Source of the DNA: Psilocybe azurescens
Taxonomy: Eukaryota > Basidiomycota > Agaricomycetes > Agaricales > Agrocybaceae
Assembly: GCA_023853785.1 (NCBI GenBank)
Contig: JAJIRX010000973.1
Span: 1-64,000, forward strand
Direction of reading: 5' to 3'
DNA: 64,000 bases
The notes beneath the pieces are model-generated. The model did no database searches, had not been told where the DNA came from, and saw only the letters and a list, made by a program, of their open reading frames with translations. Below, one piece after another: positions 1-64,000 of the stretch (positions are counted from its first letter, which is position 1; every line of letters starts with the position of its first letter). The position numbers were made by a program, and so were the translations under genes.

Positions 1-1129
1 TCTTCTTCACTCATCTGGTGTGTTGTCCACCGTGTTCTTATCCATCATCCATCATCCGTCATCCGTCATAGATCGCTGTCGCTGTCCTCGCTTTTCCCTA
101 TATATGTAATACCCGAACTATACAAGTACATACCTAGAACCCCAGACTTGACGAAAATCATGTAATCTCAGTCCTGCTCTATATGTATGCTCACCGTAGA
201 TTTCAGGCGTCTGAATCGCACTTTCCCATGACAAGGCCTACGGGGGTGTTGTTGACCTGTTGCGTTTGGTAGAATTGGTGTGCCGATACGTGATGAGCGC
301 GTTAGGGCCCTATAAATGTGATATAATAAGCTAGGGTCAATAACTAATTGCGATTGATGGGACCACTGCTGCGCGAATAGAAGGGCGCGGGTGAGGGCAG
401 AATGCAGTGTGTGTTGTGTTATGGGTTTTCGGTAGGGAAAGTATGGATGGATCGATCGGTGGGGTAGGGTGAATGAGGTAGAATGTGCGTGGTGACGGTG
501 CTGTCCTTCTTGCCGCTGAGCCAAAGAGTTTCCGGTGATCTTATATCAAACTCTTTAAAGGCCCCAAACGCCTTTATACCCAGACGGAGTCATTCGAGGC
601 GGAGGAGAACGAAAGGATGACGAAAGGATGACGAAAGAACTTGTCATGGCGCTGCCTCGCTTGGCGTGGCCTTAACCCGTCCTGTTGAGCGATATAGTGG
701 AACTGTCCCACAAGTGCGGTCGCAGAAGAATATGACAGACTGTTGGTTAACAGGCGAAAAGCGAGGGAGGGAGAGGGAGGGAGGTTATGACATAAAGTGA
801 AAGCCTGAATATTTGCGGGCAGCTAACATGAGAAGAGTTGTTGATAATCTCGTTATAATCCTTTATTTCAATTTGTCTCTGTTACGAACTAAATTTCATA
901 GATATTTTGGAATACAAAAAGGTTACATATGAGGCCAGGAAATAAATTTTAAAATGAGATAAGTACTCGACATCTCGACTATTGCCTCGGTGTTGTCAAA
1001 TTTAATGTTGATTCCTCCAACAGTGCCGAACTCCAAATAGTAGATATAAATTTAAATCAAAGAAAAAAATCTTGGAAAAGGGAACAAGGAAAAAATGCCC
1101 GAATTATCACTGTAGGGGTGTAAGCAGCC
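1..1129. other. No recognisable gene
   Basis: I see no conserved coding exon here. The minus-strand open frame at 168-524 has no recognisable domain and skewed composition. The 3' end of the seven-helix gene that follows lies at 1130. Confidence 0.5.
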
Positions 1130-2460
1130 TCAGACTTGCTTGTCACCAAACATGCCATCCGCGTTAGATGCCTTCTTTACTTCAATTACCGGTGTCGGCT
1201 CCGCATCATCTACCTGAACAAAAGAGTTAACATCTCCTCCAGTGGCGGTTCCACTGCGCCGCTACCATTCCCTTGCTGTGATCCAAATTCCAAGTCGCCG
1301 GAAATGTGAGTGAGAGTGGCTGATGCCACTGAGTTATTGTCGTTTGTAGCAATTCTGGCGACCAGAATTGTTGGTGCCATCCCCTACTTCTAGGTTAGAG
1401 ACACAGGATGTGCATATCAGCATTAGAAGGTACATACCGAGACAACAGTGAGAATTGCTCCCACGTAACATTCAGCTTGGCTCAAGGGAGATCCCAGCAC
1501 AATGAGCGATGGAACACCATAAATGATGGCGTCGAGGAGGAGTACTATTGAGTAAGCTGCAGCTGACTCGATTATGATTGTTGCAATATGGTTGAATAAT
1601 CTTCTGGACGATGGATCACGTCTTTGGGAAACAGAATGTATTCTGTACCCAATAATAAATGTTGCAGTCACAGTGGTGCCCAATGACACAAATGTCAGAG
1701 CACTTGTAGTATTGTTGTATAGACTGGTGTTTGCATCACTAGTTATAAGACAGAATTTAATATCCAAAACAGCTGCCGCAACATTGAGCCCTGCAATGAT
1801 ATGTCATTACTACAAATGATTATGCTGAATTTTCATCCATGAAGCTCACCTAATTCCGCGACGAAAAGTATCAATGGAACCAAAATCGACCAGAATGATT
1901 GTCCCCAGACGTGGTAGCATCTCCATATCTGTCAAGACGTTTATGAAAATTGAATAATAATAAATGACAGTAACATACCAATAGTCCGTCAGAAATAATC
2001 AACAAGGAATTCTGTAGAAAGTCATTGAGTACCCAGATCCATTCAAGGCCGTACCCCACTGTGCCCCAAAAGATCGATTCGCGCGTGTTTCCATTGGTTA
2101 CAATTGTCCAATTGATGTAGTACCAGTCTATAATAAACTCCAAAAGCATAGAAAATACAGCACAGAAATGGCAGAAAGAACGACGCGACAGTTCAAGTTT
2201 GCAGGCTTTTGGATACTGTAAGAAACGTTATTGATACAGTTTATTTTCTTTTCAAGTTGAAGGGCAGAACTCACAGTAAATGTACATCGTTCCTCCGTAT
2301 ACCATGCTGTAAATTCCTGACACACATAAGTTTGTGGGGTTGTTATTCATAGAAGTGGAGATGTACCCGTGAGAAAATAAAAAAACATTGAACTATTGAG
2401 GTTGCCGCTAATCTCATTCTCTTGAACGTTGACCGGGTATGGAATATCAGCCATAGACAT
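1130..2460 (-). CDS. Seven-helix Agaricomycete membrane protein (DUF6533-related), apparently intact
   Basis: This is a multi-exon gene of a seven-helix integral membrane family that is expanded in mushroom-forming fungi; its function is unknown. Reading from the ATG at 2460, exon 1 has a hydrophilic lead with Asn-rich NLNSS. A GT-AG intron is followed by GIYSMVYGGTMYIY (helix 1). The next exons give LEFIIDWYYINWTIV, the conserved GLEWIWVLNDFLQNSLLIISDGLL, IWRCYHVWGQSFWSILVPLILFVAEL, then RIHSVSQRRD, LFNHI and IIIESAAAYSIVLLLDAI, and GMAPTILVARIATN. The introns are 45-60 bp and the frame holds through every helix. The C-terminus is uncertain. Unspliced, the frame stops at 1210. With a weak 41-bp intron it continues into an acidic tail that stops at 1130. 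A degenerate paralogue lies at 21393-22343. Confidence 0.75.
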
Positions 2461-5400
2461 TGTGCGCTGCTTTAGAGCTGATAAATTTACTCCACCGAAC
2501 ACTTTCCTATATATATCAGATGACTTGTCTCAAGCTAATTATCGTATTAATTTTCACGCACAGTTGCCATGGATGTTTCGACAAATCGTCCTGGCACTAC
2601 CATGATTCAACCTCCTCACTTACCGGAAATGCGGTCATGTCTTCGCCGAAACCCTTGGAACCCATGTTGCCTTTCACGAGAAACTGACTCAGTATACCAG
2701 TTACGGACTTGTCCAGAAATATTTCCATCTATTTATGGTGCCTATTGTATGTCCAAGCTCAGCACTCACGATAGTCAACCTTTATGACCTTCATGATGTA
2801 TTCAGACTCTTGAGCCATCGTCGATTCATTCGCCACTCTGGATTTCGTCAGTACGGGGAGCACAGATACGGTATCTCATTTACAAGTAGGCAGGCCTTAG
2901 GTGATTGTTGGTCTGCCATCACTTTTCCCTAAACATGCGATACTCTTACAATGGTACTCCAATCAACTGAGGCACATGTATCGGCTCTGATGAAGTAACG
3001 GGATCATCTGATACCAAGGCCGAATTGAGCTCGAGGTACTTACAAAGTAAATAGAACAGTGCCCAAAATAGCATTTTGCGATCATCATGCAGGGATTATA
3101 CTGTACCTGATACCGAAACTAGGACGTGAATCAACTCACTTCGTTTGGAGGATCTGTTTCCCAGCGTACGGTATCTCACCTTAATTGATCTGATAGAAAT
3201 GGCCAGCTGTTGTATGCAAAAATTAAAGGAGATCACAATACTACTAAAGTAAAAGTCGAACCATGATCCATGAGGTTTTGGAATGGGACAAGGCAGAGCA
3301 AGGCAGAGGAAGATGTCGATGGATCCAAGTTGTTGCTATGTTGAAGCTTGAGTGTTCGATGTAAGTTCATCCTCAATGGCCACAGGATCACCTCCTTTCC
3401 CACGATCAGGTCTAATACTTCTAGCGTCCCCTGTACCTCCCCCACCATCATGATTCATTCAAGCTATTTGGGAATCATTTATACACCGTTGTACTAACAA
3501 CCCACGTGGGATTAACGTCTCCCTGTTTCACAGTGGACGTTTTAGTTACTTTCTATATTGCAGGGACGAATGTGACATGGCCGAAAATATCGCATAGAAG
3601 ATCAGCGACTCTCTATTGCTTTGTGCTTGAGTGACTGTAACTTTATGCATGTGCTCTGAAAACACGACCACATGCTTCTCAACAGTCATATTATCGACTA
3701 GAAAATTGGACGCTCCGCATGAAGCCCATGAATGAGAGGAGGTCGGTGAACGATGGGACTATGGGGGTGCAATGACGGTTTCAATACGCAAGAAAAGGCT
3801 TACTCGATGTCCGTATCTGACCGATTTTAAACACAATGTAGGTGTCTGTGCGGGTGAGGTCGACGTGTAGACGAAATTATTGGGTGAACAGTTAAAGAAT
3901 ACAGGAAGAAAATCCACGTAACATCAAACCGTTGGCGCCCTACTCGAGGTCAGATACAGACTCGATGAGTCTCCGCACCAGTGAGATGGGTAACGAACAG
4001 CATCGACAAAGTGATCGTCTTAGATTTTTCCAACGCACACCCATACGTAATACGACACAGAAACGTCAGTACAGCGTTGCCCTACACACACCCTCGTAGT
4101 AATTCATCATTAAATTGTCATCTCTGGTCTGCTTATAATAAATTTCCGGAGGCTCACACTCAGGGTCCCTGGCCCCATATCCAAATAACCAACAAGTAAC
4201 CCAATATTCTGGATCCATCCTATGACTCAGACATCTCCAAATTGCTATGGAAGCGTCTGCTACATTGTATGGAGATAGAAATCACAGAGATTCAAGCTTA
4301 TTCTATCTCTTCGTTTGATGCTGCAGCTCCAACTCGAACGCAGCATTAGCTGAACAGCAGAACCATCATTCTATGATCCCTTTCACAAACTTACCTCTAC
4401 AATGCTTTCTCAGAATTGACGAGGACAACAAGCCACCCATACAATTGAGCAACGAGAAGTGTGCATGCATGTTTGAGGGATGTGGATTACAGAGATCATA
4501 TTGTAGTTCTGCAGCTCTGGACAAAGACATGGATAGCTGCAAGAAAAATATAGGCTGTGGTACGGTGATCATCATTGTAATCAAACCATCCCAAAGACAA
4601 AACGTAGAAACGCGTTAAGTGGACTTGAATATACCGTCCCTCGGGGCAGACATCATCATCAACATGTACTGTAATAGTTTCAAACACAAGTAAGCAGCTA
4701 TTCCGTATCACAAACACACATATGAACCAACGGAGTTTACGTTCACAAACAAAAGCTTCTAGTAAGACTTGTAGGCATAGCATCGTGCCATGAAGAAGCC
4801 TGCGAGAAGACATCTCTGTAGAACAGCTGGGGATGGCTAGACAAGGAGTTAGTTTACCGGAGATACGGATGAGAACTGCAAAGAAAATGGAACAGGGTGA
4901 CGCGTATGCGATCTTCTGGACACTGCATGAGCAAGCAGTACGCTTACACTCGTATTTCTCTTGCCTATACTATCTATATCTCAATCCATTCTCAATATAC
5001 CAGGCTCACTCAGGCATGTTCGTCCTGGCAACTGATTCGTGAAGAGATGGTACCCTCTTTCCCACCCCCTAGAACCCTCTTCAGCTCACGCTCAAACCCA
5101 CCGTCCGCTTCAGGCGTCCTCCCTCACTCCCAATTATCCCCTCACCGTCCAGGCCTCATCGACTCCAAATTTATCATCCCACCTCCGTCCGCACTCATTT
5201 CACTCTCCAAGTATCAAAATATGCTGCTCTGCATGTCTGCAAGCCAGGTCTGCAGGTCTTGTATGAGCAATACAGGAAAGGGGGCACTAGGTGCGGAGGT
5301 GGAAGCAGAGGCGCTCAGGACGAGTTGTGAGCAGGGCGGAGATGAGGCGGGAGCAAGATACTGTAGGCGGGAGTGGAAAAGCTAGGTGTGGGTTCGGTTG

Positions 5401-7964
5401 TAAGTTGGAGGGTAACGTGAAAGTACCGCACCCTAAAAATGCGATATGGTGAAGGTGGTTTCCGATATACCGAACTTCTTGGAAACTACGTTGATTTTAA
5501 ACGCTGTATTGAACAATGAGGTGACACATGAGCGAGAGAGGCGGGATGAAGTTTGTAAATGTTGAGGGACGTTGACTCTGAGACTTTGAGCGGGACTTTG
5601 AATGCATAAAGATGAGGTAGCTGTAGACTCGGATTGGGAACGAGAGAGAACGGTTAATGTTGCAACGTTTATGCCTCATCGTGCTTCAAGTGTCCAAAGT
5701 GTCAGTTCTCATAGTTTCCTGGCATTTGGATACAGCAAATCCCTGCTCCCTCTTTCTCCACACTTATTCCACGAAACAGTACGGCCCCGCTCGTCCATCT
5801 TCAGTGATCTCCATCCAGATATTAACTAATCTAGATATGCATTGACGCCCCCTTTATATTTACATCAGATATTTTCGCGTAGGTTTTACTGCCTACGATC
5901 TCGATCCCTACTCTCACCATGTTTTTAGTGTGTTGCACCCTATGCGTGAGTAAAAGGAGTGACGAATTACTAATTTGATTTTACACGGCCACCGGGCTAC
6001 CTCTCCATCCACTCGGAGTAGTTAGCTTGTCATGTCATGAGCGGATTTTTATGGAGAGCGTACATTTTCTATCGTTAAATAACACAGCAAGCACCATTCA
6101 CCGTAGTGTGACCTGCTCCTCTATTTCTGCTCGGACAACATGGGTGTTGTCACAGTGCTCTCGCCGCGTTGACTCGTTGAATAACTTGCTGCTCTACATG
6201 CACCTGGACCGTTTGCCGAAAACGCGGGCGTTCTCAAGCGCTCCCGCTGCGTGAACTTAGTAGACTGAAGGAAGGACAGGACACAAGCGTCAGAAATTTT
6301 CGGAAAAGTAAATTTTGGGTAAATTTGCTGCTTTATATGTGCTTCGATCGGGTGCCATCGCAGGAAATTCTAGCAGAAGGGTTGCACGCTGGAGGAATGT
6401 GTATGGGTGCATGTGCGTGTGCGTTTGAGATCAGGTAGTGGCTCACACGGTTACTTAATCAGCTGGCAGGTAGCGCCCCATCCGAAAATAAATTGATGGA
6501 TTCCAAAGTATGAAATCCGGTCTGCACGGCCAAGGCCCAAAAGACAGTCACTGACTTGTCTTTTGAGCCTTAGCACGGCATTGTGCGGTATTGGTAGTGG
6601 TACGGCAACACTCGGCAACGGCAACAACGAACGAGTTACCGTTACGAGATGTCTGTCACGGCTGGTTCTCATCACCGCGCGTCTATACCAGCTATCGTTC
6701 GAGTTCGAGTTCGTTGATATCTTTCTTTCAAGGTTCTCGAAGCCCCTCACCCTCGCTTCCGCTCTCTACGATTCGCAGCTTGGTACTGGGAGTATATTAT
6801 CTGGCCCTCCTACGCCTTTAGGGTTACCTACTACATCTAGCTTGTACGACCGACCGTCAGTCCAATCGACGGACTTGAGCTACAAGCACCACTGCGTCTA
6901 CGGCTACGGCTATGACTACGACTGCTACCATCGGACGGGTGGACGCTTATTGGGCCGGATCTAGATGGGCATTTGAACTAGCAACGAGCAACGTACAGTC
7001 AGTCCCCTTTCGAGTATCCCATCCGCTCTACCCCCATTCCATTCCCCTCATCTTCCAGCTTCCAGGCGCACATACACCCCACAACGACAACGCTCAAAAA
7101 CTGAGGACTGGGCATTTATCACGCCGCCGCCGACACGCACATCCAACGCATACACACAGTCCGATCCCGCCTCGAATTTAGAAATTCGAAATTCGAAACT
7201 AAGCTAAAAGAAAATGGCTACCACATTCACATCGGCCAAGTGGAAAGGCAAAGCCTGCGCCCTTGATCCCGACATTTCCTTCTCCTTCTACTTCAAGCCG
7301 TTGCAGCGCAAGACGCAGAGAAGAAGAAAGAGAAAGAACGAGCAAGAAACAACAACAAAAAGACAGAGAAGAGATGGGGATGGGGTGACGGTGGAGGGCG
7401 ATAACGGTGGAGGGCGATGACGCGGCCGAGGAGCGGGGTGTATGGTGTGTGAGTCCTTTCTTTTGTATTCGTTTACTTCTCCAGAGAGAGGAAGGGAGAG
7501 GAGAGGAGAGGAAGAAAGGAAGAAGGGAGGAAGGGAGGAGATGATAGGGGAGCGGGCGATGGTGCCCCGCATTCCATTCCTCTCCTTCCGTTTGATGTTG
7601 ATATGCGGGTGCATACAAGCGTTCTTTCTTCCGTCTTTCATCGTGCTGCCTGCCCCATTGTGTATACCTTACACCTGACCGTCGTCATCATATGTTGCTG
7701 TTGCAGTACCACTTGATCACAACGAGCGATGAGCAGATGTGATCGGCCATCGGTGCCCGTTGCATTTCTCGATTGTTCGTTTGCGGACGTTGCCTATCGA
7801 TGGGCTGGCTCGCTCTTGATTCAGACGATGGTGGTAATGACGATGAGCAGCGATCGGGGTTCGGGGCGCAGCTCGCAGCAGCTCGCGGCGTCATCATCCT
7901 TTTCCCTCCTTCCTCGATCTTCCTGACAGATGACTGACTGACTCGTTCGTTCGTTGGTCAACAG
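2461..7964. other. Long stretch without a recognised gene; purine-rich tracts near 7290-7545
   Basis: No exon in this 5.5 kb matches a family I know. The minus-strand open frame at 4496-4813 is hydrophobic at its start and might be membrane-protein debris, but I cannot assign it. GA-rich tracts at 7300-7370 and 7480-7545 and a CG-containing stretch at 6600-6960 are low-complexity. They produce long spurious open frames on both strands. Confidence 0.5.
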
Positions 7965-8817
7965 GGCATACACCTTCCCGTCAAGTTTGGCTCAAAGAAC
8001 CAGCAGTTCTCGCTGCAGATCGACACCGGGTCGTCTGATCTCGTACGTCCTTTCTTTCCTTCCCCTCTTCACGCTCTCATGCTCACCTAACTCTGCTTAC
8101 AGTGGGTCGCCTCGACGTCATGCTCAACCTCGAGCTGCAAGCTCACCGACGGACGGCTGTACGACCCGAGCGGGTCACGCGCGACAGGCGTCGATTTCAG
8201 CATCCCGTATCTGCAGGGCTCGGCGGCCGGCCCCGTCGTCTGGGACCGCGTCTCGATAGGCGGGTACGAGATCAACAACCAGACTCTCGGTGCGTTCCAT
8301 CCACTCTTTTCTCATCACCTCAAAGCCAAAGTACCTGTACCTACAGCTGCGGCAAACGACGTCCAATCCGAACCGCTCACCCTCAAATTCAGCGGCGTCC
8401 TCGGGCTCGGACTCCCGCTGAACTGCATCATCGCAGCGTCCATACCGCCCGTGATGCCCAACGCCCCAGATGGCGCCGCATGGGCGTCGAACCTCTTCTC
8501 CATCACGCCCGCTTCCTCTCGCTCGCCCTCGCGCGCCCCGGCTCGGATCGCGTGCCCTCGCTCTTCGGGATCGGGCGGCACCCCGCCGCGCTCGTCCCGG
8601 ACCCCAGCAAGATCGCGTAGTCGACGCTCTTCTGGAAGGTGGGGGTTAGGGCGATCACGGTGTATGTGGGCGGGGAGCGGAAGGCGGTGAATGTGGGACG
8701 CAGTGCGAGCGGCCGGTATTCCCAAGCGCGGTGGTGGACAGCGGGGTACTGCTCATTCTGACGACGAGTGCGATTGCGAATGCGGTGTATGGCGCGAGAT
8801 GGCCAATGTATGTGTTC

Positions 8818-8925
8818 TTCTTCCTGCTCTCTGCTTCCTTCTCTCTGCTTCCTTCCCTGCTTCCTTCCCTGCTTCCTTCCCTGCTTCCCGTCCTTCCCTT
8901 CCTTCCTTCCTTCCTTCCTCATACT
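8818..8925 (+). repeat. Pyrimidine tandem repeat (CCCTGCTTCCTT-like) in a protease intron
   Basis: Between the exon ending after GARWPM and the one starting YYIPCTT lies a CT-only stretch with repeated 12-mers (ccctgcttcctt), flanked by GTATG and ACACAG splice signals. It is the intron's expanded polypyrimidine tract. Confidence 0.75.
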
Positions 8926-9331
8926 GACGCCCCCCAAAATACACAGACTACATCCCATGCACCACCCCGCTCAACCTCACCTTACCCTCGACATGCGCCC
9001 CGAGATCCAGATCCACCCGCTCAACCTCACTGCGGGGCTGCCAGACAACAACCAAGCCGCGTTCTGCACAGGGCTCATCCAGACCGCCGATGCCAGCTCG
9101 GCAGCGCCAATGGCGGGATAGGGGACATGATACTGGGCGTCCCGTTCTTGCGGAATGTGTATAGTGTGATGGCATACACGCAGCCTGCGAAGGACAGGAG
9201 CTTCGCGCCGGTCACTCGCGGAGATGGGACGAATGGGGACGTAAAGCCAAGATTGGGGCTGTTGGCGCTGACAGATCCTACTATCGCACTGCAGGAACTT
9301 AACACCGTGCGCGTGCTCCACCAGCCGCTCT

Positions 9332-9370
9332 CATCCTCCTCTTCCTCTTCCTCTTCCTCTTCCTCTGGAT
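9332..9370 (+). repeat. TCTTCC hexanucleotide repeat encoding polyserine
   Basis: A (tcctct)n run encodes about a dozen serines in the linker just before the transmembrane anchor of the aspartic protease. Confidence 0.85.
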
Positions 9371-9573
9371 CGTCTGCCTCGGGTGCAGGGGTGAATGCGC
9401 CTAATATAGGCAGCGACAACAACACTAAGACCGTATCCACCTCCGCCCGCAAGCTGAGCACAGGCGCGATCCTGGGCGTCGTCTTGCTGGGCCTGGTGGT
9501 GTTGTGCGCGGTGGTGACGGGTGTGCGGTGGGCGATGAACCGGCGAGACGGTTTATTTAAATGTAATTTATAA

Positions 9574-10566
9574 GTAACACCTTTGAGTCCTCGTCAACAA
9601 AATTAACACGTAGTACCCATCGGTATAATCTAATAGAACTTCCCTTTGGTCTTGAGCACGCATTGCGGTTCCGAATTTATGGACATTTTGCTTGTTTGTA
9701 CCATTGATCCGGCTCGCGTGTATTTTACATTCTTATTTCCCAAGAACATATGAGGCATTAGCATGTAATCCTCAGGCTAAAATAACATAAAGCTTCCCAG
9801 GGCTCCACTCTTGTGCACGACTGCTGTGTGCTATTTTCATCTGAGCATGCTGGTTTGACCACATTTTTACTTTGCAAGTTCGAAGTTTGTACGATAGCGC
9901 CTACAGTCGAGTAAAATGGCGTTACTAAAAGGTTCAGCTCACTATGATCTCGGATCTTGTCGAAAACGCTTGTGTCGTTCGACGACTATTGCAAATGTGA
10001 CGTACAGGAGTGCGCTATAAATAGCCTTCGACCTTAGAGTCATCCATCATGTAAATCGCCTCATAAATCAGCCCAATCACTCCGGAAATCCTAATTATCC
10101 GCACTGATAAACAAAAAGCATTCGTATTGGATAACTGTGGATCATTTGTGAGTACACTGCCCACTTTTGAATGAGACTCCTTATGACGCTGATATCTAAA
10201 AACATGCCTGTCCGTAAGCCCAACTAAGTCGCCATCCAGGTCCCACATTAGGTACAATTGCTACTATTTCTGGGCCTATACAGTATGCGTCATTTTGAGC
10301 TGAACTTCCTGCGAATAGATTTACCTATGTCAAATAACATCAACACTACTCCATAGCACGATTGCAATTGGTTCAGTGAAACTTTCGATCAAGATGTTGT
10401 TGGTTCTATCACCGAATACGAACTTCTTCATTCTTTATCCAGTCAGTATGTGTGAGTGAATAGGGTCGTGGCCATTTACGCCATTTTTGAATGTTATTTC
10501 GTCTTTTCTTATATGTCATTGGGACCTTTTTGGTCTATTCTCTGTAATACCAGCGATCACCAAGAG
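9574..10566. other. Intergenic, nothing recognised
   Basis: No recognisable exon was found. A minus-strand open frame at 10015-10257 has no known motif. Confidence 0.5.
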
Positions 10567-10575
10567 GTATAAAAT
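10567..10575 (+). promoter_or_regulatory. TATA-box candidate
   Basis: The sequence gtataaaat lies about 100 bp upstream of the ATG at 10670, a normal distance for a highly expressed fungal gene with a short leader. Confidence 0.5.
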
Positions 10576-10669
10576 ATGATAAACGCAACACTGTTTCGAC
10601 ATTAACCACTTTACGGTTATTCCTCACAAGTCTTCAGCTTCACTAAATATCCTCAGTCTATCAACAATC

Positions 10670-11410
10670 ATGTTCGCCTCTCGATTCTTCGTTTCACTCT
10701 TGGCCTTCACCGCTCTTGGTGTCTCCGCCAGCCCTGCCCCAGCACCCGCTGAGAAGCGCTCCGCGGATGTATCCGACGTTCTTGCGGTCGTCAGTACACT
10801 GAAGACCAAGACGAACGCGATTCTCCCCGAAATCAGTACGCCTTTTTGGTAATCAGCCGACAGTTCTTTAAATAACATTGCTATTCTCTCCTTATAGACG
10901 CTCTCGTCGCTCAAGGATTCGCGAACCAGGCTACACTCACCCCACTTCTGACCAACCTCGTCGCCTCTTTGAACACGGCTATACCTCAATCGCTGCCATC
11001 AGCTCTGTCAACGCCGACTCTGGATCTACCTCTGATGTCGCTAACGCAATTGCCTCCATTGTCGCCGTAAGTTGAAAAACAAGGATACATCACCGATGAG
11101 GCCATGATACTCATGCTAGTTCTACAACTCGCTCAGGATATTACAAACACCCTCGGAAACGCTCAGACTGCCGTCCCAGGACTCGCAGGAATCATCGCTG
11201 GGTTTGGCCTCGACGCGGCGTTAAATCAGATTCTCGTCGGATTAGAAATTCTCCTTGCTGGTGTTCTGAATCTCGTCGCTGGCTTGTGAGTAAAAATTTC
11301 AAGTGACTGGAAATCTGATTTATATTTTGTCGATATGCAGGCTCGTCGACGTTGCGGGTATTCTTAGCGGGCTTGCTTTAGGGCTCGTCCTTGCGACCTT
11401 GGGCTTGTGA
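10670..11410 (+). CDS. SC15-like small secreted/cell-wall protein, one frameshift
   Basis: The ATG at 10670 opens a signal peptide (MFASRFFVSLLAFTALGVSA), then SPAPAPAEKRSAD, which carries a KR processing-like site. Three further exons follow short GT-AG introns: NALVAQGFANQATLTPLLTN, then DITNTLGN...GLAGIIAGFGLDAALNQ, then the hydrophobic LVGLEILLAGVLNLVAGL and LVDVAGILSGLALGLVLATLGL, with the stop at 11408. The hydrophilic N-terminus and very hydrophobic leucine/alanine C-terminus resemble Schizophyllum SC15-type wall proteins linked to aerial hyphae. I base the family on this architecture and on remembered sequence style. At about 10980 the frame jumps between NTA and TSIAAISSVNADSG. One missing base explains it, so either the gene is newly broken or the sequence has an error. 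Confidence 0.68.
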
Positions 11411-12873
11411 TGAGATCGAGCTCCGAGGCTTAGTCCATTTCAAGCAGATTTTGCACATCGCTAGTACTCCGATTAGCACGACTACGGACCAGTCTCGGCA
11501 ACAGCTATTCAAATTTCTTTCATTTTTTTTTTCTTTATCTGTCCCTTGTTTTCTACGGTCAATCCAATGTTGTTTCTTCTTCGGTGTCTCGCTGGCCATG
11601 AGCGTGAACTAAACATTAACTGGCTAATCGAATCAACAATGCGGTCTATAAATAAATCAGACTAACGATTTGTGGATGCAGCCCTCCAGGCCCCTCGTTG
11701 CTTTCGTGATTCACCGAAAATTAAACCATATCTACAGTTTTACTGTGTATCTTCGACGTTGCCAGACTCTCCGCAATTATTTGACTTTCATTCCGGCTTC
11801 GGAAAGTATGTCGGATGAAGTGCATGAAAGGTTGTCAATACTGCACAGTAAGTTAGTGGCGCATTTCAAGTGCTCTGTCTGGCTCTGCGTTGTAATCCTG
11901 CGATAAAGGTACAAATTTTCAACTGTTACAAGGTTCTACGTAATCTACTGGAGAACTTTGTTTACTCTCAACCACAGCGGTGCCGGAACCATCCCGGGCC
12001 TCCAGTGTATGATTGTGCTAGTGTTATAGTGTAGTGACCGGGGACCTTGTAGTACCAAGAATGCTACTTGCTATGCCAGCAGCGTACTTATCTGCTTTAC
12101 GTAGGTACATAGAGTTATGTGTTCCGCCAATGTCCACTTAACTCAGTTTGGTAGATACTTTACCGCTGATAGTGGTGTAGAGCAGAATACATAGTGCTTT
12201 GTTAATGATGTTGATTGTTGTCGCATAGAGAAATGCTATGTGAAAGAAAAAGGTCACACCAAAAGACAGTGCTCGATTAATTCTCGTTCAAGCCTTAGTA
12301 AAACATACTCTCGACGCTGCCGAGTCTTCTGCCTTCCCGTTGACTCAAACACCAAGTTCCGTACATCACACCCCAATTCACACTGGCCATGCTTACCAAT
12401 TGTGGATGCACATGCATAGAGAAAGCCATGTGGGGTCTTGGCCGAGTCCTGTCCAAGTTGACTTTTTATCGTCATCGTTCACAAGTTGTTTATCTTCACA
12501 AAAACACGTCCACATGGTGAAATCTTACCATGAGTAGGAGACAGTGAATATATACAAGTTCGACTATGACAGTATACCATCTTTGATACTATATTGACAC
12601 AATATCTGATCGCTCGTGTTGGTACATTTAATAATTTTGAGCCTGGTGTGTTCCGTGAACCTATTGGCTAGCCATGCTATTGACAGAGAATATCTTGCAG
12701 GCATTCTGGACAGGAACAGGCGGGATCCTCCATTTTTCTGATTCGACCGTTACCATCACTTTCGGCCGGACAGCATCAGTCTTTGCCGGACTACGTACAA
12801 CACAGGAAAGTGACAACCATGTGGGGTTCCCAAAGAAACCCGGGTTATTCTTGAAAACGGGGTCTCTCAACAG
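11411..12873. other. Intergenic, nothing recognised
   Basis: No conserved exon was found. Open frames at 12661-12870 (-) and 12674-12886 (+) overlap each other and have no known motif. The transposon at 12880 cuts into this sequence. Confidence 0.45.
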
Positions 12874-12879
12874 ATATAT

Positions 12880-15008
12880 CGGCTAGGTTAGCATGTTTGT
12901 GGGTGCTTAAAAATAATGTACTAAAAAGGAAAGAGGAAAAGGAGGAAAAAGAGAAAAAAGGAGGCTTTTCCTGCTAATCTTATCTTATCTATTTTTCCTT
13001 CAGAAACCTTGTAATTCCCTTGTTATTAACACACCTAACTCAGTTCTAGTCCAAATTTTATAGCAAAATTGTGCAAAATCTTAAAAATTCAGGGTTATTT
13101 ACTACTTGTACAATATAGGCAAATTTTGGAGGGTGAGTATACTAATTTCCATTATCTCTACCCAGATGCTCACATGAGTGGGTTGGATGTCGACTACTTT
13201 TCCACCAGTCTTTATGATTACATGATGCACATGCATTAGGTCAATCTCTTTTGTTTTTAGCTTCAATGCAATCTATGTTGAAACATTTCCAACATGTTCT
13301 TTCTCCACATACATGTTTAAGACTAGGCTGCAACATATCAGATGGGATTCTGGTTGTTTCTGTTGTTAGATAGGGGTGCATGCTATACCATAACAGCATA
13401 CAGCCATAAGGTTATGGTGGTCCTACAGCAATGTGTAGTTACGAAACGCAGGTGAGAAACTCAGACGTAGACGGAAAGTAAATGGCTATATATTATACCT
13501 GTAGTTACGAAGCGCAGGTGAGAAACTACAGAACAAAGTAAGTAAAATAAAGAATCTAAATAGATGAAACATACGGACCTCAAACATAGACGGAAAGTAA
13601 ATGGCTGAGGTCCTACTATTGTAGATGAATTCTATGTACTGTCCACATGGGAAATACCATGTGGATTGTGTGCTACTGCATAGTTGAAAAGAAGGGAAAA
13701 CAAATAGACGGGGGCTTGCCAAGGCCCCAGACGAAAGAAGAAAGTTGATGGCCGAATATAGTAGTTAGTAAATAGAAAGATAAGATAACGCAACAATTGT
13801 AGTCCAGACCAATTTCCCTCAACACAATGGTTCTTCTGTACTCATACCATAAAGCACAAAATCAGATCCTTGACAGTACAGTTGGCAGTAAAAATGGTAA
13901 AAATTGGCTGTACAGCTATTACCTGTCCTCAAATAAATGAAAAACCTATTGTTTTAAGATTGAAAACAAACCACAGCATGTATGTCTGATTATTCATTGC
14001 AGTTTCAGCCTATCCACCCTGTTCTTTTATCCAAAACAACCAAACTCTGCCCTAAATCATATCAAAATACCTGATTACCTGCCTATTACCTCTGCAAGCA
14101 TGTCGATTCCTGCCTCCTTGCACATGGTTTTTAGTGAAATATCAGACCTCACATTATAGGATCAGGTTGTACAAAAAAATACCACTCAAAATTTGCTGCT
14201 AACCAGCAACATACAGAGCTTTTCATCCCCATCGCTGTACCACCAAATACAGCTGTTAGGGCATCCACTGTACTGTAGCTGTATGTTGGTAGCTGTAAAC
14301 TGTAAATATGGTGACAGCATGCAGTCCTATTGTTAGATCTCATGATCTGCACTTCTACTATGAATAATAGTAATTTATATAAATGAGCAAGGCTTACCTG
14401 AATGGTTGATCCAAATCAGAAAACCCCAAGCCACCCTCAGAAGAAGCAGGAAGTGAACTTGAGAAAGGATAAACCAATTTAATTTTTTATTAAAATTTAA
14501 ACCAGCTATCTACATACCTTCCTCTATCTACCAAGTCCTGAAATAGCTGTAAATCTTCTTCACCCAGTGAACCATAGATATTGGCATAATCCATGATCCC
14601 AAAAGCATTTTCATATTCTCAATTCAGCCTTAATAAATATTAGGTATTCAATTTAATCTAGAACATACCATTAGAATTGCTATCCATAGTTCAAAGCTAT
14701 TGGTTTGGGTGATCAGGAAAAATCTAGAAGTAATACACCATTAATACAGATATAACTGGTCTATATACATATTATAGATTAAATATTGCTATATGTACTG
14801 GGGGAAGACAAAAATATGAAGGGATAGGGAAAAAATGAGGAGGGAGCAAGGAAAACCGAAAAGATCACTGAAAAGCGAAAGCTGGGAATGTCCGAAGAAC
14901 GCACAGCCACTGGCTACAGCACAGCCACTTGCTACAGCATAGCCACTTGCTACAGCACTGCCACTTGCTACAGCACTGCCACCACCCACAAGCATCCTAA
15001 CCTAGCCG
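12880..15008. mobile_element. Non-autonomous DNA transposon with CGGCTAGGTTAG terminal inverted repeats
   Basis: The left end reads CGGCTAGGTTAGCATGTTTG and continues TGGGTG. The right end is its inverse (CACCCACAAGCATCCTAACC, then TAGCCG). ATATAT flanks both ends as a possible 6-bp target duplication, but it is too simple to be decisive. The interior is AT-rich and CpG-poor, unlike its surroundings, and carries no transposase I can recognise. A subterminal tandem repeat near the right end is typical of hAT- or CACTA-like elements. The superfamily is unassigned. Confidence 0.72.
14903..14987. repeat. Subterminal tandem repeat, about 18-bp unit
   Basis: Five imperfect copies of gccacttgctacagcac lie immediately inside the right terminal repeat of the 12880-15008 element. 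They could be transposase-binding subterminal repeats. Confidence 0.8.
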
Positions 15009-15652
15009 ATATATCCGTCTAGATTTAGCCTATGTGGGACCGTGGACAATTCAATTATTGAATCGCTAAGCAGCAGCCGTCAGTGTTACATACTCACTTA
15101 TGCATTAAGTCAAGCAGATGATCAATCATTTGTCAACTGGTCCAGGCCAAGTCCAGGCAGTCTTTACGATAAGAATTACGCAAATGTCGGAACCGAATGC
15201 TCTGTGGCCGCTGGAGTTGTAATAACTTTAAGCAACGGACGAAGCTCGCAAGAAATTATGTAAGTATAAGCCGGACTACTAAGAACTATAACCACGGATT
15301 TGAGGGTACAAGGTAAGTAGTAATCAATTGGTGCCCTGTAGTCTGACTCTCTGAGCAGGCTTGAATTGATCTGGAAGATACCTCCCAATCGGAACAAGGG
15401 GGAGGCGCTTGTCACGATATGCTCAGATGTTGCTATCTATTAGCATGTGCTGAGCAATTTAACTTAATCTGGACGTGGGGGCCCGAACGGAACTCTGGGA
15501 ATTTGGTAGAATTCTCACAGATCGTCTTCACCCTGAAGTCTTCACCCTGGTGTAGTTCTGACAATATCTTCCTACCCTATGATCATTTTCTTCTCCCTTT
15601 CCCTCTGCATCATTTTCATCCTCTCAAGTTCTTATTCTTGCGGCTCTTGCTA

Positions 15653-17132
15653 ATGGATGACCGGGATATCCTATCTCGAGAGCTAGTGCAGAATATTAAC
15701 ATTCGAAAATGGTCTACATGTACGTCCGTCCTTTGCCCGATAAACTGAAGTTGTATTACTTATACTATCATGGAAAAGTGGCTTCGCTAGCAGTTCTCCT
15801 GTACGAATATGTGATCACACTAAATGAAGAGGTTCGGTATATTTGGAGGTACGTCTCACACTTACATGTTATGTTTAACGTGAACAGAGCATGTTTGTTG
15901 GTCGTTTTCAATTAACGGGTCATTGAGCGGAACGGGTTCGTGTATTAGATTACCGCTATCAGTCGGTAAGGGTCATATACATGATTGCCCGATACGTGGG
16001 TATTATCACACAAAGGTTCGTCTGTCCTCATTCAACCCTCCATCCGAGATCCCTTAATCCGTTTTGCGGTCTGGTCTTTACGTACGATTGGCTGATGGCC
16101 TTGACTTGTTTAACCTTAGCGTCAACGTGTTCTTAGTATTTTGGACATTATCGTCCACGGACGTTCCCGAGAGGAACTGTAAGAGGTGGTTTATATTTCA
16201 GATAATTGCTGGATGCGTTTTGGTTGCTGCATTGGATAGTATTCTCATGCTTCGAGGTATGTTAAATTTCCCATCCATATCATCTGTCTTCTCAGTTATC
16301 GTGCGTTATCTGAATAATTTTTGTTTTATTTTTATTTCTGCTTCGATTCTTGAAACTCACTCGTCAGCGTAGTCTATGCGCTGCATCAGAGAGATAAGCG
16401 TGTTGGGGTGTTCCTTCTGTTTCTCTTTGTGGCCAAATCGGGGTGGATGTGGTCTTTGGACCGAGGTCGGTTGATGTGCGGTATGATGGTGTTTGTGACA
16501 GCAGTGAGACGCACTCTTCAGTGGTTTATTTCTGGTGAGCCAAAGCCTCAAATAATTCGACCTCCAAAAACAAGGCGCATCTTATCTTTCTATCATTTCG
16601 GCATTTCAGTGCTTCTGTCTGGGCTACGCACATATCACTGGGAGTATTGACGGCGGTTAAATACGACCTGATGAAGATGAAAGTACCAGTTGTGAGACTT
16701 GTCACTCGCGATGGTGCATGGATAATGTTCATAGTGTGCTGTAAGTTTGTCTGATTGTCATTAATAAATGGGACCCTCAATTCATTGACATCCCTTGAGA
16801 TAGCCCTTTTTGCAGTCATCACACCTTTGGCGATCATGAATCAAGTCTCGAAAGCTCATATCGTCTTCGGGTAAGTACTTGTATGGCATACAACCAAAGC
16901 GTCCACCACTCATTTCCGACGGAGTGCAGATGGCCGATATCCATATTGTCGATTGGGGTATGTCTTCGATTCAGTACGCTTTCTACATTTCTGAGATCGA
17001 GTGAGACAGTGCTGTCGCATGATTATGAATATGCAGACACTCGATCTCACTGAGACGAGCATAGATATTGAAAACCTCACCGAGTTCCTAACAGAGCTTC
17101 ATACCCTTCAAATCGAATTACAGGAGTGGTAG
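15653..17132 (+). CDS. DUF6533 seven-helix membrane protein
   Basis: This gene encodes a typical Agaricomycete DUF6533 protein, a seven-helix membrane family of unknown function. The ATG at 15653 gives MDDRDILSRELVQNINIRKW. The hallmark LYYLYYHGKVASLAVLLYEY and VITLNEEVRYIWR follow. Later exons read VRVIYMIARYVGI, then ERNCKRWFIFQIIAGCVLV with AALDSILMLR, VYALHQRDKRVGVFLLFLFV, TAVKYDLMKMKVPVVRLVTRDG, LFAVITPLAIMNQVSKAHIVF and CRMIMNMQTLDLTE. An acidic tail stops at 17130-17132. The introns are short GT-AG types. The exon joints near 15850-15965 are unclear because I could not find an in-frame donor between the IWR exon and the MIARYVG exon, so exon limits there are provisional and a lesion is possible. 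Confidence 0.75.
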
Positions 17133-17437
17133 ATAATAGAGATTTAGTAATCTCAGAGGGTTGCTTGTTACTCTAATCATAAGTTCAAATGCACTAAGTT
17201 GTAGGTATCGGTGACGAGTGTAGGGCCGCGCTAAGGGGGGAGGTCCATCGGCCTCCAACCTATGTTCAACGTCCTGTAGCTCTCTCACGTATAACATTCG
17301 TTAGGTGAATATACATCTCTGTGCTTCAAGTGGCGCTAGTAGGCGGAAGACGAAGTAAAGGGATATCTCATATACCATCTCCCTCGCCAGGGCGTGAACA
17401 GCGGAAGACCTGCATGACCATCTATATAAGTAGAACT

Positions 17438-20400
17438 CTACTGCACCTCCATCATCTCCTCAGGCAGAGCACTCGCGCCTCCTCCGCCTTCTTGCTCCTT
17501 CCGCACGGCCTGGACGACGTCGTCCACGTGGAAGAGCATGCGCGCAGCCTGTGTCAGGTATCAGAACTGAGTAAGTAAAGAAGAGCAACATAATATCAAA
17601 AACGGACCTTGATGACAGTTTTAAGGGTTTGGGTCTGGAGAGGGAAGCAGAAGAAGCATAAGATCAGACGCAGACCCCGTGATCAGCTCGAGTGAGTACG
17701 TACCTTGACACTAGCGGACTCGTACAGCCCATACTCCTTCATATCGACAATCTTGCCCGTATCGCCATTCACACCCCACGAGTGTTCTCCATTCGCACGC
17801 TTAGCCTATCTCCCCCCCTAAAAAAACACCCGCATTTGGTTCAGCACCAGAACAACAAAAATGACAAAAAGAAAAGAAAAAAAAACGCACCCTCAACTCC
17901 ATCAACACCCTAATAACATTCCCGCCCGAGTTCTGGATCAGCACCCAGGGGATAACCTCCATCGCGTCCACGACTGCTCTATAAGGCCACGTCTCCACGC
18001 CCTGCACCGGCGCTTCTCTGCGGGCCTTCTGCTGCAGCCCGACACTAATGGCCATCTCGGGGCGCTGCCGCCGCCCGGGCAGAAGGTGGGTTGAAGAAGG
18101 CGTTGCAGGCGACGGACATGGCGTCTGCGAGGTTGCGGTCGATCTCATTCAGGATGTGTTTGGAGGGCCCGCGGAGGAGGATGGTGCATGCTTTTGGAGC
18201 GCGGCATTCGGTAAGGAATGTGAAGTATCTGATTGATGGAGGATGAGGAGAGGGAGATGGTTGGTTAGTTCAGAGTTGGGAGCGAGATTCATGAAGAAAC
18301 AGATAAGAAAAAAGGGTAAAACACAAAGAAGATAGTAGTGCGAATCAAACGAATACAAAAGAAAAAAACAAGTCCGAAACGCTGTAACCCGTAATTCCAA
18401 ATGGACGAACGATGAACGACGAAAGACGCACGCACGCACGTACGCTCGCTTGCACGTGCAAGGGGAAAAACAAGACAAAACAAAACGAAGACACCAGCCC
18501 CAGCTAGTGCAGCCAAAGAAAAAGAAAAAAAGTGAAATAGGATTCTGTTCCCTTCCGCCCCAAACAGAAGCGCCAACAAAAGCAACAAGTGAAAAGCGAA
18601 AGAGAGAGAGAAAGCGCCAAAGAGGAAAAGGATAAAAATAAAAATAAGACTCAGCTAGCCGCACCAACAAACAAGCAAACAAGCAAACCCAAACCAAATG
18701 AGAAAAAAAAAGAGAACACAGTCGCGAGCGCAGACGCAGACTCAGAAAAGATACGGACATGGACATGGACAGAGAGAATCATGACTGTTCGTAATGAACC
18801 GAACTGAAGAGAACTGAAAAGAAAAGAAAAGAGAAAGAAAACTTTGATCGGACGGGAACCGAACCAGAACCAGGGACAGAGAAGATGCAAAAAAGGATGG
18901 GAATAGGAATGGGAATGGGCCAGCAAGATTCCAGTCCCAATTCCAATTTCATCAATCCATCGAGGGGATAGATGGTCATGGTCAAATGGTCAAGAGCCAG
19001 CACCAGCACCAGAGGAAAGAAAAGGGCAGGGCCGGCGGGCACAGAACGAACGGCGCACGACTGTGCAAAATAAAATAATAATAAAACAGCACGAAAAGAA
19101 GCAAAAACAAGAACAGAACAGAACAGAAGAAAGAAAAACATTCCACGCGGGCGTCCAAGTTCAAGTCCAAAAAAAAAGAATCATATCACGGGTGTACATG
19201 CACGCACGCATGCCGAAAGACAGAGCGAGAGCGTGAGGAAAAAGACGCAGACTCAGACACTGGAACAAACGAACCAACAACGGGACACAAAAAAACAGCA
19301 CAAAACGAAATGAAGGAAAAATATAACGAGAACAGGAAAAAAAAGAAAAAAATCTACGCGAACGTCCAAGAATCCAATCCCAAGTCCAAGTCCCAAAAAA
19401 AATCGCATCGCTGGAGGTGTGCACGTACGTATGTCAAAGGACAGAAGACACAGCGAGGGTGCAGGCGAGAAAATATACAGAGAAAACAGACACAGAACGC
19501 AGAACGCAGAACGCAGACGCAGGCACTCACACCGATCACCAAGAATCAAACCAAGAGAAAGAAAAAAAAGAGAAAGTAGAAGACAGTGAAAAACACAAGG
19601 CAAGGCAAGGCAAAGCAGAGCAAGGTAAAGCAGCCCAACCCAGCCCAACAAATGGAAAGCAAAAAAAAAACCCCGTAAAAAGACCCAAAACCACCCCAAA
19701 AAGAAAAAAAGAACAAAAAAACACTTAACACTCACTCATCCCCAATCTTCCCCACCCTAAACAGCCCACAACCCATCCCAACATCGCTCTCCCTGATATC
19801 CTCTATGCGGTTCACGATCGTCGCGCCGACCGCTGACCGCGATGCGGTTGTTGTCCGACTTGGCGCGAGGTCTGTGGGGGACGGGAGATGTTATTATTAG
19901 TATTAACATAAACACAGGAACTAAGGTGAAGCGGGAAAGGGGAGAGGGAAAAGGAGCAAAAGAACACACACACACACCCTTCTCCGTAACAACAAAATTC
20001 GGCTTCAAACGCTCACACAGCCCCCTTACCTGCTCCTCCTCGGTCTCCTGCACGCGCACGCAGTTGCCCTCCTCGCTGAACTCCATGTTCGTCCGCAACT
20101 CGCCCATCTTATACTCCAGGGGGCAGTCGAGCAGGGTGATGCGCGGGTGCGTGATGTCTGTGTTGAGGAACAGGCCGGGGAGCACCCGCGATTCCTTGAT
20201 TTCACCGTTGGGGATCTTCTTGACGCACGCTGGTATCTCTTTATACCAACACTCGTTTGCCTATGCACATGGGCCTGCCTGCCTCCGCCCGCGCCCCTGC
20301 CCCCGCCGCAGCTGCAGCCCCTGGAGCGACACCATGGCTGTGGCTCACAGTGACAGTGCACACTGCCTGCAACGCGAGTGTAAACATCATATCTGACTAG

Positions 20401-21110
20401 CACATGAAAAACTTGGTGCCGTTGCATGTCTTGATGAGCACGAGCATCTGAGCGTCGTTGTTGGTGTGGATGGGGACGGAGATGCGCTGGACGATGGAGA
20501 GCACTTCGGGAGGGCTTTGTTGTAGGCGGAGATGATGACGACGGGGCGGATGTCCCGCTCAAGTTGGGAGAGGGATTTCACGAGGATCTCGCCCGCTGGG
20601 TGGGGTAAAGGTAGAAGTGGTAGGGAAGAAGTGGTAAGGAAGAAGAAAAGGAGGGAGGAAAGCGGGAGGACTGCGCACCCAGGATGATGACGCTTCGTGG
20701 TGCCGTCGGGCGCACTCCCTCGTCCCGGGTCCTGCTGAGTTCGATCATATTCTTCGCGGCAGGGTGCGCTACGTCGATCTCGCTGCAGGATTGCGTTGCC
20801 GTCGTTCGTCAGCCTGCATGCATGAGGAAGAGGAGGGAGAACAGGATCGAGATTGGGATTAGAAACAGAATTAGGTCAGGCAATTAGAATCAGAATCATG
20901 GCATCGAGATGATGAAAAAGAGGGGGATGACGCACAGGATACTGCCCATGAGATAGAGGATGATTTTGAACAGCCACGCGTCACGTCCTGATCATATCTG
21001 CGACCGTCTGTCTGCACATTGCCATCGCCATCGCAATCTTTAGTGGTGCTGATCTAGGATAATAGGCAGAGAAGCGCACCTTTGCAGCAGTGATGTTGGA
21101 TATCTGTCCC
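17438..21110 (-). pseudogene. CCT3: CCT3 (TCP-1 gamma chaperonin subunit), full-length but broken copy
   Basis: Functional CCT3 is the gamma subunit of the cytosolic CCT/TRiC ring that folds actin and tubulin. This copy keeps the introns and runs from GQISNITAAK (about 21110-21080) through IILYLMGSIL, LTNDGNAIL, SLSQLERDIRPVVIISAYNK, NTDITHPRITLLDCPLEYK, VVTEKGV, DNNRIA, IEDIRESDVGMGCGLFRVGK, FLTECRAPKACTILLRGPSK, VETWPYRAVVDAMEVIP, NGDTGKIVDMKEYGLYESAS and DDVVQAVRK, to the stop at 17438. Lesions: frameshifts near 20985, 20785, 20715, 20510, 20235, 19835 and 18075, an in-frame TAG near 20397 (MC*SDMM), and loss of about ten residues between DITHP and RITLL. No start codon was found. Retained introns mean duplication by DNA, not by retrotransposition. 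An intact CCT3 should exist elsewhere. Confidence 0.88.
18229..19735 (-). repeat. 1,507-bp strand-asymmetric intron of the CCT3 copy with degenerate tandem repeats
   Basis: The donor GATGA|GTGAGT (exon edge 19736) and acceptor ATCAG|ATACTTC (exon edge 18228) join codons to give GDEYFTF, as in CCT3, so the limits are secure. Inside, the plus strand is nearly all A/G/C with long purine runs. Units of about 200 bp recur: compare the cgtccaag...caagtcc blocks at about 19150 and 19357 and the acagcac blocks at about 19087 and 19295. All long open frames here are low-complexity artefacts. Confidence 0.8.
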
Positions 21111-21392
21111 TACACCATCCCCACCCAAATAGACCAGGAGCGCAAACGACGATAGAGAACAAATATTTTGAGTCGAATCAGAAGAAATGTGCCGGAAGCA
21201 AAGAACAAGCGAGCGGAACCACACGACGATTTAATTGGATCGGAGCTTGAATAAATGTTCCTGCACCCGAATCGTCTCCGCTACTTGAGCTGTTAAATTC
21301 TGCAGTGGTATTACACTGCAGCTATCAACCCCATGCTATGACCTCAATTGAACGCTCAATACGTGATTTATTCACGAACCTATTATTACCCT

Positions 21393-22343
21393 TCACGTGT
21401 CCATAATAGCAAGCCTCGCCACCAACACCGTCAGTGCCATCCCCCAACTACAGGTTATACAAATATAATCATCAGAAAGAGATACGGAGCTATGTACCAA
21501 AAAAACGATCAGCACGTACTTTATATAATACTGAGATTTTGCGCAGGGAGATCCTATCACGCTGAATGACGGAACTACCATGGAGACGGCATAGAGCAGG
21601 AGTTCGAGTGAGTATGCCACGGCCGAATTTACCACCGACATCGCCAATATTCTTTGCAGGCCGGACAGTGTTATGTGTATGCTGGAGACTCCAGACTAGT
21701 TTATTTTGCATCCAACGAGAAATGCGGATGGCACGGTGGCGCATAGTGAGACGAATACCAGACCACTTTCCATGTGACTGAAGAGATTGAGGTTCATGTC
21801 GGTGGATGGGTTGGTAAACGGCCCTTCTAAAACCATCACAGAACCTACGAGAACTATAATATTATCACAAGCGATTAATAGGAATGTGTACGCTGAATAT
21901 GCTCTCCGATGCTCACCAAGTTCCGCAACAAAAACTAGCAGCGGGACCCAACATGAACTTCCCCAGATGATAAAGAACCTCCATATCTGTGATGAACGTG
22001 AGAGACATAGATGATAAAGAAGCTTCATATCCTGTGATGTCTTTATTAACCACTGACCAGTAGTCCGTCCAATACAATAAGCGTGGAAAAGAACAGAAAC
22101 TTATTGGGTATGAACATCCACAACAGCCTGCTCCCAGCGTCTGAGGGATGAACTCCCGCATGTCGCCATTTCGCGAAGACCACCCACTCGCGCGTGGGAT
22201 ACAAGTAACCTTGAGGCGACTTTAAAGAGAACAGGAGAAGAGAGGGCCTGTCGCACCAGTCTTCGGTCTGAATGGTGATTATCAATTAGAGGTTCGTGCT
22301 GTACAGAAATCAACGTACGGTCGCATATACGTGAATCAAACAA
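21393..22343 (-). pseudogene. Second seven-helix membrane protein, 5'-truncated and stopped
   Basis: This is a paralogue of the gene at 1130-2460. From the 5' side it reads WRHAGVHPSDAG and LLWMFIPNKFLFFSTLIVLDG, LL|IWRFFIIWGSSCWVPLLVFVAEL, GSVMVLEGP, SHMESGLVFVSLCATVPSAF and LVGCKIN. An in-frame TAG at 21696-21698 follows, yet the same frame continues SGVSSIHITLSGLQRI and AMSVVNSAVAYSLELLLYAV, then after an intron GMALTVLVARLAIMDT and the stop at 21393. Helices 1-2 are missing: a CCT3 fragment abuts the 5' side at about 22350. The C-terminal tail seen in the paralogue is also absent. I infer a pseudogene. Confidence 0.78.
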
Positions 22344-22362
22344 TTAAAGCGGAAGCTACTCT

Positions 22363-22605
22363 TCAGCTTATTGGCGTCAACGCCCTATCCTGGGGAGAGA
22401 GGGAGGGAGGTGAGTGAGAAAGAGGGAAAACAAGACAGAGGACTGCGCACCGAGAATAATGACACTGGTGGTACCATCGCCGCACTCTTCGTTCTGGGTC
22501 CTGCTGAGCTTGATCATCTTCTTCGCTGGCCGGAGTGCGCTGACGTCGACCTCGCCCCAGGATAGCGTTGCCGTCGTTCGTCAGTCCGCATTCACAAAGG
22601 AGACA
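22363..22605 (-). pseudogene. CCT3: CCT3 exon fragment B
   Basis: One CCT3 exon is recognisable: LTNDGNAIL, then after a one-base frameshift VDVSALRPAKKMIKLSRTQN and EECGDGTTSVIILG, followed by a CT-rich intron. Nothing of the next CCT3 exon remains; the sequence runs into the seven-helix pseudogene. It is part of the duplicated block at 22403-23560. Confidence 0.8.
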
Positions 22606-23560
22606 CGAGTCAACTATCTTCAAGGCCGCGTCCGCGACTGCTCGTCAAAGAGGATTTGCACGCCGTTACGTAGTCCCGGAGCTCTGCGTGGCTGTGCTGC
22701 GGAAGTACGTCAGTAAGTATAAGTGCAGGTAGCCAAAGAGTAGAAGGGAAAGAAGGGAATAAAGAAAACGTCGGCCGCGGGAAGGAGTGGATGCCGGGTG
22801 GATGTCGATGATTATTAGTGAGTATATGCGTGAATTTATGCGTGTGCACGATGAGGATGGGCAAAAATGATAATGAAATGGGAATGGGACAAGGATGAGA
22901 CCTTAAGGATGCAAATGGCAAATGGCGAATGGCGAATGGCGAATGATATTGCCCAGTCACTTCACGAACGGAAGAGAGAGGACTGGTACGGGCGGGTCAA
23001 ATGCTATGGTGTTGTGTTGTAGGGTATTACGAATGGTAAATCGGACATCAAGTTGTCAAGCATCGCGAAGCATCGTATAAAAACAGAACCAGGAGATGGG
23101 TATCGGACACAAGTGATGGAAAATCAAAAGATGCATATATGTATCCTGGCGCTGAGGTGGGTCGAAGCCGACGCTGATGTTAGTGTATGTTGACCCGGTA
23201 CCGCGCTGTCTGTGCTTCCAGAGATGTTGAATACGGCGGCAACAGCTCCGGGGGTTGTATCACTACCTCCCCTTCCTCCTGCTCGATGTCGGCCACCGGA
23301 TTGAACAGACCCTTGTGCCCCCGGGGTTGGGTCGTCGTATCGGGTCTGGCCTGCGACGGGACTCAGAGGAGTGGCTTGGCTCGTACTCAAACTCAGTATC
23401 AGGTTCAACTCGGGAGGGTGAAGAACGTTCCGAAGGAAAGAACAATCAAGTGAGGGATTTGGATAGGGTGACCAGAATGACATCGGTTCGTGAGTTGATC
23501 CCGGTCCGAGCCTGCACACGCACACAATCACGAGCACTTGGAGGGCTCGAACATGACAGT
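22403..23560. repeat. Segmental duplication, copy 1 of 2
   Basis: This block is closely similar along its whole length to 24699-25800 in the same orientation. It includes the CCT3 exon, the run cccggagctctgcgtggct, gtatatgcgtgaatttatgc, the motif atcgtataaaaacagaacc (23073) and cacaatcacgagcacttgga. The minus strand also holds a short reading frame ending LLPPYSTSLEAQTARYRVN (stop near 23187), which looks like a genuine protein tail with a PPxY motif that I cannot assign. Confidence 0.8.
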
Positions 23561-24006
23561 AGTAAGCTGTTACTCCGTTTCCGGAATCTAATTTTGAGAA
23601 GCGGTATTTCAATTGCTCGGAGTAAAATATTTTACCTTCAATTAAAAAAAATTTAGTGTTTTATAGCCTACCGTCGTGCCACCGAACACGGCCGTAGGCT
23701 ACTGTAAATATATGGCCTTTATCGTCAACCACTGTACCGCAGCCATGCCGACAAGAGGCGTTCTTCAAGGCTCACGGTACGGTAACGGTGGCCGCATGTC
23801 GTCATCCGTAAAATACGGCGATGGTGCGCAGCCCTAATGTCCTCAGGGACATGGATCAAAAGAACAAGTTTTAAATGGGCCTACATAGCACATTACTCGA
23901 TGACAGTAATAATATCATATTTAACAGCAGTCTACCAATAGAACGTTCACGTTCTTTCCTTCAGTTTTGGTTTACAAGCAACACCATTCAGTTCTTGAGT
24001 AACGTA

Positions 24007-24393
24007 TTAGATACAGCGTTGTTTCAGGCCATGACACAGGATACGTACTATGACTGCCTTGAAGGCCTCGAAGCATTGTAAGATGGCACGCCGATTAGCT
24101 AATGGACGCATTCCGTCAACTTGGTACCGTTCCTGGTTTGGGACAGGTGGGATGAATCTCAGAACGGTTGTTTCTTCCTGTGGGTAGCTTGCAGTAGCGA
24201 GCACATCAGGAAGCATTGTCGTGACTGGGATACGGTAGAAGACAGGTGCAGTGCCGATCATGGCGATGGCGGGGATATACTTGGACGCCAGGGGTTGCAA
24301 ACCTGATAGTCTACGCCGAAGATTGTTTTGATAGAAGGCAGCAATTGCCTCAGCGATAATCTGTGGTTCAGGATCTTCATATGATGCAACCCG
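24007..24393 (-). CDS. 3' part of an unnamed conserved Agaricomycete protein, fused to CCT3 debris
   Basis: After an intron ending ACAG at 24394 the exon reads YEDPEPQIIAEAIAAFYQNN, KYIPAIAMIGTAPVFYRIPV, FIPPVPNQERYQVDGMRPL, NRRAILQCFEAFKAVIV, to the stop at 24007. I recognise this as a widespread Agaricomycete family of unknown function (the PEPQ...AEAIAAF, GT.P.FY.IPVT and GMRPL.NRR motifs), but I cannot name it or its activity. Upstream of its intron lies the CCT3 fragment, so the 5' part of this gene has been replaced. It is open in this exon but is a partial gene. Confidence 0.5.
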   Translation of the reverse strand, partial: RVASYEDPEPQIIAEAIAAFYQNNLRRRLSGLQPLASKYIPAIAMIGTAPVFYRIPVTTMLPDVLATASYPQEETTVLRFIPPVPNQERYQVDGMRPLANRRAILQCFEAFKAVIVRILCHGLKQRCI

Positions 24394-24476
24394 CTGTTAA
24401 GAGTCAGGTCAGCTTCAAAGATGAACTGATTAGATAACTCACCTTGTCCTCCCTGCACAAGAAGGAGAAATTCGAG

Positions 24477-24876
24477 AGAGCACCTGTGCGTCGACGGCGG
24501 TGTCGATGGGAACGGAGATGCACTAGATGATGAAGAGCGCCTCGGCGAGAGCTTTATTGTAGGCGGAGACGATGTCGACGGGGTGGATGTCCCGCTCGAG
24601 CTGGGACAGGGATTGGGCGGGGATCTCGCCGGCTGGGTCGTGTAGTGGGAGAGAGGGGAAGGGGAAGGAACGCGGAGAGAGGGACGGAGAGAGAGAGAGG
24701 GAGGTGGGTGAGAAAGAGAACAAACAAGACAGAGGACTGTGCGCCGAGGATGATGATATTGGTCGTGCCATCGCCGCACTCCTCGTCCTGGGTCCTGCTC
24801 AGCTCGATCATGTTCTTCGCGGTGGAGTGCGCCACGTCAATCTTGCCCAAGATCGCGTTGCCATCGTTCGTCAGTC
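24477..24876 (-). pseudogene. CCT3: CCT3 two-exon fragment C
   Basis: Two CCT3 exons with the intron between them: LTNDGNAILGKIDVAHSTAK and NMIELSRTQDEECGDGTTNI, then GEIPAQSLSQLERDIHPVDI and VSAYNKALAEALFII. An in-frame TAG follows directly (about 24523), after which the frame continues CISVPIDTAVDAQVLS. The exon then passes into sequence of the unrelated gene at 24007-24393. Confidence 0.82.
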
Positions 24877-25800
24877 TGCATTCATCAGGGAGACGGGAGT
24901 CAACTATCTTCAACGTCGTGTCTGCGACTGCTCGTCAAAGAGGGAAGATTTGCACGCCGCTACGCAGTCCCGGAGCTCTGCGTGGCTATGCTGCGGAAGT
25001 ATGTCAGTAAGTACAAGTGCCGGTAGCCAAAGAGCGGAAGGGAAAGGAAGGGAATAAGGAAGCGTGGGCGGCGGGAAGAAGTGGATGCGGGGTGGATGTA
25101 AACTATTAATGAGTATATGCGTGAATTTATGCGTGTGCACGATGAGAATGGGTGAAAGTGATAATGAAATGGGGATGTGACAGGAATGAGGATGCGAAGG
25201 ACGAATGATAGTGCACCGTGACTTACGAACGGGAGAGGGAGGACTGGTCCTGTTGGGTGGAAGGCTATGGTGTTGTGTTGTAGGGTACGATGAATGATAA
25301 ATCGGACATCAAGTTGTCAAGCGTTGTGAAGTATCGTATAAAAACAGAACCAGGAAATGGGTGTCGGACACAAGTGCCTCGCGCTGAGGTGGGTCAAAGC
25401 TGCAGCTGACATTGACATTGCAGGGACCGCGCTGTCTGTGGTTCCAGATATTTTGAACCCGGTGGCACCAGCTCTGGGGTTATACCACTACACCCTTGGC
25501 CACCTCGATCGCGATTGGGCATTCCACAATCGCAACAGCCACTCCATCCTCATCCTCTTTCACCGGAACCGGACTGAGTAGACTTTTGTGCACACGAGGT
25601 TGGGTCTTCGTTCAGGATCTGGCCTGCGAGGGCTCATACTTGTACTAAGCATCAGGTTCGACCCGGGAGGGTGAAGAACGTTTCGGACGGAAAGAGCAAT
25701 CAACTGAGGGGTTTGGAATCAGATGACATAAGTTTGTGACTTGGCCTCGGTCTACGCACGCTCACAATCACGAGCACTTGGAGGGCCCGAGCACGTGGAC
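24699..25800. repeat. Segmental duplication, copy 2 of 2
   Basis: Direct-orientation partner of 22403-23560, offset by about 2.3 kb, with scattered substitutions and small indels. It starts within the CT-rich CCT3 intron and ends just after cacaatcacgagcacttgga (about 25780). It contains CCT3 exon TNDGNAIL in a better-preserved form than copy 1. Confidence 0.8.
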
Positions 25801-28800
25801 AACACGGTTGCAACGTCGGCCTTGTATCTTGCTCTCTTGAACCACATTTCCGCTCCATGGGAACTCGTTTGCCAACCCTCGACGCAGAAACACTGACGAA
25901 CGCAGACATTCTGCGGTGCTCTCGCATCAAATCACCGTCCTGCTGCTCAGTCTCCGTATGCTTTATTCAGAACATTACGCTGTTCGGTATTTCAAGGACA
26001 CATCATTACCTTGTATTCTGTCTTCTGGAAAGTCCACTCCAAGTGCCAATGACACGAACAGTAGCAAACGGTCATTTCCATTGCGTACCATGCATTCGGA
26101 TTGAACTTTGTAGAGTTCGTAAACATGAACAATCGTCGCCTTCACGCCCATATTTCTTTCTCATATGTATTCACCTGTATCTGTGGCAGGTTACTCGCCA
26201 ACTCAAGTGACCCCGTATTCCATATCCAAGCCTTCGGAATTCTCTGGCGGATTTCTAGCCTGAAATGCTAGTCAATGTGTCTGTTGCCGAGTGTTCGTCC
26301 TCTGCGAGTGGCTGCGCTTGGCCTATCATTGACAATAATGTGCACTCGAAAGGGTCTCCATTCTCGATTTATCGATACACACCCTTCCGTTTCGTCTCCA
26401 CTGAACCTCGCTTTACTTTCTTCGAACCGCTGTACTCTCGTTCACATTTACCATTATGTGCCTGTCTCCTTCGTCTGAGCCGCGCATTCTTCCTTCGTTT
26501 TCCATCTCCGTCACTGTTCACTTCTCAGCCTTTTTCACTTTCGTTCATCGCCCTTCCGACTCGTCTTTTCATGCCATGTCCATCCAATTTTATCCAATTT
26601 TATCCTGCCCCTACCCTGCCCTTCGTGCTTTATGTCGTCCCCATGTACTGGTATTCCTTTTTCCTCCTGTTATTTTTCTTCGCATAAACATCTCACACGT
26701 ACTTAACACCACTGTCTTTTCTGTTTTATACTTCTCATTCAATTTATTGTTATAGCTGGCTATTCTCGTGGCGTCGCCCTCGTGGCTCGTGACACGGACT
26801 AATGGAGTATAAGCTCGTTCTTTTCACCGTGCAATTTTACCTGTCTTTAGTGTAGTGGTTGTACATAATATATCCACATACATGTTTTCCTTGTCTTTAG
26901 GTATCGATGACTCGAGGGACTTCCAGACGGTTGCAGTCTCACTTCGACTCTTTGGTACTAGCTTCCGAGCTCAGATATAAATAGATGGCCGCGTTGTTAT
27001 ATCTTCTTCTATTGTTGTGAGATACTTTTCAATATCTCATCGCAAAACCCACGATACGATGACGGATGTGAAGAATTAGGATTCAGGCGCAAATTCCTCC
27101 GTTTAGCATACATTTTTGGGCGGCCTTTGGTCTCGGGAAAGTTCCATTCTAGAGGCTAGGGAATTTTGAGCTCGTGCAGATGCACCCATTGTTTGTCACC
27201 GCCTAATCAGTGCATGCGGAGTATTGCAGGACGAGATCATTTAAGATGGCAGTTGGGACCACACCTTATGTTCTTCAAGGCCATCGGTTCAAGGGTGGGG
27301 ATCGTTAAACTTCAACCTTTAAAACATCTTCGTAAAGTCGGTGGAGGCAATCTATCAGGACTTGGCCTTCGAGGGCGCTACTTTCGACGAGGTTCTTCCA
27401 ATACTCTGAATCCCCCTCGTTAATACAATATTGAGATTTTTGAAGGACAATCAAATCACTCTTAAACCCGTTGCTGGCAATTTGAGATGGTACAATCTTG
27501 GCTATACCCTGTAGGGCTCGACGGTACCTGATAGACACTTCGACCTTTTGGCGGGCATTGTAGTTATGTTAGTCCGACGCATATGATCGGGTCCAGTCTG
27601 CGTTGGGGACAACCCGACGCTCCCGAGGTCAGGGATGGCCAATCTTCAATTCAACATTGAGTTGACACAAACTCCAATATTCGCTATGTCTTTTGTTGGT
27701 TTCCCCCGAAACTTTAAAAAATAATCTAGAGTGGGTGTACTAGGTGCATACTACATTCATCGCGCCGTTGACTGGGGATGTTTGGAATACTGTAGTTGGG
27801 GTTTTGTGGATGAGGCTCGTGTACGGTAAGCAGTCACCCTCGACAAGATTTCCGTCGCTCTCCCATATTCCTGATCTTCAGAATCATCTTATAGAAAGCG
27901 CGCCAGTACCCTATATGCGAGGTTTCTGAGTTGGTTGCATATCGTTTTAAGCTTTAGCTGATTATAATTCAACGACGTACCAAGATGCACATCTATGATT
28001 ATCAGATTGCTCCACCTCTGCGGCCTCGTGAGCATTTCGCGATGTATGCGCAGGGCATCAACTATCTATAATATCAGAGGTATGCAGCAAATACACGTTT
28101 TAGAGAGTTTGTAGAAATGCTCACCCAGGGTTTAGGCCATTATGTGCTCTGATTGGGACGCGGGGAGCGCTAGTACATTTGCGGAGAAATCTCTGCCGAG
28201 ATTAAGGTCAGCTGGTGCTAGATAGGTGGCGGCGGCGGTGAAAAATATAGCAACAAGACGTTTCTGAGATGGGTATTTCATGCAAGTAAGCGAAAATAGG
28301 TAAGATATAACGCATTTTGTACTGATTACGCGCTTACTTGATCCATAACCATGCTTATAAGCCACTGGGACGTGGAGGAATGTTCGTTATGTGACTTTAT
28401 CGGGTCGATGGATTCCAGCCAAGTGCCTATACTACGGTAAGTCTAAAGCGCGGAGGCTACGCGAAGAGGAAATGGTAAACGAAAAGAGGCGATGCCTTCA
28501 AGATATATTGTCAAACAACGCGCACATACTCACGTTGGTACTAGAAGCCTTACATCCCAGGTTATCCTTCTCTTCTTCCTTTTCTGCTACTCCTAGTTGC
28601 TAATCAACATTATTGATGATTTGAGAGAGGTACCAAATAACAAAGATTCCCGACTTCAATGGCCAATATGAAGGACGCAGCAGCGGTGGACAAGAAGGGG
28701 AAGGGGTATACAAAGAATTACCGAAAAGAGGGAAATAAGAGAGAGTATTGGTATGACAGTGGCCCATGGAGGCGATGACTCTGGATTCGACTGTGTCTTG

Positions 28801-31216
28801 TCCTCATGGTCGTTCAACATAATAAGCCTTTGGATCTTCTTTTCTCACAGGTCGTTGATGACGGAAATAAAATCGAGAATTTAAGAGGTCATGCATCCCG
28901 TATAACAAGAGAGGATGGAATCTCACCGAACACCCGTATTTCAAACTCCAAGTATTCGTTTTCGGACCGATGACATTCATCTCAAGGGTGGACAGGACGA
29001 GCGCAGAGCTATTGGAAGGATGAAACAATTATAGATTCAGAATATGTCACACGCCAAAATAACCGGACTAGGATTCATCATTCAATATGTCTGGGATTGC
29101 GCGGCTCAAGCACTCAGAGGTTATATCAAGAGAGTGGGGTGATCTGTGCCAATTGTGAACCAACCGTGGGGCACCCCGCAAGTTTCTGGTTGTTTGGTTC
29201 CGCGCATCAGTGTCAATTTCGCACTTGGTCAATAATCTTGCTCTATCATCACTGGCTCATCTTGATCTCCACCTCCACTATTGCCATGTACGATCTCATA
29301 CGCCTCACACAACTACAGGCATAAACTCATTCGGATGATACTGCTACGGCCCGGACGCAATACCATAGCTTTGACAAAACGTACCATGTTCTGGCCTAGT
29401 ATCGCAGTTGTATACGCACTTCAGCTTGGCTCCAGATAGGTGATGTGACTTAATTATCAGAGAGACATATCTTTGAACATAGAAAGCTTCACATTAGATG
29501 AAATATTCAGCCCGACTCTCTCGAAATTAAGTCGTCATCTCTCACCTGTTCGATCGAAACTATGCTGTCGGAACGCGGGCGACGGATGTACGCTGGTCTC
29601 CAACATCTCACGCCCGCAGTGAAACCATTTAAATTCGTATCAAATAATCGAAAGTGGCGGACTTCAGTTCTGAATTCGAAGTGAAAGGCGTGCTATAATG
29701 CTGCTCAGCACTGTGAGACGTACCCATCTGCCGTTCTTTGGAAACTCTTTCACAGATTCAAACGGCGTATATCTGCGTCTTCCACCGACGGACGCGTCAG
29801 CACCGCTGGCTCAATATTCCCCACCGTTGCTTCCGTGTCTCCAACAGTTGCGCAATCGTCGTTACCGATGAATCCTCTACTGTCGCGTAGTCGTCGCTAC
29901 TTCCAAGCTCCCTCACACACTCTTTCCCCATGCATGAGATGATTATCGATGTTGGGTAATGTGTGGATATTCAGCCTGCTCGTTTCTCAAGTGACATGAA
30001 GGACGTCACAGTATCGCTTGGGATGTGGATGTCGCAACACGCCTAGAGGTGAGTTGTTCGTTGACGGACTCATCATTCTGTTCAGTATTGATGGCTCTCC
30101 CCTTCATTTCCCGACTTCAACATTCATGGAATCCATACGGTATCATTAACATTTCATCTACCCTCTCATTTACGAATACTGTCCATTATTTCAATATGTA
30201 AATGTGGTTTTGATGGTCCTACTCTTGCATCGCCTCCATACCGGGAACACTGCCTCGCAACGTCAAACTCAAGGAAGCTACTATGGATTGTTAATCCCTG
30301 TATATTCGTTCCAGTTACTGAAACTCGTCTGTAGCCTTACTTACAGAATCTGGGATACGTTTCGGTATCGCCTACGTGCTCTACTGCTTTCCGTGTCTTT
30401 ATGCCCGTCCTCGTCCATATTTCTCTTCGATACTCAGGAAAACACCTTCTCTGCACTCTTATTATGCTGCTTAGAGATACACCGTGACTGTTTCACCACG
30501 TTCTCAACGCTATCTGCGGTAGTAACCTTCCGGGTGTTATTGTGGGCTGAGAAGCGTTAGATTTATTTGTCGCGTATCTATGCCATACATTATGCGCTTA
30601 GTTAGTTATTCCTTGTGATGAAATACGGCTGCGCGCGCATAGACCACCATGGTGCTCACTATGAATCGAACTACCCTGGTAATCGAGAATTATTATCAAT
30701 TGGATGATGACGAGGAAAGTTGTGTATTGAATAAGACCCAGACGATGAGAACACATCTCTCTTCGTGTTAGAAATTGGGCATGTCCATGGGAGAAGAAAA
30801 TAGTCGAGTGATGGCAGGTCTCTGGTGTCCATCTTGACCTCAGGGCTCGTCATCAACTATGGTTGGTGGGGTAGTAACCGACCGGTTGAGCGCTCGGCTC
30901 CATCTTCTACATTGTTTCCTAAGTGCATCGAAGGGGAGTCGTGGCTCTATTGGGATCAGACTAGTATTTCATATGGAACCAGGTATACAGAGACATGAGA
31001 CTTTCGTTGTAAATTTGGAAAGGAAGCCTTGTCACCTCCCCAGCCGCTCAATCGGCCATGAGATGCAGCTTCCTTCCTGAGTCCCGGCTGTTCATTTATA
31101 GCCGTCTCTGCACCCAGTCCTCGGCTGCCTAGCAGTGCGTGGGACGAGAAGTCGACCGACCATCGCCCCTCTGCGCTTCCCAACTGGACTGTTGTGCCAT
31201 TACCCTCATCATCGAG
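25801..31216. other. 5.4 kb without a recognised gene
   Basis: Short open frames exist: 27305-27538 (-), 28132-28365 (-, hydrophobic, with a plausible GT-AG intron before KRLVAIFFTAAATYL), 28804-29028 (-) and 30204-30560 (+). None carries a motif I know. The segment 26380-26760 is pyrimidine-rich on the plus strand. CpG content is normal. Confidence 0.45.
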
Positions 31217-34200
31217 ATGTCCGCTAATCGTCAAAATCCTGCCACTAAAGGGTCGATAGTTGGCAAAGCATTGGGTAATAAACTCCAGAAATCCATGGAA
31301 TTTGGATCGTCGAGTGCCGTGGCAATCAGCGCTGTCGAGGCTGTAAAACTCCGAGCCAAATACACCCATTTCCGCATTCTTGTTATTGGGAGGGCAAACG
31401 CTGGCAAAACAACTCTGTTAAAGCGAGTATGTAACACAACTGTGGAGCCGTCCATATATGACGATGGTAAAAATCTTGTGAGCTAGACTGCCCTCTGCTG
31501 CATGTCAGATATTTATCATTTTCCAACAGCTCATACCGACTTCGAGGGTAATATTCCTCCGTAATTTCTGCATCTCCCCAGATGAAATGACTGACTTTTG
31601 ACATTGTAGCGTGGAACCCATAACATACACCGAGCATTCACATTTAAGAGTAACCCAAAGTTCATCTTCCACGACTCAGCTGGTTTCCGAGGCAGGGGGT
31701 GAAGAGGAACTACAGGCTGTGATGGATTTCATTGAGAAGAGTTCAAAGGCTGTTGAAGTTAATAACCAAATTCATATCATATGGTATGTGTTTCTGTTTT
31801 TTTTTAATTATTATTGGAAGTACCTTAAATTATAATGGGTGTAGGTTTTGCTTTGACCCAGATGTATCACGCCCCTTATTGGACTTGGAAGTTAAATTTT
31901 TCAATGAAAATCGTAAATGGAACGGTAAGCTTGTGACATACATTTCAATGGTAATGAGAACTCACATAAAACCAGTGCCAGTTGTGGCAATCTTTATGAA
32001 ATTTGATGATCTCATCAGCCAGGTTTGGAACAGAAATAAAACTCCAGAGTGGAATACTATGCATGCTTTGGACACTTTGCAGAAGGAGTTTGAGCAACCA
32101 CTTAGAAGCTACAAATTTCCACCACAGGCTTATGTTCGGCTTGAGGGTAAGTTATTTATAATTCACTAAACCAATTTAGAGACTTAATATCATGAATAGC
32201 ACTTGATAACAATGAAAGTGATCATCAAAAACAAATTGAAGAGCTAATGAAACAAACAGCAGCATCCATTGATGATATTACTCTCAAAATGCTGTTTGTT
32301 ACTGTCCAACAGAATAATTTAAAAATATGCATTGAATGTGCAATAAAGAAGTATGTTATTAGCTTTTTATTTCTATTTTGCTTATTATGTTCTTTAGCAT
32401 TGTGTATCAAAATATAGTAAAAATGGTATGTTGGTTAAAAAGTACTACATCTTTTAAGTGGTTAATTTATATAAAGGATCAATTGATATCATCTGCCATG
32501 ATTTGGTTTCCAAATTACTTTTATGTATGTGAATATGCTGCTGCACTATAAAAAACAGTAACTGACATCAAATTAGAATGCAAGCACTGTTTATTTATTT
32601 GTATTTGATAGTCATATTGATAAATAGATAGCATGTGAGTATAAAATTTGGAACTTTGAATAATGTGCTAACAGCATTATATAAGAATTATGGGGTGAGA
32701 ATCCAGCTAGTAGAGATATGATTTCATGCTCAATTGTAATTGCTGATATTTTCTGCATCAAATTTTATTTAGCAAGTAGGTTGTGTGCACTGTTTGCAAT
32801 TAATTGAAATTGCTGATATTTTTGCATTAAATTTTATTTAGGATGTAAGTTGTGTGCATTGTTTAAAATTGATTCTCATTGCTGATATTTTTTTACATTA
32901 ATTTTTATTTAGTATGTAAGTTGTGTGCACTGTTTGGGATTGATTACAATTACTGATATTTTCTGCACTAATTTTATTTAGATTGTGAGTTGGGTGCACT
33001 GTTTGCAATAGATTGCAAATGTTGATATTTTCTGCATTAAATTTTATTCAGGATGTAAGCCATATATACTGTTTGTAATTGAATGTAATTGCTAATAGTT
33101 TCTGCATTAATTTTTATCCAGTATGTAAGTTGTGTACACTATTTGTGTTTAATTGCAATTAATAGTATTTTCTCATTAAATTGAATTCAGAATGTGGGTT
33201 ATGTGCACTATTTGTAATTGATTGAAATTGCTAATATGTTCTGCATCAATTTTTGTTTAGGCGTAAGTTGTATGTATAATTTGTGATTGACAATGGCTGA
33301 TATTTTTAATGTTGCTCTTTATTTAGAATGTAAGTTGTGCATACTATTTATGATTGATGGCAATTGGTAATATTTTTGGTATTGATTCTATTTTAGGCTG
33401 TAAATTGTGTGCACTATTTGTGATAAATTGCAATTGCTGATATTTTCTGTATCAATTTTTGCTCAGTATGTAAGTTGTGTGCACTATTTGTGATTGATTA
33501 CAATTACTGATATTTTTGTATCAATTTGTATTTAGAATGTAGGTTCCATGCATTATTTGTGATTAATCACAATTGCTAATATTTTAATGTCACTCTTTAT
33601 TTAGCTTGTAAGTTGTGTGCACTATTTGTAATTAATTGAAATGGCTGATATTTTCTGCATTGATTCTATTTTAGGCTGTAAGTTGTGTGCATTATTTGTA
33701 ATTGAGTGTGATTGCTAATATTTTTAACATCAATCTTTATACAGCGTGTAAGTTATGTGCACTTTTTGTAATTAACTGAAATTGCTGATATTTCAATGTT
33801 ACCCTTTATTTAGCTTGTAAGTTGTGTGCACTGTTTTGTGATTAATTGAAATTGCTAATGTTTTAATGTCACCTTTTATTTAGCTTGTAAGTCGTGTGCA
33901 TTATTTGCAGTTCATTACAATTGCTAATATTTTTACATCAATCTTTATTTAGCGTGTAAGTTGTGTGTATTATTTGTGATTGATTGCAACTGTTGACATT
34001 TTTGCTTCAATTTTTATTCAGCACGTAAGTTGTATGCACTATTTGTGATAGGTTGCAATTGTGTATATTATTTGCTTCAATCTTTATTCAGCGTGTAAGT
34101 TGTGCACCATATTTTTGATTGATTGCAATTGTTGATATTTCTGTATCAATTTTTATTCAGCGTGTAAGTTGTGTGTATTTTTTATGATTGATTACAATTA

Positions 34201-35050
34201 TCAATCTTTTCTGCATCAATTTTTATTTAGTATGTAAGTTGTGTGCACTATTTAGAATTTATTGCAATGACTAACATTTTCTGTATTAAATTTTATATAG
34301 GATGTAAGTTGTGTATACTATTTGTGATTGATTAGAATTGTTGATATTTTGTGCATCAATTTCATTTTAGACTGTAAGTTGTGTGCGCTATTTGTGATTG
34401 ATTGCAATTGCTAACATTTTCTGCATCAAATTTTATTTAGCAAGTAAGTTGTGTGCACTATTTATAATTGATTGTGAATACTGATATGTTAAATGTGATC
34501 TTTTGTTTAGCTTGTAAGTTATGTTTGCTTTATATCTGATTGGATGCTGAATGTTTATTTTTTTTAATATTGCTTGTGTTTTATAGATTCCCACATTCAA
34601 AAAATTATCAATGCACAATTCTCTGTAAGATTTTGTTTAAATTTTGCAATTGCATTATAAAACTCTATTATTCATAAAATATTATTGTTATAGGAGCCAT
34701 CCTTAAATGTTTTTGCAGGTTGGGATATAGCCATCCTGTTTCTGCAGTTTGTATATCTCATTATGTTTGCTGTAGCCATTCTTATCTCATTTGAATATTC
34801 CTTCTGGATTACTGGGACTGATAATGATCTTGTTGACAAATTTTTCATAGCTTGGACCACTTATCTGAAAGATAACCGTGGACAGGTTGATCAATTTTTA
34901 AATGACTATCAATCATCTCTCCAGCAGGGTGACTGGATTGCAAAACATTATCACCCATCTGATGATGAGATTGTGAAATTTCAAAGCATAGTTCTTCAAA
35001 ACATACTTTGTGAGCCAATTTCTTTGTCTTTTTTAAATTATTATTATTGA
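31217..35050 (+). CDS. P-loop GTPase with C-terminal membrane segment (Agaricomycete G-domain family), one frameshift
   Basis: The ATG at 31217 gives MSANRQNPATKGSIVGK, then FRILVIGRANAGKTTLLKR (Walker A/G1). Short exons follow: LIPTSR, then HRAFTFKSNPKFIFHDSAGF (G3-like DSAG), EAGGEEELQAVMDFIEKSSK, FCFDPDVSRPLLDLEVKFFN, VPVVAIFMKFDDLISQVW (G4-position KFDD), WNTMHALDTLQKEFEQPLRS, ALDNNESDHQKQIEELMKQ and NLKICIECAIKNIVYQ. After the intron array come DSHIQKIINAQFS, EPSLNVFAGWDIAILFLQF, a transmembrane stretch (VYLIMFAVAILISFEYSFWI) and a C-terminal tail. The joint of DSAGF to EAGG needs removal of one C at about 31684, so there is either a real frameshift or an error. The exact 3' end is uncertain; a GTGAGC donor near 35009 could lead to another exon. 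Confidence 0.8.
32576..34586 (+). repeat. Tandem array of about 26 intron-like 70-bp units separated by 3-nt micro-exons
   Basis: After the exon ending IVKM (about 32427), two degenerate units (near 32576 and 32632) lead into a regular array. AG acceptors end at 32772, 32841, 32912, 32981, 33051, 33121, 33190, 33260, 33326, 33396, 33466, 33535, 33604, 33674, 33744, 33813, 33883, 33952, 34021, 34091, 34160, 34230, 34300, 34370, 34440, 34510 and 34586. After each of the first 26 come three bases (two at 33261-33262) and then a GT donor. By eye, 21 of 26 donors are GTAAG (others GTAGG, GTGAG, GTGGG, GTAAA), all 27 acceptors are YAG, and most units carry a CTRAY-like branch site (gctgat, gctaat, ctaac) 25-30 nt before the AG. 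The coding exon resumes at 34587. Whether the units are spliced singly or skipped as one intron cannot be told from DNA. Confidence 0.88.
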
Positions 35051-35758
35051 TATTATATACACCACTGTAGCTCACTCTAACACCACCACTTGATATGATG
35101 ATTAGAAGTTCAATCATCCTTTTATGCATTCAAATATCAGTTCAATATACATATATAAATACAATACTATGGCTTCAAATCTTGTTATGCTGCTGCCATG
35201 AGTGTTGAAAGCAGATGTAAATATAGAGACAAATTTTGAGCTATCCATTAACATTCATGGTACTGAATATTCAGTGGTGACAAAATGACTCACAAAAACA
35301 AAAAAATCTATCAATATGTTGATGAGAGAACTAGCATAGCATAATACTCAGACATGTAAACTACTGACCTCTACACACAATATAAACAAGATATATATAA
35401 CTCAATAAATTGAATCAAGTAAAACCAACTTAATGCCATGTCTATAAAAATTTCTTGATAGAATCTGATACTGTATACCATGTCCCAAAGAGCAGTTACT
35501 ACATATTTTAATCTCAAATAATAAAACAATCTGAAGATGACATGTCAAAGATAAATAGAATAAAGGACTAATAATCAATAAACAGTTGAATAACACAATA
35601 ATCTTGAGAATCAAAAATCTCCATCAACAAATGAAAGTGCAATGCATATGACTACAGAAATTATAAAAACACAACAATTTGTATGGGGACATCAGCACTT
35701 TATACCTAATATGAAATATTCATTAATTTAACTATAATGCCATAGCAGGATGCTCATA
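35051..35758. other. AT-rich intergenic, nothing recognised
   Basis: AT-rich and CpG-poor, with no recognisable exon or repeat structure before the Tc1 element at 35759. Confidence 0.5.
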
Positions 35759-37230
35759 CAGTGAGTGACAAAACTGTTCAAATGATTTTTGAAGTTGGAC
35801 TGTTTCTTGAACAACTTAAGAAAAACTCAACCAAACAAGTTCAAACTTTACACAGCGGTAGAGTATTATGTGACTAACATGTTCTAATTTATTTTATTAC
35901 GTAATCTTAATTCCTTTACACACTATTAATATTTTACTGGCACAAATCCATTTGAACAGTTTTGTCCCTCTCATGTTATACCACAGTATTCTAATATTCT
36001 AGTACTTAGTATAGCCTCATTTTGTCTGTAATACAGCCTGAACCCTTACTCTGCAATTCCAGATGCTGGCCTATCATACTCTCCAAGTCTAGTTTTGAGG
36101 GTGATGCCAAAGGTGTTTAATTGGATTGAGGTCTGCTGATTGAGGGGCCACTTCATAACTTCTAACCCACTTTCTTGGAACCAGTTCTGGGCCTTCCTGC
36201 TCTTGTGTTTGGGGTCATTGTCCTGCTGAAAAGTATATCTGTGTGCTTTTTCTGTAATATCTAATTGATTCTTGAATTTTATCATCCAGAATGCTGACAA
36301 AAAGATCAGCATCTATTCTCCCATCAATCTTGGTTGCATATCCAGGTCCTTCCCAGATTATACAACCCCAGATGATCAGAGAACCTCCTCCTAACTTGAC
36401 TGTCACCTGTACCAGCCTGTCACTCAACCCTCTCCTGGCTTTTTCCACACCCATTTCTTCCCATCTCACCCCAAACAATTGATTTTGGTCTCATCTGACC
36501 ATATAACTCTCTTCCAGTCCTCCACTGTCCAGTCTTTGTGTGCTTCTGCAAAGTCCATTCTAAGCCCTCCATGTCTTTTGGAGAGAAAAATCATTTTGTT
36601 TGGTTACAGCCTTCATCCCAGTGCCCCTGAGTGCTCTCCATACAGTCTTCACAGAAAAGGATATGTTGGTCATGTTTTGCAGGGTTTTGGCAACCTCAGT
36701 GGCATTTTCAGCCTTCTGAGAAGTGATAAGATGAATAGCATATTGGGTATCAGCAGATGAAAGCTTGCATGGACAGCCTCCAGTGGATTTGGAAAGTGTT
36801 GAGCAATGTTTGGAGCAAATATTGGATATAGAACCAACACTTATACCAGTAGTAGTGGAGATAGCATGCCTTGACTGGCTTTTGTCAAGCAGTTCAAGAA
36901 CACGGTTGTGTTGAGCAGGAGTGAGTGATTGCATGAGTGTTTGAGTAGAATTTAATGTGGGGAGTAGCATAATCTTGGACACAGAGTATATATACAAATT
37001 TTGAATAAGTCATATGATTTTATTTGTATTTATTTGCTTTGATTAAACAAAGTCACATGCTTGGTATACAAAAGGAACAAAACTGTTCAAATAGGCTTGT
37101 GCCAGTAAAATATTAGTCACATGATACTTTACCACTGTGTAAAGTTTGAATTTGTTTGGTGGAGTTTTTTTGAGTTATTCAAGAAACAGTCCAACTTCAA
37201 AAATCATTTGAACAGTTTTGTCCCTCACTG
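35759..37230. mobile_element. Tc1/mariner-type transposon T1, 1,472 bp
   Basis: The left end is CAGTGAGTGACAAAACTGTT, and the right end is its inverse ending TTTTGTCCCTCACTG. TA target duplications lie at 35757-35758 and 37231-37232. Each end is itself a hairpin: an inverted copy of the terminus lies at about 35950-35976 and another at about 37072-37095. Confidence 0.92.
36046..36931 (-). pseudogene. Broken Tc1/mariner transposase of T1
   Basis: The start is MQSLTPAQHNRVLELLDKSQ, followed by an HTH region (ISTTTGISVGSISNI; STGGCPCKLS). The catalytic core follows with WSDETKI-type, IIWGCI and QQDNDPKH blocks. The frame is broken between the HTH part and the core. At the third catalytic block the sequence shifts frame, and in the other frame it reads APQSADLNPIKH, with Lys where the family has the catalytic Glu. 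It cannot encode an active DDE enzyme. Confidence 0.85.
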
Positions 37231-37479
37231 TATATACCATTGTCATACTGTACACAATGTACATACATGTCATGGTATGTGAGGTACATACACAACATTG
37301 TATCATACTTGTATGTTGGCATTGTCAGTTTACATCAAAAGGAAAGGAGGGTTAGTGGCAGCAGTGTATGGAGTTTGCAACTTACTTAGTGCTATGACCT
37401 CATTCATGTCACTTCATTCCCTGCTTGTGTCCATCAGTTAAAAAAAATTGCTACAGTAGTGCTACTGGGGCCCAGTAGC

Positions 37480-38075
37480 TCTGGTAGAAAAATGAAAGGT
37501 ACCACCTTGCAGGAGGTCTTTACACTCCCCACAGGTACCAATTGGAATTTAATTTGGCAGTGTCTCTGTCAAATTAGCAGGAAAATGTCTAAATTTTTCT
37601 GACTGGATTCTGATTGGAATCCAGTTGGAATCACCAGTACATACCAGTTCCACTGTTATCAAGTCTGATCCAAATCTGATCAGAATTCATCTAAATTTTA
37701 AACTTAATTAGACCCAATTCTGAGTGGAATCTGAGTGGTACCAAGCAGAACTGTATTATATCAGCATACTATTTACAGCTCAGCAAGTAATAACACAAAC
37801 AGTATACATAGATTTTATCAGTTTGTGACAAATTTGGTATTGTTAGAATTGTAAAATTTAGGAGAATATGTTTATGTAATAGTTGTATAAAATTAAAAAA
37901 TTTCTGGTAAAGAAATACCTATTTTCATATAAATCTGTGCTTATATAATCTAAATTTCTTGAATAAAATTGATCTTTATATTCTATTAATCTCTATTATT
38001 GCAACATTATTAAAATATAGCTGACAGAGTGCTACTTTATTGCAAAAAGTGGTTTACAACTTCCATATATATTTA
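37480..38075 (-). repeat. Repeat family R1, inverted partner of 47590-48180
   Basis: It starts with ggtctttacactccccacagg, then a GGAATCC-decamer stretch, then AT-rich sequence with taatctaaatttcttgaata and a tail gctgacagagtgct. The same sequence occurs in reverse orientation at 47590-48180. The partner carries an extra tandem duplication of a segment of about 80 bp near 47690-47845. Confidence 0.75.
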
Positions 38076-38077
38076 AA

Positions 38078-38345
38078 TTTACAGTATTTTACATATTGAA
38101 CATGCTGACATAATATTCAGATAGTATAGCTTCAGAGGAAGTGCCAGAATATATTATTGGATGTTGTAAAAAATGGTATATAATTTATTAAATGTAGAAG
38201 ATAACACAAGCAATAATAGTGTAGTTGGTAAAGCATATGTAGAATTAATATATATAAAGCTGTTGGTTTAATTTTGTTGAGTGTATTTTATAATTTTGCT
38301 TATTACAAATATCATGTGATCTGAATAGATTATTTAAGAGCTCAA
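38078..38345 (+). repeat. tRNA-headed SINE-like repeat, 5' part
   Basis: Pol III A-box-like tagtgtagttgg lies at 38217-38228, with a decayed B box (ggtttaatttt, 38265-38275). It matches, inverted, the longer copy at 44345-44957, including about 130 bp upstream of the tRNA-like head. Confidence 0.65.
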
Positions 38346-38459
38346 TACTTAATAATATATTCATTTTTTATGTGTAAAGCACCCTGGAGCTTTATCCCCA
38401 AATAAATAATTTTATCACCTGTACAGCATTGTAGACTGCTTATTTCCAATTACAAAATC

Positions 38460-39545
38460 ATATCTCAATACTATCTTTCCATCCATATCTTTATTTAAAG
38501 AGAACCAACATACCCACAAAACCTCCTGCTGCTATATGTCAATCATAAAGCTTGCCAGGGTAGTGCTCCTGCACCTTGCTAAGTTAGTGCTCCACACCTC
38601 TATACTAAATATAATATAAATATTTCACCTCTCCACCCTTTCTAAGTCTAAAGAAAACCATTCAGGAATGTTACAACAAAGCATACCACCTTTAGCATCA
38701 TGTCCATGCCAGTATACACCCCCACAATATATCCCCTGCCCATCCTTGAACAATTATTGTATACATTATTTGTCACAAAAAGAATCTTACTTTGCATTTT
38801 ATATACAGAACTGGAACTATCCTGCTATCCACAGCACCTGCAGCACTGTACCATTTTAAAATTTATAACTTATACTCTTTACAATTAAAATAGCTGTCTC
38901 CTCACCACACTATATTTGTGTTGCAAATTAATCACATTAATCTATAGCCATAGCACATTAAAATTTATATGTTAATTCTCATGCACAATAGTTAACTGTG
39001 TCTATATTTTTACCCACTACATGAGTAAAGCACATTGCAGCTTCATCCTCAAAAAAAAATATCACCTGTAGAGCACTGGAGACTGCCTATTTCCAGTTGC
39101 AACACTGTGTCCCTGTTCTATTTTTCTATCTACATCTTTATTTAAATATATTTATACCCTGTTCCACTCAAACAAAACATTGTCACCAACCCATAGTTCA
39201 TTCTATACTAACTGGTCCACTACTCCAATTACACCCATTGTTTGCAAATTTATTCAGTGGTTTTCATTTGAGTTTTCTGTTTTAAATAGTCTAAACCACA
39301 ACATCTGCTCACTAAAGCCAACAACCATCCAAAAATGCTTCAATACAACTGAAAATGGCTAATAGACACATTGAGAATGTGTTATTTAGACATAGAATCT
39401 TTTCAGGCTGTGTAGCACCCATTTTGTTGTTTGCCATCAGCCACAGGTTGTTTATTTCAAAAGCCCCATAGCAGCGCCCCCAAAACACAGTGGTCTGCTT
39501 AATAATAATTAGTTATGCTTAGGTAAAATTAAATCTCCTTTTCAG
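38460..39545 (+). repeat. 1-kb repeat R2, direct partner of 46722-47585
   Basis: It shares tctttccatccatatcttta, ttgccatcagccac, ggtctgcttaataataatta and ctcttatattatagat with 46722-47585 in the same order and orientation. The copies have diverged with many indels. No TG...CA ends, primer-binding site or reverse transcriptase were found between them, so I do not call them LTRs. Confidence 0.7.
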
Positions 39546-39549
39546 AATT

Positions 39550-39806
39550 CCTTAGTCATTGAGCTCTCTTATATTATAGATGATTTCAGTACATTATTTA
39601 TAAGCTTATGTAAGCAATTATTATATAAAGATGGGTAAGCATTGTCTTGTACACTGAGTAAGTACATTCTGAGAAATTCTGACTGGATTCTGACCAGTTC
39701 CAAGTGAGTATGAGTGGATTCTGACTGGGTTCTGACTGGTTCTGACTGGGTCCAAGCAGTTCCAACTGGTTCCAACTGGTACCTGTGGGGCACTGTAAAT
39801 TACTGC
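39550..39806 (+). repeat. SINE-like repeat, 3' part with decamer tail
   Basis: It shares ataagcttatgtaag, tgtacactgagtaagtacat and tctgagaaattctga with the reverse complement of 44345-44957. A run of 10-11-bp GGTTCCAACT-like units follows, ending ggtacctgtggggcactgta. The tRNA-like head is missing here. Confidence 0.65.
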
Positions 39807-42800
39807 CCTTGCAGTAGCACTGGTAGCCACATGTGGCAGTACAGTAGATCAAGTAGCAGCCACATGTGACTACCATGTGTGCAGTAGCTCCAGTAGCTGT
39901 CACACGTAACTATAGGGCTGCTGTGGCAGCCACTAGTAATTACATACATATATGCTGCAGGTGGCTACATATGTAGCTGTCACTGGAGGTTACATATCTG
40001 TGGCACATAGCTATGTATCACTTAGTAAACACAGAGTTAGCTACTTAGCTACTGTAGCACTACCATAGCTTTATTATTTTGTGATTATTCAATTCATTTT
40101 CAGTGGCAATCAGACAGGATATCAACCACAAAGAATAAAATTTCACAGAATATATGTAATATAGACTACTCCTATGCATTCAGCTCTTCAGTCTCTTCTT
40201 CACTTTCTATTTGCTCTTCCTTACTATCAGTTTCACCAGTGAGATGCTTGCTGCAGAGTGTGCTTACAGCTTAACACTTCAATCAGATTTTACAATAACT
40301 AGTTTGTCACTGGAAAGGTAAGCTTGCACTTTTAATAATCATACTATACAACAATCTTCAAACAGGGAGTGAATATGAGGCTTAGCTCACAAGGATTTTG
40401 GAATGATATGTTTGTTTTTATGATTTCTCAGTGGTGCTGAGACTTTTACAAATCTCTACTCTAATGCAATACTGTTTCCGGAACTTTTTAGAGTCACTAT
40501 CAGCAGATACATGCTTTGAGCTGAAGTGTGGGATTAAAAATTCTGCAGATTCTCTTTTCTAACACAGTACCATTTCCAGACCTTCTTAGGGTCACTATCA
40601 GCAGATACATGTTTTGAGCTAAATAATTTGGTGTTTTTCTTGACCTAATAAAACACAATTCAAGCTTCTTTGTCTATCAGCTAAAGACCTTCTTGGTCTT
40701 GGAAATACAAAACAAGAGGGAGCTAGGTTGTGAAGCTAGGTTGTGCACTCTATATCTCAGTTGGGCTCTTGCCAGGTATAAAGTCAATATTTTAGACTTA
40801 GTTGTGTGAGGTGAACTCTTCAAGTATTTCTAGCTTTCAAATGTGCAAAGCACTACTTTAAAATTGGAAGATGAAAAATAGATTGCTATTGCTTGACAAG
40901 CAATTAACATCCTTGAAGTTCTTAATACTTTTCAGAAAATGCAGACACAGAATAGATCTGAACTGTATGTTTTTGGGGTAAAATTACTTGCTTAATATCT
41001 ATGTAGATGTGTTTAATTTATAGCTACAGGTACATATGACTTTGGAGAATAATTTAGTAAATCAAATCACTGTTGCAAACCATAAGCCTTTCTACAATCA
41101 ATCAGATAGCTAATAAATAATCTATGTAGTCATTGCATGACCAGCTAATACTTGGCACTCTTTAACTGTTGTTCTGTTAGTTAATTTTTAGTTTCCCTCA
41201 TCCTTTGTAAATGTATTACCACTCACTTATATACATCTGGATGCTGAAAAACTCAGTTACTCTTCATTATGCATCCTTTACACAGCTAGCCATGCAATGG
41301 TCTTTTCAGCATTACTGGATATCTTTACCTGGCTTACAGCCTTTTGTTGACAATTTGATAGAGGTTTTGGGATCTTCAAGAGAAATAGACTCTAGAATAT
41401 GATTTATTGTCATCTTTTCTGTGTATTTTCCTGACTTCAAATAATCCTAGTATATACTAAATGCATTGTGAGATTCTAGAAGATAGAAATCAATTAAAGA
41501 TCATGCCTTTCCACCTTGGTCTGGAAGTGCATCAAATCAAGATATTGCATGAATTTACTGCAGGCCATGTTCTGTTCCACCAATCCACATTGAGAAGCAA
41601 GTGAGTCAAGAGAGTTGTCAGTGTATATCCTGTCAGCATTCCAGCTAGTAGAATGTGTAGTGTCAGCAGAGGATGGCAAGAACATTAATAGCATTGAGAG
41701 CAGAATCATTGAGTTCAGATACAGTGTCAAGAGCATCAAGAATGGCTTCACAGACAGTGGTGATTCTAAAAAGCATTGGTGATGCCAGACAACTGCTCTG
41801 CCATGCACAAAACAAAAATAAAAATCTATAATAAACTTGAAGAATAATTGAAGAATCTAAGATTTGAAGGTGTGGGATGCAGAGGGAAGTCATCTTGAGG
41901 CTCTGAGAGTGTGAGATTGGGTTTTGGGAGCTATACCAGACAGAATTAACTAGGTGTGATAAGGTGCAGTGATGTATGATAAGGTGGGAAGCTTTAAAAA
42001 CAAGGTGTGATGTGCAAGAACAATTTGCAAAGGTGTGAGAATGAGTTGCAAAGGTGCAAGAGCTATGTCTGAGGATGGGAAAACTTCTTCAATGTAGATA
42101 TGATATATACTTTTATACTACAAATATTGAATGATGAATAAAGGTGTAGTCTGCTACAAATAAGAAGGTGAAATAGTGATGCACAAAGAATGGAATGAAA
42201 AATTTAAACTTCTGCATAAAGAATCAAAAGAGGTGGTGATCATGAAATAAAGAAAACTAAGAATGAAGATAAATAAATGTTCACAGACAAACAAAAGAAA
42301 CTAGGAATGAAGAGAAAAGAGATATTAATGTCTACAAACTATAGAAAGACATCAGACAATATTTTGAAAATACAAAGATAGTCAATGAAAAAGGCAAAGA
42401 ACATAATAGAACATATAGGAAAGTCTTTCTGATGCTATGGGCCTTCCTTGAAAATGCTCTAAATACTGGAATGAGCTGCAGATTTCTTTTCTTGAGCTTC
42501 AATGGAGTGTAGAATATGTATAGCATAGTATTGCAGCTGATCTGGATGTTGTACAAGCTTTGAAATTGATAGATTGGGATGTAATCAAGGGAGATGATCT
42601 ACAGTGAACCCAAATAGATACAAGGTGCACAGAGTGAAAATTGACTTTCTGGGACATAGAATAGGCCAGATAACCAAAAATGATGAGGTGTAAAGAGGGT
42701 CAAAGAGGTTTTATGAAGTTCTAAGAGGTGTAAAGCTGTCAGAACAATATAGACTAAAGGAGAGGATGAATGGAGGTTAAGAGGTGTCAAAATAAGTGCA

Positions 42801-43471
42801 AAAGCTTTGTAAAATGCTGAGAATAAATGTTGAAGATAAGAGAATAGGCTTGAATAAAGTACAAAGAGCAGTGGAGTTAAGGAAACAGGTGCAAGGCCTG
42901 CTGAAGCTATTGGGTATGTTGTCAGAGGTGTGGAGTATCTTGAAGTTGTAAAAATCACAAATTCCAGAGCCAGAAAGCTGCAGTGCTCATCAACATATTC
43001 TTAGTATCCTCTGAAAATATGTGATGCTTACAGTTGGGCCTTGCTGGACCAGGCTGAGCCTCCTCTATCAACAATCTTTCCACATCCTTGTCCTCATCCA
43101 CTTCCCTCATCCACATCCCCATCCAGCTCTTCATCCCCATCTATCTCCTCATCTCCATCTCTATTTCTATTTCTCTGTTGCCAAATCCTCCATTTCCTCA
43201 TTAGTATCTCTGTATACTCATAGCCAAAAAAGTAATCATGCTTAAATAATCTGATAGCATTTCTGAGTGGGCTCATCAAAAATAAAAGGCCATGTTTTTG
43301 TCAAGTAAAATAGTCAAGCCACTGAAATTTTGAATAATTCTTTGTATACTACAATAGAGTATAAATATAAAATTTTGGCCAAAAATAGTGATTAGAAAGT
43401 TGAAGAGAGCTGAATCTACTAATTTGTATGCTTTTGAGTGTTTATGGAAAATTTAGGCTAGTTAATCTTCC
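39807..43471. other. AT-rich stretch with fragmentary coding-like traces
   Basis: No complete gene. Traces on the minus strand: a tail HLTGETDSKEEQIESEEETE ending at a stop at 40172, and two tandem copies of a peptide SKHVSADSD.KK (about 40470-40515 and 40570-40620), which look like old coding sequence duplicated. A minus-strand frame at 41494-41893 has VSELNDSALNAINVLA but no known domain. The rest is AT-rich with scattered TAGCTAC/GTAGC low-complexity (39800-40070). Confidence 0.4.
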
Positions 43472-43924
43472 CAATAGCTCAATAAATATATATAAATTGA
43501 CAATATGATGTATTAGATATCTAATAGTAACCATGTATAATTTTTAGGCAGCACAACTAGGCTTCAACAAAATATTGGGTGTGCAATCCCATTGACAACT
43601 GATTGGTTGTTATGCAAGAACTTTTCACATACTGAAACACATCCCTGTCCAAAAATTTCCACATATATCTTATGTATAACACACTCTGTAATTCTAAAGA
43701 CAACTGAATATAGTACTAAATCCTAATTTTGGGATTGTGAGATGACTATATGGCTCTGACAGTGGGCAAGGACATGGAAACACTGGCTGTTAGATCATTT
43801 GACAGAACTTGAACCATGAATTCTTAGTTTATGAGTGCACTTTCTGATTGAATATTATACATGGTTACTATTAGATATCTAATGAATCATATTCTCAATT
43901 TTTATATATTTATTGAGCTGTTGG
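43472..43924. mobile_element. MITE-like element with about 70-bp terminal inverted repeats
   Basis: The left arm (43472-43542), starting caatagctcaataaatata and containing tattagatatctaatagta, is inverted at 43854-43924. The spacer is about 310 bp with no coding capacity. No clear target duplication was found. Confidence 0.7.
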
Positions 43925-44344
43925 AAAGAATATGCAAAAAAGTTGCACTGAGCTTATTATCCCAGTGAAACTCACCCAAGCAAATCCAGGCCAATGCTGG
44001 GCTTGAAATATCTAAATTAGGCAAAGCAATAAGTACTTCCAGTATTTTCTGCAACTATGATCAAGGCTTGCTGCAATTTTTATGCAAGTCTACACCTCAT
44101 ACCACACTCTCATTTTCCCTCTAGTATTATTATAAAAATGTACAGTGGGTTGAGAAAGCTTGTAGGCTTTTTTAGAGGTGATCCAGGCAATAAAAATTAG
44201 TGGGCCATCAAAAATCCCAGTCCCAATCTGGCTTTAACTCAACCAGTTACACATCAGAAAGCACAAAATACATCCAAAAACCTGACTGTTCATCCTGGTA
44301 CATTTCAAATATCTTAAATTTCAAAATCTATACACTAACTATTG

Positions 44345-44957
44345 CAGTACTTTACAGTGCCCCACAAGTACTGGTCAGAACCACTTGGATCCAGTCAAAA
44401 CTGATCAGAACCGGCCAGAATCTGGTTGGAATCCACTCAGACTCTCTTGGAACCAGTCAGAATCCATCAGAATTTCTCAGAATGTACTTACTCAGTGTAC
44501 AAAACAATGCTCAGTCAGCTTTATATAATAATTACTTACATAAGCTTATAAGTGATGTATTGAAATCACATGATATTATATGCTTAGTCAGTATTATATA
44601 ATATTTCTTACATAAGCTCTTAAGTAATCTAGTCAGGTCACATAATATTTGTAATAAATGCAAAATTATAAAATACACTCAACAGGAATTGAACCAACAG
44701 CTTTATATATATTGATTCTATATATGCTTTACCAACTACACTATTATTGCTTGTGGTATTCTCAACATTTTATAAATTATATACTATTCTTTACAACACC
44801 CAATAATATATTCTGGCACATCCTCTGAAGCTATACCCATATATTATATATAAAATGATCAGAAAATTGAAGGCAATGCACCTGTAATTAGATTATTATC
44901 TGAATATTATGTCAGCATGTTCAATATACAAAATACTGTAAATTTGAATATACAAGC
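44345..44957 (-). repeat. tRNA-headed SINE-like repeat, longest copy
   Basis: On the minus strand: a lead-in, then a tRNA-like head with A box tagtgtagttgg (44732-44743) and a near-canonical B box ggttcaattcc (44685-44695). The body contains ataagcttataagtg and tgtacactgagtaagtacat, then GGTTCTGACT-like decamers. It ends acttgtggggcactgtaaag at about 44350. Orientation is opposite to 38078-38345 and 39550-39806. Confidence 0.72.
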
Positions 44958-44974
44958 TTTATGACCCACTGCTA

Positions 44975-46587
44975 CAGTAGCTCAAAAACTGTCCCAATGT
45001 TTGGCACTTTCTCACTAATTGTTTAATAACTTGTGAAATAAATTATGTAAAAGTCTGCAAATATTATATGTTATAATTTAACATGTGACTAACATATTTC
45101 TCACCAAGGTCACATGATTTTAACAAAAACTGATTAAGTAATGGAATTTACAAAATAATAAAACATTGGGACAGTTTTTTGACTCTCTATCTAGTACTTA
45201 GTATGGCCTCCCTTTGCCTTAATAACAGCCTCCATTCTTCTTGGCATGCTTTCTATAAGCCTTTGGCATGTTTCTGAAGGTATTTCAGTCCATTCCTTTG
45301 CCAATCTCTCCCACAATTCAAATGCTCCTTTGGGTGGTGTCTCATAGGTGTTCATTTGCCTTTTGAGGTAAAACCCAAAGGTGTTCAATGGGGTTGAGAT
45401 CAGGGGATTGGGGTGGCCACTCCATAACTTCAACATCATTGGCCAAAACCATTCTTGAGCTTTTTTGGAGCTGTGTTTGAGGTCATTATCCTGCTGAAAA
45501 TCCTTTTCCCCTCTGCCATCTTCAAGTTGTCAAAGCTTTTATCCACCCCATGCTCCAAAATTTCACAGTATTGGTCTGCATTCATCTTCCCCTCAACCTC
45601 AGTCAGTGTTCCAACACTATTCCACCCAATACAACCCTATACCATAAGATTGTTGCCCTCTCCATGCTTGACAGTTGGTAATGTTGTTCTATCTGAGATT
45701 GCTTCACCCTTGGGTTTCCATGTATAGACCCTTCCATCTGAGCCAATCCTGTTGATTTTTGTTTCATCTGACCAGAGTACTCTTTTCCAATCCTCCACAG
45801 TCCAGCCAACATGATTCTGGGCAAATTTTCTGGGCAAATTTTAGGCATTTTTGACAGTGGATAGCCTTGAGGAGGGCCGTTTTGATTTAACAACAGAGCG
45901 GAAGTTGTTTTCTTTGAGGGCATTTCTGACTGTTTGGGCACAAACAGGAGAGGAAATAGCATCATTGATGAAGTGTGTTGTCTGGACAGCATTGTCCAGC
46001 TTTCCTGTTTTGATTTGACAAAAAGGACCTGTTTATCCTTGGGAGTAAGCTTGGAGGGATGTCCACCTTTGTTGTTTTGAGGGTTTTCTTTGTTGGCATC
46101 CACTTCCCTCTTGATTCTTCCAACAGTAGACTTTCCCAAACCAGTTTTAGACTCTATTTGACAAAGAGAATAGCCCTCTTCAAGAAGATTGAGGACAGAA
46201 TTGTACTGAGAAGGTATTGCAGGCTTCATGATGTGGTGGTTAAAGAGAAAGATGGTTGAACTTGAATTCAACATTGCAAATGTGTACAAATAGTGTCACA
46301 TGACCTTGTTTAATTTTCTCACAATTTATACAAAGCAATTTGGCTTTCTACAAGCATGTAAAGCTATTATTTTATAGGGTCAAAAAACTGTCCCAATGTT
46401 TTATTATTTTATAAATTCCATTACTTAATCAGTTTTTGTTAAAATCATGTGACCTTGGTGAGAAATATGTTAGTCACATGTTAAACTATAACATATAATA
46501 TTTGCAGACTTTTACATAATTTATTTCACAAGTTATTAAACAATTAGTGAGAAAGTGCCAAACATTGGGACAGTTTTTGAGCTACTG
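44975..46587. mobile_element. Tc1/mariner-type transposon T2, 1,613 bp
   Basis: The left end is CAGTAGCTCAAAAACTGTCC, and the right end is its inverse, ending GGACAGTTTTTGAGCTACTG. TA target duplications lie at 44973-44974 and 46588-46589. Inner inverted copies of the terminus lie at about 45163-45187 and 46380-46400, so each end can fold on itself. Confidence 0.92.
45191..46229 (-). pseudogene. Broken Tc1/mariner transposase of T2
   Basis: MKPAIPSQYNSVLNLLEEGY, then an HTH (IESKTGLGKSTVGRI) and KGGHPSKLTPKDKQVL. The core has VEDWKRVLWSDETKINRIG, FQQDNDLKH, the WPPQSPDLNPIEHLW block, and the C-terminal ESMPRRMEAVIKAKGGHTKY. All three catalytic positions are present, but they lie in different frames, with an in-frame stop after NNLMV. 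It is therefore inactive. It is the best-preserved transposase in the window. Confidence 0.87.
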
Positions 46588-46721
46588 TATGTGTCAGGGG
46601 GATTCACTTTGCTCACCCCCCTGTGCTTCACAGCAGGGTCAATAGCTTGCTGAGGGCTGCACCCCCAGACCCCCTGCTTGTCAGCACACTGCGCCTCCTC
46701 ATTGATAAGTAAATAAATCAT

Positions 46722-47585
46722 GTCTCAATGCTATCTTTCCATCCACATCTTTATTTAAATAGAACCAACACACGCACAAATCCTCCTGCTGCTATATGCC
46801 TGCAGCACTGTACAATTTTAAAATTTATAGCTTATACTCTTTACAATTAAAATAGCTGTCCTCTCACCCCACTACATTTGTCCTGCAAATTAATCACTTT
46901 AATCTACAGCCCATAGTCATTGAAATTTACATGTTAATTGTCATGGACAATAGTTAACAGTGTCTATATTTTACCCATTACATTCAGAGTAAAGCACACT
47001 GCAGCTTCATCCTTAAAAAAAAAATCTGTACTGTACTGGAGACTATTTATTTTCAATTGGAAAACCATATCCCACTGCTATCTCTCAATGTACCTCTTTA
47101 TTTAAACACTTTTGCTCAGAGAAAACATGATCACCCACCCATAGTTTATTCCACATTAACTTGTCCACTTTTCACAACACCCCTTGCTTGCAAATTTATT
47201 CAGCAGTTTCCATTTCAACTCTTCAATTTTATACAGTTGTTATACAGGTGGCAAACAAACACAATACCTGTGGACAGAAATGCTATTAAAATAGTCTTTA
47301 ATGTATGTGGATTTATTGGCCCACTTGACCCTAGTGCCCACTGTACATATTTTTGTTTTGTTTTTAAGCCACCCAGGTTATGGCTAATAGACATGTTCAG
47401 TGTAGGCACAAAATGTTTGTTAGGCCATGGCACCCTTTGTTGCTTGCCATCAGCCACTGATTGTTTGTTTCAAAAGGCCCCACAGTGCTGGCCCCAGAAC
47501 ACAGAGGTCTGTTTAATAATAATTAGTCATGCTTAAGTAATTTGCTCCTTCCTTTTTAGAAAAACTGTCTCTTATATTATAGATA
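46722..47585 (+). repeat. 1-kb repeat R2, second copy
   Basis: Direct partner of 38460-39545. The distance between copies is about 8.2 kb, and T2 and the longest SINE-like copy lie between them. Confidence 0.7.
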
Positions 47586-47589
47586 TGGA

Positions 47590-48180
47590 GATTGTAAACC
47601 AATTTTGCAACAAAATAGCACTCTGTTAGCTATATTTTAATAGTGTTACAATAATACAAATTAATGGAATACAAAGATTAATTTTATTCAAGAAATTTAG
47701 ATTATATAAGCACAGATTTATACCAGAATTTTTTTAATTTTATATAACTATTATGTAAACATATCCTCCTCAATTTTATTCAAGAAATTTAGATTATATA
47801 AGCACAGATTTATACCAGAATTTTTTAATTTTATATAACTATTATGTAAACATATTCTCCTCAATTTTACAATTCTAACAATACTAAATTTGTCACAAAC
47901 TGTTAAGATCTATGTATACTTTTGTGTTATTACTTGTGAGCTGTAAATAGCATGCTGACATAATATGGTTCTGCTTGGTACCACTTGGATTCCACTCAGA
48001 ATTGTGTCTAATTGGGTTTCAAATTTGATGAATTCCACTTGGATTCCAGTTGGATTCTACTTGGATTTTGGTCAGACTCAGTAATGGTGGAACCAGTTGG
48101 TACTGGTGGTTCCGATTGGAATCTGACCAGGTCCGATCGGTACCTGTAGGAGAGTGTAAAGACCTCAACCATTGCAATTT
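47590..48180 (+). repeat. Repeat family R1, second copy (inverted relative to 37480-38075)
   Basis: It contains two tandem copies of a segment of about 80 bp (ttattcaagaaatttagatt ... catatcctcctcaatttta), then caattctaacaatactaaat. A GGATTCCA-rich stretch and the terminal ggtacctgtaggagagtgta follow. Confidence 0.75.
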
Positions 48181-50568
48181 ATAATTAAGTAAGAGTATGG
48201 CAATGGTAATCTACAATCAAATTTACACCTACGATCTGTCAATCACACTCAAAATATGAACAATCTGTCTTTAAATGAGCTACCTGTGATGATTATGTCT
48301 ACCAGTTTGTCTCAAAACCTAAATATTCATCCTGGTTGATTATTTTATATTCTTGAAAAGACAATTAATTGATCTATTAAAGTAGGACAGCAGCCCATGT
48401 ATTCATGTTCTCAGAACTATCCTTTTAGTTCATTCCTAAATCAGGGCTATACACCTTTTTGTGTAGGTGATCATTACTTAATATGAAAGCATAATATAAC
48501 CTTATTTGCTAATTATTTTCTGGGATATAAGAGAATAGCCTCTGTACCTGTGTCTATATCTGTGGATGTTTTCTCGCTGGAACTTTGCTCTAAATAGAGG
48601 TGGGACAGTTACTCTTCTGTCAGCCTATTGTCTCATTAAATTGTGCTCTAGATTTTCAAAACCCTTTTGCTTGTCCAGGAATTCTAGCTCAGTTCTCCAC
48701 CCTTACAGCCTCTCATCCATTCAAGAGACTGAAGCTACCCTGAATGGCACCTAGAGTTGATGATATACAACTTCTGCTGATCCTATCACAGGTAGTACAT
48801 TATTAAGAGATTGTCAGGGCAACACTAAAAATCAGTGTTGATCAGTTCGATCTGGGAGGGTAAGCTTTAAGGCTTATTACAATAACTAGTTTAGAAGACT
48901 ACAGACTTAGACATTCACTCTTGGGTGATCACTAGTAGCTAGAGAACTCTCTTAGACAGGCGAGTACATACACACAAGGCACTGAAATAGCAAGGGTGAT
49001 CTCTCGATGTGGGAGGGATCACCAATATCAAGGGATTGCTTTTGGGGGTGAATATACATGGGACACTTAACAGATCTGTTTATAAAAACCTAAACTCAAA
49101 CTATCAAACACTATAAGTGATCACCTGTATTAACATGTAGTAGATCCTTAGTCTCTATAAGCAACTGGGCACACTAGTCCACAGTCCTTAGTTTACTATA
49201 GGCAATGTCCTGAAACAGTCGGATTTCTCTGACAGTTGTTCCTAGTTACTATGAGCAGTCACTAGCCTTTATAGGGTTCCCACCTGTACTTATTAATCCC
49301 CAGGGCAGTCTTACTATAGGCAATGTTTTGAACAGTTGGAGTTCTCTGACAGTTGTCCCTAGTTACTATGAGCAATCACTAGCCATATAGAGTTCCAATC
49401 TGTACTTAACAATCCCCAGGGCAGTCCACAGATGACTTATAAAAGCCTGCTTATCAAGTCTAATAGACCTGATGTTGAATATAACAATGGCAATCACTCA
49501 CAAAACCAGATAGTGCCTAATTGCTTAAGGTGAACTGTAGTGTTTGATTTCTTATCACACAAATCACTAGTCCTCAAAGTATTAACACTGGAATTCTTAT
49601 TCAGAGTAAATTCTGATATAAAATCTGGGGTTTAGATTATTTGGTTCCTATTTTAAGATACAGGGCTGTTTTAATAGACTAAATAGATACTTTGGCTTGT
49701 GATAATTGAAAGAGACTAAGAGAAAAGGAAGGAAATGGACCGCGTGCTGCCTAGCCTTTGCTGCACCAATTATAATAGTGGAAAGTACTAGTTTGCCTGG
49801 GCTTTGGCGCTTATTTGAAGATAACATTGTTGTCCATGCAGCAGTGCCTCCTTGGGTAGCGATCACCCAACTTATTTTATCAGATGGCTCGCAGCTAAGG
49901 CATGTTGGAACTAGATTTGCTTAGGGTATATTTCCTAGGAAACCCTACCAAGGTTCCCAAGCACAGTTGCTATTGGTTTAGGACCTCCTGGAACATCAGG
50001 TGCCCTTATCATAAGGCAAGTTACCTCTAGTATCGTGTGGCAATCACTGACTGGGCAATCCCTCACTCACATTGGCTGCATTGCAAATTACAAGTTTCTT
50101 ATAGTTGGATCTAGTAGACCGCCATATGCTGAGTTGTACACAAGATTTCAATTGCCAATACATTTGGTCCATGGTGCGATGACCCATGTGGCGCAGTGAT
50201 TTCTGATCCCTGAGTGGTTGATCGCCTAATTTTAGTGAACAGCCTTGGTGATGTCTGGACACAGTGATTGCTTTGGCTAATTAATAAGGTTTCCATCACT
50301 TGGCAATTGCTTGTTAAGAGACTGATGGGTGTTACCACTTGTAAGATCCAAGGTCATTTCTTAGGAGTTCTTCCTTGTATGGGACTAATAGCATGATCAA
50401 TGCTATGGGTGATCGCCTCGGGCACTCAGTTATGGTTGCTTTGATAGCTGTGTAGGAAACTAAAGGTAGTCTTTAATTTGTAGCGCTGATTAATAGGCCA
50501 CACTACACCTTAGTTATTTTGTAAGGTCTACTACGCTTGTTGGCCCACTAGGAAGTGAAGTCTCAAAG
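48181..50568. other. Unassigned stretch with a tandem duplication at 49190-49430
   Basis: No recognisable gene. A unit of about 118 bp with ctctgacagttgt, ctagttactatgagca and aatccccagggcagtc is present twice in tandem at 49190-49430. CpG is higher around 49740-50260 than in the surroundings, which suggests a younger or differently modified insert. Confidence 0.5.
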
Positions 50569-50576
50569 CCTAATAG

Positions 50577-51870
50577 TTGGTGGTTCACAAAGTAACTTAT
50601 GACAATTAACTTGGTGATACAAAAGTAACTTATATTCACTTGTGACTAACTTATGGTGTCCAAGTGAACTTTGTCACAAGCCAAGTGAGAATAAGTTACT
50701 TTGTCGCTGCGTGGGAATAAGTTAATGTCACTAACTTGGGTACCAAAGTCATGTCACACTGCAGGCAAAGTAAGTGAAAGTAAAGATGGTAGCTTATCTG
50801 ACCTATTCACACTTGTCTCCCTTGTACTCAATGCCAAAATTTACAATAGAAATGTGGAAAAAATCTTTGATTAGTAGAGAACTCCTCAGGAGTTAGTATT
50901 GTCAATTGAAATACTGATACTAAATCAGAACCTTTTGTAGGAATATGACCTTGGGGATGGGCACTTAAGCCTATTTCTACACAATCTTATCTTCAATAAT
51001 TCAATTCTTTTTAGGAGATGTGCAAAGACCTGAACTAGGTCTATTAAAAATCAAAACATAGTTCTAGAAGAAAATTTGAGACAGAGTAAACATAACAAGC
51101 CATCATAGTAGTACTACTTTAGTGTACCATAGGGTTACTCATTTTCATAACTAAATTTTTCTCACTTCTACAGCTAAAGCTAATGTGAATACTTCAAATT
51201 TAAATGCCTAAGTTTGAAGCTGATCTTGTCACTTTCACTTAACCACCCAAGTTAAGTTAATTCAAGTTAGAATTTTCACTTTACCAGCAAATTTAATGAG
51301 TAACTTGATAGGTAAGGTTTCAGAACATAAAATTAATCATTTAGCCATGCAAATATCCAAGAGGGAAAGGGTCAATGAACACTCAGTACAGGTGTAAGTT
51401 GATAAGCCTGGGATCTAATAATGTTTACCAGATGTGATACAGAGAATTATATTACATGGGGACACCTGTGAAGTATTCTGTATACCCAGTCAAAATAATA
51501 CTGTTCATAAATCAATTCCCAGTGCTCTGGAAAAAGTGGCATCTTGCTCAAGTTGACCACCCCCATATTCTGAGCATAAGACAGACCTCTTCCCCAATAT
51601 GCATTGAGTAGCCAACTTGGCACATAAACTGCACAAACAGTGTTTTGCACTTTAAAACTTCTTAACTGTCTTTATATTACTTCTATATGGTGGCCAAAAT
51701 TATTTACTTAGAGAATTACCAACAGGGTACAATTAAAGTTACTGGCAACCAGTGACTGTTAGTGTAAGTGAGCCCAAGTTAATTTGGCCAAGCGTGGGAA
51801 TAAGTGAACACATTAACTTGGCTGGCATAAGTGAGCTAAGTTAACTTGAATAAGTTACTTTATTGACAGT
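50577..51870. mobile_element. hAT-like non-autonomous element, 1,294 bp, with perfect 8-bp target duplication
   Basis: CCTAATAG occurs at 50569-50576 and again at 51871-51878. Between them are imperfect inverted ends (TTGGTGGTTCACAAAGTAAC, then TTAT, versus the inverse ACTGTCAATAAAGTAACTTA) with extra AAGTAACTTA/AAGTTAACTT motifs inside both ends. There is no transposase reading frame. An eight-base duplication with short degenerate TIRs fits the hAT superfamily. Confidence 0.78.
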
Positions 51871-52005
51871 CCTAATAGTCTGGTGTATCTCCTACCCTTC
51901 ACTAGTATAATGTACTAGGTTATTACAGATAACAATCGCAAAAATAAGGGCCTCTGTGTCTCACTATGGATTGTAAGCTCAGAATGGTTTACACCATTTC
52001 ACTGT

Positions 52006-52545
52006 ACAGCTATTGAAACAGATGAATTGCATACCTATTTTACTACTTATTTACCGCATTTTGAATGAACATTCATTCTTGACAGATTGGAGCTGCACAC
52101 CAAATATGTATTGAATGTATTTAAAATTTCTGCAGAAGCGGAGGCCGTACTGTTCTTCAATGGCTGGTGGTGGAGGCCGTACAGCTAGTGAAACAGATGA
52201 ATTCTATACCTATTTTACTACCTATTTACCGCATTTTTGAATGGACATTTATTCTTGAAAGAATGGAGCTGCATGCAAAATATGTATTGAATGTAATTTA
52301 AAATTCTGCAAAAGCGGAGGCCATTCTGTGCTTCAATGGCTGGCGGCGAAGGCTGTGTAGCTTGGAAACTACATAAATTTCTTACCTATTTTACTACCTA
52401 TTTACCAAATTTTTGAATGAACATTTATTCTTGAAAGAATGGAGCTGCATATAAAATATGTACTGAATGTAATTTAAAATTCTGCAAAAGCGCAGGCCAT
52501 TCTGTACTTCAATGTTTAATTGTGGAGTCCATGAAGCCAGGAAAC
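52006..52545. repeat. Three tandem copies of a unit of about 175 bp
   Basis: Copies start near 52006, 52181 and 52356. Each contains acctattttactacttattt-like sequence, ttgaatgaacatttattctt, tggagctgcat, tattgaatgtaatttaaaat and cggaggcc. The sequence is probably satellite-like or a repeated transposon end. Confidence 0.85.
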
Positions 52546-52948
52546 TGGATAAATTGGAGTGGACCTCTGGCTCTACTTCTTCCCCCAATTTTCTCTACAA
52601 TTGAATCTAGATTAGTAAACCAACCATGGTAAAAGTATCAAAATAGGGATGAAAATATCCCATGGAATGGTCATTAGAATGGCAGTAGCCAGTGCCAAAT
52701 TTGCTGCAAACTGGCTGCCTAAATCAAAAAATTTCCCCCACAGGGCCAGTGTTTGGTGTATCAGGGATGGGCCTACTTGACACTGTACCTCACATGAGAA
52801 TTTTAGGCCCTCACTTGACACCGTGACAAGCACAAGATAATTGGCTTTTCAGTGAGTTTCTTTCAGGCCGTGTGACACATTAGATCATAAATAATTCAAA
52901 TTCTGTATGGTCCATCATTTGATCACTGTCCCATGTGTAGAATGAGAA

Positions 52949-53690
52949 TATTCCACAGTGGGAATCCAGAACACCAAAATGCAGCAGGTATTGCCATACT
53001 GTTAAATATGCACATAACTAGATGAAAAGAAGCAACAGCATATGAACTGATTCCAGGGAGAGCTATGAGACTAAAGCTCCCCTGGCATGGCAACATCAAC
53101 TTACATATATTAGCAATCTATACGCCAAACAGTACTGTAGACAATGCAAAATACTTGGAAGAGCTGAACAGTATATGGATTGCAAATGACCTACAGAGGC
53201 CAGACACCATGCTGGATGACTATAACATTGTTGAAGAGGCTGTGGACAGGGAATCCCAAAACTGGGCCCATAATGTGGCAAATGATGCACTTGATATGCT
53301 GAAAGCCACCCTCAATGTAGCTGATGCATGGCGAAATGAAAATCTGGACCAAATAGAGTTTACATGGGCACAACTGCCAGGAAATGGACCAAAATCACAC
53401 CTAGACAGAATATACCTTGAGCCCAATATTGCATCATGCGCTGTCCAATAGAAGACAGACATACCTGAAGTGTCCACAGACTATAAATTGGTCTCGGTAA
53501 AGGTGTTCCATCCAGGAGCACCCTACATAGGCAAAGGACAATATAGTGCACCAATCCACCTATTACATGATAAAGCAGTTAGAAACAAGCTGAATGAAAT
53601 GGGGCTAGACCTTGAAAAGGATATCAAGAAGTGCAAAGACACAGTCACTGATAGGGGAACTGATGATGATCCCACACAGATACAGAATGT
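52949..53690 (+). pseudogene. Non-LTR retrotransposon endonuclease (EEP) domain fragment
   Basis: The frame reads IFHSGNPEHQNAAGIAILLN, ATAYELIPGRAMRLKLPW, ILAIYTPN, DTMLDDYNIVEEAVDR (family GDFN, here DDYN), FTWAQLPGNG, SHLDRIYLEPNIA and STDYKLVSVKVFHPGAPYIG. This is the apurinic-type endonuclease of fungal LINE ORF2. It has internal stops (TGA near 53022, TAG near 53449). The reverse transcriptase should follow, but the copy is cut at 53691 by transposon T3. Confidence 0.85.
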
Positions 53691-53691
53691 A

Positions 53692-54405
53692 CAGTGGCTC
53701 AAAAAACTGTCCCACTTTTGCAACTTTTGTATTAAATTGCTAATAACATGGAAACCCTTCGACTAAAAGGTCTGAAATTAATACATGTTATAGTTGAACA
53801 TGTGACCTTTATAATTGCATCTAAGATCATGCGATTAGGATTGAGCAATAAAATAGACAAAATAATACAAAAGTGGAACAGTTTTTTGACCCTCTATTTA
53901 ATACTTAGTATGACCACCTTTTGCCTTGATAACAGCCTCCGTTCTCCTTGGCATGCTTTCTATGAGATTTTGGTATGTTTCTGGGGGATTTTGTTCCATT
54001 CTGCAGCCAGTCTCTCCCACTATTCAAATACTCCTTTGGGTGGTATTTCATAGATGTTCTTTTGTCTTTGGAGGTGCACCCACAAGTGTTCAATGGGGTT
54101 GATGTCAGGGGATTGAGGAGGCCATTCCATAACTTCAATGTTGTTATCCAAAAACCACTGACTGGCCCCTTTGGAGGTGTGTTTGGGGTCATTATCCTGC
54201 TGAAAAATTCTCTCTCCCTCTGTCATCTCCAAGTTTTCAAAGCTTTCATCCAGTCCATGCTCCAAAATCTCACAGTATTGCACTGCATTCATCTTCCCCT
54301 CAACCTCCACAAGTGTCCCCACCCCATTCCAGCCCATACACCCCCATACCATGAGATTATTCCCTCCTCTATGCTTGACAGTTGGCAGTACTTTACCATG
54401 CCCCA
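53692..54405. mobile_element. Truncated Tc1/mariner-type transposon T3
   Basis: The left end CAGTGGCTCAAAAAACTGTC follows TA (53690-53691) and has an inner inverted copy at about 53869-53893, as in T1, T2 and T4. No right end was found. The sequence passes into decamer-repeat DNA at about 54400. Confidence 0.85.
53905..54400 (-). pseudogene. C-terminal part of a T3 transposase
   Basis: VKHRGGNNLMVWGCMGWNGV, GKMNAVQYCEILEHGLDESF, RIFQQDNDPKHTSKGASQW, VMEWPPQSPDINPIEHLW (second and third catalytic residues), then after a frame change the MPRRMEAV-like end. The N-terminal HTH and first Asp are missing because the element is truncated. It is closest to T2. Confidence 0.85.
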
Positions 54406-54800
54406 CCCATTCCAAATGGAATCAATGGAATCCAGTTAGAGTCCAGATCAATTCCAGTTGGATTCCATTTAATGGTTTCAAATGGAATGGTCTGGAATCA
54501 TGGAATGTGCCCATTCCAACTGGAATCCAAGTTCATTCCAGCTTATTCCATTCTATAGAAAACTGTGTGATTTTCACTAAGTCCAACTTTAAATGTGTAC
54601 TTTACCTCCACCCAGAAGCTCCATGTGGAGTCCACCAACTCCATATAAAAGTGGTGGACTCCAAACAATTCCAGATAGAGTCCAGGTGGAGTCCAGGTGG
54701 ACTCTAAACAAGTTCACTTAAGTCCACCTGGAGTTCAATTAGAATCCACCTGGAATCCAGTTGGAGTTTAATTTCATGAAATAGAATCCAGTTGAATTCC
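54405..54800. repeat. GGAATCC-type decamer repeat
   Basis: Dense 10-11-bp variants of tggaatccagt and tccacctggag alternate on both strands, and many are self-complementary. A copy of the conserved end (cagtactttaccatgcccca) sits at 54391. Confidence 0.75.
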
Positions 54801-54902
54801 AACTGAAATATATTAATCTTTCAATCTTAATATCAATTCATATAAGTTAATATAATGTATTAACAACTATGTAATACATTGTTATATATTTGCAAGATCC
54901 AT

Positions 54903-55070
54903 TATTTAAAAAAAAAAAAACAAAAAAAAAACATACCAAACAGACAAAAAATGGGGAGGGAGATACATACTTGGGTCAGATAAACAAACAAACATATAAG
55001 TGCAAAATAAAATGAGAAAAGAAAAAGAAGAAAAAAGAAGAAAAAAACACAAAAAAAGAAGGGAAAACCT
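54903..55070. repeat. A-rich low-complexity tract
   Basis: Long A runs broken by single C or G. This could be the tail of a retroposed copy, but no source gene is visible. Confidence 0.7.
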
Positions 55071-56878
55071 TAAAAAGGGGGCAGGAGGGCAGTCATGTTG
55101 GTCATAGCCCCTCTGTATGTGTTGTGGTTGTTGTAGGGTGCATCATGTCAGTTGTACATGTTGTGGTCATGGTCATACACATTGCATTGGTCATATGTGG
55201 CTGTACAGCAGTGGCGTGCTACACCTGCTGTGTCCATTGAACTATATAGTGTGCAATTTGATATAGAAATCAAAACCAAAACACAAACCAGAGAGGAATG
55301 GTCTAGACTAGATAAGACAACTCTCTCCCTGTTGAGTTAAAGTGAGGGCTGGCTTAGCCACTAGGTTGTGAAGATGTATGTAGTCTGAGGAGGGCAGGGA
55401 TGTCTGAAGGAGGATAGATGGATAAGGGAGTATAAAATACCCTTGAGTGTTTACTGGGAGGAAGCTATCCAACTTGATTAGGGTAGAATAGTGTGAATGG
55501 GAAGTGATGACTGTGGAGGGGCCAAATGACTAGATAAATCGTAGGGATGGATACGGGGGCAGGAGTGAGAATGTAGTCTTGATCCTAGCGCGCTTCAATC
55601 GAGTCCACAACTTCTACAAAGCCAGAAGTAAGGTCTGGTGGTAGAATAATGACTAGAGCGGCCTGGAGTGATAGATGGTGAAGGATTGTGCAATATTCTT
55701 GAACCAAAAAATCAAACAGAGCAGTGAGGCGGATAAAGGATGACTAGGGCGATGGATGAAGATGAAAACAAGACCAAGATTGCTGAATAAAATATTCTGG
55801 AGCAATAGAAGCGATGGGGAGTTGAGGATCTGGATGTAGAGGAAGAATGAAGGGCTTGGAGGATGATAGGATCGAAATGAACAGGATAAAATTCTCTGTG
55901 ATGAGAGAACGTGGGTGGTTTGATAGACTGGTCTATCCACTGATGGATGTCTTGAATAACTGGAGTAATTGCTGGATTTTGTGCTGAATACTGATAATAA
56001 CTTCTTGAGTGCGTACTGGAGTGCTGATATTGAGTGCTGATAACTTTGAAAACTTTGCTGTGAAGAAATTTGGGGCTTGTAACTTCTTTGCATTCCAAGC
56101 GATACTACTACATGGTTTATATACCAGAGAACCTAGAAAAATATTTAAAAGAGATCAAGCGTCCAAACTATACTAATCATTGTGTAGAACGACACCCTGT
56201 AGTCCTATCTGCCAACTACATACACTAGAATAAAGGCTGAAGGAGTTTAGGAGTGAAAAATAGAAGGATGAGTAAGTAAGTAACATAGAATGAGTAAGAA
56301 GTATAAGCAGGATTATGAAAAGCGAAGTGAGATGAGTAAGAAAGAAGCGAAGCTGAGTAAATACAATAAGCAAGAATGACAAAAGGAAGGAAGGATCAAT
56401 CATATGAAAGTATCAGACAATAGAAAAGGAGCCAAAATAGCGAACAAGTACCATGCTAATGAATAGAACCAGTCTATTCATGGCACAGCTCAGTCATCCA
56501 TTACCAAGACTGCTGAGTGAGACAAAGATTTGCTGCATATGTGGAATCCAGTTAAGGACCAAATAGTTGTAGATGACCAAATGCTGATGACGATGGTGAT
56601 ATATGATGCTGTGCAGTGCTGTGCATACTAGGATAGATAGGAATGATGTCCAGGAATAAGCTGTGTATAGCCTTGAGGTTCAAAATAGATAGACAATTGA
56701 ATCATTGATAGGGAATGTAGCTGATCAAATGGTTGGAGTGGAGATTGAAAGTTGGAATGGAGATTGAAGTGGACTGTAAATGGGCTTTGACGTTGAATAT
56801 TGAGTGATGTGCTTCAGATAAAAATGCAAAATAATAACCCTGGCTTCTGCATGCAATGGGGAGTCAAGATGGATGCTC
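55071..56878. other. Unassigned stretch
   Basis: No recognisable gene. The minus-strand frames at 55653-56098 are Ser/His-rich and overlap in different registers. CpG is somewhat higher at 55500-56400 than in neighbouring DNA. Confidence 0.45.
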
Positions 56879-56881
56879 TAA

Positions 56882-57753
56882 GGGCCTGTTTGGCTGCACC
56901 ATCTTGCAGATGGTAACTATGCACAATCTTCATATTTAGTAACTCGTGACTTGATTAGATAATGTGACTGATTTGTGACCGCATGAATGAAATGTGCAGA
57001 TTTTGTGTCTTGTCCTTTGTTACCTTGTATTTCTGGCTTTTTCTGGATATTTTTGTCTCCATACCATCCAAATTCTCTGGGGAGTGTACTTACTGGGCAA
57101 AGACTGATAAAAACTTTTGAGAGATACAGAGAAGGTAACACTCAGTAGAATAGATACTACTGAACTATGTACTTATTATAACCATCTCTTTTGGTCACGA
57201 GTGACAGACCCTCTTGAAATGAAGAGTTTTTAAATATGTCACAGTCACAGAGATGGTTGAAGAGTTGGTAAAAGGCAAATCAAAAAAGGTTTAAAATTCA
57301 AATACATCATTAAAAAATACAAAAAGTGTCTAATTTAACCTGTATTATTTTTTCCCCCAATGTCTGAAAGCCTCTCATTCATCAAGAACATTTTTGAACA
57401 TTTTGGGTTCAATGCTGTGGAGAGTTGATAGTGATGTGCTGGATCTGACCTGGGCCAAAATAAAGTCAAGGCAGCTAGGGCTTGAAGACATGAAGAGGTG
57501 TTAGAAATAGATCACACTCCAGACCTCATGAATACATGGTCATAATTGTATAGTAAAGTGCTTAACACAAGTCTTTGGTGATATAGACCCCTACAAGGCT
57601 GGGGAGACACTGAAGCAGTGTGTGTAGGTAGAGAGTGGATATTGATTTCAATGCCACTCAAAGTCACAGATATTATCTAATCAAGTTGCGAGTTACTAAA
57701 TATGGAGATTGTACATAGTTACCATCCGCAAGATGGTGCAGCCAAACAGGCCC
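56882..57753. mobile_element. PIF/Harbinger-like MITE, 872 bp
   Basis: The ends GGGCCTGTTTGGCTGCACCA (with further matching sequence, about 75 bp in all) are inverted at 57676-57753. TAA flanks both sides (56879-56881 and 57754-57756), the 3-bp duplication typical of PIF/Harbinger. No transposase. Confidence 0.8.
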
Positions 57754-57799
57754 TAAGCTTATAGATAAATCTCATATCCAATCAAAATTGGTGTATGAC

Positions 57800-58330
57800 A
57801 CCATCCTTGTCCTCATCCTTGCCGTTGCTCTCGTTGTTTCCCTCCTTGCCCCCCTCGCTGTTGCCCCCTTGCCCCCGTCCTCGCTGTTGCCCTCCTTACC
57901 CCTCACTCTTGCCCTCTTGCTGTTGCCCTTGCCTCCCCCCCTCATCCTTGCTGTTGCCCCCTGCCCCCCCCCCCTTGCACTCACCATCACTGTCAACCTT
58001 GCACTCACTCTTGCCCTTGCTCTTGCACTTGCTGTCACTGTCAGCCTTGCTCTTAGCCTTGGCCTTGCCCATGTCCTCATTGTTGTGGTTGTCCACTTTC
58101 ATGTCCTTGTTGTTGCAGTCATCCACATCCACATCTACGCCATCATCATCACAATCATGGTTGTGGTTGTGATCATCCTCATCTATGTCCATGTCCTTGT
58201 CCACATCCTCATCATCACGGTTGCAGTCACAATCATCCTTGTCTGCAGCCTCATTGTCACGGTCGTGGTCATGGTCCATTGTTGTGGCCGTTGTGGTCTT
58301 TGGCATCCTCCGTCGTGTCAGGTTGGCTGT
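57800..58330. repeat. CTTGCC/CATCCT-type low-complexity minisatellite
   Basis: Hexamer- and trimer-like runs (cttgcccttgctcttgc, catcctcatc). The long frames on both strands (Leu/Val/Ala on plus, Asp/Lys/Asn on minus) are artefacts of the repeat. Confidence 0.8.
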
Positions 58331-58639
58331 TGCCTGGCTCTGACCAACAAGGGGTAGCGGTGGTGGCGGTTGGAAGAAAGGGTGGGGCCAGCATACCAGT
58401 GTGGTAACAACAAGTCATGCATGTGACATTGTTTAATACTTGCTGAGAATTGCCGAGAAATTATTTAATATGGTATGTATAGAATCATTTTTTATAATTA
58501 CCAATGGCTTTATTGCTCACTTGGTTTATTGCTTGTGTGCAGTGTTCTCAGAAGCATGTGTTCAATCTCAGTTTGTGTATTTTCTTTTTTACTATACAAT
58601 AAAATATAAATAAAATCCGGGGACCTTCCTCCACCTGGA

Positions 58640-58950
58640 GTTCATTTGAATTTGGCCCTAAAATTGTGTATTCATGCTAATATACATGATTTATGACTTA
58701 AATCCACATGAAATCCATATGGAGGATGTGGAACTCCACATGAAGTTCCACATGGAGTTCCACATCCTCCACATTGGTCCACATGGAGGATGAGTGGATT
58801 CCAGCTGGACTCCAGTTGGAGTCTCCACCTCTAAAAGGCTGGTACACCTGCCAAAAAGAGTCACCAAACTCCATGTGGACTCCACCAACTCCGGCATGGA
58901 GTTGGTGGACTCCACATGGAATACCTGGGTGGGGGTAAAGACCTCCACCC
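58640..58950. repeat. Decamer repeat with conserved end
   Basis: Units such as ccacatggagttccacat and ggattccagctggactcca are followed by atacctgggtgggggtaaag, the same terminal motif as in the other SINE-like tails. Confidence 0.7.
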
Positions 58951-60260
58951 TGCTTTGGATATCCTGGAGTTGGTGCCAGCTTTCTCTCCATCTCTGATCC
59001 GTTCCCATGCTTGTGTAGCATTGGACAACATGTCTGATGATGAGCCATTCTCCTCCCCAATGGACACCTGTCTTTGTGCTCGTACTGCACTAGCCAATAT
59101 GTAATCTGATGATGAGCCCAATCTACCCTCAGCCTCTGCTTGCTCCCACACCTGCCCTGCTTTGGATGTGCTGGCATTATATCCAAGCCCCTCCTGTCCC
59201 CCAACCTGCTCTGTCTTTTCAACATGGTATCCAATGACAATGAAGGCCCTGCCCATCGCTGTTATGACTAGTCTTTTTCTTTTTCCTTTTCTTTTCTTTT
59301 TCTTTTCCTTTTCTTTGTCATCTTTTGCATCATTGATACATCATCGTATGCGCTGATGAACTCTGCTTTCTATCATTCTCCGAAACCCCATCTTTTATTT
59401 CACTTCCATCTTTTATGATACATCTTTCAATGAACGCTTGATCTGTTTCTTCTATTCTTATATACATCTGCTGATGAACATTCAAAACGTGTTTCAACTT
59501 GCTGTACGGTTCATAGTATTTATACCAGGAAGGATCCACTGTATTCTTTAGCTAGTTCTTGAGAATCCAACCTGCTTAACCTGCTCAACTTGAACTTGAA
59601 CTTGTTCTTGTAAACGATTGGTGGTTAGATTACGCACACTGCATGATTCTAACTTGAGATTGTAACAATCGCAGTCTGTATCCTTATTTTCTTTCTCCTG
59701 ATTTGTCTGAAGGTGTGGACAGTCCCTCAAAGAAAGCAAGGCTCTCAAAAAGAGTATTGGCCTGAAGACTTTGCGGACATGGATGATGAATGGTTTGCAT
59801 AGTTTACTGTATTGTGGTTATATGTATATAATTTTTGGACAATACAGTTATTGCAATGGTTTCTACATCATCACTAAGAATTGGTCCACAATAACAAAAT
59901 AAAACAGGTTGGGATAGCTGAACGAGTAAGCACTGGGTCAGCACATGTTCCAATCCACAATTTGTACAGAATAACAAAATAGAACAGGTTAGGATACCTG
60001 CATTGGTGGGCACCAGATTGGCAATGTCTAAATTATGCACTGAGCAGACTGGGTTGGCACCTCTACATTCTATGCTGCAATCCTGCACCATAAAAGAGAA
60101 AAAGTGACCCATTTTGAACCCTGGACATCATATCTTAATATCCATGCAATACCACTACACAAACAGTTTCAGTAATGGCTAGTCTCTTTCCTTTTGCTCA
60201 TCTCATGTCAGACCCGGACAGAATTGATACTGACACCTGCACCAAAAATAACTAATTGCT
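58951..60260. other. Unassigned, with a CT microsatellite and a possible tRNA-like head
   Basis: A ttttcctttt microsatellite lies at 59275-59320. At about 59905-59970 two copies of aacaaaataaaacaggtt-like sequence flank a stretch with B-box-like gttccaatcc, possibly another SINE head. No gene was recognised. Confidence 0.4.
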
Positions 60261-60439
60261 ATACTTATCACTCCCCAGTTTTCCTTGAGGATTCCTCAGA
60301 CCCATGGAATCCTCAAGGAATATTGAAGGAATCTGCTAAAAGTGAAGGAATCAGTGAGGAATCTCTGTGAATCTGGTGAATCCTTAAGGAATCTGCAAGG
60401 AATCTAATAAATTTGCAGAGTACTATCATTTGACATATA

Positions 60440-62029
60440 CAGTGAGGGACAAAACTGTACCAATGTTTCAGGTATTTCTAATATATCATGAATAAAGTAT
60501 GAACTAAGAAGGCTAGAGTCTTGAAATTTTAAAGATAGGTAGCTTTGGATATTATCTATCTAACCATAAGACAAAAATTATGTAATAATTTTTTCTTCCC
60601 ACACTATAAATTGTTTAATAAAATAAGTACATTGGTACAGTTTTGTCCCTCTTGAAAATTATATACTATTTTACAATAATCAGTACTTGGTGTATCCTCC
60701 TTGGGCTTTTACAACAGCTGCTACCCTTCTAGGCATACTTTCCATCAAATTCTGACACACAGAAGCTGGAATTTCATTCCAAACCTTCTGAACCCTTTCC
60801 CAAAGTTCTGCTATACTAGATGGATGGTTTTCATAGTCTCCAAGCCTTGTTTGAGATGAACCCAAAGGTGTTCAATTGAATTAAGGTCTGCTGATTGTGG
60901 GGGCCATACCATAATCTCCATACCACTGTCTTCTAGCCACTTCATAGCCTTTTGCTCTTGTGCTTTGGGTCATTGTCTTGTTGAAAAATGATATCTTCAG
61001 GATTTTTATTGTAATATGCAAGGCTTTGTTGGAGTTCATCTTCCAGAATGGAGACATAAAGGTCAGCATCCATCCTCCCATCAATCTTTGCCCCATATCC
61101 AACTTCTTCTCAAAACATACAGCCCCAAAACATCAAAGATCCTCCTCCAAACTGGACTGTGCCTTCTACCAGCCTATCAGAAAGTGCTTCTCCTGGCATT
61201 TTCCACACCCACTTCCTCCCATCTGACCCCATATGATCAACTTTAGTCTCATCTGTAAAGCCAATCTTCTTCCAGTCATCAATGGTCCAGTGTAGGTGAG
61301 CCATTGCAAACTCCATATGTACCTCTTGTGGTGTTTAGAGAGTAGAGGTCATTTTTCTTGACTACAGTCTTTAGTCCAATGTTTCAAAGGGCCCAGTGAA
61401 CTGTTTTTGGTGTGAGGGACTGGTTGGTGACTTCTTTTAAGGTTTTGGTAACATCAACAGCATTTTCAGCCTTGCAAGAAGTGATAAGACAGAGTGCATA
61501 CTGCATATTGGAGGGTGAAAGTTTCCAAGAACGGCCACCAGTGGACTTGGCAAGATCAGGACAGTGTTTGTTGCAGATACAAGATATATAGGACATGGAA
61601 ACACCAGTAGTTGCTTCAATTTGATGAGCAGAATCTCTTTTATTAAGAAGAAAGATAATGTGAGTGTGTTGGGCAACAGTAAGTCAGTGCATGGTGAAAT
61701 GATAACTTGGGGGTGTTGTAATCAATGTACAAGAGTATATATACTCTTTGCACTTGAATCATGTGATTTTATTTATATATATCTGGTTATAATCAACAAA
61801 GTCAGGTGATTTGACTGAGAGGGACAAAACTGTACCAATGTACTTATTTTATTAAATAATTTATAGTGTGGGAAGAAAACATGATTACATAATTTTGTCT
61901 TATGGTTAGATAGATAATATCCAAGGCTACATATCTTTAAAATTTCAAGACTCTAGCTTTCTTAATTCCCAAGTTATTTATGATTTATTGGAAATACTTA
62001 AAACATTGGTACAGTTTTGTCCCTCACTG
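60440..62029. mobile_element. Tc1/mariner-type transposon T4, 1,590 bp
   Basis: The left end is CAGTGAGGGACAAAACTGTA, and the right end is its inverse ending TTTTGTCCCTCACTG. TA duplications lie at 60438-60439 and 62030-62031. Inner inverted copies of the terminus lie at about 60627-60652 and 61818-61845. Confidence 0.92.
60680..61691 (-). pseudogene. Broken Tc1/mariner transposase of T4
   Basis: VAQHTHIIFLLNKRDSAHQI, ATTGVSMSYI and STGGRSWKLSPSNMQYAL form the HTH part. The core has HWTIDDWKKIGFTDETKVDH (first Asp), FGGGSLMFWGCMF, GRMDADLYVSILEDEL-type sequence and QQDNDPKH. The C-terminus is PASVCQNLMESMPRRVAAVV, KAQGGYTKY. Frames change several times and stops interrupt, so it is inactive. 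It is nearest to T1 in terminal sequence. Confidence 0.85.
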
Positions 62030-62065
62030 TAAAGTACAAATTTTATTTATTTATATAGAAAGTTA

Positions 62066-62826
62066 CAGTCGACTTGCTCATAATGCATACAATCATACTG
62101 CATAAATCTAATATTGTATTGGATATGGGCAGGAACCACATTGGGGGCGCAGGGACTCCTGTATAATGTATAATGCATACCCATTTAGGCACTTATACAT
62201 TATCATGTACAGTGTTTTCATGCCAAAATTGTATATGATTGGATAGTTTTTTGTTCTAAAATGTTTTGTAGGGTATCTTGGAGATATAAATTCCCATCTG
62301 TAACCTTTCTACAATTTTTGTCACACTCCCACAGAATTGTCAACATGCCCCATGGACCGATATGCAAATCTCACAAAAACCTGCACCGTATAAACTACAT
62401 AAATGTCATGAGAAGCCAAAAAATGTCCCAAAGACATCTGCACGACCTGTCAAGAGGACTACACATGAAAACTTATCTTGCATGACTGGATGACTGTGTA
62501 TAAATATATCAATAAGCACCCAACCACGTCCCAGCAGGTTATTCAAAACAAGTCATGCAGCAATGCCAACAAATGGAAAGCCTCTGCATTAAGCATGGCT
62601 TGTTTGAAGGCTCTCTGGACCTTGCAAAGCATCTTCGATGTCACAAGATTCACCTTACAAGGGAGCAGTTGCAAAAGGCAAGACAAACAACATTGGATTC
62701 TTTCTTCTGTAATGCTTATCGGATGTCACATAGTCACACTAGTCACACAATATGATAATAAATAAATCTCATTATGCATTGAAAATTCCTGGCCCCAATG
62801 TTATGCATTATGAGAAGGTCGACTGT
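62066..62826. mobile_element. Pogo-like deletion derivative, 761 bp
   Basis: The left end is CAGTCGACTTGCTCATAATG, and the right end is the inverse of CAGTCGACCTTCTCATAATG. TA duplications lie at 62064-62065 and 62827-62828. Inside, the plus strand has HDWMTVYKYINKHPTTSQQV, resembling the N-terminal HTH of basidiomycete pogo transposases, and a short distance later a C-terminal-like REQLQKARQTTLDSFF. The DDE core between them is gone. Confidence 0.75.
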
Positions 62827-63639
62827 ATGTTTAAACAATTGAAACTATCTTCACTCTTCTTCATCCATATCAGCATATTCGTCTTCTGATGCTTTCTTTT
62901 GTGCTTTTGGTAGAACACATTTGGTATAGATAAATAACATAGTGTGGATAAACCAATTGAAGTTGCTTGGTGTCATATGTTTAAGAATTGAATCATATCT
63001 ACCAAGCCAAGAGTTGAGTTATTCACATGCCTTACAATCAAATTAGTATATTTATAATTCTGAATTAAAAGATTTACTTGGGTATTGAATACCTGCTTAA
63101 ATGGATCTAGTACTAAAATAATTGTACAGAGAATCAGTGAAGAATAAAGGAATTCTTAAGGAAAAGCTGGGGGAGTGATAAGTCCTCCTTTAAGCAGGCA
63201 TTCAATACCCAAGTAAATCTTTTAATTCAGAATTATAAATATACTAATTTGATTGTAAGGCATGTGAATAACTCAACTCTTGGCTTGGTAGATATGATTC
63301 AATTCTTAAACATATGACACCAAGCAACTTCAATTGGTTTATCCACACAATGTTATTTATCTATACCAAATGTGTTCTACCAAAAGCACAAAAGAAAGCA
63401 TCAGAAGACAAATATGCTGATGTGGATGAAGAAGAGTGAAGATAGTCTCAATTGTTTAGACATAACTTTCTATGTAAATAAATAAAATTTGTACTTTATA
63501 TGTCAAATGATAGTACTTTGCAAATTTATTAGATTCCTTGCAGATTCCTTCATTTTTAGCAGATTCCTTTTAATGTTCCTTGAGGATTCCATGGGTCTGA
63601 GGAATCCTCATGGAAAACAGGAGGAGTGATAAGTACAGG

Positions 63640-63820
63640 CTTAAAGGGGTCTAGTGCTAAAATAATTGTACAGGAAATCAGTGAGGATTCCAAAGATTCC
63701 TTGGGAAATGAGGGAGTCCTTAAGGAAAAGCTGGGGGAGTGATAAGTCATCACTAATTGCGGGAGTCAAAACCCAGGGTCTGCACAGCCATTCTAAACAC
63801 AAACCGCTACACCATGGATG
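63640..63820 (-). repeat. tRNA-Val-like SINE head with GGAATCC body
   Basis: On the minus strand: tggtgtagcggtttgtg (A-box-like) and ctgggttttgactcccgc (B-box-like, decayed) at about 63757-63813. The body gacttatcactcccccagc then repeats the outer end and the loop of the giant hairpin. The hairpin may therefore be built from two inverted copies of this SINE body. Confidence 0.55.
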
Positions 63821-64000
63821 TTTGTTATGCATATGCATCCCCGCATATACACAATACCTGATATTCAAGAAGGTCACATTATGTTCAGAGCGGCATCGGA
63901 GCGGGACCGGGTGGGCAAACTCAATCTCCATACCTACCACACCATTTGGTACAAATTCTGTCAATTTTTTTTGCTGCGCAGGAATTCCATTTTGACCAAA
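63821..64000. other. Window edge, nothing recognised
   Basis: No recognisable motif. CpG is higher than in the preceding repeats. Confidence 0.4.

Follow-up and report, generated by a model that had tools for sequence, protein, structure and literature searches.

A tandem series of introns and single codons

How is a gene read in which intron follows intron some 26 times with only three bases between them? This question is raised by a locus in the window analysed here, the whole 64,000-nucleotide stretch from Psilocybe azurescens (contig JAJIRX010000973.1), where an earlier note had described, within a GTPase gene, about 26 introns in tandem with 3-nt micro-exons between them. The description was confirmed. 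At 32773-34513 on the forward strand, which also carries all features given below, 26 spacers alternate with introns of ~67 nt in units of 66-71 nt, and a last array intron follows at 34514-34586, both as read from the sequence. The claim that every spacer is a triplet held for 25 of the 26; the exception is a 2-nt spacer (GC) at 33261-33262, which breaks the frame of this copy. GT and AG were each present in 25/25 full units, in line with the claim that all donors and acceptors are kept, and the remainder of the unit, said to vary at 10-20% of its bases, deviated from the majority base by a mean of 17% over 63 intron columns, five of which were invariant.

The array is preceded by the G-domain exons E1 to E4b with their introns (31217-32146), including the P-loop 'HFRILVIGRANAGKTT'. 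E1 (31217-31477) was read from the sequence, and its borders and those of E2-3 (31610-31783; a frame break lies inside it in the window copy), E4a (31845-31924) and E4b (31976-32146) were set after P. cyanescens annotations. E5 (32200-32350), placed by tblastn to paralogues, completes the G domain ('...MLFVTVQQNNLKICIECAIK'). An alignment of 20 loci placed E5b at 32398-32524; it ends in phase 0 with 'WFPNYFY', and 32425 may be a donor further upstream, also in phase 0. The micro-exon layout starts upstream of the array located by the earlier note: a first micro-exon, AAT (Asn, with a GC donor), lies at 32577-32579, a second, CAT (His), at 32632-32634, and a 9-nt micro-exon, AATTATGGG (NYG), at 32686-32694. 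Of the 20 loci examined, 19 matched this layout, and among these the first residue was N or D in 16, the second H in 14, and the 9-nt exon encoded x-Tyr-x in all 19. A single pre-array intron of 138-140 nt had also been considered; it was dropped when comparison with the relative P0121 revealed the 9-nt exon.

Beyond the array lie E6 (34587-34624), of 38 nt in the window copy, and E7 (34694-35009; 'EPSLNVFAGWDIAILFLQFVYLIMFAVAILISFEYSFW...'), which encodes a hydrophobic stretch and a C-terminal domain, with a similar C-terminus in P0121 and P0122. E8 (35071-35093) carries the stop codon ('..SHSNTTT*'; compare the end of P0031, '..SHSELV'). With frame breaks in E2-3, in E6 and at the 2-nt spacer (33261), the window copy has probably decayed.

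Relatives and distribution of the arrays

Judged by sequence similarity, the array genes belong to the fungal G-domain (MMR_HSR1) GTPases of Agaricales. The G domain of the window gene was assigned through its relatives P0012 and P0031, which score above the Pfam cut-off for PF01926 (MMR_HSR1), and not by a Pfam scan of its own; P0121 and P0122, both fragments starting after the P-loop, had no Pfam match. A query joined from family exons gave 13 best matches that were 55-75% identical. When proteins were searched for the C-terminal part, a window-based query returned 59 candidates, none at E<=10, and a query based on the divergent paralogue C758 found two relatives.

The intron-free P0121 reads 'NHDYG' contiguously, which the residues of the two first micro-exons and the 9-nt exon (N/D, H, xYx) resemble, and P0122 reads 'DYG'. 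In both, a low-complexity in-frame linker of ~25 residues comes next, and then the equivalents of E6 and E7; since introns are missing, we infer that both are cDNA. In other mushroom genera, the annotation of many relatives drops the C-terminal domain shortly after 'WFGHCY', a motif resembled by the 'WFPNYFY' end of E5b and situated where micro-exons begin in the array genes.

The window array is one of many. A profile of the unit in which GT and AG were not required for a match identified 593 units at 23 loci of the 70-Mb genome, always on one strand per locus; loci with at least 8 units numbered 25. A pattern of three consecutive introns, with 3-nt spacers required and the intron bodies left free, had 480 matches in the genome and none when reversed as a control, which excludes a chance origin of the arrays. 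Exons of the same gene flanked 28 of 29 stretches surveyed, the remaining one lying within an array, and the approximately 100 places listed for the pattern fell only on contigs carrying these arrays. Within this gene family, roughly 10 to 50 closely similar introns stand in a run. The 16 arrays that were fully parsed as chains (ignoring the 9-nt exon, itself a multiple of 3) have between 15 and 48 micro-exons in succession, almost all a single codon long, and a median intron of 67 nt. C758 also carries an array, in which the intron has diverged and the codons are NNA, NNT and NNC; another family member, C211, has no array (two rows in the unit profile).

Splice signals and reading frame

The earlier note had proposed selection through splicing at each unit, and had suggested aligning the units position by position, with GT and AG no more conserved than other positions as one half of the evidence to the contrary. 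In 559 near-full units (gaps set aside) the two bases of AG were found in 558/558 and 557/557 cases and those of GT in 557/559 and 555/558, the three exceptions at the donor T all being C, i.e. a GC donor; the branch-point A, inside CTRAY and ~25 nt before AG, was kept in 557/558. GT and AG were more conserved than most columns, and together with the branch-point A they are among the least variable. Although the profile required neither GT nor AG, identity at these elements is 99-100% from unit to unit, in contrast to a varying intron body, and the proposal is upheld. As read from the DNA, the array introns have U2-type spliceosomal borders, GT/GC...AG with a CTRAY branch site at a suitable distance. 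Triplets starting with GT, which would place a second donor beside AG, were seen 7 times against 38 expected under independence; other triplet starts deviate too (GC, 89 against 51 expected; CC, 25 against 48).

Spacers were exactly 3 nt long in 612 of 624 cases (98%). The absence of stop codons noted earlier in the window extends to all 612, an observation that is weak on its own, with only 1.26 stops expected among 551, and uninformative for NNT triplets. The flanking exons join the triplets in phase 0 at either end of the arrays. E6 is 39 nt long, in phase 0 and stop-free in 18/20 loci; the search favoured a length of 39 nt, and a separate alignment agrees. dN/dS was 0.19 for E5 (20 loci) and 0.55 for E7 (16 loci), compared with 0.74 and 1.04 in the other frames of E7.

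Other results fit a constrained frame less well. The extended part of E5b contains a stop in 14/20 copies, the window copy having none, and the dN/dS of E6 is only 0.76. In 9/20 loci E7 reads without a stop over at least 95 aa after one of the phase-0 AGs; it is cut in C500, and in C668 and C836b it does so only from a later AG. When whole arrays were parsed at 16 loci, eight were open to E6 and eight, the window copy among them, were broken. The breaks in C236 and C500 may be parse errors, as the unit profile shows no odd spacer in the 29 rows of each; C139 is open to E6 only by way of five odd spacers. Members taken as intact include C136, C660 (at 99.5-103 kb) and C668. At least one odd spacer occurs in 9 of the 25 loci with at least 8 units, and none in the other 16. 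Indels were not rarer in the triplets than in the introns (18 counts in the three triplet columns against a mean of 4.0 per intron column), so that no frame constraint is visible at the level of the unit.

Two other frames of the triplet were considered. An N-T-N frame would encode only F, L, I, M or V, as in a membrane helix, and P0031 has such a run; it was rejected as a general reading because E5b and E6 are in phases 0/0, the third base in C758 is often A or C, and the linkers of P0121 and P0122 are mixed. A T-N-N frame was rejected since each GAT triplet preceded by a T would give TGA.

Variability of the triplets

Within 22 arrays, mean diversity was 0.656 at triplet position 1, 0.642 at position 2 and 0.071 at position 3; the column ranking next after positions 1 and 2 reached 0.363, and the 56 other columns averaged 0.139. 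On average, no other of the 70 columns varies as much as bases 1 and 2, and in 16/22 arrays both exceeded every intron column. The third base was T in 535/556 units and invariant in 12/22 arrays; its diversity was above the intron mean in 2/22, and was 0.562 in C758.

Codon and intron are nearly uncoupled. Unit pairs with identical flanks had bases 1 and 2 in common in 151/512 cases (0.295, against 0.246 expected), adjacent pairs (n=578) shared them at 0.213 against 0.162 by chance, and four sister arrays have one consensus intron with differing codons. Under a looser alignment, codon runs conserved in order were seen mainly in the paralogue pairs C136/C387 and C520/C553; reciprocal best introns, at the margin chosen, gave no usable pair for unit-by-unit orthology between arrays.

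Proposed reading and alternatives

We consider it probable that the arrays are tandem introns of spliceosomal type, ~67 nt long and one codon apart, that would be removed individually, so that the single codons, once joined, would encode a hypervariable linker in the protein. The linker, of roughly 15 to 50 residues, would connect the G domain to the hydrophobic C-terminal segment. All introns of an array would be spliced within one transcript, probably serially, as simultaneous binding from its two sides is hardly feasible for a 3-nt exon. The linker peptide would be made in this species, and its variability may be selected, perhaps for a role in recognition. Individual splicing is preferred on account of the hypervariable phase-0 triplets, the signals conserved in each unit and the in-frame linker of the intron-free relatives.

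The array could instead be an untranslated minisatellite in one ~2 kb intron that is spliced out whole, E5b or the 9-nt exon being joined directly to E6, with splice-like motifs inherited from the duplicated intron. Tandem repeats are common in introns, and the frames broken in half of the complete arrays and the triplet columns without indel depletion would fit; nevertheless, we regard this as improbable, for splice elements are kept almost without exception amid a varying intron body, triplet bases 1 and 2 are far more variable than that body, which neutrality does not explain, and upstream one-codon micro-exons give mostly the same residues in many loci, with a linker at the same place in intron-free relatives. 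Recursive splicing, or a decoy array slowing or regulating splicing with the triplets finally removed, had been among the readings offered in the earlier note and would account, with no need for translation, for the splice sites kept in every unit. Recursive splice sites, however, regenerate a donor directly after AG, whereas here three bases intervene in nearly every unit and few of the triplets begin with GT; the hypervariability of the triplets, their phase-0 flanks and the relatives' linker would be left unexplained, and this reading is not supported as the leading one and appears very unlikely. Mobile introns resembling introners, inserted side by side with the triplet as target-site duplication or random filler, are likewise very doubtful. 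Similar or identical introns in many genes would be in their favour, and introners with 3-9 bp target-site duplications exist according to excerpts of PMC9860276; against them stand the confinement of nearly all surveyed stretches to one gene family, with the listed pattern places only on array contigs, and the triplets, which differ along arrays and are little more alike between neighbours than by chance, where a duplication would repeat one triplet.

The cause of the codon diversity is a separate matter. Diverse codons beside near-identical introns may reflect diversifying selection or a homogenisation from which the codon is exempt. In the latter case the diversity would be unselected: copying at the level of the intron, by gene conversion ending in the intron or by reverse splicing of the excised intron followed by its reverse transcription, would homogenise the introns and leave old codons between young ones. 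This explanation concerns only the origin of the diversity and is compatible with translation; we give it somewhat less than an even chance. It is favoured by the near-uncoupling of codon and intron, by the highly variable third position in C758 and by the codon runs kept in order in some paralogue pairs; the third base elsewhere, however, looks as if homogenised with the intron, and this near-invariance is not expected from a process that passes over all three bases. Tentatively, the family might also act as a generator of diversity from codon cassettes, each codon riding with one removable, homogenised intron. Recombination between identical introns could then add, delete or reorder single amino acids with the reading frame unharmed, and each paralogue might acquire its own recognition peptide in a receptor-like linker.

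Comparison with known systems

If spliced as predicted, 15 to 48 micro-exons would be joined in one message. Coding sequence would then be split to an extreme degree, and models of how splice sites pair, of exon and intron definition and of the smallest possible exon would be put to a hard test; exons of one codon would also mostly escape gene predictors. The diverse codons uncoupled from near-identical introns offer a natural experiment on intron homogenisation, and the arrays are possibly a new route by which a protein is varied residue by residue. A literature search did not find such arrays of one-codon exons among tandem similar introns described.

In the hnwd repeats of Podospora anserina, selected codons diverge amid homogenised repeats. 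The repeats of these and other NLR genes are homogenised in concert (excerpts of PMC2873952 and PMC1805685); there the repeat itself is coding (WD40), whereas in the arrays it is the intron that is homogenised and the codon alone is exonic. Introners, many near-identical spliceosomal introns per genome, are known in fungi and, as excerpts of PMC4457414 and PMC9860276 present them, insert at scattered sites in many genes; the array introns stand head to tail a codon apart and, among the stretches examined, at one position of one gene family. Drosophila homothorax includes a single 3-nt micro-exon in its mRNA (excerpts of PMC7392893), which is isolated and alternatively spliced, in contrast to the tandem series of the arrays.

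The closest likeness is to the micro-exon genes (MEGs) of Schistosoma mansoni, which excerpts of PMC10526429 describe as a multigene family with variable products, poorly handled by gene prediction, whose tiny exons usually have a length divisible by three. Most of them are 15 bp long, the range being put at 3-81 bp in the abstract and at 6-81 bp in the main text; the introns span 0.1-5 kb and the proteins are secreted. Shared with these are many consecutive, very short, in-phase exons of multiples of 3 nt in a gene family; what differs from that description is that the exons are one codon long, that the introns, of ~67 nt, are copies of one another and that the gene is a GTPase whose C-terminus is hydrophobic. 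By their predicted structure the array genes work like MEGs but, given their fungal GTPase relatives and short median intron, are not members of the trematode family.

Distribution and splice signals of the array units

The genome (70.4 Mb in 937 contigs) was searched for the array unit, an intron of about 67 nt followed by a 3-nt spacer, and the unit core was found 521 times at two mismatches or fewer. A pattern of three consecutive introns with 3-nt spacers, in which no intron-body sequence was specified, yielded 480 genome matches, as compared to none for the reversed control. A unit profile was also cut in mid-intron, so that GT and AG were not conditions of the search, the seed units themselves having had both; applied to 22 contig stretches and the window, it detected 593 units at 23 loci, each locus on a single strand. 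With four stretches added there were 675 matches, and 624 near-full rows from 27 loci were analysed; the loci left out of this set include a second one on contig C553, a second one on C539, and C579. At least eight rows were found in 25 loci, 16 of which had no odd spacer; C211 and C680 contributed only two rows and one row. GTPase exons were present in 28 of the 29 stretches examined, the exception (L018) lying inside an array, and the C-terminal exon E7 had 41 matches at 31 loci by a count of the match table. When exons of the family were joined into one protein query, the closest nine matches were all from Psilocybe cyanescens, at 59-75% identity, which points to a Psilocybe or a near relative as the likely source.

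Splice signals were tallied in 559 near-full units, after 34 of the 593 were dropped for having more than eight gaps. The acceptor AG was retained in 558/558 and 557/557 cases, the donor GT in 557/559 and 555/558 (three are GC), and the branch-site A within CTRAY in 557/558. Mean within-array diversity was 0.000-0.011 in the splice-element columns versus 0.139 in the 56 other columns; it was also low in the outermost profile columns (1, 69 and 70), but gaps are frequent there. As hundreds of introns each retain donor, branch site and acceptor, this conservation points to individual removal of the introns, by which the triplet would stay in the mRNA. The best explanation, and one we hold to be quite likely, is that the introns are spliced one by one and the codons joined and translated as a linker.

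The window copy

The layout of the window copy was established by reading its flanks and comparing 20 loci. The G-domain exons start at 31217, and E5b ends in 'WFPNYFY' at 32524, followed by micro-exons AAT (32577), CAT (32632) and the 9-nt AATTATGGG (32686-32694). The array itself (32773-34513; unit length 66-71 nt) has 26 YAG-to-GT spacers, 25 of them 3 nt long and the other, at 33261-33262, 2 nt long, and is followed by E6 (34587-34624, 38 nt), E7 (34694-35009) and E8 with the stop codon (35071-35093). The average departure from the majority base was 17% over 63 intron columns, within the 10-20% that an earlier note had judged. Since its frame is broken in E2-3, at 33261 and in E6, this copy is probably a poor candidate for testing the gene.

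Elsewhere in the window, G+C content in 2-kb steps falls from about 45% at about 32000 to 29% (32-36 kb), and is then 34-43% to the window end. Minus-strand ORFs in the AT-rich half (36560-37009, 45603-46295 and 54020-54421) resemble fragments of Tc1/mariner-type transposases. Similar minus-strand stretches at 20387-20875 and 24554-24934, possibly a duplicated gene or fragments, both carry the motif 'LTNDGNAIL', presumably that of CCT/TCP-1 chaperonins. A strong A-over-T strand asymmetry (AT skew 0.527) was seen at 18001-20000, and a tandem repeat (period 176, 2.9 copies) at 52004-52514.

Reading frame, relatives and decay

E5b ends in phase 0 with either of two possible donors. In 18 of 20 loci E6 is 39 nt long and open in phase 0, and in C339 it was not found; the search favoured 39 nt, and a separate alignment gave the same length. 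The E6 to E7 junction is also in phase 0. The dN/dS ratio was 0.19 for E5 (20 loci). Over 16 loci it was 0.76 for E6, which has 13 codons, and 0.55 for E7, as compared to 0.74 and 1.04 for the other E7 frames. The pre-array order of WFPxxxx, codon, codon and 9 nt was found in 19 of 20 loci, in which these micro-exons encode N/D (16/19), H (14/19) and xYx (19/19).

Two JGI proteins, P0121 and P0122, lie on contigs of about 1 kb and look like cDNA, as the family introns are absent. In P0121, WFGHCYWM-NHDYG-KEE is followed by the linker ARGFAFAGFRRFAVGAGAGRFGAGADAF, by 13 residues equivalent to E6, and by E7; P0122 is organised in the same way, with WFGHCYEYYDYGNKKK and YNVVAAKYGGAYIKAAREYYAAEF. 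The match to the upstream micro-exons is full for P0121 and only partial for P0122. When these short stretches were aligned by eye, the adjacent N and H of P0121 corresponded to two separate 3-nt exons in the array genome, a correspondence that is the strongest support for the proposed inclusion and translation of the triplets.

Of 16 fully parsed arrays, eight are open to E6, seven by triplets alone and C139 via five odd spacers; the window copy is among the eight that are not. These eight also include C236 and C500, whose parse may be wrong, since the unit profile showed no odd spacer in either. Triplet columns carry indels no less often than intron columns do. Stops interrupt the E5b extension in 14 of 20 copies, which implies that many are decayed or splice from a different donor. 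Nine of 20 loci have an E7 frame of 95 aa or more that starts at some phase-0 AG. Two possible E7 acceptors lie 25 nt apart (34694-34740 in the window, and in paralogues), and in some paralogues that share a 2-nt deletion (e.g. C139, and C660 at 99.5 kb) E7 is open only from the second acceptor or a later AG; acceptor choice may thus follow the frame.

Many annotated GTPase relatives (Galerina, Crassisporium, Amanita, Phlegmacium, Lactarius) stop within tens of residues past WFGHCY or WFRHSY, which suggests that micro-exons may have been overlooked in those genera too. In the paralogue C758 (L048, about 924-986 of the reverse complement), a retained intron after the Tyr micro-exon reads 'YVGVTMRALDTYLTSGFKGK*', resembling the ends annotated for P0012 of Galerina (YVGVMIRDLDNFLISNFKGK) and P0013 of Crassisporium; a conserved alternative short C-terminus could possibly arise through intron retention.

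Diversity of the triplets

Triplet positions 1 and 2 had the highest mean within-array diversity of the 70 columns (0.656 and 0.642; next column, 0.363), and in 16 of 22 arrays no intron column reached the diversity of either. Position 3 averaged 0.071, was invariant in 12 of the 22 and exceeded the intron mean in two. Among units with identical flanking intron columns, six different codons were found in 24 units of C157 and seven in nine units of C668. The 551 gap-free triplets encode chiefly D, A, H, R, L, Y and N. No stop codon occurs among 612 triplets, which is near-automatic for NNT (1.26 expected among 551). Only seven triplets begin with GT, where base frequencies predict 38; such a deficit would follow if a GT directly after AG competes as donor, although other base pairs also deviate.

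C758 is divergent (55% identical in a G-domain piece) and bears an array of its own, in which the intron is related but diverged and the codons include CGA, GGA, GAA, CAA, TTT and GTC. A third-base T is therefore no general rule, and the one-codon arrangement likely predates the duplication that gave C758.

Unit pairs with identical flanks had bases 1-2 in common in 151 of 512 cases (29.5% versus 24.6% expected), and among the sister arrays C157, C281, C480 and C861 the codons differ although the consensus intron is the same; codon and intron are thus nearly uncoupled. This diversity is open to two readings. Selection for amino-acid change is favoured by a third base that stays constant in most arrays, while homogenisation at the level of the intron, around an older codon diversity, is favoured by the variable third base of C758 (diversity 0.562) and by the codon runs conserved between some paralogue pairs.

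Comparison with known systems

No description of consecutive one-codon exons was found in the open-access library searched, which lacks most subscription papers. Introners (PMC9860276) share near-identical introns with the arrays but lack the tandem in-gene layout, and Podospora hnwd genes share concerted repeats. The closest known architecture is that of schistosome micro-exon genes (PMC10526429), whose exons are mostly of 15 bp and whose introns reach 5 kb. The array genes would work like a micro-exon gene, as a new and extreme variant, but do not belong to the trematode family.
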